55,216 nt of DNA. Origin: Prochlorococcus sp. AG-402-N17. GTDB lineage: Bacteria > Cyanobacteriota > Cyanobacteriia > PCC-6307 > Cyanobiaceae. Positions 1 to 55,216 of the stretch are shown here, in pieces. The notes beneath the pieces are model-generated. The model was not told the origin of the DNA and searched no databases. It saw only the letters and a list, made by a program, of their open reading frames with translations. Within the stretch, counting starts at the first letter, position 1. The number at the start of each line of letters is the position of its first letter. A program made the position numbers and the translations under genes. The stretch is taken from positions 1 through 55,216 of the forward strand of contig QCIV01000007.1 of assembly GCA_003216455.1 (NCBI GenBank). The letters run 5' to 3'.

Positions 1-456
1 AATATTCTTTATCCTTTTTCTGTAGAAAAATTTTTCACCACAATTTTGGCAAGTTCCTATATATTTTAATTCTCTCCTTTCAATAGGAAATGAGTGCCTC
101 ACAGAAATTTGAAAATTCTTCTCTTTCTCATTAATTTCATTCATCTTTTCTAAGAAATTTGGGCCATGTATCTCATTTTTTTTTAATATCCTATCTACCC
201 ATGCGTGAATCATTTCATGACATAAAGTACTGTTTATTTCACTAGTAGATAATTTACTCAAAATAGGTTTCGATAAGATAATTTCAGAATCGACAAAACC
301 ATTAATTCGTTTTCTTTTATAAAAACCAGCAGTAGTTTTTAATCTATTATCACTCCATCTAACCTTTACTAAAGGTTGATTATTAACCGCTAGAGAATTT
401 TCAAAATATTGGCTATTAAATTTATGAAATAAAGGTAAAAGAGGAATTACAGGCAT
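1..456 (-). CDS. SprT-like zinc metalloprotease, C-terminus cut by window edge
   Basis: Partial gene running off the left edge; 152 codons are visible from an ATG at 456 and the frame is open to position 1. The protein has the metalloprotease signature HEMIH at residues 80-84 with a third likely zinc ligand in HGPNF (His97), the arrangement of the SprT / Spartan-like family. A CxxC pair at Cys136 and Cys139 begins a zinc ribbon, which SprT-like proteins often carry at the C-terminus. Spartan relatives in eukaryotes degrade DNA-protein crosslinks; bacterial SprT proteins are poorly characterised, so the substrate is unknown. It is divergent from the small membrane protein gene at 542, with an 85-bp gap between them. 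Family call is firm; function is inference. Confidence 0.82.
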   Translation of the reverse strand, partial: MPVIPLLPLFHKFNSQYFENSLAVNNQPLVKVRWSDNRLKTTAGFYKRKRINGFVDSEIILSKPILSKLSTSEINSTLCHEMIHAWVDRILKKNEIHGPNFLEKMNEINEKEKNFQISVRHSFPIERRELKYIGTCQNCGEKFFYRKRIKNI

Positions 457-541
457 TATGGATTAAAATTAGTATTATTTTGACAAAAAAACCCATCAAA
501 AACGATTTCTTTTCTTAAAGTAATAAAAAACTCAAATCAAG

Positions 542-961
542 ATGGATGCAACACTAGTTAAAGATATCGGGATTAAAGCATTATTAGTTGGAGGAGCTGT
601 ACTAGTTTCTTTTTGGACTTTTAATGCAGTCAAATTAGTTATAAGCGCAAGAGGTATTAATCCATTAGTAAGAAAGTTTTTTGATCAAATAGCTGCTGGC
701 AGAATTGATGCAGCTTATGGTTTGACTACAAAAACTTATAAAACTCATGTGAAGCGTCAAGACTTTCTTAAGTTTTTAGCTAGTTTAAACCTCAATAAAT
801 ACAGAAATTTAAAATCAGGAAGACCTAGAGTCCAAGAAGATCAAATCATAATAACTTTGAATTTAAAATCAGAAGATAAACAAGATGAGCTCCCATTGGA
901 TTTCACTTTCGCAAAAACTGACAATGATTGGAAAATAGACAGAATAGCAAAAGTGAATTAA
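542..961 (+). CDS. Small membrane-anchored protein, possibly NTF2/DUF4864-like
   Basis: A 139-residue protein I do not recognise with certainty. Residues about 10-32 form one hydrophobic segment (ALLVGGAVLVSFWTF), consistent with an N-terminal membrane anchor. The rest is a soluble domain with a helix 'RKFFDQIAAGRIDAAYGL' followed by 'DFLKFLASL' and beta-like segments ending in 'DWKIDRIAKV'. That layout resembles DUF4864/NTF2-like accessory proteins, which are often anchored by a single helix. The assignment is by fold impression only. It starts at ATG 542 and ends 9 bp before the GTG of the DNA ligase gene, so the two are probably co-transcribed. Confidence 0.75.
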   Translation: MDATLVKDIGIKALLVGGAVLVSFWTFNAVKLVISARGINPLVRKFFDQIAAGRIDAAYGLTTKTYKTHVKRQDFLKFLASLNLNKYRNLKSGRPRVQEDQIIITLNLKSEDKQDELPLDFTFAKTDNDWKIDRIAKVN

Positions 962-970
962 TAATTTCTT

Positions 971-2299
971 GTGAGGCAAAAAGAATTGTTTAAAGAAGAG
1001 ATAATACATCAATTAGAATTACACCCAAGTAGATTAGATAAAGAAAAAATCATCTCAGAAGCAATGGAACAAGGTCTAGATGATTTTTTTGAGGGAATCC
1101 GTATGGCACTTGATCCACTGGTAACTTTTGGTGTAAAAATTGTTCCTGAAAAAGAGAATGAAAAAAATCAAAATTTTTTATGGAAAGATTTCAAGGAATT
1201 AGCAAACAAGCTCATTCAAAGAGAACTTACTGGTCACGCTGCTCGCGATGCAATTATTACGGCTATGGAATCTTCCACAAAAGAAGAGTGGAATGGATTT
1301 TATAGACGAGTTTTAATAAAAGATCTTAGATGTGGTGTATCTGAAAAAACAATCAACAAGGTAGCAAAGAAATTTCCCAAATATGCGATTCCTATTTTTT
1401 CTTGTCCTTTAGCTCATGACAGTGCAAATCATGAAAAAAAAATGAAAGGAAAAAAGCAAATTGAAATCAAATTAGATGGTGTGCGCGTCTTAACAATAAT
1501 TAGACAAAATAAAGTAGAAATGTTTTCTCGTAATGGAAAACAATTCCATAATTTTGGTCATATTATCTCAGAAATAGAAAACGTCCTAAAAGAAGATCCT
1601 GCACCACATGACTTAGTCCTAGATGGTGAAGTAATGAGTGCTAACTTTCAAGATTTAATGAAACAGGTTCATAGAAAAGATGGCAAACAAACAAAAGACG
1701 CAGTTCTTCACCTATTTGACTTATGTCCCCTTGAAAACTTCCAAAAAGGGAGATGGAACACTAGTCAAACGGCAAGAAGTTTACTAATAAAAGAATGGGT
1801 AGCAAAACATTCTATGCTTCTAAGACATATAAAAACACTTGAATGGGAAAATGTAGATCTCGAGACCATTGAGGGGCAGAAAAGATTTGTAGAACTGAAT
1901 AAATCTGCCGTGGAAGGTGGATATGAAGGAGTAATGATTAAAGATCCTGATGCTATTTATGAATGTAAAAGAACACACAGTTGGTTAAAAGCAAAACCTT
2001 TCATTGAAGTCACTTTAAAGGTTGTATCGGTTGAGGAAGGCACAGGTCGTAATAAAGGTAGACTGGGAGCTGTCCTAGTTGAAGGGGAAGATGATGGGCA
2101 TGAATACAGTCTTAGTTGTGGAAGCGGATTTAGTGATATCCAACGTGAAGAATATTGGTCAAAACGGAATCAACTTATTGGCCAACTTGTAGAAATCAGA
2201 GCTGATGCTAAAACTAAATCCAAGGATGCAGTGGCTTTTAGTCTTAGGTTTCCTAGATTCAAGTGCTTTAGAGGATTTAAAGCTGGAGAAAAAGTTTAA
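971..2299 (+). CDS. Phage-type ATP-dependent DNA ligase
   Basis: 442-residue ATP-dependent polynucleotide ligase, GTG start. It seals nicks in duplex DNA through an enzyme-adenylate intermediate. Visible nucleotidyltransferase motifs are KLDG with the adenylated Lys167 (motif I), LDGEV at 217-221 (motif III region), EGVMIKDP at 319-326 (motif IV) and WLKAKP at 338-343 (motif V), followed by an OB-fold domain ('GSGFSD' near 386). The N-terminal ~150 residues contain RELTGHAA and a KDLRCGVS segment that resemble the N-terminal region of T4 ligase (gp30: RKLTGNAA, RDLECGAS). No NHEJ polymerase or nuclease domains are fused, and no Ku gene is adjacent. Cyanobacteria use NAD-dependent LigA for replication, so this is an accessory enzyme, probably for repair. 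Ligase call is firm; phage-type origin is inferred. Confidence 0.93.
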   Translation: MRQKELFKEEIIHQLELHPSRLDKEKIISEAMEQGLDDFFEGIRMALDPLVTFGVKIVPEKENEKNQNFLWKDFKELANKLIQRELTGHAARDAIITAMESSTKEEWNGFYRRVLIKDLRCGVSEKTINKVAKKFPKYAIPIFSCPLAHDSANHEKKMKGKKQIEIKLDGVRVLTIIRQNKVEMFSRNGKQFHNFGHIISEIENVLKEDPAPHDLVLDGEVMSANFQDLMKQVHRKDGKQTKDAVLHLFDLCPLENFQKGRWNTSQTARSLLIKEWVAKHSMLLRHIKTLEWENVDLETIEGQKRFVELNKSAVEGGYEGVMIKDPDAIYECKRTHSWLKAKPFIEVTLKVVSVEEGTGRNKGRLGAVLVEGEDDGHEYSLSCGSGFSDIQREEYWSKRNQLIGQLVEIRADAKTKSKDAVAFSLRFPRFKCFRGFKAGEKV

Positions 2300-2416
2300 A
2301 TTTTAAAAATTAATATTCAACACAGTAGTTAATGAAAAATGTGGTTTTTAAATAAAAAAACTAAAAATCTTGGCTAAAAAATGTAAGAATAATTATCAGG
2401 ACTTTTTGAGAGGCTT

Positions 2417-2569
2417 ATGACAAAGAAAACAGTTTTCAACTTCATAAAAACACCTTGTGGACAGGCAAAATATATCGAATTAGAAGCCAACAAAACCTTA
2501 CTGGGTAAATTTAGGCTTTTGTGGTTTATCTTAATTGCATCTATTAGAGATTGGAATATTAAAGAGTAA
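2417..2569 (+). CDS. Small hypothetical protein (50 aa)
   Basis: A short reading frame ATG 2417 to TAA 2569. The ATG follows a purine-rich GAGAGG stretch at a plausible Shine-Dalgarno distance. The product is basic and begins MTKKTVFNFIKTPCGQAKYI; residues about 29-43 (LGKFRLLWFILIASI) could form a membrane or amphipathic helix. It fills the gap between the DNA ligase gene and the end of the convergent TVP38 gene, leaving only 4 bp before that gene's stop. I do not recognise the family. Coding status rests on the start context and clean fit in the gap, so it is moderate. Confidence 0.5.
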   Translation: MTKKTVFNFIKTPCGQAKYIELEANKTLLGKFRLLWFILIASIRDWNIKE

Positions 2570-2573
2570 ATTC

Positions 2574-3176
2574 TTAGGAGTTTTCAAAATATTCCCTGGA
2601 GTATTTAGCTGAGAAATATACAACTAAAAAAGTCGAAATAATTCCAACGATAGTCATATATAAATTATTTGGTGATTGGACGTTTTTTAGCTCCTGGATA
2701 TTTTTTGCCAAACTACCTATTGAGCAATAAAGAAAAGTTCCTGGAATTATTCCAAGAAGACCAATAGCGAAATCTCGAAATTTAACATTATTCAAACCAT
2801 AAAAATAATTAAGAATACTGAAGGGAAATATCGGCGATATTCTCGCTAAAAAAATTAATTTAAGTCCTCCTTTTTCTACTACTTTTTCCATAACACTTAA
2901 TTTTGGATAACGTCTAAAAAGATTTTTTAGCTTTTTTGCAAAAAAACTTTTTGATACAAAAAAAGCAACTGATGCTCCTATGGAAGCGGAGAAAAAAACG
3001 ATAATAGATCCTAAATATGAGCCATATAAAAAACCTGATAATAAAGATAACCAAGAAGCTGGAAGGATTAATAAAACAATTAAAATATAGATGCAAACAA
3101 AAGAAAATATCCCAATTCCAGTATTAAAAAAAAAAGACAATTGATAAATATTTTCAAGAAATATATTCATTCTCAA
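2574..3176 (-). CDS. TVP38/TMEM64 (SNARE-associated/DedA superfamily) membrane protein
   Basis: 200-residue polytopic membrane protein. Hydrophobic segments lie near residues 10-40, 45-75, 125-150 and 170-192. The core has the family pattern: a glycine-rich helix (LSGFLYGSYLGSIIVFFSASIG), a basic cytoplasmic stretch, then LKLIFLARISPIFPFSILNYFYGL, where the R-x-SP-x-x-PFSILNYF motif is typical of TVP38/TMEM64 and DedA relatives. Family members are proposed lipid-scramblase or proton-coupled transporters; the substrate here is unknown. Its ATG overlaps the valS stop as ATGA (3173-3176), so translation is probably coupled to valS. A second Met at codon 3 is an alternative start. Confidence 0.88.
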   Translation of the reverse strand: MRMNIFLENIYQLSFFFNTGIGIFSFVCIYILIVLLILPASWLSLLSGFLYGSYLGSIIVFFSASIGASVAFFVSKSFFAKKLKNLFRRYPKLSVMEKVVEKGGLKLIFLARISPIFPFSILNYFYGLNNVKFRDFAIGLLGIIPGTFLYCSIGSLAKNIQELKNVQSPNNLYMTIVGIISTFLVVYFSAKYSREYFENS

Positions 3177-5935
3177 TTCAAAAGTTCGAGTTTTTTAGTA
3201 ATCCTCTCCATTTGTACCGAACCTTCATTTAATTTAAATCTACATTCATCAACAATATCTTTTGGAGCCTTATCAACGAAATTTTTATTAGATAATCTCT
3301 TATTTAAATTATCTAACTCAATATTCACCTTTTTTAAATCCTTGTTTAACCTTTCCTTTAATGCATCTATATTTACAAAATCCTGAAAAGGTAAGTAAAC
3401 CTCTAAATCACTAATTATCCCAGAAAATGATTTAGCAAACTCTTTTTTATCAACAGCATTAGGTTTAAAAATAAATACTTCAGAAGATTTAGTTAAGTTT
3501 TGAATATCATCAACTAAAATTTTTAAAAAATCAATCAATTCATCATTATCTGAAATTAAGTAAACAGGAACTTTTTCTGATGGCTTGAGGCCTAATTCAG
3601 CTCTCAAATTTCTAATCAATCTAATAATTTCAAAGAGTTGCTGAAATGAATTATCAAGATTATTATCAACAAATTTATTTTCTTGTGTTGGCCATTTTTG
3701 AAGAGATAATAATTCTTTATCTGGTTTAAGTTGCAGTGCATGCCAAAGTTCTTCAGTAATGTGCGGCATAAAAGGATGAATCATCACCAAAATATCATTG
3801 AGCACTTTTATTAAAACCTTTTCGGATATTTGTCTATTTTTAGTCTCTTTATTATTAAACCTTTGTTTAACAAATTCGACATACCAGTCACAAAAATCAT
3901 TCCATGTAAATTCATATAGTAGTTTCGCAGATTCTCCCAATTTATATTCTTTCAACAAAGCAGTGACCTTTGTATTTACCTTATTCAGTTTAGATAAAAT
4001 CCACTTATCACATAACTCTAAAGAAGTTTCATCTCTGTCATTAAGCGAATAATTATTGTTAGAAGTTTTATTAATTAATACAAATTTAGTAGCATTCCAT
4101 AATTTATTCGCAAAATTTCTTGAAGCTTCAACAGTTGAAGATGTATCTTTTTTTCGATCAAAATCAAGGCGAATATCTTGTCCAGAGCCTGCAACTTCTC
4201 GAATTAAAGCAAATCGCAAAGCATCAGAACCATACTTATCAATTAATAGTATTGGATCAATACCATTACCTGAACTTTTACTCATTTTTTTATTATTTTC
4301 ATCTCGAACTAGACCATGAATATAAACATCCTTAAAAGGAATATTATTCGTAAAAGTATTCCCCATCATTGTCATTCTGGCCACCCAGAAGAAAATAATA
4401 TCGAAACCCGTTATAAGAACGCTATTTGGATACCATTTTTTGAAATCGGGGGCATTTGTATTTGGCCAACCAAGGGTTGAGAAAGGCCATAAACCACTTG
4501 AAAACCAAGTATCCAAAACATCTTTATCACGAACCAATTTAATATTTAATCCAAATTGTTTATTAGCTTTGTCTAAGGCATCCTCTTCATTTCTTGCAAC
4601 GACATATGGAGTATTTTGCTCTATTGTATCTTGAGAGTCGTCTAAAACGTACCATGCTGGTATTTGGTGCCCCCACCATAATTGCCTACTGATACACCAA
4701 TCATTAATATTCTCTAACCAATCCTTATAAACTTTCTCCCAGCGTGGGGGAATAAACGATGGATTTTTAGAATCAATTTCATTAAGACATCCTTGAGATA
4801 TTTCATCCATTTTTAAAAACCATTGTGTTGACAATAAAGGTTCAATTGGCACCTTACCTCTATCAGAAAAAGGAACAGTATGTTTATAATCCTCTATCTT
4901 TGTCAAAAGGCCTAAGTTATCTAATTCTTTGATAATTTTCTTTCTAGCCTCATATCTATCTAAATTTTGAAATTTGCCTGCATTAATATTTAAAGTTCCA
5001 TCCTTGTTCATTACATTAATCTGTTTTAAGTTATGCCTTTTTCCTATTGCAAAATCATTTGGATCGTGGGCTGGAGTAACCTTGACACATCCAGTACCAA
5101 AATCTTTATCAACATGTGAATCAGCGATAATAGGTATTTCTCTATCGACGAACGGGACTTTTACTTTGACGCCAATAAATTCTTTATATCTATCATCATT
5201 AGGATTTACTGCAACAGCAGTATCTCCCAAAAGAGTTTCTGGTCTTGTTGTTGCAACCTCTAAGTACTTATCTAAGTGTTTCCCACTTTCAGAAATTAAA
5301 GGGTATTTAAAATGCCATAAATGACCATTTACTTCTTGCATTTCAACTTCAAGATCACTTACGGCAGATTGCGATTCAGGACACCAATTAACTAAATATT
5401 CACCTCTATAAATTAAATTCTTTTTATAAAGAATATTAAAAGCCTCAATCACTGCCTCATTTAATTTTTGATCCAGAGTAAATCTTTCTCTAGTCCAGTC
5501 AACTGAATATCCTATTCTCTTTAATTGAGACACTATTCTTCCACCACTTTGTTCTTTCCAGTGCCATGCTCTTTTAAGAAATTCATCTCTTCCAATATCC
5601 TCGCTTGTTTTTCCTTCACTTTTTAATTGTTTTTCGAGAATAGTTTGAACTGCTATTGAAGCATGATCAGTTCCTGGTAAACACAAAACATTCTTCCCTA
5701 AGAGCCTTTGGAAACGAACTACAACATCTATTAAAGCTGTATTAAATGCATGTCCCATATGCAAAGATCCAGTTACATTTGGTGGCGGAATAACGATACA
5801 AAAAGGCTCACCATCATCTTCAGAGTTAGGACTAAAGGCCTTTGAACTTTCCCATTTTTCTTGCCACTTTTTCTCTACTTCAAAAGGTGAATAATTCTCT
5901 AAAAATAATTGATCATTCATCTCTGTCATATGCAA
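3173..5935 (-). CDS. valS: Valyl-tRNA synthetase
   Basis: 920-residue class Ia aminoacyl-tRNA synthetase that charges tRNA-Val and edits misactivated threonine. The HIGH motif appears as HMGH at 59-62 within PPNVTGSLHMGH, and KMSKS at 550-554. The CP1 editing domain lies between, with ATTRPETLLGDTAV at 228-241 and a GTGCVKVTPAHDPNDF stretch near 280-295. The C-terminus (about 850-915) is a lysine/glutamate-rich coiled-coil arm, as in ValRS that clamps tRNA. Length matches bacterial ValRS. Three near-N-terminal Met codons (1, 3, 6) make the exact start uncertain. It sits downstream of iscA-like and tRNA-Val genes on the same strand and overlaps the TVP38 gene by 4 bp. Confidence 0.98.
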   Translation of the reverse strand: MHMTEMNDQLFLENYSPFEVEKKWQEKWESSKAFSPNSEDDGEPFCIVIPPPNVTGSLHMGHAFNTALIDVVVRFQRLLGKNVLCLPGTDHASIAVQTILEKQLKSEGKTSEDIGRDEFLKRAWHWKEQSGGRIVSQLKRIGYSVDWTRERFTLDQKLNEAVIEAFNILYKKNLIYRGEYLVNWCPESQSAVSDLEVEMQEVNGHLWHFKYPLISESGKHLDKYLEVATTRPETLLGDTAVAVNPNDDRYKEFIGVKVKVPFVDREIPIIADSHVDKDFGTGCVKVTPAHDPNDFAIGKRHNLKQINVMNKDGTLNINAGKFQNLDRYEARKKIIKELDNLGLLTKIEDYKHTVPFSDRGKVPIEPLLSTQWFLKMDEISQGCLNEIDSKNPSFIPPRWEKVYKDWLENINDWCISRQLWWGHQIPAWYVLDDSQDTIEQNTPYVVARNEEDALDKANKQFGLNIKLVRDKDVLDTWFSSGLWPFSTLGWPNTNAPDFKKWYPNSVLITGFDIIFFWVARMTMMGNTFTNNIPFKDVYIHGLVRDENNKKMSKSSGNGIDPILLIDKYGSDALRFALIREVAGSGQDIRLDFDRKKDTSSTVEASRNFANKLWNATKFVLINKTSNNNYSLNDRDETSLELCDKWILSKLNKVNTKVTALLKEYKLGESAKLLYEFTWNDFCDWYVEFVKQRFNNKETKNRQISEKVLIKVLNDILVMIHPFMPHITEELWHALQLKPDKELLSLQKWPTQENKFVDNNLDNSFQQLFEIIRLIRNLRAELGLKPSEKVPVYLISDNDELIDFLKILVDDIQNLTKSSEVFIFKPNAVDKKEFAKSFSGIISDLEVYLPFQDFVNIDALKERLNKDLKKVNIELDNLNKRLSNKNFVDKAPKDIVDECRFKLNEGSVQMERITKKLELLN

Positions 5936-6025
5936 ATTTTATTTCAAGAAACTTTTTGTTATTTTATCTTGATAGCAGCCAATTAATGAAAATAATATTA
6001 GTTTGCAAAAAAAGGCATATTTATT

Positions 6026-6367
6026 TTACAAAAGTTTGAAGCCAGAACCGCAGGAACAACGTTTTGCATTTTTTGGTGTTGAAATAAGAAATCCACCACC
6101 ACTTAAATCACCGTAATAATCTAATTTTAAATCTTTAAGTAAATTAAACTTTTTTCCATCCGCATATAAAGTTACTCCTTCTGCTCTTGATATAGGCGAT
6201 CCATTGCATATGCCTGGCCTTAATTTAATATGCAACCATCCTTCGGAACAATTTTTATCCTCAACCAAATCAATTGACATTTCTCCAGGAGAACCCCCAA
6301 AAGAAGCTTGCCTAGATAGTTCTGAAGCAGCACTTTGACTGATTGAAAGATTGACGATCTCAGTCAT
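6026..6367 (-). CDS. HesB/IscA-type iron-sulfur assembly protein
   Basis: 113-residue A-type Fe-S carrier that passes clusters to apo-proteins. Cysteines match the family: Cys54 in PGICNGSP and the paired Cys104/Cys106 in RCSCGSGF near the C-terminus. I placed the start at ATG 6367. An in-frame upstream ATG at 6412 would lie inside the tRNA-Val gene and adds 15 residues unlike IscA, so I reject it. An extra Cys40 is present. The gene lies 15 bp after tRNA-Val, and its 3' end is 90 bp upstream of valS on the same strand. Which cyanobacterial A-type subfamily (IscA, SufA or a third paralog) cannot be decided here. Confidence 0.88.
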   Translation of the reverse strand: MTEIVNLSISQSAASELSRQASFGGSPGEMSIDLVEDKNCSEGWLHIKLRPGICNGSPISRAEGVTLYADGKKFNLLKDLKLDYYGDLSGGGFLISTPKNAKRCSCGSGFKLL

Positions 6368-6382
6368 TAGAAAAATAATAAA

Positions 6383-6454
<72 letters not shown>

Positions 6455-6465
6455 TATATTAAACC

Positions 6466-6471
6466 ATTCTA
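6466..6471 (-). promoter_or_regulatory. Candidate -10 box for tRNA-Val
   Basis: On the minus strand TAGAAT lies 11 nt before the first base of mature tRNA-Val, so transcription would begin a few bases before the tRNA. It matches 5 of 6 bases of TATAAT. No convincing -35 is visible. The 97-bp gap between this tRNA and mazG must also hold the mazG promoter in the other direction. Confidence 0.35.
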
Positions 6472-6551
6472 ATAGATGAAGTTGAAATATTTATATTAAG
6501 TATTTAAATATTTCATGATTAAGGCAAAATTGAATTAATAAAATAAATCCT

Positions 6552-7397
6552 ATGTCCTCAAACGATAGATATAACTTGCAAAAAAATTCTGATTTAGAGA
6601 CTTTAGAGAGCTTTAAAATTTTGATATCTAATGTCAAATCATTGAAAGATAAAACTTGGGGATGCCCATGGCAGAAAATACAGTCTCATAAATCATTAAT
6701 TCCATTTTTAAATGAAGAAAGTAGTGAATTTATAGATGCGATATATGAAAAAAATGCGGATAACATCTGTGAAGAGTTGGGAGATCTTTTATTACAAGTA
6801 ATGCTTCATTCTGAAATCGGTTACGAAAACAAAGAATTTGAACTAAATGATGTTATAAAAAATCTAAACAAAAAAATTATTAATAGACATCCATATATTT
6901 TTCACAAAAAAGAAAAAGTATCTCTAGAAAAATCGCAAAAGATTTGGGAAAATATTAAAAATTCAGAAAAAGAAGCGAATCATATTGAATCATCGATTAG
7001 TAAAAATTTAAATTTGAAAATCAAAAATTTACCACCAACGGTTGGAACCGATCAAATCACAAATGTTGTTAAAAAATATGGTTTTAAATGGGAGAGTACC
7101 GACCAAATTTTTGAAAAATTAGAAGAAGAGATTAATGAATTCAAGGAGGCAATAAAAAGTAAAAATGATTCAGACATAAAAAATGAATTTGGGGATATTT
7201 ACTTTACCCTTCTGAACCTCTCAAACTTTTTAAAAATAAATCCTGAATCAGCTCTTCAAAAAACTAATAAAAAATTTTTAGACAGATTTTCAATCATTGA
7301 ACATCATGCAGGAGATAATATTAAAAAACAAACCCCTAAAGATTTTCAAAGGCTTTGGCAAATAGCCAAGCAAAAACTTAAAAGAAAAAATTCTTAA
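6552..7397 (+). CDS. mazG: Nucleoside triphosphate pyrophosphohydrolase MazG
   Basis: 281-residue all-alpha NTP pyrophosphatase with two MazG repeats. The first holds EESSEF at 55-60 and EELGDLL near 74-80, the ExxE...ExxD metal ligands. The second, near 185-220, has EEEINEFKEAI and NEFGDIYF with the same spacing. It hydrolyses dNTPs/NTPs to monophosphates and pyrophosphate; roles reported in bacteria include house-cleaning of non-canonical nucleotides and lowering ppGpp. Length fits full-size chromosomal MazG (263 aa in E. coli), not the short single-domain MazG of cyanophages. It starts a co-directional run that continues to pabC. Confidence 0.93.
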   Translation: MSSNDRYNLQKNSDLETLESFKILISNVKSLKDKTWGCPWQKIQSHKSLIPFLNEESSEFIDAIYEKNADNICEELGDLLLQVMLHSEIGYENKEFELNDVIKNLNKKIINRHPYIFHKKEKVSLEKSQKIWENIKNSEKEANHIESSISKNLNLKIKNLPPTVGTDQITNVVKKYGFKWESTDQIFEKLEEEINEFKEAIKSKNDSDIKNEFGDIYFTLLNLSNFLKINPESALQKTNKKFLDRFSIIEHHAGDNIKKQTPKDFQRLWQIAKQKLKRKNS

Positions 7398-7404
7398 AAA
7401 GCAA

Positions 7405-8256
7405 ATGACTCATATGTCAACATGGATAGATGAATATCATAAAGGCTCAAGATTCGGCCTAAATGGAGAAATCTTAATTAAACAAAACTCAAAGTATCAA
7501 GAAATTATTGTTATTGAAAATGAATATTATGGCAGAGCTTTAATGCTAGATGGTTGTTGGATGACATCATTTAAAGACGATAAATATTATCATGAGTGTC
7601 TTGTACATCCAGCATTAAGTAGCATTGACGAAAAATCTAATGTACTAATTATTGGTGGAGGAGACGGTGGTACTGCAAGAGAATGCGTTAAATACTCTCA
7701 AATATCAAGAATTGATCTGGTAGAGATTGATGAGGAAGTAATCAAAATATCTAAAAAATTTTTAAAAGAAATTGGTGGCAAAGCGTGGAATGACAAAAGA
7801 TTAAAAATTCATATTGATGATGGTGTTCAATGGGTAAAAAAAATAAGAGATAATTTTTACGACGTTATATTTATAGATTGTTCAGATCCCTCAGAATTTT
7901 CAAATTTATTATTTTCAGATTCGTTTTATAGAGAATGCAAAAGAATTCTTAAAAAGAATGGTATCTTAGCAACGCAAAGCGAATCACCTGAATCCTTCAA
8001 AAATATTCACATAAGTATTTTGAAAACCCTAAAAAAAATCTTTAAAGTCTCTGAAACTATGTATTCATTTGTGCCTATATATCCAAGCGGTATTTGGAGT
8101 TGGACATTCGCTTCTGAAGAAGTTCTCAATTTATCAAAGCAAAATCATATTGAAACCCTGAGAATTGAAAAAGAATGTGAAATTTGGAATTTGAATTTTC
8201 AGAATGCTGCATTCAAAATGATGCCAAATAAAATTGTAAAAGAACTCAATTCATAG
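7405..8256 (+). CDS. speE: Spermidine synthase
   Basis: 283-residue aminopropyltransferase that makes spermidine from putrescine and decarboxylated S-adenosylmethionine. The substrate-binding loop IIGGGDGGTARE is near residues 80-91, with VEIDEEVI (ligand Asp/Glu pair) after it and FIDCSDPSEF near 156, where SpeE has the D-x-x-DP catalytic motif. The end of the protein (FVPIYPSGIWSWTFAS) is typical of the family. Starts at codon 1 (7405) or at codon 4 (7414, MSTWIDEYH) are both possible; most homologs start near the latter. It is 1 bp from speB, forming a polyamine pair. Confidence 0.95.
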   Translation: MTHMSTWIDEYHKGSRFGLNGEILIKQNSKYQEIIVIENEYYGRALMLDGCWMTSFKDDKYYHECLVHPALSSIDEKSNVLIIGGGDGGTARECVKYSQISRIDLVEIDEEVIKISKKFLKEIGGKAWNDKRLKIHIDDGVQWVKKIRDNFYDVIFIDCSDPSEFSNLLFSDSFYRECKRILKKNGILATQSESPESFKNIHISILKTLKKIFKVSETMYSFVPIYPSGIWSWTFASEEVLNLSKQNHIETLRIEKECEIWNLNFQNAAFKMMPNKIVKELNS

Positions 8257-8257
8257 A

Positions 8258-9139
8258 ATGATAAAAAATTTATTTGATAACGAAAATGCGATTTTTATGG
8301 GAGCACAAAGAAGCCCTGATGATTGCACAATTGGTATATTTGGAGTCAATTATGATGGGACTTGTTCGTTCAAACCTGGAGCTAGATTTGGTCCAGAAGC
8401 GATAAGACAAGTCAGCTCATGTTTAGAAACATACTGTCCAAAACTAAATAAAGACTTAGAAGATATTATGTATGCTGATTTTGGGTCAATAATAATTGAT
8501 AAAAATGACTCAAAGTCTGTTATTGAATCAGTCAAATCAGCAACAAATTTTTTAATTAACAAAAGCCTTAGTCCTATTATGCTTGGAGGTGAACATTCTA
8601 TTACTACAGGTGCTATTAAAGCATTAGTAAAAAAATATCCAGATTTGATACTGGTTCAACTAGATGCTCATGCAGATTTAAGAGAATCATATATAGGAAA
8701 TAAACATAGTCATGCTTGTACAATGAAAAGATGCTTAGAAGTGCTACCTAAAAAGAAAATTTTGCAAGTAGGAATTAGAAGTGGGACTAAGGAAGAATTT
8801 GAAAATATGCATAACAACAACCAATTAGTTAATTTTTGTCCAGGCGGAAATGCACATGAATTAAAACAAGCTCTTCTACCATACGTTAAGTTTCCAATCT
8901 ATTTAACAATAGATTTAGATTGGTTTGATCCCAGTTTATTAGCAGGGACGGGTACTCCAGAACCGGGAGGATTTTTTTGGAATGATTTTGAAGAAATACT
9001 GAAAACTTTAAAAGACTTTAAAATTGTAGCTTCAGATATTGTGGAATTATCTCCAGAAATTGATAAAAGCGGAGTAAGTAGCATAGTTGCAGCCAAAGTA
9101 CTTAGAAGCTTAATTTTGTCATTAGAAAATATGCAATAA
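8258..9139 (+). CDS. speB: Agmatinase (ureohydrolase)
   Basis: 293-residue Mn-dependent ureohydrolase. It is predicted to cleave agmatine to putrescine and urea, feeding the spermidine synthase gene directly upstream. Metal-binding motifs are all visible: GGEHSIT near residue 110, LDAHADLRE near 132-140, and TIDLDWFDPS near 222-231, whose D-x-D supplies the last two ligands. HSHACTMK contains the substrate-loop His. The end (SDIVELSPEIDKSG) matches agmatinase ('DVVEVNP..D') rather than arginase. It could also use another guanidino compound, because ureohydrolases are often misassigned; the speE neighbour supports agmatine. Confidence 0.92.
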   Translation: MIKNLFDNENAIFMGAQRSPDDCTIGIFGVNYDGTCSFKPGARFGPEAIRQVSSCLETYCPKLNKDLEDIMYADFGSIIIDKNDSKSVIESVKSATNFLINKSLSPIMLGGEHSITTGAIKALVKKYPDLILVQLDAHADLRESYIGNKHSHACTMKRCLEVLPKKKILQVGIRSGTKEEFENMHNNNQLVNFCPGGNAHELKQALLPYVKFPIYLTIDLDWFDPSLLAGTGTPEPGGFFWNDFEEILKTLKDFKIVASDIVELSPEIDKSGVSSIVAAKVLRSLILSLENMQ

Positions 9140-9189
9140 AAAATTTCTAAACTACAGTGTAAAAATATTAAATACAAACTAAATATTTC

Positions 9190-10305
9190 ATGGATTTGCT
9201 AAAAAGTCCTCTTTATTCAAAATATGTTGAATCCAATGCAAAATTAGTGGATTTTGCAGGTTGGGAAATGCCCATATCATTTTCAGGATTAATTAAAGAG
9301 CATGAATCAGTTAGATCTTCAGCAGGATTATTTGATATTTCTCACATGGGTGTGATATCTGTTAAGGGAATCAATCCAAAGGATTATATTCAAAAACTTT
9401 TTCCTACTAATTTATACTCCTTTTCTGAAGGTCAGGGGCTTTATACAGTAATGCTCAATGATAAAGGAGGCATAATAGATGACTTAATAATTTATGACCT
9501 TGGTATACAAGAAAATGACATTTCAGAATTATTGTTAATAGTTAATGCAAGTAGATATGAAGAAGATTTTCAGTGGATAAAAAATAATTTAAATAAATAT
9601 GAAATTTCGATAACAAACTTTAAAAAAGACAAAGTACTTTTAGCACTACAGGGAAAAAACTCATTCGATTTATTTGAAGAATGGATTGAATCTTCAATCT
9701 CACATATCCCTAACTTTGGATGCGAATATAAAATTTTTGAACATATTTCGCCTAAAGAAAAAATTTTCTTTTCTAAGACAGGATATACAGGGGAAAATGG
9801 TCTAGAAATACTTTTATCTAAAAAAGCAGCAATTAATTTATGGGATTTCTCAATTTCCAAAAATGTTACACCTTGTGGTTTAGGAGCTAGAGATACTCTT
9901 AGACTTGAAGCAGGCATGCATCTTTATGGTCAAGACATAAATGAAGAAACTTCTCCATATGAAGCAGGGTTAGGCTGGCTAGTACATCTAGAAAATAATC
10001 ACGAATTCTTTGGAAGAAGATTTCTTGAAGAGCAGTCAAGATTAGGTATTCAAAAAAAGTTAGTTGGTCTCTCTATAGAAGGTAAAGCAATAGCAAGAAA
10101 AGGTTGCGCAGTTTTTAAAGGTGAAGAAAATATTGGGACTATCACAAGCGGCAGTTGGTCTCCAACTAAACATCAAGCTATAGCTTTTGCATACATCAAT
10201 ACTTCGCATGCCTTAATAAATAATGAAGTTCAAATATTAATAAGAGGCAAAAGATTCAAAGGGGTCATAAAAAAAAGAGCGTTTTATAAAAAAATTATTA
10301 ACTAA
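9190..10305 (+). CDS. gcvT: Aminomethyltransferase, glycine cleavage T protein
   Basis: 371-residue tetrahydrofolate-dependent aminomethyltransferase. It transfers the aminomethyl group from lipoylated H protein to THF, giving 5,10-methylene-THF and ammonia. N-terminal [12 protein letters not shown] and [12 protein letters not shown] are diagnostic, with [15 protein letters not shown] at the folate site near residues 236-250 and the C-terminal [10 protein letters not shown] motif. Length matches bacterial GcvT. The H and P protein genes are not nearby. Only 50 bp separate it from speB, too short for a glycine riboswitch. Confidence 0.96.
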
Positions 10306-10356
10306 ATTTACCCTCAAAGAATTATTATAAGTTATTGCTAAATAAATCATACATAG

Positions 10357-12153
10357 ATGAGAAACAAAATTTGCAAAGAACTCAATAATACAGATATTGG
10401 TAAATTAGTTAATTTATGCGGATGGGTAGATAGAAGAAGAGATCATGGTGGTGTAATTTTTATTGATTTAAGAGACCATAGTGGATTCCTGCAAATAACA
10501 ATTAACCCCGATGATGGTGCAGATCTATTTAAACAGGCAGAAACTCTAAGAAATGAGACAGTAATAATGGTTAGAGGAATCATTAATGAAAGGCCCAAAG
10601 ATTCCATAAATACAAATTTAAGTACTGGAGAGTTAGAGCTTAAGGTTAAAGATTTGCAAATTCTCAACCAAATTAAAAAAAACTTACCTTTTCCAGTATC
10701 CATACATGATTATGAAAATACAAAAGAAGAACTCAGATTAAAGTATAGATATCTAGATTTGAGAAGGGGAAAATTATTAGACAATTTAAAAACTAGACAT
10801 AAGATTATTAAAGTTGCAAGAGAATTTCTTGATAATTTTGGATTTACAGAAGTAGAGACCCCATTACTTACAAAGTCAACCCCAGAAGGCGCTCGAGATT
10901 TTCTTGTTCCTGCACGTCTTTCAAATGGAGATTTTTTTGCTTTACCTCAATCCCCACAACTATTTAAACAACTTTTAATGGTTGGAGGCCTAGACAAGTA
11001 TTATCAAATCGCAAAATGTTTCCGTGATGAAGACTTAAGGGCAGATAGACAGCCAGAATTTACTCAATTAGATATTGAGATGAGCTTTATTAGTGAAGAA
11101 GAAATAATTTCTTTTAATGAAAGTCTCATAAAAAAAATATGGAAAGAAGTATTAAATATTAATCTTAATAATGCTTTTCCAAGAATGTCATGGCAGGCAG
11201 CAATGGATAATTACGGCACTGATAGACCAGATACAAGATATCAAATGTTATTAAAAGATTTAGGAGAAGTATTAGGTGATATTGGATTTAATATTTTCAC
11301 CAAGGCAATTAAGTCTGGAGGTTATATAAAATCTATAACAGTCAAAGGAGGTAATTCAAGTATTAGCAACGTAAGAATTAAACCAGGAGGAGACATCTTC
11401 AAAGTAGCTCAAGATGCAGGAGCTGGTGGTTTGGCCTTTATAAGGGTCAAAGGAGATGAGCTTGAGACTATTGGGGCAATTAAAAATAATTTAAGTGAAG
11501 AGCATATAGCTGATATTTTAAAAATCACAGAAGCAAAAGATGGAGATTTAATCCTCTTAGGAGCTGGAGATAAACAAATTGTCAATCAGTCATTAGATAG
11601 GGTTAGACAATATATCGCAAAAGACTTAAATCTCATTGATAAAAGTAAATGGAATTTCTTATGGGTAACTGACTTCCCGATGTTTGAGAGAAATCAAGAG
11701 GAAAATAGATATGAAGCTTTACATCATCCTTTCTGTTCTCCAAAAAATATAAAATCTAAAGATTCTGAAAACTTGAAAAAAGAAATTGAGAGCTCTACAG
11801 CAAATGCTTATGACTTAGTTCTCAATGGATTGGAGTTAGGAGGTGGCTCTTTACGTATTCATGAAGCGAGCTTACAAAGAGAGGTTCTAAAAACGGTAGG
11901 ACTTACTAATAAAGAGATTGATGAAAAATTTGGATTTTTAATAGAAGCCTTAGAAATGGGTGCTCCTCCTCATGGTGGAATAGCGTTTGGATTGGATCGT
12001 ATTACTATGCTAATCATTGGTACAGATTCAATCAGAGAAACCATTGCTTTTCCAAAAAATCAACAAGCAAAATGTCTTCTCACAAATGCACCTTCAAATG
12101 TCTCTGAATCACAATTAAAAGAATTAGATATTGAAATAACAATTGATGAATAA
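10357..12153 (+). CDS. aspS: Aspartyl-tRNA synthetase
   Basis: 598-residue class IIb synthetase. N-terminal OB-fold anticodon domain contains [19 protein letters not shown] near 22-40. Class II motif 2 shows as [18 protein letters not shown] near 221-238, and motif 3 as [11 protein letters not shown] near 545. The bacterial-type GAD insertion lies between, about 290-420. Length fits bacterial AspRS. Whether it is discriminating or also charges tRNA-Asn cannot be read here; many cyanobacteria use the non-discriminating route with GatCAB. An antisense open frame at 10443-10703 is a shadow. Confidence 0.98.
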
Positions 12154-12198
12154 GAATATATATGGATGTTCTAAAAGTTTTTTGTTTAAATAAAGTAT

Positions 12199-12205
12199 AA
12201 GGAGG
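12199..12205 (+). promoter_or_regulatory. Strong Shine-Dalgarno upstream of pyrG, offset from its ATG
   Basis: AAGGAGG at 12199-12205 is a near-perfect ribosome-binding sequence but lies 23 nt before the pyrG ATG at 12229. At ideal distance from it is a GTG at 12208 that opens a 3-codon frame (GTG CTT AAT TAA), in frame with pyrG. Either a mini leader peptide precedes pyrG or the original pyrG start was lost to a stop codon. Confidence 0.5.
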
Positions 12206-12228
12206 CTGTGCTTAATTAAAAATATTTA

Positions 12229-13839
12229 ATGTCAAAATTTGTATTTGTCACCGGAGGAGTAGTTTCTAGCATTGGTAAAGGAATTGTAGCTGCAAGCTTA
12301 GGAAGATTATTAAAGTCTAGAGGATATAGTGTTTCAATATTAAAACTAGATCCATATCTAAATGTTGATCCAGGAACAATGAGCCCTTTCCAACATGGAG
12401 AAGTATTTGTAACCGAAGATGGGGCTGAAACCGATCTAGATTTAGGTCACTATGAAAGATTTACTGATACTGCAATGACTAGGTTAAATAGTGTGACTAC
12501 GGGATCTATCTATCAAGCAGTTATCAATAAAGAAAGAAGAGGTAGTTATGACGGTGGAACTGTGCAAGTAATACCTCACATAACAGGAGAAATAAGAGAA
12601 AGAATTCATAGAGTAGCCGCCAACAGTAATGCAGATATTATTATTACTGAAATTGGTGGAACAGTTGGTGATATTGAATCTCTACCTTTTTTAGAGGCAA
12701 TAAGAGAATTCAAAAATGATGTCAATAGAAACGACGTTGCATACATACACGTAACATTACTTCCTTACATCAAAACCTCTGGCGAAATAAAAACTAAACC
12801 AACACAACATTCAGTGAAAGAATTAAGATCAATTGGAATTCAGCCAGATTTACTTGTATGTCGCAGTGATAAATCTATTAATGAAGCTCTTAAAAAAAAG
12901 CTTAGTGGTTTTTGCGGTGTCAGTATGAACTCTGTAATTGAAGCATTAGACGCAGACAGTATTTATTCTGTACCTCTTTCTTTAAAAAAAGAAGGGTTAT
13001 GCAAAGAAACCCTGAAGTATCTAGACCTTGAAGATAAAAAATGTGATTTGAAAAATTGGGAACAACTAATACACAACCTAAGAAATCCTGGAGCTCCAAT
13101 CAAAGTTGCTTTAGTAGGTAAATACATTGAACTTGGAGATGCATATTTATCCGTTGTTGAAGCTTTAAGACATGCATGCATTGAACAAAAAGCTTTATTA
13201 GATTTACGTTGGGTAAGTGCTGAAATGATAGAAAAAAATTCAGCAGAAACTTACTTAAATGAAGTTGATGCAATTGTCGTACCCGGAGGATTTGGCAATA
13301 GAGGAGTCAATGGAAAAATTTCGGCTATAAAATTCGCAAGAGAAAATAAAATTCCCTTTTTAGGTTTGTGCCTTGGTATGCAATGTGCAGTTATAGAATG
13401 GGCCAGGAATGTAGCTGATCTTCCAGATGCATCTAGTTCAGAACTAGACCCAAACACTCCAAATCCAGTGATACATTTATTACCAGAACAGGAGGATGTA
13501 GTTGATTTAGGTGGGACAATGAGACTTGGAGTTTATCCATGTAGATTGACAAAAAATACAACTGGAAAAAACTTATATGATGAGGATGTTATTTATGAGA
13601 GACATCGACATAGATACGAATTTAATAATTACTACAAACAAAGTTTTTTAAATTCTGGATACAAAATTAGTGGTACATCACCAGATGGAAGATTAGTTGA
13701 GTTAATTGAGTTAGAAAATCATCCATACTTCTTAGCCTGTCAATATCATCCTGAGTTTTTATCACGACCTGGCAAGCCTCATCCTTTATTTAAAGGTTTA
13801 ATAAAAGCCTCTCAAGATAAGTTAACTCAATCAAATTAA
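12229..13839 (+). CDS. pyrG: CTP synthase
   Basis: 536-residue enzyme that aminates UTP to CTP using glutamine and ATP. The N-terminal synthetase domain starts with [13 protein letters not shown] (P-loop), followed by [14 protein letters not shown] and [11 protein letters not shown] near 141-151. The C-terminal class I glutaminase domain has the nucleophile Cys381 in GLCLGMQ and YHPEF near residue 514 supplying His/Glu. Length fits the family. Start chosen at ATG 12229 because homologs begin [10 protein letters not shown]; a strong ribosome-binding sequence sits unusually far upstream. It is followed 18 bp later by queE. Confidence 0.98.
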
Positions 13840-13857
13840 TATTCTTTATTTTTTTGA

Positions 13858-14535
13858 ATGAAAATGACAAATTCTTTACCCTTAGTCGAACAATTTCATT
13901 CATTACAAGGTGAAGGTTATCACGCTGGCAAAAGTGCTTTTTTTGTAAGATTAGCTGGATGTAAAGTTGGATGTTCGTGGTGCGATACCAAGAATTCATG
14001 GGACGAGAAAAAACACCCTTCTATATCAATTGAAAAAATAATAGATCGCATAAAAATTGCCAGAAAAAAAGGTGCATCTTTTTGCGTTATTACAGGTGGA
14101 GAACCTTTACAACATAATTTGGATAATTTTTGCAAAGCCATAAAAAAAATGACGATGGGAGAAGAACAAAAGCCAATGAAGATTCATATTGAGACAAGTG
14201 GAGTTAATTCGATATCAGGAAGCTATGACTGGATTACTTTATCTCCTAAAAGACACTCACCTCCAAAAAATTATTTTTTAAAAAACTGTAATGAAATCAA
14301 AATAATCATAAATGAAATTGAAGATATTGAATTTGCAATTCAAATAAAAAAAGAAACTTTAAAACAATTTCAACTCTCTAAAAGCGAAGATGGCTTAAAA
14401 AAAGAAGATAAAATTTTTTATTTACAGCCAGCATGGAATAATGCTATTGGTTTTTCTCTTGCTATTGATTTCGTAAAAAATAACCCCGATTGGAAATTGA
14501 GCCTTCAAACTCACAAATACTTAAAAATTAATTGA
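13858..14535 (+). CDS. queE: 7-carboxy-7-deazaguanine synthase (radical SAM)
   Basis: 225-residue radical SAM enzyme converting 6-carboxytetrahydropterin to 7-carboxy-7-deazaguanine, the ring-contraction step of queuosine/archaeosine precursor synthesis. The 4Fe-4S ligands are the classic CX3CX2C: Cys35, Cys39 and Cys42 in AGCKVGCSWCDT. The SAM-binding GGEP lies near residue 81, and an HIETSG stretch follows near 112. The N-terminal EQFHSLQGEGYHAG matches QueE. It is 6 bp from queC, which performs the next step. QueD and QueF are not in the window. Confidence 0.94.
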   Translation: MKMTNSLPLVEQFHSLQGEGYHAGKSAFFVRLAGCKVGCSWCDTKNSWDEKKHPSISIEKIIDRIKIARKKGASFCVITGGEPLQHNLDNFCKAIKKMTMGEEQKPMKIHIETSGVNSISGSYDWITLSPKRHSPPKNYFLKNCNEIKIIINEIEDIEFAIQIKKETLKQFQLSKSEDGLKKEDKIFYLQPAWNNAIGFSLAIDFVKNNPDWKLSLQTHKYLKIN

Positions 14536-14541
14536 AATCAT

Positions 14542-15219
14542 ATGACTCTTAAAAATAAATCGATAGTAGTTTTATTATCTGGAGGTTTAGATTCTTCTAC
14601 AGTTACTGGTATCGCCAAAAAATCCGAAGCTAAAATTTTTGGCCTTTCATTTGACTACGGTCAACGTCATAAAAAAGAATTAAATTCTGCATCAATAATT
14701 GCAAAACACTTTGATATCGAAGAATTTAAAATCATTAAGCTTGACTTATCTTTATGGGGAGGCTCGTCATTAACTGATACTCAAAAAAATATTCCAATAG
14801 AAGGCGTACAAACTAATAAAATTCCTAATACTTATGTTCCTGGAAGAAATACTATATTTATTTCCGTTGCACTAAGTTATGCCGAAGCAATAGATGCTGA
14901 TTTTATTGGATTAGGAGTTAATGCACTAGATTATTCTGGTTATCCAGATTGCAGACCTGACTACATTAAAAAATTTCAAGAATTAGCAGATTTAGCTAAT
15001 AAAAGAGGAAGAGAAAATAATCCAATAAAACTTTGGACACCACTATTAGATTTAAATAAAGAGGAAATTATTAAATTAGCTTTTGATAATCATGTCCCTT
15101 TAGATAAAACATGGAGTTGTTATTCGGGTAATTCAAAACCATGCGGTAAGTGTGATAGCTGCAGAATTAGAAATGCCGCTTATGAAAAATGGCTTTGTAA
15201 CAATGATAAAAAAAAATGA
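14542..15219 (+). CDS. queC: 7-cyano-7-deazaguanine (preQ0) synthase
   Basis: 225-residue ATP-dependent PP-loop enzyme that turns 7-carboxy-7-deazaguanine plus ammonia into preQ0. The PP-loop SGGLDSST is at residues 13-20. A C-terminal zinc site is clear: CYSGNSKPCGKCDSCRIR near 198-215 supplies four cysteines. VPGRNTIFIS near 95-105 is conserved in QueC. It overlaps the pabB start by 4 bp (ATGA), implying translational coupling. The product of this pathway modifies GUN-anticodon tRNAs. Confidence 0.95.
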   Translation: MTLKNKSIVVLLSGGLDSSTVTGIAKKSEAKIFGLSFDYGQRHKKELNSASIIAKHFDIEEFKIIKLDLSLWGGSSLTDTQKNIPIEGVQTNKIPNTYVPGRNTIFISVALSYAEAIDADFIGLGVNALDYSGYPDCRPDYIKKFQELADLANKRGRENNPIKLWTPLLDLNKEEIIKLAFDNHVPLDKTWSCYSGNSKPCGKCDSCRIRNAAYEKWLCNNDKKK

Positions 15220-16532
15220 AAATAAAAAAAATAATTCTAGAAAAATGGATAGATCCAGCACTGATTACGCATCATTTAACGGAAAAATTCGGAGATAAAG
15301 GATTGGCTTGGCTAGACAGTGATGGCAAAGAAAATGGAGAATGGTCAATAATAGGAATTAAACCTAAAAAAATAATCCAATCAAGAGATATCAATGACTT
15401 AGACAAAACTAATAATCCATTTAACAATTTAAGAAATATTGAAAAAGGATTCTGGATAGGATGGTTAAGTTATGAAGCAGGAGTTTTCATAGAACCCAAA
15501 AACCCATGGCGCAAATCTAATATGGCAACCTTATGGATTGCATCATATGATCCAATCATTAAATGTAATCTAATAAAAAAAGAAATAATTATCGAAGGCA
15601 CAAACTCATATGAAGTGATGAATTATAAAAATATAATCAACAATATAAAAAATATTGAAGAAGAAAATAGTATTGAAACAAATTTGGATTTTGATTTTTC
15701 AAAAATAAATTTGGACGAAATGGCTGAAAAATTTCAGAAAAATATTCTAAAATTGAAAAAATTTATTTCCATAGGGGATATATTTCAAGCAAACCTAACA
15801 ACTAAATGCGAAATTGAATCTTCCAAAAACTATAATCCTTTAGATATTTATTTGAAAATAAGAAAGAAATTAAGAGCTCCCTTTGGAGGAATAATAATAA
15901 ATAATGATAATTATAAGGAGGCTGTATTATCTACCTCGCCAGAAAGATTTATAAAAATAGATAATAAAAATTTTGTAGAATCAAGACCTATCAAAGGAAC
16001 TAGATCCAGAGATAAGGATTTAAATCAAGACGCACTTAATGCTATCGATTTAATAACGAACGAAAAAGATAGAGCCGAAAATATTATGATTGTTGACCTA
16101 ATAAGAAATGATTTAAGTAAAGTTTGCGAAACAGGAAGTATTATGGTGCCAGAAATATTAAAACTTGAAAGTTTCTTAAAAGTTCATCATCTAACTTCAG
16201 TAATCAGAGGCAAATTAAAAAAAGACAAGGACTGGATTGATTTACTAAAAGCTTGTTGGCCTGGGGGATCTATAACTGGAGCACCTAAATTAAGATCATG
16301 CCAGAGACTTTTTGAATTAGAAGAATGTGAACGCGGACCATACTGTGGCTCATTTTTGAAGCTTGACTGGAATGGAGAGTTTGACAGCAATATACTAATA
16401 AGATCATTTTTAATTAAAGACAAAAAAATCAATATATATGCTGGTTGCGGAATAGTTATTGACTCAAACCCTGAAGAGGAAACTAATGAACTAAAGTGGA
16501 AACTTTTACCGTTAATTGATTCACTCAAATGA
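15216..16532 (+). CDS. pabB: Para-aminobenzoate synthase component I (chorismate-binding)
   Basis: 438-residue chorismate-utilising enzyme. It is predicted to make 4-amino-4-deoxychorismate from chorismate with ammonia from a PabA glutaminase encoded elsewhere. Family motifs include IFQANLTT near 190, TSPERFIKI near 240, PIKGTRSRD near 256-264, IMIVDLIRNDL near 289-299 and GGSITGAPKLR near 350-360. The PIKGT lysine distinguishes PabB-type enzymes from anthranilate synthase TrpE (PIAGT), which supports folate rather than tryptophan. Its stop overlaps the pabC start by 4 bp. Confidence 0.92.
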   Translation: MKIKKIILEKWIDPALITHHLTEKFGDKGLAWLDSDGKENGEWSIIGIKPKKIIQSRDINDLDKTNNPFNNLRNIEKGFWIGWLSYEAGVFIEPKNPWRKSNMATLWIASYDPIIKCNLIKKEIIIEGTNSYEVMNYKNIINNIKNIEEENSIETNLDFDFSKINLDEMAEKFQKNILKLKKFISIGDIFQANLTTKCEIESSKNYNPLDIYLKIRKKLRAPFGGIIINNDNYKEAVLSTSPERFIKIDNKNFVESRPIKGTRSRDKDLNQDALNAIDLITNEKDRAENIMIVDLIRNDLSKVCETGSIMVPEILKLESFLKVHHLTSVIRGKLKKDKDWIDLLKACWPGGSITGAPKLRSCQRLFELEECERGPYCGSFLKLDWNGEFDSNILIRSFLIKDKKINIYAGCGIVIDSNPEEETNELKWKLLPLIDSLK

Positions 16533-17356
16533 TTGAAACATTGGGCTGGCATAAGGATCAATGGCTGGATATTGATAGAATATTTATTGCTGCTAATAAT
16601 AGAGGATTAAAATTTGCTGATGGTATATTTGAAACCATTTTGATAAAAGAAAACAAACCTATTCTTTTTGATGAACATCTGAAAAGGTTGGAAAAAAGTA
16701 GCAAGATTTTAAATATTAATCTCAAAATAAATAAATTAACTTTGAGACAACTTATTCACGATGGAATTAGAAAGTTATCGCTTAAAAATGATCAATTTGC
16801 TTCAGTAAGAATAAACTATAGTCGAGGAACTAATAAAGGCCGAACACTAACAATTGATAACACTTCAGAGACAAAAGATTTAGATAATTTATGGCTTGAG
16901 TTCTATATAATCAAACCAAATTTTAATCCGATAAGCGTTTGCATTAGTCGAACGGAAAAAATAAATGAATTCAGTCTTACAAGTAAGTGCAAAACATTTT
17001 CATATAATCAGGCAATACAAGTTTTGACAGAAGCTAATGAAAAATCTTTTGATGATTCTATCCTTTTGAATACGTCAGGTGAACTTTGTTGTGGGAGTAC
17101 ATTTAATCTTCTAATTAAAAGAAATAATCAATGGATAACTCCTAGAAAAGAGAGCGGCTGTTTAGAGGGGATTATGATTTCTAAAGCTTTAAAATTGAAA
17201 ATTGTAAAAGAAGAATTCATTCCTCCAGAATTTCAAAATGATGACATAATAGTTGCAATTAATAGCTTATCTTGCAGACAAATTAATCAAGTTAATGATT
17301 TAAAGCTTAAACCAAAATTCGATCCAATTTATTTTTGGGATTTATTATATAGTTGA
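16529..17356 (+). CDS. pabC: Class IV aminotransferase-fold PLP enzyme, likely aminodeoxychorismate lyase
   Basis: 275-residue fold-type IV PLP protein. It probably eliminates pyruvate from aminodeoxychorismate to give p-aminobenzoate. Supporting motifs: GLKFADGIFETI near 29-40, a lysine in SKCKTFSYNQ near 151-160 as the PLP Schiff base site, and LLNTSGELCCGSTFNLL near 178-195 (family consensus 'N..G.v.E....N.f'). The family also covers D-amino-acid and branched-chain aminotransferases, but the 4-bp overlap with pabB makes the folate role likely. Its 3' end overlaps the convergent cobA gene by 28 bp. Confidence 0.85.
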   Translation: MIETLGWHKDQWLDIDRIFIAANNRGLKFADGIFETILIKENKPILFDEHLKRLEKSSKILNINLKINKLTLRQLIHDGIRKLSLKNDQFASVRINYSRGTNKGRTLTIDNTSETKDLDNLWLEFYIIKPNFNPISVCISRTEKINEFSLTSKCKTFSYNQAIQVLTEANEKSFDDSILLNTSGELCCGSTFNLLIKRNNQWITPRKESGCLEGIMISKALKLKIVKEEFIPPEFQNDDIIVAINSLSCRQINQVNDLKLKPKFDPIYFWDLLYS

Positions 17357-18150
17357 ACTCTATTAATATCTGGTAAATAGACATCAGATACTTTAGTTAA
17401 ATTGTTATTAACCTTAAATTCAACAATTTTTCCAATAATGATAATTGATGGAGCTGAAAATTCTTTATCTTTGATTTTATCTGGAAGATTATCTAATTTC
17501 TCTATTAAACATTTTTGATTTTTTAAAGTAGCTTCTTGAATCACAGCGCATTTAGTATTCTTATCTAAACCACCTAGAATTAATTCTTTCACAATAAATT
17601 CAATATTTTTTATACCCATAAAAATTACTAAGCTATCTGATGATTTAGCTAAATCTCTCCATTTCACTGTCTTTTTTTCCTTATCTACACGCTCATGTCC
17701 AGTGACGAAAGTTACGGAACTTGCAGCATCTCTATGAGTTAGTGGAATACCAAAATATGAGGGGGCAGCTATCCCAGAAGTAATCCCAGGTACGATTTCA
17801 ACTGAAATTCCATTTTTTTCTAAAATCGATACCTCTTCACCACCCCTAGAAAAGACAAATGGATCCCCTCCTTTAAGCCTTACAACATTTTTGCCTTCTT
17901 TTGCCAATTTCAAAATAAGAGCATTTGTTTCAGCCTGAGGCACAGAACACTTCCCAGCTCTTTTGCCTACATGGAAAATTTCTGTATTTTTTCCCGCCTC
18001 TTTTGTTATTTCATCAGGAATTAAAGCATCATGAACTAATGCATCACAATTTTTTATTAGGCGTAAAGCTTTAAGAGTTAAAAGCTCAGGGTCACCAGGA
18101 CCTGCTCCAACTAAATAAACAATGCCGGGCACAATAATATCCATTAACAA
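17329..18150 (-). CDS. cobA: Uroporphyrinogen-III C-methyltransferase
   Basis: 273-residue SAM-dependent methyltransferase that methylates uroporphyrinogen III at C2 and C7 to precorrin-2, the branch to cobalamin and siroheme. Diagnostic motifs are VYLVGAGPGDPELLTLKA near 11-28, VRLKGGDPFVFSRGGEE near 92-108, and VPGITSGIAAPSYFGIPLTHR near 119-139. It is the single-domain form without the CysG oxidase/chelatase part. Start could be codon 1 or 3 (MDIIVPG). It is divergent from the MFS transporter gene with only 24 bp between starts. Confidence 0.95.
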   Translation of the reverse strand: MLMDIIVPGIVYLVGAGPGDPELLTLKALRLIKNCDALVHDALIPDEITKEAGKNTEIFHVGKRAGKCSVPQAETNALILKLAKEGKNVVRLKGGDPFVFSRGGEEVSILEKNGISVEIVPGITSGIAAPSYFGIPLTHRDAASSVTFVTGHERVDKEKKTVKWRDLAKSSDSLVIFMGIKNIEFIVKELILGGLDKNTKCAVIQEATLKNQKCLIEKLDNLPDKIKDKEFSAPSIIIIGKIVEFKVNNNLTKVSDVYLPDINRVQLYNKSQK

Positions 18151-18174
18151 GTATGGTAGTAAAAGTTAATCGCA

Positions 18175-19458
18175 ATGAAGGTAAATATTATGAAAGAAAG
18201 TTTATTAAAACCAAATAAAAAATTTACTCTCCTTAGTGCGTTTATCACTCTTTTAAATGATCGTTTAAGTGAAAGTATACTGTTACCTATATTACCCTCT
18301 TTTGTTTTACTTTTTGACTCTAAAGCAAGTACATATGGTTTATTATCATGCACTTATCAATTAGCTCAATTTACAGCTTCTCCTTTTATAGGACTAATGA
18401 GTGATAGATATGGAAGAAGACCTGTCACTCTTTTTTGTATTACTGGTTCAGTAATAGGAATATCAATATTATCTTTTACGGTTCTTTTTAATTGGTCAAA
18501 TTCAATAGCCTCTATCCCGTTATTTTTATTATTTTTAGCGAGATTAATTGACGGTTTAAGTGGGGGGACTGCAGCTACTGCGACTACAATTCTTGCAGAT
18601 ATTTCAAGCCCTGAAAAAAGAGCAAAAACATTTGGTCTTATTGGTGTAGCTTTTGGTTTAAGTTTTTTCTTAGGTAATATTTTTGTAGTAATTTTTGCAA
18701 AAAATACAAATAATAATTTTATTATTCCAGTTTTGATAGCCTCAATAATTCCAATAATAAATTTCCTCCTTGTATTTTTTTACTTACCAGAAACTAAGCC
18801 TAATAGTAACTCAAATAAATCAAAAACTATTTTAAAAAACCCTTTAAAAGAGTTATTTAGAGTTTTCAAAGAAGAAAAGATTAAAAAATTATCATTAGCT
18901 TTTTTTATTTACTTTATTGCTTTTACTGGATTGACCAATATCCTTATATTTTTCCTTCAAGAATCTTTAAACTGGACGACCAAAGCATCAAGTGGAACTC
19001 TTGTTGTAGTAGGAATCATTGCAATTATCGTTCAAGGAGGGTTAATTGGGCCTTTGGTAAAGCAATTTGGCGAAATGAGATTAACACTTATCGGATCAGG
19101 CTTCATTCTTGTGGCATGTGCTCTTTTAATCACTGCTCCAAAAGAAAATGCGATATTTAATATTTATTCAGCTGTTTCATTTTTAGCCGTTGGGGCAGGG
19201 TTAATTACTCCCACCTTAAGAGCACTAATATCAAAGAAATTAGACGTTGATAAACAAGGATCAATTTTAAGTAATCTTCAAGGTCTACAGAGTCTTGGAG
19301 GAGTTTTAGGAATTGCAATGGCAGGAAGGGTTTACGATAGTTTTGGTCCTAAATCACCTTTTATAGCAGGTTCCGTTATCTTACTTTTCATGATATATCT
19401 TATTGCAGAGGGTAAAAGTAATAATTCTTTCAACAATCAAAAATCAAACATACTTTAA
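18175..19458 (+). CDS. MFS transporter (DHA1/TetA-like)
   Basis: 427-residue major facilitator superfamily protein with about 12 membrane helices. The loop 2-3 signature is clear: GLMSDRYGRRPVTLF near 80-94, and a motif-C-like glycine-rich helix RLIDGLSGGTAATATT follows near 123-138. This resembles the drug:H+ antiporter-1 group and tetracycline-type effluxers, but substrate cannot be inferred. Start may be ATG 18175 or the ATG at codon 6 (MKESLL). Its TAA overlaps the ppk ATG by one base (TAATG), implying coupled translation. Confidence 0.9.
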   Translation: MKVNIMKESLLKPNKKFTLLSAFITLLNDRLSESILLPILPSFVLLFDSKASTYGLLSCTYQLAQFTASPFIGLMSDRYGRRPVTLFCITGSVIGISILSFTVLFNWSNSIASIPLFLLFLARLIDGLSGGTAATATTILADISSPEKRAKTFGLIGVAFGLSFFLGNIFVVIFAKNTNNNFIIPVLIASIIPIINFLLVFFYLPETKPNSNSNKSKTILKNPLKELFRVFKEEKIKKLSLAFFIYFIAFTGLTNILIFFLQESLNWTTKASSGTLVVVGIIAIIVQGGLIGPLVKQFGEMRLTLIGSGFILVACALLITAPKENAIFNIYSAVSFLAVGAGLITPTLRALISKKLDVDKQGSILSNLQGLQSLGGVLGIAMAGRVYDSFGPKSPFIAGSVILLFMIYLIAEGKSNNSFNNQKSNIL

Positions 19459-21536
19459 TGAAAAGCCAGGCTGATGTTTTTATTAATAGAGAATTAAGTT
19501 GGATTGAATTCAATAAAAGGGTACTCCTAACTGGTATGGAAAAAGAGTACAAAATCCTAGATAAAGTAAAATTTTGTTCAATTTTTAGTAATAATCTAGA
19601 TGAATTTTTTATGGTAAGAGTAGCTTCATTAAAAGCTCAAGTTGAGGCAGATATTACAAAAAAAAGTATTGATGGACTTACCCCTAAAGAGCAATTAACA
19701 AAAATAAATAGAGAAGTAAAGAATTTAATTAACCTACAAGAAAACTATATAAATAATGAATTGAATAATGAATTACAGGAAAAAGGTGTAATTATAAAAA
19801 AATATAAGGATCTAAGTGAAAATCAAAGAAATTGGTGCAATAACTACTTTACTTCATCTATTTTCCCTTTATTAACTCCATTAGTTGTTGATCCAGCACA
19901 TCCATTTCCTTTTATAAGTAATTTAAGTCTAAATTTGGCAGCTCTAATAAGGGATGGGGAATATTCTAAAAATCAGTTTGTAAGAGTAAAAATACCAACA
20001 AAAAATATAAATAGATTTATACAAATTCCCAATGAAATTATTCAAAATAATGATGAAAGTGCATATTTTTTTATAAGTGTTGAAGATTTAATTGGGAATA
20101 ATATAAATACTTTATTTAACGGAATGGAATGTATAAATTACTCTTTTTTTAGAGTAACAAGGGATGCAGATTTAGAATTAAAAGAACTTGAAGCTGATGA
20201 TCTTCTTTTAGCAGTTGAACAAAGTTTGCAAAAGAGAAGATTAGGTGGAGACGTAGTTAGATTAGAAGTTGAATCGGATATGCCAGAAAATATTCTGAAA
20301 TTACTCATTGAAAGTATCTCAATACAAAAAGAATATATTTACTTTTGCAAAAGTTTTTTAGGCCTTGACGATTTAAGTCAGCTTACAAAAATTAATAGAG
20401 ATGATTTAAAAGAAAATCTACTAATTGGGAAAACTCACCCAAAATTAAAAAATTTAGATTTACCTTCAAACAAAAACTTCAATTCTATTTTTAATTTACT
20501 TAGAAAAAAAGATATTCTGCTTCATCATCCATACGACTTATTTAGAACTTCAGTTGAAGAGTTTATAAACAAAGCGGCTGATGATCCGCTTGTAATGGCT
20601 ATAAAAATTACCTTATATCGAGTTTCCAAGGATTCGCCTATCATTGCAGCTTTAATGAGAGCTGCAGAGAATGGGAAAGAAGTAATGACTCTTGTTGAAC
20701 TAAAAGCAAGATTTGATGAAGACAATAATATTCAGTGGGCGAAACAACTTGAACAAGCTGGAATTCATGTTGTATATGGAATCATAGGATTTAAAACACA
20801 TACAAAAATAGCTTTAATAGTAAGAAAAGAAAAAGGACGATTAAGGAATTATTTCCATATTGGAACAGGTAATTATAACTCTAATACTTCAAAGTTTTAT
20901 ACAGATTTAGGATTACTTTCAACTGATCCAGATATTGCATCAGATTTACTTGAGTTATTTAACTACTTATCAGGTTTTTCTAAACAAAAAAGTTATCAAA
21001 AGTTATTAGTTTCCCCCTCATCGATGAGAGAGAAATTTATATTTCTGATAAAGAGAGAAATTAAAAATGCAAAGGAAGGCAAAAAAGCCGAAATAATTGC
21101 AAAAATGAATTCTTTAGTAGACCCAGAAATAATTAAACTTCTTTATTTAGCTTCAGACTCAGGTGTAAAAATTAGCCTTATCATAAGAGGTATTTGTTGC
21201 TTGTATCCCCAAAGAAAAAATTTAAGTGAAAATATTAAAGTCATAAGCATTATTGGCCATTTTCTTGAACACTCAAGAATTTTTTGGTTTTGTAATAATG
21301 ATGATAATGAAGTTTTTATTGGGAGTGCAGATTGGATGAGAAGAAATCTTGATAGAAGAATAGAAGCTGTTACTCCGATAGAGGATTATGAATTGAAATC
21401 TAAAATATACTCGCTTTTGCAAACCTACATTAAAGATAATTACTTTTCTTGGATAATGAAGGAAGATGGTTCTTATTCGAAATATAAATTAGATTCATCG
21501 GATAATCGTTCGCAAATTGACCTCATAGAAAAATAA
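19458..21536 (+). CDS. ppk: Polyphosphate kinase 1
   Basis: 692-residue PPK1 that reversibly polymerises ATP gamma-phosphate into polyphosphate. The N domain begins with FINRELSWIEFNKRVL, and DEFFMVRVASLK follows near 47-60. The catalytic half has HPYDLFRTSVEEF near 357-369 and the autophosphorylated histidine at about residue 467 in FHIGTGNYNS. A second conserved His region, HFLEHSRIF, is near 600. Length fits the family. Polyphosphate storage is relevant in phosphate-poor surface ocean, but no phosphate-regulon motif was recognised upstream. Confidence 0.97.
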   Translation: MKSQADVFINRELSWIEFNKRVLLTGMEKEYKILDKVKFCSIFSNNLDEFFMVRVASLKAQVEADITKKSIDGLTPKEQLTKINREVKNLINLQENYINNELNNELQEKGVIIKKYKDLSENQRNWCNNYFTSSIFPLLTPLVVDPAHPFPFISNLSLNLAALIRDGEYSKNQFVRVKIPTKNINRFIQIPNEIIQNNDESAYFFISVEDLIGNNINTLFNGMECINYSFFRVTRDADLELKELEADDLLLAVEQSLQKRRLGGDVVRLEVESDMPENILKLLIESISIQKEYIYFCKSFLGLDDLSQLTKINRDDLKENLLIGKTHPKLKNLDLPSNKNFNSIFNLLRKKDILLHHPYDLFRTSVEEFINKAADDPLVMAIKITLYRVSKDSPIIAALMRAAENGKEVMTLVELKARFDEDNNIQWAKQLEQAGIHVVYGIIGFKTHTKIALIVRKEKGRLRNYFHIGTGNYNSNTSKFYTDLGLLSTDPDIASDLLELFNYLSGFSKQKSYQKLLVSPSSMREKFIFLIKREIKNAKEGKKAEIIAKMNSLVDPEIIKLLYLASDSGVKISLIIRGICCLYPQRKNLSENIKVISIIGHFLEHSRIFWFCNNDDNEVFIGSADWMRRNLDRRIEAVTPIEDYELKSKIYSLLQTYIKDNYFSWIMKEDGSYSKYKLDSSDNRSQIDLIEK

Positions 21537-21742
21537 AATTAATATTGATTTTTACAACATTTAAAAAAAATACTTAATATTTTAAATTTTTTTTATTTTT
21601 TATAAAATCCAATCATTTCAATGGATTTCAAGAAATAAGCATTTAAAAAAGAATTTTTGTCTTTAAAATTTCAACGCAAAAGTAGTTTTTATTTCAATTT
21701 CAGTGCTAGCTTTTTAAAAAATCCATTATTTAGGAGGCCAGG
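21537..21742. other. 206-bp AT-rich intergenic region upstream of sigma factor gene
   Basis: One of the larger gaps in the window. It contains poly-T/poly-A tracts (around 21580-21605) and TATAAA-like strings near 21600 that could serve as -10 boxes, and ends with the AGGAGG ribosome-binding site. I see no tRNA, strong hairpin or convincing reading frame. It likely holds the promoter and a leader for the sigma gene. Confidence 0.4.
21732..21737 (+). promoter_or_regulatory. Shine-Dalgarno AGGAGG of the sigma factor gene
   Basis: A full AGGAGG, rare in this window. It is 8 nt before ATG 21746 and 5 nt before the adjacent in-frame GTG 21743. The spacing favours the ATG as start. A strong site suggests high translation of this sigma factor. 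Confidence 0.7.
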
Positions 21743-21745
21743 GTG

Positions 21746-22765
21746 ATGGGGATCCCTCTGGAATCTGCAAAAAGCTCTTCAGATAATAATTTTGATGAGC
21801 CAAGATTACCAAACACTGCGGGCAAGTCTCGCAAAACGAAATCCAGTCTTACGGCAAAACAGAGCCAAAAAAAATCTGGCAGACTCGCATCAGATTCTAT
21901 TGGCTATTACTTAAGTAGCATTGGTAGAGTACCTCTTTTGACTCCAGCAGAGGAAATAGAGTTGGCTCATCATGTTCAGAACATGAAAAAGTTGCTACAA
22001 ATTCCTGAAACTGATAGAACAAAACCAAATCTTTATCAAATTAAGATTGGCAAAAGAGCAAGAGATAGAATGATGGCAGCTAATCTAAGGCTTGTTGTCT
22101 CTGTTGCAAAAAAATACCAAAACCAAGGGCTTGAATTATTAGACCTTGTCCAGGAAGGGGCTATAGGCCTTGAAAGAGCTGTAGATAAATTTGATCCTGC
22201 TATGGGATATAAATTTTCAACTTATGCTTACTGGTGGATTAGACAAGGAATGACAAGAGCTATTGATAACAGTGCAAGAACAATCCGTTTGCCCATTCAT
22301 ATAAGTGAAAAACTATCTAAAATGAGAAGAGTCTCTAGAGAATTATCACATAAATTTGGTAGACAACCTACCAGATTGGAAATGGCAACTGAAATGGGAA
22401 TTGATCAAAAAGATTTAGAAGATTTAATTTCTCAAAGTGCTCCTTGCGCTTCCCTAGATGCTCACGCAAGAGGCGAAGAAGATAGAAGTACACTTGGTGA
22501 ACTCATACCTGATCCAAACTGTGAAGAGCCTATGGCAGGTATGGATAGAAGTATTCAAAAAGAGCATTTAGGAACTTGGCTTTCTCAATTAAATGAAAGA
22601 GAACAAAAAATAATGAAGCTAAGATTTGGCCTAGATGGTGAAGAACCATTAACACTTGCAGAAATAGGAAGACAAATTAATGTTTCACGAGAAAGAGTAA
22701 GGCAACTAGAAGCTAAAGCAATATTAAAACTTAGAGTAATGACAACTCATCAAAAAGCAGCTTAA
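21746..22765 (+). CDS. RNA polymerase sigma-70 factor, group 2 type
   Basis: About 339 residues. It has regions 1.2 to 4.2 but no long acidic region 1.1. Region 1.2: DSIGYYLSSIGRVPLLTPAEE near 50-70. Region 2: NLRLVVSVAKKYQNQGLELLDLVQEGAIGLERAVDKFDP and KFSTYAYWWIRQGMTRAI near 113-172, which bind core and the -10 element. Region 4.2: LTLAEIGRQINVSRERVRQLEAKA near 302-326 contains the helix-turn-helix for the -35 element. Cyanobacteria hold one primary and several group 2 sigmas with almost the same DNA-binding regions; the short, Ser/Lys-rich N-terminus suggests group 2. An upstream in-frame GTG at 21743 is the alternative start. Confidence 0.93.
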   Translation: MGIPLESAKSSSDNNFDEPRLPNTAGKSRKTKSSLTAKQSQKKSGRLASDSIGYYLSSIGRVPLLTPAEEIELAHHVQNMKKLLQIPETDRTKPNLYQIKIGKRARDRMMAANLRLVVSVAKKYQNQGLELLDLVQEGAIGLERAVDKFDPAMGYKFSTYAYWWIRQGMTRAIDNSARTIRLPIHISEKLSKMRRVSRELSHKFGRQPTRLEMATEMGIDQKDLEDLISQSAPCASLDAHARGEEDRSTLGELIPDPNCEEPMAGMDRSIQKEHLGTWLSQLNEREQKIMKLRFGLDGEEPLTLAEIGRQINVSRERVRQLEAKAILKLRVMTTHQKAA

Positions 22766-22770
22766 CTAAA

Positions 22771-23412
22771 TTGATAAAATTTACTGTAATTTTATTATAT
22801 TTATTTTCAATTTTTTTAATATCAATAGTTTTTAAAAAATATAATGAAGATAGTAGAGAAATCGTCAGAAAAATAATACATATTGGAATAGGACCTTTAA
22901 TACCAATTGCTCAATTTTTAAAAATTAATCAAAAATCCGCTCTAATTTTTACAGGAATTGTTTCATTAATGGTTTTCATCAATTACACCTATAAATTATT
23001 TCCAACAATTGAGGATGTTGAGAGAAAGAGTTATGGAACATTATTTTATTGTCTAAGTTTATTTATTTTGATTTATCTTTTCTGGGATAAAGATCCATAT
23101 GCATTAATCAGTGGATTTTTCATAATGACTTTTGGTGATGGATTAGCTGGGTTAATAGGAAAAAGCTTCAACTCAAAGAGTTGGTTTTTTTTTAAACAAA
23201 AAAAATCTTTATTCGGTACTATGACAATGTTTTTGACAAGTTTGATAGTGGTTTGCTCAATAGGATACGCCCAAAAAAATAGTTTAAATTTTAATTATCT
23301 TACAATAGCTTTTTTTGCGACTTTGCTCGAACAATTTAGTGTTTTAGGAATAGATAATTTCATTGTTCCAATTTCTTCAGCATTATTTTTTAATTTTTTT
23401 ATAACTAGCTAA
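22771..23412 (+). CDS. Phytol/dolichol kinase-like membrane protein (VTE5/SEC59-type CTP-dependent kinase family)
   Basis: 213-residue polytopic membrane protein beginning at TTG, 5 bp after the sigma gene. Hydrophobic segments dominate. The family pattern is visible: an N-terminal REIVRKIIHIGIGPLIPIAQF (R-K-x-x-H near residues 30-45), and GDGLAGLIGKSFNSKSW near 129-145, where the DG-x-A-x-x-x-G motif characterises CDP-alcohol/phytol kinase and phosphatidate cytidylyltransferase relatives. In cyanobacteria such proteins are thought to salvage phytol from chlorophyll turnover for tocopherol or chlorophyll. The exact substrate is inference. It overlaps the convergent DAHP synthase gene by 8 bp. 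Confidence 0.75.
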   Translation: MIKFTVILLYLFSIFLISIVFKKYNEDSREIVRKIIHIGIGPLIPIAQFLKINQKSALIFTGIVSLMVFINYTYKLFPTIEDVERKSYGTLFYCLSLFILIYLFWDKDPYALISGFFIMTFGDGLAGLIGKSFNSKSWFFFKQKKSLFGTMTMFLTSLIVVCSIGYAQKNSLNFNYLTIAFFATLLEQFSVLGIDNFIVPISSALFFNFFITS

Positions 23413-24472
23413 GTGAATTGTATAAAGTAGCGAGTAATTCTTTTGTTGTTTCTATATCTATGCATGCATCTGTAATGCTTCTGCCAAACTGAAGATCCTC
23501 TTTTTTTAAAAGTTTTTGATTTCCCTCCTTCAAATGACTTTCAAGCATAACTCCTAAAATATTTTTTTCACCATTGCTAATTTGAGAAGCTATGTTTTTT
23601 AGTACTTCTGACTGTTTTCGGAAATCTTTATTGGAATTACCATGACTACAATCAATCATCACTTTATGGGGAAGATTAGATTGCTTCAATTCAAAGGAAA
23701 TTCTTTTAACATGTTCACTTTCAAAATTTGGGCCTTTTGAACCGCCTCTTAACACTATGTGTCCATCTGGATTGCCTGTTGTATTAACAATAGAAGCCAT
23801 TCCATTAGCATTTACACCTAAGAAATGATGCGATTTTGAAGCTGACTGCATTGCGTTTAGTGCAGTATTAAAAGAACCATCTGTACCATTTTTAAAACCT
23901 ATAGGCATTGATAATCCTGATGCCATTTCCCTATGAGTCTGACTTTCAGTAGTCCGCGCGCCTATGGCTGTCCAACTTATTAAATCGGCAATATATTGAG
24001 GAACAATTGGATCTAGTAATTCTGTAGCAGAAGGAATTCCACGAGTTGCTAAATATGAAAGCAAACTTCTTGCCCTTCTTAAACCAGTATTAATATCATA
24101 AGAATTATCTAGATGAGGATCATTTATCAATCCCTTCCAACCAATAGTTGTTCTTGGTTTCTCAAAATATACTCTCATGATTATTTCTAATTTATCTTTA
24201 TAAATTTCTCGAAAGTTTTGAATATATTTTGAATATTCTTTTGCCGCCTCTAGATCATGAATTGAACATGGACCCACAATGACTAAAAGCTTCTGATCAT
24301 TATGATGCAAAATATTTTGTATCGATCTTCTTGTTTTAGATACTGTATTAGCAGAGGCGTGATCTAAAGGTATATCATTATGTAGTCTACTGGGAGGTAT
24401 TAATGGACGAGTTTCAAGAACATGTAAATCTGATGTCTTTTCTAAAGCAGAATTATTTGATGATGTCGTCAT
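23405..24472 (-). CDS. 3-deoxy-7-phosphoheptulonate (DAHP) synthase, class I
   Basis: 355-residue first enzyme of the shikimate pathway, condensing phosphoenolpyruvate and erythrose 4-phosphate. It is of the E. coli AroF/AroG/AroH type: VIVGPCSIHDLEAAKEYSK near 64-82, MRVYFEKPRTTIGWKGLINDP near 98-118, and GARTTESQTHREMASGL near 170-186, with IDCSHGNSNK near 273-282 giving metal ligands. Which allosteric class (Phe, Tyr or Trp) is not readable, so I assign no symbol. Another shikimate gene, aroE, is at 32.5 kb. The 97-bp gap to acnB is a divergent promoter region. Confidence 0.95.
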   Translation of the reverse strand: MTTSSNNSALEKTSDLHVLETRPLIPPSRLHNDIPLDHASANTVSKTRRSIQNILHHNDQKLLVIVGPCSIHDLEAAKEYSKYIQNFREIYKDKLEIIMRVYFEKPRTTIGWKGLINDPHLDNSYDINTGLRRARSLLSYLATRGIPSATELLDPIVPQYIADLISWTAIGARTTESQTHREMASGLSMPIGFKNGTDGSFNTALNAMQSASKSHHFLGVNANGMASIVNTTGNPDGHIVLRGGSKGPNFESEHVKRISFELKQSNLPHKVMIDCSHGNSNKDFRKQSEVLKNIASQISNGEKNILGVMLESHLKEGNQKLLKKEDLQFGRSITDACIDIETTKELLATLYNSLS

Positions 24473-24569
24473 TGATTAATTAAGAAGTTTGAATATTTAA
24501 AAAAGCATTTATGAATACTCTCCTTTTCAATATTAAAAATAACAATAGATTAGGCATTAAACCTTACTA

Positions 24570-27143
24570 ATGAAGAATTTGGAAACATTGATAAAAGATT
24601 ATGCAGATCACGTAGCTGAAAGAGCTACTAAAGGTATACCTCCTTTACCTTTGAATGCTGAGCAAACAAATTGTATTACAAAATTATTGGAACAAGATAG
24701 TACTTACGATTCATCTTATTTACTTGATTTACTAATAAATAGAGTACCACCAGGAGTTGATGAGGCTGCTTATGTTAAAGCAAGCTGGCTAACTGCTATT
24801 GTAAATTCCGAAAAATATTGCAAATCAATAAATCCCGAAAAAGCAATCGAAATACTAGGAACAATGATAGGTGGATACAATGTAAATTCTTTAGTTGAAA
24901 TACTTAAAAGAGAAAATAGTTTACTGGCTAAAAAAGCAGCAGAAGTTTTAAAAAATATTATTCTTGTTTACGACTCAGCTAATGAAATTTATGAATTATC
25001 TCAAAATAATATTTATGCAAAAGAGGTTGTAGATAGTTGGGCAGATGCAGAATGGTTCAAAAATAAAAAAGTTCTGGAGAAAGAGATTACTTGTTTAGTA
25101 TTTAAAGTTGACGGGGAGACAAATACAGACGACCTATCTCCAGCTGTACATGCAACATCACGCCCGGATATTCCGATGCATGCATTAACTATGTTGGAAT
25201 TTAAAATACCTGATGGACTAAAGATTCTTGATAATTTAAAAAAACAAAATTTACCGATAGCTTATGTTGGAGATGTTGTTGGAACAGGGAGTTCTAGAAA
25301 ATCTGCTATTAATTCACTCATTTGGCATATAGGAGAAGATATCGCTTTTGTTCCAAACAAAAAAACAGGCGGAATAATAATTGGCGGCAAAATAGCCCCA
25401 ATTTTCTTTAATACAGCACAAGATTCAGGAGCTTTACCTATAGAGGCTGACGTATCTAATATGAAAACAGGCGATGTTATTAAAATATATCCTTATAAAG
25501 GCATTATTAAAAAAATTGAAAAAGATTCAAATACTGAAGAACTAATAAGCAAATTTGACTTATATCCATCAACTCTTACGGATGAAATTCAAGCTGGCGG
25601 AAGAATTAATCTTATGATTGGAAGATCTCTTACGGACAAAATTAGAAACAAATTAAATTATCAACCAAGTGAGATATTTACCAGACCACAAAATCCAACC
25701 GAAAGTACTGCCGGCTTTACTCAAGCTCAAAAAATAGTAGGCAAAGCATGCGGTTTAGATGGAGTTAGGCCAGGAATGACCTGTGAGCCAATTATGACTA
25801 CAGTTGGCAGTCAAGATACTACTGGACCAATGACTAGAGATGAACTAAAAGAACTAGCTTGTTTAGGATTTACTGCAGATTTAGTAATGCAAAGTTTTTG
25901 TCATACAGCTGCATATCCTAAACCAGTAGATCTCGTTACCCATAAAGAATTACCTGATTTTATATCCCAAAGAGGTGGGGTAGCTCTTAAGCCTGGAGAC
26001 GGCATAATTCATAGCTGGCTTAATAGAATGCTTCTCCCCGATACTGTTGGCACAGGTGGGGATAGTCATACAAGATTTCCTCTTGGCATTTCATTTCCTG
26101 GAGGCTCGGGCATTGTTGCCTTTGCCGCTGCAATAGGATCAATGCCATTAAATATGCCCGAATCTGTACTAGTTAAATTTAAAGGAGAATTATTACCGGG
26201 AATTACTCTGAGAGATTTAGTAAATGCAATCCCTCTATTCGCAATTAAAAAAGGACTCTTAACTGTTGAGAAAGAGAATAAGAAAAACATATTTAATGGG
26301 AAAATTATGGAAATTGAGGGATTACCAAACCTAAAACTTGAACAAGCTTTTGAACTGACTGATGCTACTGCAGAACGCTCATGCGCTGGTAGCACCATAC
26401 TTTTATCCCAAGAAACTGTTCAAGAGTACCTGAGAAGTAATATTTGTCTACTAGAAAAAATGATCGAGAGCAATTATGAAGATTCAAAATCAATTTCAAG
26501 AAGAATCAATGATATGAAAAATTGGTTAAAAAAACCGTTATTAATTCAACCAGATTTAAACGCTATGTATGAAGAAATCATTGAAATTGATTTAGCAAAA
26601 GTAACACAACCTATAGTTGCTTGCCCTAATGATCCAGATAATGTAAAAGAAATCACCGATGTAGTAAATACAAATATTGACGAGGTTTTTATAGGTTCTT
26701 GCATGACAAATATTGGTCATTACAGGGCAGCTGCGAAAGTTCTAGAAGGTGTACAAAATTTAAAATCTAAATTATGGATTTGTCCACCAACAAAAATGGA
26801 TGAAGAAACTCTAAAAGCTGAAGGCTACTATAAAATATTCGAAGATTGTGGTGCAAGGTTAGAGTTACCGGGCTGTTCTTTATGTATGGGAAATCAAGCA
26901 AGAGTAGATGAAGGTTCCGTAGTATTTTCTACAAGTACAAGAAATTTTGATAATAGACTTGGCAAGAATGCACAAGTCTTTTTAGGCAGCGCTGAATTAG
27001 CAGCAGTTTGCGCACTGCTTGGAAAAATACCTGAAATTGAAGAATATCAGGATATTACTAAAAATAAAATTAATCCATATTCAGATGATCTTTATCGCTA
27101 TCTTCAATTTGATGAAATACACGATTTCAGCTTAACAAAGTAA
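24570..27143 (+). CDS. acnB: Aconitate hydratase B
   Basis: 857-residue AcnB that isomerises citrate and isocitrate with a 4Fe-4S cluster. The N-terminal ~160 residues form the alpha-helical HEAT-like domain specific to AcnB, followed by the swivelling domain with NTDDLSPAVHATSRPDIP near 187-204 and GTGSSRKSA near 235-243. Catalytic core motifs include GGDSHTRFPLGISFP near 500-514. The cluster cysteines are in GSCMTNIGH near 710 and PGCSLCMGNQ near 770. Prochlorococcus runs an incomplete TCA cycle to 2-oxoglutarate for nitrogen assimilation, where aconitase is needed. It is 9 bp upstream of the ClC gene. Confidence 0.97.
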   Translation: MKNLETLIKDYADHVAERATKGIPPLPLNAEQTNCITKLLEQDSTYDSSYLLDLLINRVPPGVDEAAYVKASWLTAIVNSEKYCKSINPEKAIEILGTMIGGYNVNSLVEILKRENSLLAKKAAEVLKNIILVYDSANEIYELSQNNIYAKEVVDSWADAEWFKNKKVLEKEITCLVFKVDGETNTDDLSPAVHATSRPDIPMHALTMLEFKIPDGLKILDNLKKQNLPIAYVGDVVGTGSSRKSAINSLIWHIGEDIAFVPNKKTGGIIIGGKIAPIFFNTAQDSGALPIEADVSNMKTGDVIKIYPYKGIIKKIEKDSNTEELISKFDLYPSTLTDEIQAGGRINLMIGRSLTDKIRNKLNYQPSEIFTRPQNPTESTAGFTQAQKIVGKACGLDGVRPGMTCEPIMTTVGSQDTTGPMTRDELKELACLGFTADLVMQSFCHTAAYPKPVDLVTHKELPDFISQRGGVALKPGDGIIHSWLNRMLLPDTVGTGGDSHTRFPLGISFPGGSGIVAFAAAIGSMPLNMPESVLVKFKGELLPGITLRDLVNAIPLFAIKKGLLTVEKENKKNIFNGKIMEIEGLPNLKLEQAFELTDATAERSCAGSTILLSQETVQEYLRSNICLLEKMIESNYEDSKSISRRINDMKNWLKKPLLIQPDLNAMYEEIIEIDLAKVTQPIVACPNDPDNVKEITDVVNTNIDEVFIGSCMTNIGHYRAAAKVLEGVQNLKSKLWICPPTKMDEETLKAEGYYKIFEDCGARLELPGCSLCMGNQARVDEGSVVFSTSTRNFDNRLGKNAQVFLGSAELAAVCALLGKIPEIEEYQDITKNKINPYSDDLYRYLQFDEIHDFSLTK

Positions 27144-27152
27144 TCATGGATT

Positions 27153-28511
27153 ATGCCAAACTTTATAAAAGATAATATTCAAAAAACAAGTAAAAATTCT
27201 TCTCGTAGCATCAAAAAATTATTAAAACAAAAATCTCTAGTCGTTGCATTTTCTCTCTTATTAACAGGTTTAGGGGCCTCTATTACAAGCATATCTTTTA
27301 AAACTGGAATCTATTTTATTAATAATTGGAGATTAGCATTGTTAGACCAATTCCCATCTATTGCAGTCTTACCTATTTTTGGAGCTCTAGGAGGAGCTAT
27401 TGCAGGATATTTGATCAAGAATATAGCACCTGCTGCAAAAGGTTCAGGTGTGAGTCAAATCATGGGTTTCTTAAGACATAAAAAAGTTCCAATGAATTTA
27501 AAAGTAGGATTAGTAAAGCTCATATCAGGAATTATTGCTATTGGTAGTGGATTCCCTTTGGGTCCAGAAGGTCCATCAGTTCAAATGGGAGGATCAGTTG
27601 CTTGGCAAATGGCCAAATGGCTCAAAGCTCCTACAGCTTTCAGAAGAGTAATAGTAGCAGCAGGTGGTGGTGCTGGAATTGCTGCAGTATTTAGCGCTCC
27701 ATTAGGAGGGTTTGTTTATGCAATAGAAGAGCTATTAAACTCTGCTAGACCAGTAATTTTGCTTTTAGTAGTAATTACAACTTTCATTGCAGATTCATCT
27801 GCTGATATTATTCAAGCTTTGGGTTTGGATCCTAAAGCAGGAGGGTTTGACTTTAACCTGGGATTTTTAATTCAGAAAGAATATAACCCATCAGTTTTTT
27901 TCTTACCTATAGATTTTATTTACCTAGTTTTACTAGGAATAATTATTGGGATCTTTGCAGAATTGTATAGCAGATATGTTTTGTTAATGCAAAATCTTGG
28001 GAAAAAGTGGTATAAAAATAAATTTGTTTTAAAAATGAGTATTTGTGGACTTATTTTAGGAAGTATCTATTCTTTTTTACCCAGTACATTTCATAATTTA
28101 GATGAATTACAGAAAATAATAGCTGAACAAAATACAAGTATTGGAATTGCTTTATTAGCAGTTTTAGTTTTATTTATCACTACAGGTTTAGCTGCAGCAT
28201 CTGGAGCTCCTGGAGGATTGTTCTATCCTATGCTTACTTTAGGGGGAGCAATCGGACTAATAATTGGTAGCTGGGTAGAAATTGCCACAGGGCATGCACC
28301 CAGTACATACATTTTTGCGGGAATGGGAGCTTTCGTAGCGGGATGTTCGCGAACACCCATAACAGCAATGTTTTTAGCTTTTGCTTTAACAAAAAATTTA
28401 TTAATAATGAAACCTGTGTTAATCAGCTGCATTGCTAGTTTCTTGATGGCGAGAGCTTTTAATGAAGAATCAATTTATGAAAGACAAATACAAATAGAAT
28501 TAGAAGACTAA
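27153..28511 (+). CDS. clcA: ClC-family chloride/proton antiporter
   Basis: 452-residue ClC transporter with about 10-12 hydrophobic segments. The anion-selectivity sequences are KGSGVSQI near 97-104, GSGFPLGPEGPSVQMG at 131-146 and AAASGAPGGLFYPML near 348-362. The gating glutamate is present (Glu139, in GPEGP), which in E. coli ClC-ec1 makes the protein a 2Cl-/H+ exchanger rather than a channel. No CBS domains follow. Role is inferred to be anion or pH homeostasis in seawater. It follows acnB closely and is convergent with purU, with 9 bp between stops. Confidence 0.93.
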   Translation: MPNFIKDNIQKTSKNSSRSIKKLLKQKSLVVAFSLLLTGLGASITSISFKTGIYFINNWRLALLDQFPSIAVLPIFGALGGAIAGYLIKNIAPAAKGSGVSQIMGFLRHKKVPMNLKVGLVKLISGIIAIGSGFPLGPEGPSVQMGGSVAWQMAKWLKAPTAFRRVIVAAGGGAGIAAVFSAPLGGFVYAIEELLNSARPVILLLVVITTFIADSSADIIQALGLDPKAGGFDFNLGFLIQKEYNPSVFFLPIDFIYLVLLGIIIGIFAELYSRYVLLMQNLGKKWYKNKFVLKMSICGLILGSIYSFLPSTFHNLDELQKIIAEQNTSIGIALLAVLVLFITTGLAAASGAPGGLFYPMLTLGGAIGLIIGSWVEIATGHAPSTYIFAGMGAFVAGCSRTPITAMFLAFALTKNLLIMKPVLISCIASFLMARAFNEESIYERQIQIELED

Positions 28512-28520
28512 GAAATATCT

Positions 28521-29375
28521 TCAATCAAAAACAGCAGTTTTGCTGTTATAAACAAATACTTGATGATTCAGATGTAATCTAACTGCTCTTGCTAAAGCTA
28601 TTCTTTCAATATCTCTTCCTTTTCTAATCAAATCATCAACTTCATCCCTATGACTTACATTAACTGTACATTGCTCTATTATCGGGCCTTCATCAAGATC
28701 TTCAGTAACATAATGAGCAGTAGCACCGATTAATTTAACACCTCTCTTCCATGCTCGATGATATGGTTGCCCGCCCTTAAACGCAGGTAAGAAAGAATGA
28801 TGAATATTTATTATTGAAGAAAACTTTTTTAAAAAAGAGTCACTCAAAATTTGCATATATTTAGCTAATACAACAAGATCAATTTCGTATTCTTTTAGTA
28901 AATTTAAAAATTTATCTTCAACAAGAGATTTATCAGTTTTAAAAGTATCAATATGGACAAATTTTGCATTAAAGTCATTTGCAATATTTTCAAGATCAGA
29001 ATGATTTGAAATTATTAACGGGACTTTCATTTTAAGTTCTCCATTTCTGACTCGCCAAAGTAAATCAATCAAACAATGATTTTGTTTACTCACGAAAATA
29101 GCAACATTTGGAATTTCATCAGAATAATTTACGTTAAATTTTCCATTTACTTCATCTGCAATTTTTTCAAATTCTTTATAAATTTCATCTCTATTAAAAG
29201 ATCTATTATTACTATTCCATTCAATTCGACTAAGAAACAAACCCGCATCTTGATCTGTATGATGATCAGAATGTTTTATGTTGCCACCGTAATTTGAAAT
29301 CCAACTTGTAAGTAAACTTACAAGGCCAGGACGATCAGGACAAACAATTTTGAATATAATTGAAGGATGTTCCAA
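28521..29375 (-). CDS. purU: Formyltetrahydrofolate deformylase
   Basis: 284-residue enzyme hydrolysing 10-formyl-THF to formate and THF. An N-terminal ACT domain (FKIVCPDRPGLVSLLTSWISNYGGNI, about 8-33) precedes a formyltransferase-fold catalytic domain with VVLAKYMQILSDSF near 172-185, INIHHSFLPAFKGG near 191-204 and AHYVTEDLDEGPIIEQ near 218-233. The His and Asp of those motifs are the catalytic pair, and the ACT domain distinguishes it from GART PurN. In E. coli it supplies formate for PurT; here it balances one-carbon pools alongside gcvT. It is divergent from the flavoprotein gene at 29424 with a 48-bp gap. Confidence 0.95.
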   Translation of the reverse strand: MEHPSIIFKIVCPDRPGLVSLLTSWISNYGGNIKHSDHHTDQDAGLFLSRIEWNSNNRSFNRDEIYKEFEKIADEVNGKFNVNYSDEIPNVAIFVSKQNHCLIDLLWRVRNGELKMKVPLIISNHSDLENIANDFNAKFVHIDTFKTDKSLVEDKFLNLLKEYEIDLVVLAKYMQILSDSFLKKFSSIINIHHSFLPAFKGGQPYHRAWKRGVKLIGATAHYVTEDLDEGPIIEQCTVNVSHRDEVDDLIRKGRDIERIALARAVRLHLNHQVFVYNSKTAVFD

Positions 29376-29423
29376 AAAATCTTTAACTATTAAGTCAAAT
29401 AGACAAGTATATCTAATATATCA

Positions 29424-30506
29424 ATGAAAAGCTTAAAAGAAAATTTTCAAAAAGCACACATAGTTATTATTGGATCAGGGATTATTGGAAAATTTAACGC
29501 CTTAGAATTATCAGAATTAGGTTTCCAGGTAACGATAATAGATCCAACTCAACTCCAAAATAGTAGCAATGCAGCTTTAGGCTTATTAATGGGGAATATG
29601 TATCAAAAAAGAAGAGGTAGAAGCTGGGATCTCAGGAAACAAAGCATTGAATTATGGCCACAATGGATTAAATTCCTACAAAAATTTAATTGTGAATTAA
29701 ATATCGAAAAACCATTAATAAAACTAACTACTAATGAAGAAAAGTTTAAAAAATTAGAGAAATTTATTTATGGAAATAATGATCAAAACTTACGAATTTT
29801 AGAAAAAGACTCAATAGTTATCAAGAATATAAATAAAGCCTTCCAAACAAAAAATATAAAAGGAATGATCTCCTTAAAAGATGGAAGAATAAATCCTTTT
29901 TCTTTACTTCAAACATTAGATAAATATCTAAAACATAAAAAAATCAATTTTTCAGAAGGAGAAATTATAAAAATCAGAAAAACAAATAATCAATGGATTT
30001 CTACAACAAAGAATAATGAAAACATCAAATCTGATATGGTTATTTTGTGCAATTCACTAAAAGCAGTTGATTTAATAGATAGCATATCTCACAACATCAC
30101 ATTAAAACCTGTATTGGGTCAAGCTATTGAAATTGATATAAATGATGCAGAAGTTGATTTATTATCACTGCCCAAACAATTCAGTATAAATGGGAAAAAT
30201 ATAATTCCAAAATCAAAAAATAAGCTAATTATTGGATCAACTGACGAATATAGTACTAAACCAGAAGAAAATACATTCGAAAAACTCACAAATTTTCTCG
30301 ATAAAAAACCAAATTGGTTGATAAAAGGGAAGATTTCTAAAAAATGGTATGGGATAAGGTCAAGACCAGATGGTGAGCCTTCACCAATATTGAAAAATCT
30401 TGAAGGTGGACTAATTATATGTACAGGTTTTTATAAGAATGGGATTTTACTTGCTCCGGCTTGTTCTAAATGGGTTGCTAATGAGATTAAAAATTACCTT
30501 TTTTAA
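29424..30506 (+). CDS. FAD-dependent amine/D-amino-acid oxidase-like protein (DAO family)
   Basis: 360-residue DAO-family flavoprotein. The Rossmann dinucleotide site is clear: [20 protein letters not shown] near 14-33, ending in TIIDP. The family Arg-x-Gly region appears near the C-terminus as [16 protein letters not shown], followed by [17 protein letters not shown], where FAD and substrate bind. Candidates are glycine oxidase (ThiO, for thiamine), DadA-like D-amino acid dehydrogenase or another amine oxidase; sequence alone does not separate them. No ThiG domain is fused, unlike some cyanobacterial ThiO. It overlaps the convergent dnaK 3' end by 4 bp. Confidence 0.85.
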
Positions 30507-32410
30507 TCTTTAGTTTCAGTAAAGTCGGCATCAATTACATCATCTCCACCTTTTTCGTTTGAATCACTCTGATCAGAACCGCCTGGTGTTCCAGGGGAAG
30601 GTGGCTGATTACCTGGTTGCTGGTAAACAGATGAACCAACTGCGTAAAGTTCTTGCTGAAGTTCTTCAAGAAGTTTTTTCATTGATTCATAATCTTCTTT
30701 TGCAGTTGCCTCTTTTAAAGCATTACTTTTTTCTTCTACTTTGGACTTTGCTGAAGCATCAATTTTGTCTCCTAACTCACCAAGTTGCTTTTCTGTCTGG
30801 TAGACAAGTGTTTCAGCTTGATTTTTTAAATCAATTTTTTCTCTTTTTTCTTTATCTGCAGATGCATTTGATTCGGCATCTTTTACCATTTTTTCTACTT
30901 CATTATCAGATAAAGTAGAAGCACCAGTGATAGAAATACTTTGCTCTTTACCACTTCCTTTATCTTTAGCAGTAACACTAAGAATTCCATTTGCATCGAT
31001 ATCAAATGTAACTTCAATTTGCGGAACACCTCTTGGTGCTGAAGGTATACCATCCAATCTAAAAGTTCCTAAACTTTTGTTATCAGAAGCCATTTCTCTT
31101 TCGCCCTGTAAAACGTGTATTTCAACATTTGTTTGGCCATCTACAGCAGTTGAATATGTTTCAGATTTCTTCGTAGGTACTGTAGTATTTCGATTTATCA
31201 TTTTTGTCATTACTCCCCCTAAAGTCTCCACACCTAAAGAAAGTGGAGTCACGTCAAGCAACAATATATCTTTAACCTCTCCTGCTAAAACTCCTCCCTG
31301 AATTGCGGCTCCAACTGCTACTACCTCATCAGGATTAACAGTTTGATTTGGTTCTTTGCCGATTATTTTTTTAACTAAATCTAAAACAGCAGGAATTCTA
31401 GATGAACCTCCCACCATAACAACTTCATCAATTTCGCTAGTAGAAATTTTAGCATCACTTATAGCTCGCTCAACTGGGGTCTTACATCTATCAATCAAAG
31501 AAGCTGCTAATTCCTCAAACTTTGCTCTAGTAAGGTTCAAATCCAAATGTTTTGGTCCTTCGGGCGTCGCTGTAATGAAAGGTAAATTTATTTCACTTTG
31601 CGTAGCATTTGAGAGCTCTATTTTTGCTTTTTCTGCAGCTTCAGTCAATCTTTGCAAAGCTTGCTTATCTTGTCTAAGATCAATTCCCTCATTTGATTTA
31701 AAAGTATTAGCTAAGTGATCTACGATGCATCTATCAAAATCATCACCACCTAAATGTGTATCTCCAGATGTAGATAGAACTTCAGTTACTCCATCACCAG
31801 CTTCAATAACTGAAACATCAAATGTTCCTCCTCCTAAATCAAAAACAAGGATTTTTTCATTTTCTTTATCCAAACCATATGCTAAAGCTGCTGCAGTTGG
31901 TTCATTAACAATTCTGAGAACTTCTAGACCTGCAATCTTACCAGCATCTTTCGTAGCCTGTCTTTGTGAATCATTAAAATAAGCTGGAACTGTAATTACA
32001 GCCTGTGTAACTTTGTCACCAAGATATTTACCCGCATCATCGGCTAACTTTCTTAAGACTTGAGAGCTTACCTCTTCAGGAGAAAACTGCTTATCCAAAA
32101 CAGGACATTTTAATTTGACACTAGAACCAGATTTTTCGACAGAATAACTAACTTCTTTGGATTCTTCATTAACTTCATCAACTCTTCTACCAACAAAACG
32201 TTTTGCAGAATAAAAAGTATTTTCAGGGTTCATTACAGCTTGTCTTTTTGCTATTTGTCCAACAAGCTGATCTTGATTTTTTGTATATGCAACAACTGAT
32301 GGAGTAGTTCTGAAACCCTCAGCATTTGCTATTACAGTAGGCTTACCACCTTCCATCACAGCGACACAACTATTAGTTGTTCCTAAATCAATTCCTACTA
32401 CCTTACCCAT
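30503..32410 (-). CDS. dnaK: Hsp70 chaperone DnaK (DnaK2 type)
   Basis: About 635 residues. The ATPase domain opens with [20 protein letters not shown], typical of the stress-induced DnaK2 of cyanobacteria; phosphate loops [11 protein letters not shown] near 195 and [12 protein letters not shown] near 335 follow. Substrate-binding domain: [23 protein letters not shown] near 389-411. The tail is Gly/Pro/Ser-rich and ends in [12 protein letters not shown], the conserved EEVD-like bacterial end. I start at 32410: the 21 codons to an upstream ATG at 32473 are absent from DnaK proteins I know. No CIRCE (TTAGCACTC-N9-GAGTGCTAA) is seen in the 126 bp upstream. Confidence 0.97.
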
Positions 32411-32536
32411 GGGTAAATTCTCAATATTTGCTATTCTCCATAATCGGTCATTGACGTCATTAATGTTACTCAAAGACGGGGTGTGGTTCCCGAACAGATC
32501 ATTACTTTTAAGGCTAAAATTCTAAAAATTCCAAAT
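32411..32536. promoter_or_regulatory. Divergent promoter region dnaK / aroE
   Basis: 126 bp between the preferred dnaK and aroE starts. TAAAAT at 32515-32520 is a plausible plus-strand -10 for aroE. A short GC-rich inverted pair CGGG/CCCG (about 32478-32493) stands out in otherwise AT-rich DNA. No CIRCE element was found, so heat control of dnaK, if present, uses another route. Confidence 0.4.
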
Positions 32537-33397
32537 ATGATTTCAAGTAAAACATCTTTCATAGCATTAATTGGCAATCCAGTAAGCCATTCTTTATCAC
32601 CAATTATGCAAAATGCTGCGCTTCAATATTTAGGCTTAGATTTAATCTATATTGCTTTACCTTGTAAAGATGAAGATCTAGTATTAGTCCTTGATTCTCT
32701 TAAAAAGATTAATTGCAAAGGGTTAAACATTACAATTCCACACAAAGAAAAAGTATTTAACCTTTGTAGTGAAATCTCCCCTATTGCTAACAAACTTAAA
32801 GCAATTAATACCTTGAAATTAAATTCTGAAAAAGAATGGAGCGCAACTAATACCGATGTAGAAGGATTTATTTATCCATTAAAAAATTTAAACTTAGCAA
32901 AGAAAAAATCAATGGTTCTAGGCTCTGGGGGTGCAGCAAGATCTGTTATTCAAGGTTTAATAAATTTAAATCTTTCAACAATATCAGTAATATCACGTAA
33001 TAAATCATCACTAGATGAATTAATAAAAAACTTTGATAATCAAATTCAATTGCAGGGTTTATTAAATAGTGATGAGCGAACCAAAATTTTAATTCGGGAA
33101 GCAGATTTGATTGTAAATACAACACCAGCAGGGATGAAAACAACTAAAAATGAAAATAATGTAATGCCATATGGCGAAGTTTTTTGGAAATCTCTTAACT
33201 CGCAAACAATTGTTTATGATTTAATATATAATCCTGCTCCAACTCCCTTATTAAAATTTAGCGCCAAAAAAGGATGTATTACTATAGATGGACTGGAAAT
33301 GCTTGTTGCTCAAGGAATAAAATCTTTATCATTTTGGACAGATGGTTTAGAAGTGCCCTTTCATGTGATGAATGACGCACTAAAAAAATATCTTTAA
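32537..33397 (+). CDS. aroE: Shikimate dehydrogenase
   Basis: About 286 residues; NADP-dependent reduction of 3-dehydroshikimate to shikimate. N-terminal IGNPVSHSLSPIMQNAAL gives the shikimate-binding S-x-S-x-S/P loop (first ~25 residues), LNITIPHKE has the catalytic lysine near residue 68, NTDVEGF supplies the substrate Asn/Asp, and MVLGSGGAARSVIQGL near 130-145 is the dinucleotide site. I start at ATG 32537. A longer GTG-initiated frame from 32483 would add 18 residues lacking family similarity and overlap the dnaK promoter. DAHP synthase of the same pathway is about 8 kb upstream. Confidence 0.95.
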   Translation: MISSKTSFIALIGNPVSHSLSPIMQNAALQYLGLDLIYIALPCKDEDLVLVLDSLKKINCKGLNITIPHKEKVFNLCSEISPIANKLKAINTLKLNSEKEWSATNTDVEGFIYPLKNLNLAKKKSMVLGSGGAARSVIQGLINLNLSTISVISRNKSSLDELIKNFDNQIQLQGLLNSDERTKILIREADLIVNTTPAGMKTTKNENNVMPYGEVFWKSLNSQTIVYDLIYNPAPTPLLKFSAKKGCITIDGLEMLVAQGIKSLSFWTDGLEVPFHVMNDALKKYL

Positions 33398-33500
33398 AAA
33401 ATGATCCTATTTATCAAGAAATTGCCTGTAGTAATGTATCGTAAATAATGAACAGACGCTCATCACATTAATTTATGAGCCAAAGACCTTGTCTGAAACT

Positions 33501-33962
33501 ATGAATGATCAACAATCTTATTACGAAACCATGTACATCCTCCGCCCAGACATTGCGGAAGATGAAGTAACTAATCACATTGATAAATACAATAAGCTTT
33601 TAGAAGAATTTGGCGGTACGATTCTTGATAGTCAAATGAGAGGTAAAAGAAGATTAGCCTACCAAATAGCAAAACATAGAGAAGGTATTTACGTGCAACT
33701 AAGTCATCAAGGTGATGGGCAACATATTTTCAAAATTGAAAAAGCAATGAGACTAAGTGAAGATGTTATTAGATACATGACAGTTAAACAAGAAGGTCCT
33801 TTACCAACCCCAAGACCTTCAAACAAGAGTACATCTCAATCAGAGAACAAAGGCAATCCCGATGCCAAAATTGAATCTAAAGAAAAACAACCAGTAGACA
33901 GTATAGATACTTCAACTTCAAGAAAAGATAATGCTGAAACTAAAGAAAAAACAAAATCTTAA
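33501..33962 (+). CDS. rpsF: 30S ribosomal protein S6
   Basis: About 153 residues. The core S6 domain is near 5-100: [47 protein letters not shown] and [19 protein letters not shown], the last contacting S18 and 16S rRNA. A low-complexity, Lys/Ser/Glu-rich tail of about 50 residues follows, longer than E. coli S6 by different composition. The ATG at 33501 is preferred; a TTG at 33489 adds four residues and is possible. It ends 3 bp from the convergent argG stop. Confidence 0.96.
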
Positions 33963-33965
33963 ATG

Positions 33966-35180
33966 TTAATCTTTTGTTTTTGAATTTAACTCGGCCCATA
34001 TTTTATTAGACATACCCCACATATAAATAAAACCCTCTGCTAAAGAATGATTAAATACATCATCTTTGCTATAAGTTGCCAAATCTTCCCTGTAAAGTGA
34101 ATTATTTTCCGACATTCTTCCAATGACTATTGCGTTCCCCTTATAAAGTCTAATCTTAACTCTTCCATTAACTGAAGTTTGAGTCGATGATATGAATGCA
34201 TCTAAACTTTCTTTAAGAGGTCCAAACCAAAAACCTTGATAGACTAATTGACCCCATTTTTTTTCCACTATTCCTTTAAAATCAACAACATCGGGGTTTA
34301 ATGTTATACTCTCTAATTCTTTGTGAGCTTTGATTAAAAGTGAGAGGCCAGGTGTTTCGTAAATTTCTCTACTTTTAATTCCTACTACTCGATCTTCAAT
34401 CATATCTATTCTCCCAAAACCGTGGTTACCTGCAAAATCATTAGCTTTTTGAATAATCTCTACTGGAGTTAAAATTTCATCATTAATTCCAACTGGAAAC
34501 CCATTTTTAAAAACAATTTCTATATCTTGATGAGAATCAGGTGAATTATCAATTGATGATGTCATCGAAAATATATCCTCAGGTGCTTCTTGCATTGGGT
34601 CTTCTAATATACCTGCTTCAATACTCCTACCAAGTAAGTTGACATCTATTGAATATGGTGATTTTTTTGATACTGGTGCAGGTATACCAAATTTTTCTCC
34701 ATACACTATTGCCTCTTCTCTACTCATATTCCATTCCCTTGCAGGAGTAATTATTTTTAAATCAGGACCTAAAGCATTAATTGCCAAATCAAACCGAACT
34801 TGATCGTTCCCTTTACCAGTGCATCCATGAGCTACTGCATCGGCATTAATCTCTTTAGCAATATTGACGAGATTTTCAGCAATTAAAGGCCTAGCAAGAG
34901 CAGTAGATAAAGGATATTTTTCTAAATATAATGCGTTTGCTCTAATGGCTGGAAAAGCATATCTCTCAACAAAACTATTCACTAAATTGCCTACGATTGA
35001 TTTAGATGCACCAGAATTTAAAGCTTTTTGCCTAATAAGTTCTAAATCCTCGCCTTGTCCAAGATCTGCTACAAAAGTAACCACTTCTGAAATTCCATAT
35101 TCATTCTTTAAATATGGAATACAGACGCTCGTATCTACTCCGCCAGAATACGCTAGCACAACTTTTTTTATCTGCTGCAT
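33966..35180 (-). CDS. argG: Argininosuccinate synthase
   Basis: 404-residue enzyme joining citrulline and aspartate with ATP in arginine biosynthesis. The ATP pyrophosphatase loop is [10 protein letters not shown] at 10-19. [16 protein letters not shown] near 116-131 contains citrulline/aspartate-binding residues, and [17 protein letters not shown] near 180-196 is also family-typical. Length fits the bacterial type 1 enzyme. It lies 36 bp downstream of the small membrane protein gene on the same strand and may share its transcript. Confidence 0.97.
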
Positions 35181-35216
35181 TTAAATTTGCTCCATAAATT
35201 TAAATTTTTGAAATAA

Positions 35217-35411
35217 TTAAGAATTTGAAAACTTATTAAAAACTATTATTATTGTAACTAAAAGAGCTGGACCAAAAACTAATAACACCAGAAGAAAGTT
35301 ATTAATTATTAAAACATTAGGATATGAGTATCCAATAAGTTTAAATGATCCTGCCAGCAACAATGAAATTAGCCAGATAAAAAAGTATTTTAAATTTGCT
35401 TTATCAAACAA
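35217..35411 (-). CDS. Small two-helix membrane protein (64 aa)
   Basis: Residues about 8-28 (KYFFIWLISLLLAGSFKLIG) and 35-58 (INNFLLVLLVFGPALLVTIIIV) form two likely membrane helices with a short loop. I do not recognise the family. Coding status is supported by the good fit between argG (36 bp downstream, same strand) and the divergent DUF3134 gene (53 bp upstream). An alternative is a chance frame in AT-rich DNA, but the helix-loop-helix pattern argues against that. Confidence 0.7.
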   Translation of the reverse strand: MFDKANLKYFFIWLISLLLAGSFKLIGYSYPNVLIINNFLLVLLVFGPALLVTIIIVFNKFSNS

Positions 35412-35464
35412 AGTTTTTCGTATGCATCATTATGTATTATCTTATATATAGAGCATAACCTTTA
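35412..35464. promoter_or_regulatory. Compact 53-bp divergent promoter region
   Basis: Two genes start outward from this short gap. On the plus strand TATTAT and TATATA strings near 35441-35451 lie at a suitable distance before the DUF3134 ATG at 35465. Both promoters must overlap or extend into coding sequence. Confidence 0.35.
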
Positions 35465-35746
35465 ATGGATTCAAATAAATTAAAACTTAGGCTAGACGAG
35501 ATATCTGAAGTCAATCCTGCTTTAACTTGCTACCACAGAGATGATCCAGCTCCTGTGTTGCCATTAAGAGAAGAACCTGATCTACTATCTTGGCTCGAAA
35601 ATACAGGTAGACTTGTTGCAGAAAAAGATGGAGATTCACAAGAGATTAGTACAATAGAAGAAGAAGAACTTTCAGCGCTTATGGGAGAAAAAGAAGATTA
35701 TAAAACTGAAGAAGATCCCTCGGCAGAAGATGATTGGGAAGATTAA
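35465..35746 (+). CDS. DUF3134 family protein (cyanobacterial)
   Basis: 93-residue very acidic protein. The stretch HRDDPAPVLPLREEPDLLSWLENTGRLV at about 24-51 matches what I recall of DUF3134, a small cyanobacteria-restricted family of unknown role. The C-terminal 35 residues are almost all acidic (EEEELSALMGEKED...EDDWED) and likely disordered. Its end overlaps mraY by 17 bp, so both are probably made from one message; no functional link to cell-wall synthesis is known. Confidence 0.82.
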   Translation: MDSNKLKLRLDEISEVNPALTCYHRDDPAPVLPLREEPDLLSWLENTGRLVAEKDGDSQEISTIEEEELSALMGEKEDYKTEEDPSAEDDWED

Positions 35747-36806
35747 AAAGTTTAACTTTGAATCTTTATTTATATTAAATACTTTTGCTTTAATAGTTAC
35801 TTCCTATTTTTTTAATAATTTTATTTTTACGGGAGTTTACATATTATTTTTCTTTATTTCTATTTTCACAACGAAAAATGGTTTGAAGATTATCAAAAAA
35901 TTTAATTTACTTCAAAATATTAGAAATGAAGGCCCAGCTAATCACTTTAAAAAAAGTGATACACCAACAATGGGTGGGATTTTTATGATAATCCCTTTTT
36001 TAATTTTTCTTTTGATAATAACCATAAATTTAGGTTCCCTAAAATTATTTCTTTTTTTACTTACTATTTTTGGTTTCTTTATTACAGGATTTTTAGATGA
36101 TTATTTAAGCATTAAAAAAAAAAATAACACAGGTTTGAGAACAAAAGAAAAATTTGCCCTTCAAAGTATCATCTCAATAATTTTTACATTTTTAGCCTAT
36201 AAAAAAAATTTAATTGATCCATATATTTCAGTATCTGACTCTTGGGGAATAAATATTAATATTTTCATATTACCAATTTCATTTTTAGTACTTGTTGGCA
36301 TAAGTAATTCCGTTAATTTGACTGATGGACTAGATGGATTAGCAGCTGGTTGCAGTGGGGTTGTCTTTTATGGATTAGGAACAGAGATATTAATGAAGGG
36401 ACAAAAAGAGCTTTTTGTTTTTAGTGTTTTATGTTACTCAATGTCCGGCATATGCTTAGGATTTCTGAAATACAATAGTTATCCTGCAAAAATATTTATG
36501 GGTGACACAGGTTCTTTGACCATTGGTGCAATTCTTGGTTCTGTGGCGTTATTAACTAATAGCATTTTTACCTTATTTATTTTCTCAGGAATATTTATCA
36601 TTGAATCATTATCAGTAATAATTCAAGTAGTGTTTTTTAAAATTACAAAACAATTATTTCACAGAGGTAAACGCATATTTTTAATGGCTCCACTGCACCA
36701 TCATTTTGAACTTAAAGGAGTTAAAGAACAAAAAATAGTTGAAAATTTTTGGAAAATCAACATTTTTCTAATAATTTTAGGTATAGTTTTAAAAATCAAC
36801 CTTTAA
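35730..36806 (+). CDS. mraY: Phospho-N-acetylmuramoyl-pentapeptide-transferase
   Basis: 358-residue polytopic enzyme making lipid I from UDP-MurNAc-pentapeptide and undecaprenyl phosphate in the inner membrane. Motifs: HFKKSDTPTMGGIFM near 72-86, the Mg-binding Asp pair in ITGFLDDYLSIKKKN near 117-131, NLTDGLDGLAAGC near 196-208, FMGDTGSLTIGA near 255-266, and LMAPLHHHFELKG near 316-328. About 10 hydrophobic segments. It is not in a dcw cluster, as usual in cyanobacteria. Start at ATG 35730 overlaps the DUF3134 gene. Confidence 0.96.
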   Translation: MIGKIKKFNFESLFILNTFALIVTSYFFNNFIFTGVYILFFFISIFTTKNGLKIIKKFNLLQNIRNEGPANHFKKSDTPTMGGIFMIIPFLIFLLIITINLGSLKLFLFLLTIFGFFITGFLDDYLSIKKKNNTGLRTKEKFALQSIISIIFTFLAYKKNLIDPYISVSDSWGININIFILPISFLVLVGISNSVNLTDGLDGLAAGCSGVVFYGLGTEILMKGQKELFVFSVLCYSMSGICLGFLKYNSYPAKIFMGDTGSLTIGAILGSVALLTNSIFTLFIFSGIFIIESLSVIIQVVFFKITKQLFHRGKRIFLMAPLHHHFELKGVKEQKIVENFWKINIFLIILGIVLKINL

Positions 36807-36816
36807 AAAATTTGTT

Positions 36817-37062
36817 ATGAGTTTTTTTACATGGAAAGATAATGAATTAACAAGTGACTGCTCAAGTCTTGATGCAATGGCATCGAGATTTGAAGAAACT
36901 GCTAACTTAATGAAAAAACTATCTCAAAAGGGTTTCAAACTAAAGAAAACTCATAAAAATCAACTAATTCTTCACCCTGATCCTAAAGTATTCGATCAAT
37001 GGGGTTTTGTAAGTGAAGAACTCCCTTTTAAACAACTATGTTTAATATCAGAAGAAGAATAA
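36817..37062 (+). CDS. Small soluble hypothetical protein (81 aa)
   Basis: Not recognised. The sequence begins MSFFTWKDNELTSDCSSLDAMA and continues with a helix RFEETANLMKKLSQKGFKLKK, then a beta-like segment NQLILHPD and ENDs in an acidic tail. It follows mraY by 10 bp on the same strand, probably in the same operon. The last 67 bp overlap the convergent sucrose-phosphate synthase frame, which is a large overlap even for this genome. The composition is protein-like, so I favour it as real. Confidence 0.72.
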   Translation: MSFFTWKDNELTSDCSSLDAMASRFEETANLMKKLSQKGFKLKKTHKNQLILHPDPKVFDQWGFVSEELPFKQLCLISEEE

Positions 37063-38405
37063 TTTTTAGGCCTTGAAAACTCTTCTGTAAGTATTGATAA
37101 ATAATTGCGTACATGAGTGTTCCAGCTAAAGTGCCTGTTAACACCTTCAATTCCGTTTCTACTCCATAATTTCCACTTATTAGTATCAGAAATTCCTTTT
37201 TCAAGAATAACTTTCAACTCATTAATATCAGTAACATCTACGAGAAGCCCATTTTCACATTTTGAGCGGATTTCTTTTGGACCTCCATCATTTGTTGATA
37301 TTATTGGCAATCCACATGAAGAAGCTTCAAGCAGAGTTAAACCAAAAGGCTCAGTCAAAGCTGGATTTACAAATACACCCCCTCTGCTAGCAGCCCACCT
37401 ATACAAAGCAGGAATATGACTTGGAAGATGCTTTTTTGGATAAGCTACCTTCCCATACAAATTATATTTATCAATCATTTCAAAAATATTATGAAACACA
37501 TCTTTTTGTTGAGGATCAAGTTTTGAAGTACTATCTCGACAACCCAAAACTAAAATCAAATTAGTTTTTCTTTTTAATTTTTCAGATCTTCCATAAGCCT
37601 CAATCAACGAGGGAATATTTTTTCTTCGTACAGCTCTAGAAATAGTCAAAAATGGAGGTTTTGTAGAATCCTTTAAAAAAGGTTTCATCATATTATCAAT
37701 TTCGACTGTCTCGGTTGTGGAATGAAAATGGTGAAATTTCTTATGATCAACACCAGGAGGAATAACTTTAGCTTTATGAGGTGAAAAAGAAGAATATTGG
37801 GAATATTGAATAACTGACTCTTGTTTGGTACTTGTAACAACAATATCTGCGGACTTTAACACTTTTTCTTCTGCCTCAATTCTTTTTCTTATGGAATAAA
37901 GCTTTTCTATTTGATTAGATGTTAAACCAGTATCAATCAATTTCCTCTTTTTTTCTCTTCCCAAAGAATGACCCGTAAAAATAAGTGGAACTTTTAAAGA
38001 TTTACTAAGTTTAACCCCTACATATCCAGCATCTGCATAATGCGCATGAATAAAATTAGGCTTTTTATTTTTCTTGTAGTAAGAAATAAGACTTTCAGTG
38101 AAGTGATCTAAATAAGGCCAAAGCAATTCTTTTCTTAAATATTTATTAGGTCCAAATTTAAATCTTAAAATTCTAACTCCAGGTTCTACAAATTCTTCTT
38201 TTTGAGAATATTCCTTGTCTACTTTAGGGTCGTTGATTAAACGAGTAACTAAATCTATTTGATCAACTTCTGAAGTATTAGCCAAACTTTTAACTAACTC
38301 TAAAACGTATTGTGTTTGCCCTCCTGTATCTGCATCCCTGCCTAATTCAAGATTTTTAGAGCGTATAAGACCATGTAAATGTAAATGTAAAAATTTCAAT
38401 CTCAT
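36996..38405 (-). CDS. sps: Sucrose-phosphate synthase, glycosyltransferase domain only
   Basis: 469-residue GT4 retaining glycosyltransferase. It makes sucrose 6-phosphate from UDP-glucose and fructose 6-phosphate. N-terminal LHLHGLIRSKNLELGRDADTGGQTQYVLEL near 7-36 is the SPS/sucrose synthase fingerprint; HAHYADAGYVGVKLSKSL near 119-136 and FTGHSLGREKKRKL near 142-155 are SPS-typical, and the donor-site E-x7-E is in PALTEPFGLTLLEASSCGLP near 356-375. Many cyanobacterial SPS are about 700 residues with a C-terminal phosphatase-like domain; that part is missing here. The last ~22 residues overlap the convergent 81-aa gene. The start is supported by GGAGGA 8 nt upstream. Sucrose is a compatible solute in this group. 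Confidence 0.93.
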   Translation of the reverse strand: MRLKFLHLHLHGLIRSKNLELGRDADTGGQTQYVLELVKSLANTSEVDQIDLVTRLINDPKVDKEYSQKEEFVEPGVRILRFKFGPNKYLRKELLWPYLDHFTESLISYYKKNKKPNFIHAHYADAGYVGVKLSKSLKVPLIFTGHSLGREKKRKLIDTGLTSNQIEKLYSIRKRIEAEEKVLKSADIVVTSTKQESVIQYSQYSSFSPHKAKVIPPGVDHKKFHHFHSTTETVEIDNMMKPFLKDSTKPPFLTISRAVRRKNIPSLIEAYGRSEKLKRKTNLILVLGCRDSTSKLDPQQKDVFHNIFEMIDKYNLYGKVAYPKKHLPSHIPALYRWAASRGGVFVNPALTEPFGLTLLEASSCGLPIISTNDGGPKEIRSKCENGLLVDVTDINELKVILEKGISDTNKWKLWSRNGIEGVNRHFSWNTHVRNYLSILTEEFSRPKNYSSSDIKHSCLKGSSSLTKPH

Positions 38406-38413
38406 TCAGCAAA

Positions 38414-38419
38414 TCCTCC
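38414..38419 (-). promoter_or_regulatory. Shine-Dalgarno of the sucrose-phosphate synthase gene
   Basis: GGAGGA on the minus strand, 8 nt before the ATG at 38405. It fixes the start codon and suggests efficient translation. Confidence 0.7.
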
Positions 38420-38554
38420 GATCAAAGGCCTTTAATACAAATAAGCTGAATTTCTAAGGGAAATATAAAGAAAGCATTATGATTTTTAATTTTCCAATAC
38501 AAAAGTTTTAAAAAAAGCAGTTATAGACTAATTTTATGCCCCTCGAAATAAAAC

Positions 38555-38578
38555 TTTCATTTTACTGAGATAATGAAA
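38555..38578 (-). terminator. Weak candidate terminator after uvrA
   Basis: TTTCATT (38555-38561) pairs with AATGAAA (38572-38578) around a 10-nt loop. Read on the minus strand it is followed by GTTTTATTT. The stem is entirely AT-rich apart from one GC pair, so stability is low. Confidence 0.25.
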
Positions 38579-38605
38579 ATACAAAGAAATACAACAAAGA
38601 ATTTC

Positions 38606-41509
38606 TTATTTTAAAACCTTTTTAAGGTATTTTGCAGTATGACTAGTAGGATTTTTAGCTACTTCCTCAGGAATACCTTCTACAATAATTTCTCCACCTT
38701 TGTCCCCTCCATCAGGTCCTAAATCGATGATCCAATCCGAACATCTAATGACATCTAAATTATGTTCAATAACAATTACTGAATTCCCTTTATCTACCAA
38801 ACGTTGTATCACATCCATTAATTTATGAACATCATAAAAACTTAAACCTGTTGTTGGTTCATCAATCAAATATAAAGTTTTTCCAGTAGCCCTTTTTGAC
38901 AATTCCGTAGCTAACTTAACCCTTTGAGCCTCTCCACCAGATAATGTAGGAGCTGGTTGGCCTAATTTGACATATCCTAAGCCGACATCTACCAATGTAG
39001 ATAATCTATCAGCAGCTTGAGGTATAGCGGAGAAAGTTTCTGCAGCTTGCTCAACAGTCATCTCTAAAACATCAGATATATTGAAACCTTTATATTTAAC
39101 TTGAAGAGTTTCCCTATTAAAACGAGCTCCTTTACACACTTCACATTGAACATACACATCAGGTAAAAAATTCATTTCGATAACATTAACTCCCTGACCT
39201 TTACAAGCTTCGCATCTTCCTCCTTTCACGTTAAAGCTAAATTGACCAGCCTGATAACCTCTTGCTTTTGCTTCTACTGTGGCTGTAAATATCTGCCTTA
39301 TAGGGTCAAAAGCACCGGTATATGTAGCAGGATTTGATCTTGGAGTTCTTCCTATTGGAGATTGATCGATAACGATAACTTTATCAATTGCCTTAATACC
39401 CTTTAACTCTTTTACACCTTGAGGAAAAGGGACTTTTAATCCTAGAGAATGACACAATGCAGGATGAAGTAATTCATTTATCAAAGTGCTCTTCCCACTT
39501 CCACTCACACCAGTTACAGAAACTAATCTACCTAAGGGAAATTCTACAGAAATATTTTTTAAATTATTTTTAGAGCAATTATTTAAAATTAAACTTTTTT
39601 TTACAGATGATCTGCGTTCTTTTGGAGTAGGAATCGACTTCCTACCACTAAGATAAGCTCCAGTTAATGACCTTTCAGAATTTAAGACATCTTGATAAGA
39701 TCCTTTAGCAATAATTTCCCCACCATAAACACCTGCCCCTGGACCTATATCTACTAAATAATCTGCGGATTTCATAGTATCTTCATCATGTTCAACCACA
39801 ACCAAAGTATTTCCCAAGTCTCTTAAGCTTTTTAAGGTTTCTAATAATCTGTCATTGTCTCTCTGATGCAAACCAATACTTGGTTCATCTAATACATATA
39901 AAACACCAGTAAGACCTGCACCTATTTGTGTAGCCAATCTAATACGCTGAGCCTCTCCCCCAGACAAAGTCATAGCTGGTCTATCTAAAGTCAAATAATC
40001 TAAACCTACATTAATTAAAAACTTCAAACGTAAACGAATCTCTTTTAAAACCAATTCACCTATCTGCTTTTGTTTTTCTGATAAAGATATATTTTCCTTC
40101 TTTGTCTTACTTAAACCCATTATACGCTCTACCTGATTTAGGGTTTCAGTAACACTTATAGAAGTTAAGTCAGTAATATTGTATGGACCAAGTTTAACGG
40201 CCAAAGCCTCAGGTCTTAATCTTTTTCCAAAACATGTCTTACAAGGGACTAATTCTAAATACTTTTCTAATTTTTGTTTAACTGATTCTCCATTAGCTTC
40301 ATTCAATTGCCTTTCTAATATTGGCAAAATACCCTCAAAAGGTCTTTCAAAACCACTAGAAGTTTTAAAACGACTATCAGCTTGAATCAATATTGGTTTA
40401 TCTGAGCCAAAAAGTAGAACTTTTTTTTGCAAATCAGTTAAATCTTTCCAAGGAGTTTTTAATTCAAAACCATAAGCTTGTCCTACAGAATAAAGTAAAG
40501 AGAAGTAATAAGTATTATCTTTTTCACTCCAAGGAGCTATTGCAGCATAAACAGGCAAAGTTTTATCGGGGATAACTCTATCTGCAGTAAATTTTTTTAA
40601 GTAACCAATCCCATGACAATCTGGACATGCCCCATATGGGCTATTAAAAGAAAATAATCTAGGAGAAAGTTCTTCAACAATAGAGCCATGTACAGGACAT
40701 GCGTAATTTTCTGAGTAAAGTTTTTCTCTCTCTAAGTTAGAAGGTAAGTTTTCTCCTTTTTTTGGAACAACTTCTACTATTGCTAAGCCATCGCCTCTTT
40801 TGAGACAAGTTTGTAGAGAATCGTTTAATCTTTCTTGTATCCCTTCTCTTGCAATTAATCTATCAACTACTACCTCAATATTATGAATTTGATTTTTATC
40901 TAATTCAATACTATCAGCAAGTTCTCTTACCTCTCCGTTGATTCTTACCCTAGCGAATCCTTCAGCAGCTAGTCCACTTATTAATTTTGTATGTGTTCCT
41001 TTCTTACCTCTTACAACAGGAGCCAATAATTGGTACCTTGTTCCTTCTGGTAAAAGAAGAATTTGATCAACCATTTCATCAATTGTTTGAGGCGCAATTG
41101 GAATCCCGCAGTGGTGACAATGCGGCTCACCAGCACGACCAAACAATAATCTTAAATAATCTTGTATCTCTGTTACTGTTCCAACTGTTGATCGAGGATT
41201 ATGACTTGTAGATTTTTGATCAATTGAAATAGCAGGTGATAAACCTTCAATATTGTCAACATCTGGTTTATCTACTTGACCCAAAAATTGCCTTGCGTAT
41301 GCCGAAAGACTCTCAACATATCTTCTTTGACCTTCAGCAAAAATAGTATCAAAAGCTAAAGAACTTTTACCACTGCCACTCACACCCGTAAAAACTATAA
41401 ATTTATTCCTAGGAAGAGAAAGGTCAATATTTTTTAAATTATGCTGACGAGCTCCTCTAATATTAATTGAATTATGTTCTTCAAAACTATTATTGTTTTC
41501 TTTAACCAT
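38606..41509 (-). CDS. uvrA: Excinuclease ABC subunit A
   Basis: 967-residue damage-recognition ATPase of nucleotide excision repair, loading UvrB on lesions. Two ABC modules are visible: Walker A GVSGSGKSS near 42-50 and again near 660, with signature LSGGEAQRIRLA near 512 and LSGGEAQRVKLA near 850. Zinc-binding cysteines occur in CHHCG near 135, and CEACKGQG with CEVCKGARF near 760-790. INIRGARQHNLKNIDL at the N-terminus is typical. Length fits the family. recN follows upstream on the same strand with a 54-bp gap, placing two repair genes together. Confidence 0.98.
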   Translation of the reverse strand: MVKENNNSFEEHNSINIRGARQHNLKNIDLSLPRNKFIVFTGVSGSGKSSLAFDTIFAEGQRRYVESLSAYARQFLGQVDKPDVDNIEGLSPAISIDQKSTSHNPRSTVGTVTEIQDYLRLLFGRAGEPHCHHCGIPIAPQTIDEMVDQILLLPEGTRYQLLAPVVRGKKGTHTKLISGLAAEGFARVRINGEVRELADSIELDKNQIHNIEVVVDRLIAREGIQERLNDSLQTCLKRGDGLAIVEVVPKKGENLPSNLEREKLYSENYACPVHGSIVEELSPRLFSFNSPYGACPDCHGIGYLKKFTADRVIPDKTLPVYAAIAPWSEKDNTYYFSLLYSVGQAYGFELKTPWKDLTDLQKKVLLFGSDKPILIQADSRFKTSSGFERPFEGILPILERQLNEANGESVKQKLEKYLELVPCKTCFGKRLRPEALAVKLGPYNITDLTSISVTETLNQVERIMGLSKTKKENISLSEKQKQIGELVLKEIRLRLKFLINVGLDYLTLDRPAMTLSGGEAQRIRLATQIGAGLTGVLYVLDEPSIGLHQRDNDRLLETLKSLRDLGNTLVVVEHDEDTMKSADYLVDIGPGAGVYGGEIIAKGSYQDVLNSERSLTGAYLSGRKSIPTPKERRSSVKKSLILNNCSKNNLKNISVEFPLGRLVSVTGVSGSGKSTLINELLHPALCHSLGLKVPFPQGVKELKGIKAIDKVIVIDQSPIGRTPRSNPATYTGAFDPIRQIFTATVEAKARGYQAGQFSFNVKGGRCEACKGQGVNVIEMNFLPDVYVQCEVCKGARFNRETLQVKYKGFNISDVLEMTVEQAAETFSAIPQAADRLSTLVDVGLGYVKLGQPAPTLSGGEAQRVKLATELSKRATGKTLYLIDEPTTGLSFYDVHKLMDVIQRLVDKGNSVIVIEHNLDVIRCSDWIIDLGPDGGDKGGEIIVEGIPEEVAKNPTSHTAKYLKKVLK

Positions 41510-41563
41510 GTTTAAATCTAATTTATGATTTAAAAAGGTTATTATAATAGTTTTTTTTCTATT

Positions 41564-43243
41564 TTACGCAGCTGGACGATCAAGAAGTGCAGAAGCATAT
41601 TCGTTTACTTCGCAAAAACCTCCACCTATAAGTTCTATTAATTCATTTTTTCTTTGATTTTTTGTAGTTAGTTTTGCAATTGAAGTATAAGTTATTCCAT
41701 TAATTACGTTTTTATTAACTTTGAAATGAGCTAATCCACTAGCAGCTAAGAAAGGTTGATGCGTAATACATAAAACTTGTTGATTTTTTGAAATTTCTTT
41801 TATCAGCTCAACCAAAGAAAATAGAGATTTACCACTTAAACCACTATCAATTTCATCTAAAAAGAAAGTATTGGGTTTTTTGGAAATACTAGATTTAATA
41901 GCTAACAAGAATCTTGACATTTCTCCGCCAGAAATAACATTTGATAATGGAGCAAGCTTTTGATCAGGATTAGCCGAAAACAAAAAATTTATATCGTCAA
42001 TTCCATCACCAGAAGGCTTACATTCAGAAAATTGAATTGAAAAATTTGCATTTTCTAAACCTAGATTGCTTAAAATCGACATTACTGAATTTTGCAAATG
42101 TTTAGCAATTTTTTTTCTTTCAGTAGATTGAATAACAAATAAAGATTTTAAATTAATTTGTAAATTATCAATTTGAGCTTTAATCTTGCAAATCTCATTA
42201 CCTTGATCATTTTGTTTAAAATAAGCTCTTAATTGATTACGCTTTTCAATTAATTGAGGTAAATCAAAGGAAAAAGTTCTCTCTAAATTCTTTAAAAAAA
42301 ATAATCTTTTTTGTATTTCTGGAAGATTGGATTCAAAATTTTCTATATCTTGCAAATATGAGTTCAAATCAAAAATTAAATCTTCAACATCAGCATGAAT
42401 ATTTAATAACTTCTCTCTAAATTTTTGAATCTTTAAATCGAAATCTGATGTTTTATTTAAAATCTTTATTGATTGATTTATCAAAAAAGTTACTGAAGGT
42501 TCATCATGACTAAAATTATTTAAATTTTCTAATGATGATTTAATTGAATTATTAATTTCGAGATTATTTACTAGTTTACTTTCTAATAACTCCAATTCTA
42601 AAATTTCCTCACCGGAATTTAAATCAGCTTCTTCTAAACTCTTCAACATATGTTTAATTGCCAAGTTTTTTTCTTCTTGATTTCTTGAAAACTCTATTTT
42701 TTCGTCCATTAATCCTTTTAAAACTAAAGTTTCTCCCCATATACTTTTAATCCTTTCGCTAGTATCTCTTAATTTTTGGGAACACAAGTCATCAATAATT
42801 AATCTTCTCTTATCTAAAGAATCAAAGATAAAAGTTTCAGATTGACCTGCAAAATCTATTAGAAATCTTCCAAGTTTTTCTAATGATTGTCTATTAATTG
42901 AAAAATTATTAAGGCTATATTTGGATAAAATTTTATTATTTTTTTTATAAGTTTTTCTTTTAATTTGTAGTTCTGAAGAAGTTATTTCAAAACCATTACT
43001 AATTAACCAATTATTAATTTGAGAAGAAGAAGTAAATATCGCCTCAATAACGCAAAAATTTTTTCCTGGACGTATTAAATGTTTTAGAGGTATATTAGTT
43101 CCACCAAATAAGGCATTTAGGGAATCCAAAATTAATGATTTTCCTGAACCTGAATCTCCAGTTATGATATTTAAACCTTTTTCGAAATTAATTTCTATAA
43201 TTTCTATTAGGGCAATATTTTCTATTTTTAGTCGTATTAACAT
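41564..43243 (-). CDS. recN: DNA repair protein RecN
   Basis: 559-residue SMC-like ATPase for double-strand break repair. The N-terminal half-head has IENIALIEIIEINFEKGLNII and Walker A GDSGSGKS near 33-40. A long coiled-coil region covers about 150-370. The C-terminal head has the ABC signature VISGGEMSRFLLA near 459-471 and Walker B TFFLDEIDSGLSG near 482-494, followed by VLCITHQPFLAA. The start is at 43243; divergent from the ABC1 kinase gene with 68 bp between. It likely shares a transcript with uvrA. Confidence 0.96.
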   Translation of the reverse strand: MLIRLKIENIALIEIIEINFEKGLNIITGDSGSGKSLILDSLNALFGGTNIPLKHLIRPGKNFCVIEAIFTSSSQINNWLISNGFEITSSELQIKRKTYKKNNKILSKYSLNNFSINRQSLEKLGRFLIDFAGQSETFIFDSLDKRRLIIDDLCSQKLRDTSERIKSIWGETLVLKGLMDEKIEFSRNQEEKNLAIKHMLKSLEEADLNSGEEILELELLESKLVNNLEINNSIKSSLENLNNFSHDEPSVTFLINQSIKILNKTSDFDLKIQKFREKLLNIHADVEDLIFDLNSYLQDIENFESNLPEIQKRLFFLKNLERTFSFDLPQLIEKRNQLRAYFKQNDQGNEICKIKAQIDNLQINLKSLFVIQSTERKKIAKHLQNSVMSILSNLGLENANFSIQFSECKPSGDGIDDINFLFSANPDQKLAPLSNVISGGEMSRFLLAIKSSISKKPNTFFLDEIDSGLSGKSLFSLVELIKEISKNQQVLCITHQPFLAASGLAHFKVNKNVINGITYTSIAKLTTKNQRKNELIELIGGGFCEVNEYASALLDRPAA

Positions 43244-43311
43244 GATAAATCTTCCATATAAAAAAATTAACTTCTTTTTTAAAGAAATAAAGGTTTTAAA
43301 TACATAAAGTT

Positions 43312-45168
43312 ATGAAAGAAGATTTTACTGATTTTATTGAGGTGTCTGGGCTCTTAAATTATGATCCAGATACAATTTCTAAAATTTACAAAAAAAATCC
43401 TAAAAGACTTTTAAAAAGAATTTGGCAAACACTCATACCTATTTTTGCTTACATCTTCTCCGTTGGATGGGATAAATTAACTGGAAGATTAAAAAATGAA
43501 TCGCAAGCAAGATTTAGAGCAAGAGAATTAACAAATTTGTTAGTAGAACTTGGACCTGCATTTGTTAAAGCAGGCCAAGCTTTATCAACAAGACCAGATA
43601 TAATCCCAGGAATTCTTCTAGAAGAATTATCTGAATTGCAAGATCAACTCCCTGGGTTTGATGGCGATAAAGCTATGGAATTAATAGAAGAAGATTTAGG
43701 TTACAAAATAAATGATATTTTTTTAGAAATTGATAAAGAGCCAATTTCCGCTGCTTCTTTAGGACAAGTGCATAAAGCTAAATTAAAAAATGAAGAGATC
43801 GTTGCAATAAAAGTTCAACGGCCAGGTTTAAGAGAACAAATAACCTTAGATCTTTACATAGTTAGAAATATTGCTTATTGGCTAAAAAACAATATCGGAT
43901 TAATAAGAAGTGATCTAGTTGCTTTGATTGATGAATTAGGCAAGAGAGTTTTTGAAGAGATGGATTATCTAAACGAAGCTGCAAATGCAGAAAAATTTAG
44001 AGATATGCATAAACATAACAAAATGATTGCTGTACCAAAAATTTATAAAGAAATAACTTCAAGAAGAGTTTTAGCAATGGAATGGATAGATGGTACAAAA
44101 TTAACGAATTTAGAAGACGTAAAAAAATTAGGAATTAATCCTGATGAGATGATTGATATAGGAGTTCAATGCAGCTTGGAACAGCTATTAGAACATGGTT
44201 TTTTTCATGCAGACCCACATCCAGGTAATTTATTAGCTCTAAAAGATGGAAGATTATGTTATCTAGACTTTGGAATGATGAGCGAGGTTTCCAGAGAATC
44301 TAGATCAGGATTAATTCAAGCAGTAGTACATTTAGTAAATAAAAACTTCGACAAATTATCTCAAGATTTTGTGAAATTAGGATTTTTATCAGAGGAAGTT
44401 GATCTAGAACCAATTGTTCCAGCATTTCAAGATGTTTTCATTAACGCCGTAGATCAAGGAGTTTCAAAAATGGATTTCAAAAGCGTTACAGACGATATGT
44501 CTGGTGTTATGTATAAATTCCCTTTTAGACTGCCCCCATATTACGCACTGATAATTAGGTCATTACTTACATTAGAAGGTATAGCTTTAAGCGTAGATCC
44601 AAAATTTAAAATATTAGGCGCAGCTTATCCATATTTTGCAAGAAGATTAATGGAAGACCCTGATCCACAATTAAGGGAAAGCCTAAAAGAAATGCTTTTT
44701 GATAATAAAAAATTTAAATGGGACCGTTTAGAAGATCTTCTTTCTAATGCTGCAAAACAAACAAATCTCGATTTAGAAAAACTTTTAGACGAAGTTATAA
44801 ATCTTCTCTTTTCTCCAAATGGAGGATTTCTTAGAAATGAAATAGTTGAAGGTTTAACGAATCAGATAGATTTACTTAGTCTAAAAATATTGAAAAGTTT
44901 GAATAACTATCTTCCACAATCAATTAAATTAAATACTATTAACGAAAATAACAATTTGAGTGACCTTATAATGTATGTAGAGCCATTAAGAAACTTTTTA
45001 GATATTTTACAAAAAGTACCAGGCTATTCAACTGACATTTTTCTAAAAAGGGTCCCGAGACTTATAAATGAGCCCTATACAAAAGAAATGGGTATAAAAA
45101 TCGCTAAAAAGGTAACTCAAAAAGGAGTAGTAAGACTTGTTAAGATTGCTGCTGGTGCAAATATCTAA
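43312..45168 (+). CDS. ABC1/AarF/UbiB family atypical kinase
   Basis: 618-residue member of the ABC1/ADCK family. The family-specific KxGQ motif is in AFVKAGQALSTRPDIIP near 82-98, AAASLGQVHKAKL-like (SAASLGQVHKA) near 146-156 replaces the glycine-rich loop, VAIKVQRPG has the ATP lysine near 166, and HADPHPGNLLAL with YLDFGMM near 302-325 gives the catalytic and Mg-binding residues. Cyanobacteria and plastids hold several paralogs linked to plastoquinone/tocopherol and photosystem stress responses; which one is unclear. A C-terminal ~150 residues beyond the kinase is of unknown role. The DUF1400 gene begins immediately after its stop. Confidence 0.92.
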   Translation: MKEDFTDFIEVSGLLNYDPDTISKIYKKNPKRLLKRIWQTLIPIFAYIFSVGWDKLTGRLKNESQARFRARELTNLLVELGPAFVKAGQALSTRPDIIPGILLEELSELQDQLPGFDGDKAMELIEEDLGYKINDIFLEIDKEPISAASLGQVHKAKLKNEEIVAIKVQRPGLREQITLDLYIVRNIAYWLKNNIGLIRSDLVALIDELGKRVFEEMDYLNEAANAEKFRDMHKHNKMIAVPKIYKEITSRRVLAMEWIDGTKLTNLEDVKKLGINPDEMIDIGVQCSLEQLLEHGFFHADPHPGNLLALKDGRLCYLDFGMMSEVSRESRSGLIQAVVHLVNKNFDKLSQDFVKLGFLSEEVDLEPIVPAFQDVFINAVDQGVSKMDFKSVTDDMSGVMYKFPFRLPPYYALIIRSLLTLEGIALSVDPKFKILGAAYPYFARRLMEDPDPQLRESLKEMLFDNKKFKWDRLEDLLSNAAKQTNLDLEKLLDEVINLLFSPNGGFLRNEIVEGLTNQIDLLSLKILKSLNNYLPQSIKLNTINENNNLSDLIMYVEPLRNFLDILQKVPGYSTDIFLKRVPRLINEPYTKEMGIKIAKKVTQKGVVRLVKIAAGANI

Positions 45169-45741
45169 ATGAAGTTTAATAAATTTTTAATATTTAAAAT
45201 ATTTTTTATTTTAGTGATTTCCCCTTTATTTTTTAATGCTCAAAAAACTACAGCTGCTGAAGAAATTAAAATAACATACGGCATATTCTCTAGAACAATT
45301 AAAGTAAATTCTTTAAAGACTTTTGCTAAAGAAGGTAAATCCACAAAAAAATTAAAAAAAATTTTGAGAGCAACCGGGTCTTCCGATAAAGAAATTAGAA
45401 GAGTTTTAAATAAAGATTTTGAAGTCCCTATTACCATTGCAAGCAAACTAATCTACTCTGAGATAGGAAATGTATTTTTAACAAGACTTTCATCTATTAT
45501 CCACACGCCCAGAGCAAATGATGAAAGAACAGGTATGTTAGCCCTTAGAGCAAGCGTGATTCAAGGAATTATCCTAGGAAATGGAAAAATAAATCTGATA
45601 AATTTTTTTGAAGGATATCCAACTAAAACTGTAATTTTGGATGTCAGTGCTTTGAGCAAAGTTATGAATAAAGTAGAATCAATTTCAGAATTATTAACCT
45701 TTTTCACCAATTCTCCTCTAGAAAAAATCAAAACAAATTAA
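45169..45741 (+). CDS. DUF1400-domain secreted protein, no hydrolase domain
   Basis: 190-residue protein with an N-terminal hydrophobic segment (about 5-24, FLIFKIFFILVISPLFFNA), consistent with a Sec signal. The mature part starts EEIKITYGIFSRTIKVNSLKTFAKEG and contains LRASVIQGIILGNGKINLINFFEGYPT near 126-152, which resembles the DUF1400 domain of cyanobacterial alpha/beta hydrolases (ITYG...LE.FA..G...alRaal..A...g..t....l..fP). No Ser-His-Asp hydrolase domain follows. Function unknown. It starts at the base after the ABC1 kinase stop and ends 6 bp before thrC. Confidence 0.8.
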   Translation: MKFNKFLIFKIFFILVISPLFFNAQKTTAAEEIKITYGIFSRTIKVNSLKTFAKEGKSTKKLKKILRATGSSDKEIRRVLNKDFEVPITIASKLIYSEIGNVFLTRLSSIIHTPRANDERTGMLALRASVIQGIILGNGKINLINFFEGYPTKTVILDVSALSKVMNKVESISELLTFFTNSPLEKIKTN

Positions 45742-45747
45742 ACAACT

Positions 45748-46851
45748 ATGGTGTTATTAAATAAAATCAAAAATAAACTGCGTATTAATTACAGTAAAAA
45801 AAGATGGCCAGGTCTAATAGAAGCTTATAAACAATATCTCCCAGTTACAAAGAAAACTCCTGTTATTTCGTTAAATGAAGGTAATACGCCACTAATTCTA
45901 AGCGAGTCAATTAGCAGTTTAATTGGAAATGGAACAAAAGTTTTTTTAAAATATGATGGCCTTAATCCAACTGGATCTTTTAAAGATCGTGGTATGACTA
46001 TGGCGATTAGCAAAGCAAAAGAAGAAGGCCGTGAAGCAGTAATTTGTGCAAGTACTGGAAACACCTCTGCTGCTGCTGCCGCATATGCTTCTAGAGGAGG
46101 ATTAAAACCTTATGTTTTAATCCCAGAAGGATTTGTTGCACAAGGAAAGCTTGCGCAAGCTTTAATGTATGGCGCCGAGATAATATCTATTAATGGAAAC
46201 TTTGATAAAGCTCTTGAAATTGTTAGAGATTTATCGTCGGAACATCCTATAGAACTTGTTAATTCTGTTAACCCGTATCGAATACAAGGACAAAAAACGG
46301 CAGCTTTTGAAATAATTGATGACTTAGGTATCGCTCCTGATTGGCTTTGTATTCCAATGGGCAATGCAGGAAATATAACGGCTTATTGGATGGGGTTTAA
46401 AGAATACTCAAAAATAAAAAGAAATTTGAAATTACCAATTATGATGGGTTTTCAATCCGAAGGCTCTGCTCCATTAGTAAAAAATATAATAGTTAAGGAT
46501 CCAGAAACAATTGCAACTGCGATAAGAATTGGAAATCCTGTAAACAGAGAAAAAGCAAAAAAAGTGAGAAAGGAAAGTAAAGGAGACTTTCAGTCAGTTA
46601 CAGATGAAGAAATAATCAATGCTTATAAAATTCTTGCCAAAGAGGGAGTATTTTGCGAACCTGCAAGTGCAGCATCAGTTGCTGGACTTATTAAAAATAA
46701 AAATAGAATTCAAAAAGAGTCTACTATTGTTTGTGTTCTTACTGGAAATGGATTGAAAGATCCTGATTGCGCCATAAAAAACAATGATGCTGTTTTCAGA
46801 AAAAATATTGAACCTTCTTTAAAAAATATAACTAAAATCTTAGGATATTAA
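45748..46851 (+). CDS. thrC: Threonine synthase
   Basis: 367-residue PLP enzyme converting O-phosphohomoserine to threonine. The PLP lysine is in [15 protein letters not shown] near 74-88, and [14 protein letters not shown] near 106-119 is the phosphate-binding loop. [13 protein letters not shown] near 231-243 and [10 protein letters not shown] near 331-340 are family motifs. Length fits the short, plant/Bacillus-like class. It is the last gene before the presumed replication origin and transcription runs toward it. Confidence 0.96.
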
Positions 46852-46871
46852 AATCCAAAAAAAATAGTGTC

Positions 46872-46880
46872 TGTGGAAAT
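46872..46880 (-). promoter_or_regulatory. DnaA-box-like 9-mer
   Basis: Read on the minus strand ATTTCCACA; one mismatch to TTTTCCACA, the form I recall for cyanobacteria, and two to E. coli TTATCCACA. Its orientation is opposite to the other three. Confidence 0.5.
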
Positions 46881-46897
46881 CAAATAAAAACGAACGT

Positions 46898-46983
46898 CAT
46901 TTGTTGAAAAATAAATAATAATTAATCCTATTTGTTGAATAAAATTAAATTTTTCGAATAAAGAAAAAACTATTCAACAAATG
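46898..46983. repeat. TTTGTTGAA repeat family with an 11-bp inverted pair
   Basis: CATTTGTTGAA occurs at 46898-46908, TATTTGTTGAATA at 46929-46941, and the reverse complement TATTCAACAAATG at 46971-46983. The last two share an 11-bp perfect inverted repeat (TTTGTTGAATA / TATTCAACAAA) separated by 29 nt. The motif is not a DnaA box. It may be a binding site for a protein acting at the origin. Confidence 0.7.
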
Positions 46984-46990
46984 CAAAATT

Positions 46991-46999
46991 TTTTTCACA
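46991..46999 (+). promoter_or_regulatory. Weak DnaA-box-like 9-mer
   Basis: TTTTTCACA, one mismatch to TTTTCCACA but at an important central C, so affinity may be low. Confidence 0.35.
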
Positions 47000-47044
47000 T
47001 GTTTTTTTATACGTAAACTGTGTTAACAAGGTATTTAATTTCAA

Positions 47045-47062
47045 AATTCCACAGTTTCCACA
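47045..47062 (+). promoter_or_regulatory. Two abutting DnaA-box-like 9-mers
   Basis: AATTCCACA (47045-47053) is directly followed by GTTTCCACA (47054-47062), both in the same orientation. They differ from TTTTCCACA by two and one bases. Tandem boxes pointing to a triplet repeat and an AT tract are the usual loading platform for DnaA. Confidence 0.6.
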
Positions 47063-47066
47063 AAAA

Positions 47067-47078
47067 CTACTACTACTA
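47067..47078 (+). repeat. CTA x4 triplet array, candidate DnaA-trio
   Basis: CTACTACTACTA starts 4 nt after the tandem DnaA-like boxes; the complementary strand reads TAG repeats. This matches the DnaA-trio element (3'-GAT-5' repeats) described in B. subtilis, which guides DnaA onto single-stranded DNA during unwinding. Confidence 0.55.
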
Positions 47079-47150
47079 AACTTTTAATTTTATTATTTAT
47101 TTTTATATTAGAAAAAAGTAAAAAATGAATTTATTGAATTTAATTTACGA
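47079..47150. other. AT-rich tract, candidate DNA unwinding element
   Basis: Almost only A and T (stretches such as TTTTAATTTTATTATTTATT) directly after the triplet array. Position and composition fit the region first melted at an origin. Confidence 0.5.
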
Positions 47151-47188
47151 AAAAAGTATATTGTATTTGTAAAAAGTTCCAAATTCCG

Positions 47189-48346
47189 ATGGAAATTATT
47201 TGTAATCAAAATGAATTAAATAATGCTATACAACTAGTGAATAAAGCAGTTGCTTCAAGACCAACGCATCCAATTCTCGCAAATATACTTTTAACAGCTG
47301 ATGAAGGAACTAATAAAATTAGTATGACAGGATTTGACCTTAATTTAGGAATTCAAACTTCTTTTGATGGAACTGTTAAAAATAGTGGAGCTATTACTAT
47401 ACCTTCAAAACTTTTATCCGAAATAGTAAACAAACTACCTAATGAAACTCCTGTCTCTTTAAAAGTTGAAGAGAATTTAGATAACATTTTAATAAAAAGT
47501 GACAGAGGTTCTTTTAACCTTAAAGGAATCCCCTCTGATGAATATCCTAATTTGCCATTTGTTGAAAGTGGTACTTCTTTAAATATTGATCCTAGTTCTT
47601 TTTTAAAGGCTTTAAAATCTACTATTTTTGCTAGTAGTAATGATGATTCAAAACAATTACTCACAGGTGTCAATTTCACATTCAAACCAAATTATTTAGA
47701 GTCCGCTTCAACAGATGGTCATAGATTAGCTGTTGCTTTAATTGGCAATGAGGAATATATCAAAAATAAAGAAAACTTATCTGCAAATGATGGTGATTTG
47801 TCAGTTACTATTCCAACAAGATCATTAAGAGAAATTGAAAAACTCGTATCTTTGAGAAGCTCAGAAAATTCAATAAAGCTTTTTTATGACAAAGGTCAAG
47901 TAGTATTTATTTCTTCTGATCAAATAATTACTACAAGAACCCTAGAGGGTACTTATCCTAATTATTCACAATTAATTCCTGATTCTTTTTCTAAAATTCT
48001 GATTTTTAATACAAAAAAATTAATTGATGCATTAGAAAGAATTGCTGTCTTGGCTGATCAACAAAGTAGTGTTGTAAAGATCAAATTAGATAATACAGAT
48101 TTAGCTTCTATTAGTGCAGATGCCCAAGATATTGGAAATGCAAATGAATCAATACCTGTTTCTTATTCAGGAGAAAATTTTGATATTGCATTTAATGTTA
48201 GATATCTGTTAGAAGGTTTAAAAGTTATTTCTTCTGAAAACGTACTTTTAAAGTGTAATATTGCCACTACTCCAGCTGTTTTTGTGCCAGAAGATAATCT
48301 CAATTCTTTTACTTATCTAGTTATGCCAGTGCAGGTTCGTTCTTAA
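47189..48346 (+). CDS. dnaN: DNA polymerase III sliding clamp (beta subunit)
   Basis: 385-residue processivity factor forming a ring dimer on DNA. It starts MEIICNQNELNNAIQLVNKAV, with SRPTHPILANILL near 23-35 (family P-x-LP-x-L like), SLKGIPSDEYPNLP-type loop (NLKGIPSDEYPNLP) near 109-122, and ends FTYLVMPVQVR, matching the C-terminal 'YVVMPMRL' that contacts the clamp loader. Three clamp domains of about 125 residues fit the length. No clear Shine-Dalgarno precedes the ATG. It is the first gene right of the presumed origin, transcribed with the fork. Confidence 0.98.
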   Translation: MEIICNQNELNNAIQLVNKAVASRPTHPILANILLTADEGTNKISMTGFDLNLGIQTSFDGTVKNSGAITIPSKLLSEIVNKLPNETPVSLKVEENLDNILIKSDRGSFNLKGIPSDEYPNLPFVESGTSLNIDPSSFLKALKSTIFASSNDDSKQLLTGVNFTFKPNYLESASTDGHRLAVALIGNEEYIKNKENLSANDGDLSVTIPTRSLREIEKLVSLRSSENSIKLFYDKGQVVFISSDQIITTRTLEGTYPNYSQLIPDSFSKILIFNTKKLIDALERIAVLADQQSSVVKIKLDNTDLASISADAQDIGNANESIPVSYSGENFDIAFNVRYLLEGLKVISSENVLLKCNIATTPAVFVPEDNLNSFTYLVMPVQVRS

Positions 48347-48347
48347 C

Positions 48348-49055
48348 TTGAAATTACCTAAAGAAATTTTATTAAGTGAATTACTAAATTATAGTGTTAA
48401 GGGTAATATGGCCCTTAATTATGGAAATGGAGAAAATGTTTGGATGCATCCTCCTGTTCATAGAATTTTAGGATGGTACTCTCGTCCTTCAAATTTTGAT
48501 TTGAAGAGAAATGTTTGGCGATTAAATCAAATTTCTCAAATAATAGACAATGAAATTTATGTCAAAGGTGATCCGGCAATTTCCGATTTAGTAACTTTAA
48601 ATAGGTTTCCAACTTTAATAGAAGCTAATTTGATAAATGTAAATGGATCAAAAATAGGAGTTATTGCAGATTTTCTATTTGAAATTACAACCGGTAAAAT
48701 TAAATATTACTTAGCTTCTAGATCTAATCCTAAGATTCCAGGTTCTAGTAGATGGAAATTAAATATTGAAAATATTAATGATCAACAACCTGGATTGGTA
48801 TTTTGTAAAAGTAATTCTTTAGATGATTTATCTTTAATCAAATCAAGTATTAAAAATGAATTTATGCAAAAAGGGAAAAAAATTTTCGATAGATTTGATG
48901 ATATGAAAAATATTGCTTCTAATAGGTTAGAGGAATGGCTTGAAGAAGATGAAGAAATTAGCCAAGACTTAGATTATAAACAAAAAAGTTTTTATAATGA
49001 TGATAGAACATCCATACCGTTTAGTGAAAAAAAAGAAGATGACCCTTGGATATAA
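48348..49055 (+). CDS. PRC-barrel-like protein, conserved next to dnaN
   Basis: 235-residue protein beginning at TTG just after the dnaN stop, so translation is probably coupled. A central part, DLVTLNRFPTLIEANLINVNGSKIGVIADFLFEITTGKIKYYLASRSNP near 81-129, has the pattern of PRC-barrel domains (a G-x-x-x-G-x-V-x-D-x-x-x-x-x-x-G-x-I/V-x-Y-x-L/V string), seen in RimM and photosynthetic H subunits. The C-terminus is acidic and ends EKKEDDPWI. Function unknown. I recall a homolog at this place in related picocyanobacteria. Start codon choice is moderate because TTG is rare. Confidence 0.82.
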   Translation: MKLPKEILLSELLNYSVKGNMALNYGNGENVWMHPPVHRILGWYSRPSNFDLKRNVWRLNQISQIIDNEIYVKGDPAISDLVTLNRFPTLIEANLINVNGSKIGVIADFLFEITTGKIKYYLASRSNPKIPGSSRWKLNIENINDQQPGLVFCKSNSLDDLSLIKSSIKNEFMQKGKKIFDRFDDMKNIASNRLEEWLEEDEEISQDLDYKQKSFYNDDRTSIPFSEKKEDDPWI

Positions 49056-49058
49056 AGA

Positions 49059-51398
49059 ATGATAAATCAAGAAAATTATGATCTTTATGATCTTAATGAA
49101 GCCCTCAAAGTTGAAAATTTAACACTTAATGATTATGAAGAAATTTGCAAAAGATTAAATAGAAAACCTAATAGAACAGAATTAGGTATGTTCGGCGTTA
49201 TGTGGTCTGAACATTGTTGTTATAGAAATTCAAAACCTTTACTATCTAAATTTCCTACTAAAGGTAAAAATGTTTTAGTTGGACCTGGAGAGAATGCTGG
49301 CGTTATTGATGTTGGAAATAATCAAAAACTTGTTTTTAAAATAGAAAGTCATAATCATCCGTCTGCTATTGAACCCTTTCAAGGTGCTGCAACAGGTGTA
49401 GGAGGGATTTTAAGAGATATATTTACCATGGGTGCAAGGCCAATTGCAGTATTAAATTCATTGAGATTCGGAAACCTTGATAGATCATCAAATGTTGATT
49501 TACTGCGAGGTGTTGTGTCCGGTATTGCTCATTATGGGAATTGTGTTGGTGTGCCTACTGTTGGAGGTGAAATTGACTTTGATGATAGTTATTCCGGAAA
49601 TCCTTTAGTGAATGTTATGGCTTTAGGACTTTTAGAGACTAATGAAATCGTTTGTTCTGGAGCTAAAAATATAGGATCACCAGTATTATATGTTGGTAAT
49701 ACTACTGGTAGAGATGGAGTTGGTGGTGCAAGTTTTGCTAGCTCAGAATTAACTACAACTTCTTTAGATGATAGACCAGCAGTTCAGGTAGGTGATCCAT
49801 TTATTGAGAAAAGTCTTATTGAAGCCTGTTTGGATGCTTTCAAAACAGGAGATGTAATTGCAGCTCAAGATATGGGTGCTGCAGGTTTAACATGCAGTAG
49901 TGCAGAAATGGCTGCAAATGGAAAATTAGGTATATCTATTGATTTAGATTTGGTTCCTTCTAGAGAAGATGATATGTCTCCATACCAATATTTATTATCA
50001 GAATCGCAAGAGAGAATGTTGTTTGTCGTTAAAAAAGAAAAAATTGATGATCTTATTGAAAAATTTAACAACTGGGGATTATATGCCAATGTAATTGGTC
50101 AAGTGATAAGAACTAATGAGGTAATTATTTCTCATAAAGGAAAAATTGTTGCCCAAATACCTACTTCTGCCTTGTCTGATGATACCCCCGTCAATTTTCA
50201 CAATGTAATTAATAAGCCACCTGATTATCTTTTAAAGAAATGGGAATGGAAAGAAAATGATTTGCCAGGAATTTATGAGCAAAAAATATTTTCATTGAAG
50301 GAAAATAAGAATTTTTCATATTCAGAAATCATTTTAAAATTACTCTCTAATGCCTCAATAGCTTCCAAAAAATGGATTTATAGACAATATGACTCTCAAG
50401 TGCAGGCAAATACAGTTTTTAAACCTGGAAAATCAGATGCTGCTGTAATAAGACTAAGGGAACAAAATAATAAAAATAAAAGTAATATTTTTTCTGGTGT
50501 CGCGGCTTCAGTTGATTGTAATAGTAGATGGGTTGCTCTTGATCCTTTTAGAGGAACTATCGCTGCTGTCGCAGAATCCGCCAGAAATGTTAGTTGTGTT
50601 GGGGCTGAACCATTAGCAATTACAAATAATTTAAATTTTTCTTCTCCGGAGAATAAAATTGGATATTGGCAACTCTCATCTTCATGTAATGCAATTGCTG
50701 AAGCGTGTAAAGCCTTGGGAACTCCTGTTACAGGAGGTAATGTTTCTTTATATAATGAATCTAAAAACAAAGATAATATAATAACTCCTATCAATCCTAC
50801 ACCAGTTATTGGAATGGTTGGAAAGATTGATAATGTAGAAAAAGCTATAAGTAGTGAATGGAAAAATATTGATGATCAAATCTGGTTAATTGGTTCTTAT
50901 AAATCAGAAATAACAATAGCAGCTAGTTCTTATTTGGAATATTTTCATGGAGAAATCACAGGTCGGCCTCCAAAAATAGATTTGCTTGATGAAAAGTTTT
51001 GTCAGAGCTTTTTAAGAAATGCTATTTCAAAAAGTTATGTCGTTTCTTCTCATGATATCAGTGATGGCGGTTTAGCTATAGCTTTAGCAGAGTCTAGTAT
51101 TTTGTCAGGAAAAGGTGCAACGATAGAATTAATTAATGATTTAAATAGAGATGATAATTTATTGTTTGGAGAAGGAGGTTCTAGAATAATTTTTTCAACT
51201 AGCAAAATGAAACAAAATGAATGGCTTAATTATTTAGAACAAAATCAAAAAAATTGGCCATCAAGTGTTTATCTAAAAAAAATAGGATATGTATCTACTG
51301 AAACGCTTAAGATAAAAATTCAAGATAAAAATATCTGCAACATTAGGGTTGAGGAATTATCCGAAAAATTTAATAATAGTATTTCAGGTTACTTTTAA
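49059..51398 (+). CDS. purL: Phosphoribosylformylglycinamidine synthase, large subunit (PurL)
   Basis: 779-residue small-type PurL, which needs separate PurQ (glutaminase) and PurS. It makes FGAM from FGAR, ATP and glutamine-derived ammonia in purine synthesis. Family motifs: MWSEHCCYRNSKPLL near 48-62, FKIESHNHPSAIEPFQGAATGVGGILRDIFTMGARPIA near 93-130, QDMGAAGLTCSSAEMA near 271-286 and SSHDISDGGLAIALAES near 663-679. Length fits the cyanobacterial/Bacillus form, not the 1300-aa fused enzyme. It is 47 bp before purF, the first enzyme of the same pathway. Confidence 0.97.
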   Translation: MINQENYDLYDLNEALKVENLTLNDYEEICKRLNRKPNRTELGMFGVMWSEHCCYRNSKPLLSKFPTKGKNVLVGPGENAGVIDVGNNQKLVFKIESHNHPSAIEPFQGAATGVGGILRDIFTMGARPIAVLNSLRFGNLDRSSNVDLLRGVVSGIAHYGNCVGVPTVGGEIDFDDSYSGNPLVNVMALGLLETNEIVCSGAKNIGSPVLYVGNTTGRDGVGGASFASSELTTTSLDDRPAVQVGDPFIEKSLIEACLDAFKTGDVIAAQDMGAAGLTCSSAEMAANGKLGISIDLDLVPSREDDMSPYQYLLSESQERMLFVVKKEKIDDLIEKFNNWGLYANVIGQVIRTNEVIISHKGKIVAQIPTSALSDDTPVNFHNVINKPPDYLLKKWEWKENDLPGIYEQKIFSLKENKNFSYSEIILKLLSNASIASKKWIYRQYDSQVQANTVFKPGKSDAAVIRLREQNNKNKSNIFSGVAASVDCNSRWVALDPFRGTIAAVAESARNVSCVGAEPLAITNNLNFSSPENKIGYWQLSSSCNAIAEACKALGTPVTGGNVSLYNESKNKDNIITPINPTPVIGMVGKIDNVEKAISSEWKNIDDQIWLIGSYKSEITIAASSYLEYFHGEITGRPPKIDLLDEKFCQSFLRNAISKSYVVSSHDISDGGLAIALAESSILSGKGATIELINDLNRDDNLLFGEGGSRIIFSTSKMKQNEWLNYLEQNQKNWPSSVYLKKIGYVSTETLKIKIQDKNICNIRVEELSEKFNNSISGYF

Positions 51399-51445
51399 AT
51401 ATGAAAACCATTTCTCAACTATTAATCTTTTTAAGATTTTAAGTT

Positions 51446-52906
51446 ATGTGCGGAATAGTTGGAATCGTTTCTTCAGATGATGTAAATCAACAAATTTACG
51501 ATAGTCTTTTGCTTTTGCAGCATAGAGGACAAGACTCAACAGGTATAGCCACAATGGAAAATACTGTTTTTCATATTCATAAGGCCAAAGGTCAGGTTAA
51601 TACTGCTTATAGAACGAGAGATATGAGGAATTTAATAGGCAAAATTGGATTGGGTCATGTTAGGTATGCAACAAAGGGATCAGCAGAAAGTGTGGAAGAA
51701 GCACAGCCTTTTTACGTTAATGCTCCTTATGGAATTGTTTTGATACATAATGGAAATTTGACAAATACCAGAGATTTAGAAAAACAATTATTTAATATTG
51801 ACAAGCGGCATACAAATTCCTCAAGTGATACTGAAATGTTGTTAAATGTATTTGCGACAGAATTACAAGAACAAATTAATAGTCAAGAACTAGAACCTGA
51901 AATTATTTTTAATGCTGTCAAATCTTTACATAAAAGAATTCAAGGATCATATGCTTCAATTGCATTAATTTCAGGACATGGTTTATTAGCATTTAGAGAT
52001 CCTTTCGGCATTAGGCCTCTAGTAATAGGAAAAAGAATTTCAATAACTACAAAAAAAGAAGAGTGGATGGTTGCTAGTGAATCTCTAGTGCTTGAAAATA
52101 ACGATTATCAAGTAGTGAGAGATGTAGATCCTGGAGAAGCCATTTTTATAAATCTTAATGGGGAGTTTTTTTCTAAACAATGTTCCGAAAATCCAATGTT
52201 ATTTCCTTGTGCTTTTGAATATGTTTATTTAGCAAGACCAGATTCAATTATGAATGGAATTTCTGTATACAAAGCTCGTTTAAAGATGGGAGATTATCTG
52301 GCAGAAACAATTAAATCGACAATTAATTCTGGAGATGTTGATGTAGTTATGCCTATTCCTGATTCTTCTCGACCTGCGGCAATGCAGGTTGCAAGACAGT
52401 TAGGGATAGAATATAGGGAAGGGTTTTTTAAAAACAGATATGTTGGCCGTACTTTTATAATGCCTGGTCAACAGAAACGCAAAAAATCCGTAAGACAAAA
52501 ATTAAATGCTATGAGCGCAGAGTTTAAAAATAAAAATGTATTAATTGTTGATGACTCGATAGTAAGAGGTACTACTTCAAAAGAAATTGTTCAGATGGCA
52601 AAAGATGCAGGAGCAAATAAAGTTTTTTTTACATCAGCAGCACCTCCTGTTCGTTATCCTCATGTTTATGGAATTAATATGCCTAATAGAGATGAATTAA
52701 TAGCCCACGATAGAACAATAAGTGAAATTGCAGATCATCTTGAAATTGATAACCTTGTTTACCAAAGTGTTGAAAGTTTGCGAAAATCTATAATAGGTGA
52801 TTCCCCTATTAAAGATTTGGAGATGAGTTGCTTTACTGGTTCTTATGTAACAGGAACGGTAAATCAAGAGTACTTAAATTGGGTTGAAAATGAATATAAA
52901 TCTTAG
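51446..52906 (+). CDS. purF: Amidophosphoribosyltransferase
   Basis: 486-residue enzyme for the first committed step of purine synthesis (PRPP plus glutamine to phosphoribosylamine). Cys2 is the glutaminase nucleophile; it follows the initiator Met directly, so no propeptide. [12 protein letters not shown] near 70-81 is the Ntn domain, and [14 protein letters not shown] near 367-380 is the PRPP loop. Unlike B. subtilis-type PurF, it lacks two of four Fe-S ligands: FPCAFEYVY retains one Cys, but YPHVYGINM and [10 protein letters not shown] lack others. [15 protein letters not shown] and the C-terminus resemble E. coli PurF. Its stop overlaps the convergent topoisomerase gene by 4 bp. Confidence 0.97.
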
Positions 52907-55216
52907 TTGAGAAATTTTTCAAGTCGGAAACAATTTTCAAGGTATTCATCTTTATCTAACTTTAAAAAATCAATTAAAAAATTTGATTTATTTGATTTGA
53001 AATTTATTTTATTTAGATCCAATCTTGCAGATTTATTTTTATTAGTTTCAATATCAAGGTAATGATTACTTCTTATTATTTTTAGGAAGTAATCGTTTTT
53101 AAGTTGGGTTTTGTCATTTAAATAGCCCAAACTGTATTCATTTGAGTAATAAATGTCATTACTATTTATACAAAAGATTTTCCCTTTTTTAGATATTAAA
53201 AAAATGTTTTCCCCATTATTATACGTACAACAAGAAACGATTTTTTCTGTTGGTAAAAGTTTTGCAAGTATTAATCCTTGGGATTGTTTAGATGTTGGTG
53301 TTAAAAATTTATTGGATAAATTAAAGTTAAAAATTCTTCCTATTGAGGTTAATATTATTAAATTTTTGTTTTCATTAGAAATAAATGAATCGATTGTTTT
53401 TAGATTGTTCTTTAATTTTGTAATCGTGAAAGTTCTATTACTTTTTATCATATCTTCATCAAATAAAACTTTTTTAAATCTTCCATCTGAATTTAATATG
53501 CATAAATAATTTTTAATTTCTTTTTTAATTGAATGAAAATTTATTATTTCACTAGGATGAATATTTCCAAGAATTTTATTATCTAATTTATAGTCTTTAT
53601 TAATACTTGATTCCCAATCAATATTAAATACTTTTCCTGTATTTGTGATTCCAATTAACTTTATATTTTTTTCAATATTACATATGAATTTTTGAATATT
53701 TTTATTATCTATAATTTTATTTATAACTTCAAATGATTTCTTGTAATTACTTGAAATCATCTTTTTTAAATAAAGTCTATTGTCTATATATAACTTAGTT
53801 TTTTTATTTATAAATTCCTCTAATATCTGATTATTAAGCGTTTCTAATTCTTCATTTTGATTTATATTTTTTATTACTTTTGTTTTTCTTATAACATTAT
53901 ATTTTTTCTTTAATACTAAAAATTCTTCAATAAGTAATTTAAGTAATAATTCTCTTTCGTTCAATAATTTTTGAAAATAATGCTTTTTTTCTTTCAATTT
54001 TTTTATTTCATCATTAATTTGATTCTTTTCTAGATTTGTTAATTTTCTTAATGGCATATCCAAAACTGAATTTGCTTGTTTATCACTTAAGAAAAAATTT
54101 TCAATTAATTTTGATTTAGCTTTCACAGAATTTTCTGATCCTTCAATTATTTCTATTACCTTTTTTATGTTTTTTGTCGCTTTACTCAAACCTTCTGATA
54201 TTTCAAGCTTTTCAAGAGTGTTTTTTAAAAAATAAAAAGTTCTTTTTCTAATTGTTTCTTCCCTAAATTCAAGAAAATAGTTTAGATATTTTTTTAGGTT
54301 TAGTTGTACAGGCTTTCCTTTAATTAAAGCTAAGAATATTGCGCCAAAGTTTGTTTGGAGTGTTGTTTTTTTATATAAATTAGAAATAACAAGTTCAGAA
54401 TTAGAATCTTTTTTTAGTTCTATTACAATTCTCATTCCATCTCTGTCGCTCTCATCTCTAATATCAGAAATCCCAATAATTTTGCCTGAATTAACAAGTT
54501 CTGCGAGCTTTTCAATCCAACTTGCTTTATTTATTTGATAAGGAAGTTCCGTAATAACTAGTGCATTCTTTTTATGTTTCCCCTTGCCTAAATTTATCTC
54601 TTCTGTATTTATAACTCCTCTTATAGTTATAGATCCTTTTCCAGTTTCATAAAGCTCTTCTACTGCACGACTATAAATTAATTCTCCGCCTGTTGGAAAA
54701 TCAGGTCCTTTGATTATGTTAGAAAGTTTTTTTTCGCTTATATCTTTATTTTTTACCAAAGCAACTAAACCATCAACAATTTCTCCTAGGTTGTGAGGCG
54801 GAATATTTGTTGCCATGCCAACAGCAATACCTGATGAGCCGTTCAACAATAAAAATGGAAGTTGGGCTGGAAGAACATCTGGTTCTATTTGAGAGCCGTC
54901 AAAGTTATTTGAAAAGTTTACTGTTTCTGATGCAATTTCTTCAAGAAATCCTTTATGAGCTATTGGAGCTAATCTGGTTTCAGTATATCTCATTGCTGCC
55001 GGTGGATCATTATCCACAGATCCAAAATTTCCATGGCCGTCAAGAATAGGATATTTAGTTGAGAAATTTTGTACTAGCTTTACTAATGCATCATATACTG
55101 CTTGATCTCCATGAGGATGGTATTTCCCAAGTACATCTCCAACAACTCTTGCACATTTCCTGAATGGTTTATCAGGGGTTAAACCTAATTCGTACATAGC
55201 AAATATGATTCTTCTT
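52903..55216 (-). CDS. DNA gyrase/topoisomerase IV subunit A, N-terminus cut by window edge
   Basis: About 770 codons visible, read from beyond the right edge. The frame is open past 55197 as [12 protein letters not shown], so the ATG at 55197 is internal. The active-site tyrosine is in [10 protein letters not shown] near 70 residues into the visible part, preceded by [20 protein letters not shown] and [17 protein letters not shown] coiled-coil region and a beta-pinwheel C-terminal domain follow, the latter AT-biased and Lys/Asn-rich. I find no GyrA box (QRRGGKG), so it may be a ParC-like or second GyrA paralog rather than the main gyrase. It is convergent with purF. Confidence 0.92.

Follow-up and report, generated by a model that had tools for sequence, protein, structure and literature searches.

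A candidate DnaA-trio unwinding module before dnaN in Prochlorococcus, and the middle trio base of its GC-rich relatives

The region 47045-47148 of the window (the whole 55,216-nucleotide stretch of Prochlorococcus sp. AG-402-N17 DNA analysed here) is most likely the spot where Prochlorococcus opens its chromosome for copying. This region very probably serves as the basal unwinding system (BUS) of the chromosome origin oriC, a module at which DnaA unwinds the DNA. The direct observations are its sequence and geometry, its conservation, its nearness to the GC-skew minimum of a relative, and the pocket residues of DnaA. Few photosynthetic organisms are as abundant as Prochlorococcus. The gap that holds its origin was placed previously (PMC2836286), and an opening element within the gap is a small addition; the value of the element lies in what the surrounding comparison reveals on how a trio is read. 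The aligned relatives amount to a natural mutagenesis experiment, which suggests the letters of the signal that DnaA can read.

Results

The candidate oriC is the intergenic gap between thrC and dnaN (46852-47188, without strand), which is 337 bp long and 80% A/T. The flanking genes are named by NCBIfam, thrC as threonine synthase and dnaN (47189-48346, + strand) as the DNA polymerase III beta clamp. Inside the gap two predicted DnaA boxes abut each other on the + strand, box 1 (AATTCCACA) at 47045-47053 and box 2 (GTTTCCACA) at 47054-47062, both recovered by direct reading, by alignment and by the module scan. They are co-oriented, and box 1 has two mismatches to TTTTCCACA and box 2 has one. 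A 4-nt spacer AAAA follows (47063-47066, + strand), and then four putative DnaA-trios, CTACTACTACTA (47067-47078, + strand), which read CTA four times on the + strand and 3'-GAT-5' four times on the - strand. The A/T-rich DNA at 47079-47133 is a candidate duplex unwinding element, again without strand, picked out by its rank in nearest-neighbour stability; the 70 bp past the triplets (47079-47148) are 91% A/T, compared with 80% for the whole gap. The original prediction had described two abutting DnaA-box-like 9-mers, a 4-nt spacer, four CTA triplets and an A/T tract, and direct reading of 47045-47148 bore out all of these parts. It had also proposed a box and trio layout like that of B. subtilis, aimed at dnaN, and this is supported by the order of box, CTA and A/T being common to the relatives.

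A published search rule for BUS elements asks for a box with at most two mismatches, at most four in the weaker box of the pair, and at least three consecutive 3'-NAN-5' trios within 16 bp of a box (PMC8287927). The pair in the window agrees with the first part, having 2 and 1 mismatches, and the four 3'-GAT-5' trios, 4 nt after the box, agree with the second. Unstable A/T-rich DNA is present past the trios as well: the 60-bp segment starting at 47079 falls in the least stable 0.149% of such segments (0.15% when rounded), and the lowest near it, at 47084, in the least stable 0.009%. Few places in the window are less stable than the A/T tract, but it does not hold the very lowest rank, and from 47134 on its distal part overlaps a promoter-like site.

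How often would such an arrangement be expected by chance? The 55-kb window has a single fourfold CTA, and 100 shuffles produced none. When the gap was shuffled 2000 times with dinucleotides preserved, the module score was never reached, and CTA four times in a row never appeared on either strand. Taken alone, the 8-mer TTYCCACA shows no enrichment in the window, with 2 copies where 4.49 were expected. With no signal in this count, individual boxes were set aside, and the case is built on how the parts are arranged and how well that arrangement is conserved.

Is the arrangement kept in close relatives? A scan of genome contigs yielded 196 DnaN relatives, and the best 80 of the 196 were retained. 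The label HL-type refers to record titles that read Prochlorococcus or Synechococcaceae; MIT 9314 and MIT 9201, which we take to be high-light strains, are among the HL set. The module is seen in 79 of these best 80 of 196, and the exception (L048) has only 43 bp upstream. The consensus used to score upstream sequences joins two TTTTCCACA boxes to CTACTACTA across about 4 nt, and each upstream was shuffled 5 times. All 84 HL gaps scored, namely the window, the 79 loci and 4 further genomes, lie at 5 mismatch points or fewer, and the minimum among 420 shuffles is 8. In an alignment of 78 HL rows the boxes and triplets are near invariant and much of the remaining gap drifts. L048, L064 and L081 were left out of this alignment; the last two were included in the module scoring, and L081 carries the fourfold CTA. 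An alignment of the thrC-dnaN gap was the check proposed for the prediction, and its outcome is that the order of box, CTA and A/T is maintained in relatives, with variable flanks.

The CTA triplets are likewise kept in close strains, with four NTA triplets in 83/83 distinct HL gaps and a fifth in 1 of them. Within triplets 1-3 of these gaps, 7 of 249 cells differ at position 1, and none of the 249 do at position 2 or at position 3; the fourth triplet shows 7 departures, all at position 1. At the level of the genus, the exact pattern TTYCCACANNNNCTACTACTA has a single match in 36 of 61 genomes and two matches in none (the distance from match to dnaN was not checked individually), and the reversed control of the pattern matches 0/61. 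Of the genomes, 21 reach 90% completeness with contamination of no more than 5%; the exact TTYCCACANNNNCTACTACTA pattern is present in 15 of these, and in the remaining 6 a variant module lies 143-161 bp ahead of dnaN.

The module extends to the family and to part of the class. In the family, 57 of 68 upstreams score at 7 points or fewer, with a minimum of 8 in 340 shuffles, and the scores of the remaining 11 overlap those of the shuffles. Of 44 upstreams from the wider class, 7 score at 5 or fewer (220 shuffles, minimum 8), and three of these 7 have two perfect boxes together with CTACTACTA; at the other 37 of the 44 loci the module was not found in the region upstream of dnaN. A tighter cut to the last 300 bp counts 6 of 53 class loci. 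By these counts, the module does not mark dnaN in all cyanobacteria. At three loci of the wider class (L223, L225 and L226, with scores of 0, 0 and 5) the module starts 325-580 bp before dnaN, so the distance between the two is not fixed.

A GC-rich spacer between boxes and trios is usual in B. subtilis, and the original prediction held that it is absent here and replaced by AAAA. This is true for the window but not for the wider family: the GC fraction of the spacer is 0.19 in HL gaps, 0.66 in the low-GC family, 0.86 in the high-GC family and 0.83 in 6 class rows. Because the wider family has a GC-rich spacer, its loss in HL Prochlorococcus is probably a derived state. Such a spacer does not figure in the BUS search rule in those parts of PMC8287927 that give the rule. 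A length of 4 fits best in 83/83 distinct HL gaps, 38/39 low-GC family rows and 51/51 high-GC family rows (1 of 52, L211, was dropped), under a scan that permits 3-5 nt and prefers 4. Since the scan also counts C as the match at the first position of triplets 1-3, position 1 in the family cannot be judged from it, and spacer length only partly.

What becomes of the trios in GC-rich genomes? Counted over triplets 1-3 of 62 GC-rich upstreams of the family, the upper strand has T as its middle base in 123 cells, G in 60, A in 2 and C in 1, that is A 123, C 60, T 2 and G 1 on the trio strand, where a filter demanding CT at the first triplet fixed the middle base of that triplet. All three middle bases are A in 6 of the 62 and A or C in 59. 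In the low-GC family (38 rows) the middle base is A in all 114 cells. A second GC-rich set, fetched after the pattern had been noticed and without that filter, gave upper-strand T 89, G 81, A 1 and C 0 in 57 of 61 rows, with all-A trios in 1/57 and A-or-C trios in 56/57; the three genera it comes from (g5, g6 and g30) were already in the first set, so it brings new genomes, not new lineages. A middle G or T on the trio strand appears in 4 of 357 cells of both sets, and an example module from a GC-rich relative is CTACGACTACGG. The published rule wants at least three NAN trios (PMC8287927), and 7 of 119 GC-rich modules fit it while 112 break it. The GC-rich loci come from among L198-L218, L239-L279, L310-L321 and L354-L418, and their genomes belong to the window's family, presumably to picocyanobacteria.

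Several rows were set aside. In the first set 3 of 103 family rows were dropped: L101, whose module scored 6 in the first scan, L206, a doubtful case with a score of 10, and L211, which had none. Before these drops the high-GC counts in 51 rows were T 99, G 48, A 4 and C 2. For the second set, 7 of 68 loci were skipped (4 duplicates and 3 without a dnaN start) and 4 of 61 rows were unused (L379, L383, L395 and L416); in L383 the spacer of the module is 3 nt long, and the module of L395 lies outside the scored register. One row that was used, L399, resembles a mis-hit, and without it the counts are T 88, G 79 and A 1 in 56 rows. A counterexample outside both sets is G309 (L325; CTACTACCACTA), of the same genus as the window and with a DnaN 82% identical, in which the third triplet is CCA and puts a middle G on the trio strand.

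Neutral GC drift was considered as the source of the T-to-G changes and rejected by a control at four-fold degenerate sites. A DnaN tree was used that covers 131 genomes, made up of 100 family rows, the window and 30 HL rows picked at random. Parsimony on it puts the changes at the middle positions of the four triplets at T-to-G 18.5, G-to-T 16.5, T-to-C 1.0 and T-to-A 0.7. On the same tree, 72 four-fold degenerate dnaN columns give T-to-G a share of 0.38 of T-to-G plus T-to-C, and columns preceded by C give 0.37; at the four-fold columns GC-rich taxa favour C (2348) over G (1343). Testing 19 in 20 against 0.38 with a binomial distribution yields p = 1.5e-7; since parsimony counts are estimates, this value is a guide only. 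Because the changes at the middle run against the neutral four-fold trend, selection apparently retains a middle trio base that carries an amino group. At the third position, the upper strand leans to A or G, with A-to-G 23.1, A-to-T 4.7 and no A-to-C, and the corresponding control counts are 93.0, 238.8 and 74.4. On the trio strand this is a preference for T or C in the third base that exceeds the control trend, though the B. subtilis structure leaves this base uncaptured (PMC10721633).

The protein side of this signal is known from B. subtilis. Cryo-EM of DnaA on the BUS has the first two bases of a trio captured between neighbouring DnaA molecules, with N187, R202 and E228 contacting bases and I190 and I193 flanking the third base (PMC10721633). 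When the DnaA of the window's genome is aligned to the 8btg chain, N201, I204, I207, R216 and E242 correspond to B. subtilis N187, I190, I193, R202 and E228. The five capture residues are identical in 26/26 related DnaAs, 24 from the family and 2 from the class. In B. subtilis, cytosine largely replaces the middle adenine in vitro and in vivo, and guanine or thymine does not (PMC10721633); the natural A/C pattern agrees with the amino-group rule from that mutagenesis. It is likely, then, that the trios of the family obey an amino-base rule: GC pressure would swap the middle base between A and C (3'-G[A/C][T/C]-5') and hardly ever bring in G or T, because DnaA would read the amino group through its equivalent of Asn187. 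Most GC-rich relatives would in that case have working trios that the NAN rule misses.

Where does the origin lie on the chromosome? Prochlorococcus origins were placed between threonine synthase and dnaN by GC skew, gene neighbours and nearby DnaA boxes (PMC2836286), and a cyanobacterial oriC beside dnaN with TTTTCCACA boxes was already established (PMC6323995, PMC4674748). In a complete relative of 1,641,879 bp, whose DnaN is 95% identical, dnaN is at 170 and the cumulative GC skew reaches its lowest value near 1,635,000, no more than about 7 kb from dnaN around the circular chromosome. This minimum, a weaker stand-in for marker frequency, comes from one relative and from 40 stretches of 20 kb (800 kb, about half of its bases), with the first 400 kb complete and the rest sampled and interpolated. 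The dnaA gene is on another contig in the window's genome and 516 kb from dnaN in the complete relative.

The gap holds other elements. Near its thrC end is a reverse DnaA box, ATTTCCACA (46872-46880, - strand), and TGTGGAA is found at the same end in 79/80 HL gaps. Three exact repeats follow: TTTGTTGAA, which is TTCAACAAA on the - strand, at 46900-46908 (- strand), a second copy of TTTGTTGAA at 46931-46939 (- strand), and a third copy, read as TTCAACAAA, at 46973-46981 (+ strand), inverted relative to the other two; all three are seen in the alignment. Since TTCAACA occupies the position of a BUS box in L002, L039 and L068, the TTCAACAAA repeats may be weak DnaA boxes. At the dnaN end there is a sigma-70-like promoter candidate for dnaN, TTGAAT-17-TATATT (47134-47162, + strand; 9/12 matches), within a strongly conserved block. 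Promoter-like sites are not commoner in the scan than in shuffles (2 found, mean 3.4 expected), and the site is named because it is conserved in the HL alignment, not because of the scan alone. The last 60 bp before dnaN, 47129-47188, are seemingly better kept among HL strains than the A/T tract, and the promoter-like site accounts for part of this conservation.

Discussion

Since some cyanobacteria replicate without DnaA (PMC7198777), conservation alone is no proof of DnaA dependence. Other readings of the block were weighed. One is that it serves mainly in dnaN regulation, with box-bound DnaA controlling the promoter at 47134-47162 and the triplets as part of an operator. DnaA has a transcriptional role too (PMC7198777), and the promoter-like site begins 56 bp past the triplets, inside the strongly conserved block. 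Nevertheless, this reading is unlikely: a geometry of 18+4+3n and a tolerance with the period of a triplet fit the trio pocket and are not predicted by an operator, the GC-skew minimum of the complete relative falls here, and in L223, L225 and L226 the module is hundreds of base pairs away from dnaN. Origin and dnaN-regulatory functions may coexist. Still less probable is that the origin opens elsewhere in the gap, for example near the TTCAACAAA repeats at 46900-46981, with the trio block as an auxiliary. These repeats are the sole cluster of three within 200 bp in the 800 kb sampled from one relative, but all three exact copies are kept in only 33/80 HL gaps, against 84/84 for the trio module, and the very unstable DNA directly adjoins the trios. 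Finally, slippage can create short triplet runs and the fourfold CTA is only 12 bp, yet its origin by chance or as a slippage microsatellite beside ordinary DnaA boxes is scarcely credible and was rejected on the 0/2000 gap shuffles and the constant triplet number in HL gaps (four in 83/83, a fifth in only 1), with its single occurrence in 800 kb of the relative and the sharing of the module by the family and part of the class also speaking against it.

For the unwinding module, the way it works can be proposed from studies in B. subtilis and S. elongatus, which are the basis here for binding, filament growth, strand choice, opening and helicase loading. DnaA would occupy the two co-oriented boxes at 47045-47062, and a DnaA filament would grow over the 4-nt spacer onto the lower strand. 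It would take one 3'-GAT-5' trio per step, capturing the first two bases of each, and the adjacent A/T-rich DNA would open towards dnaN and allow helicase loading.

There is a wider use for the trios of GC-rich relatives. A BUS was predicted in 1755/2070 species, and Pelliciari and colleagues, who reported 15% of origins without trios, suspected deviant motifs lacking the middle adenine (PMC8287927). The A/C form of the trio is a concrete candidate for part of these origins, and the comparison suggests a way to mend the origin-search rule. No statement of natural A/C trios was found in the part of the DnaA-trio literature covered, mostly titles and the openings of abstracts. The original prediction knew of no description of trios in this lineage. 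For cyanobacteria this does not stand, boxes and trios of S. elongatus having been tested (PMC8287927); for Prochlorococcus it does, in that the part of the literature covered by our search contained no paper joining 'DnaA-trio' with 'Prochlorococcus'.

How does the module compare with known systems? Records of cyanobacterial oriC in DoriC and Ori-Finder usually adjoin dnaN and contain TTTTCCACA boxes and trio elements (PMC6323995, PMC10225481). The BUS of Synechococcus elongatus belongs to the same phylum as the window, and its origin is near dnaN (PMC7198777); DnaA of this species separates its own BUS in vitro, and boxes and trios are both required (PMC8287927). The BUS of B. subtilis, made of boxes 6/7 and DnaA-trios (PMC6669920, PMC10721633), resembles the window in having two co-oriented boxes, a short spacer and repeated 3'-GAT-5' on one strand. 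Unlike in B. subtilis, dnaA of Prochlorococcus is elsewhere in the chromosome and the spacer of HL Prochlorococcus is A-rich, and there are four trios in the window compared with six engaged in the B. subtilis structure (PMC10721633). Residues N187, I190, I193, R202 and E228 of DnaA are conserved between the two.
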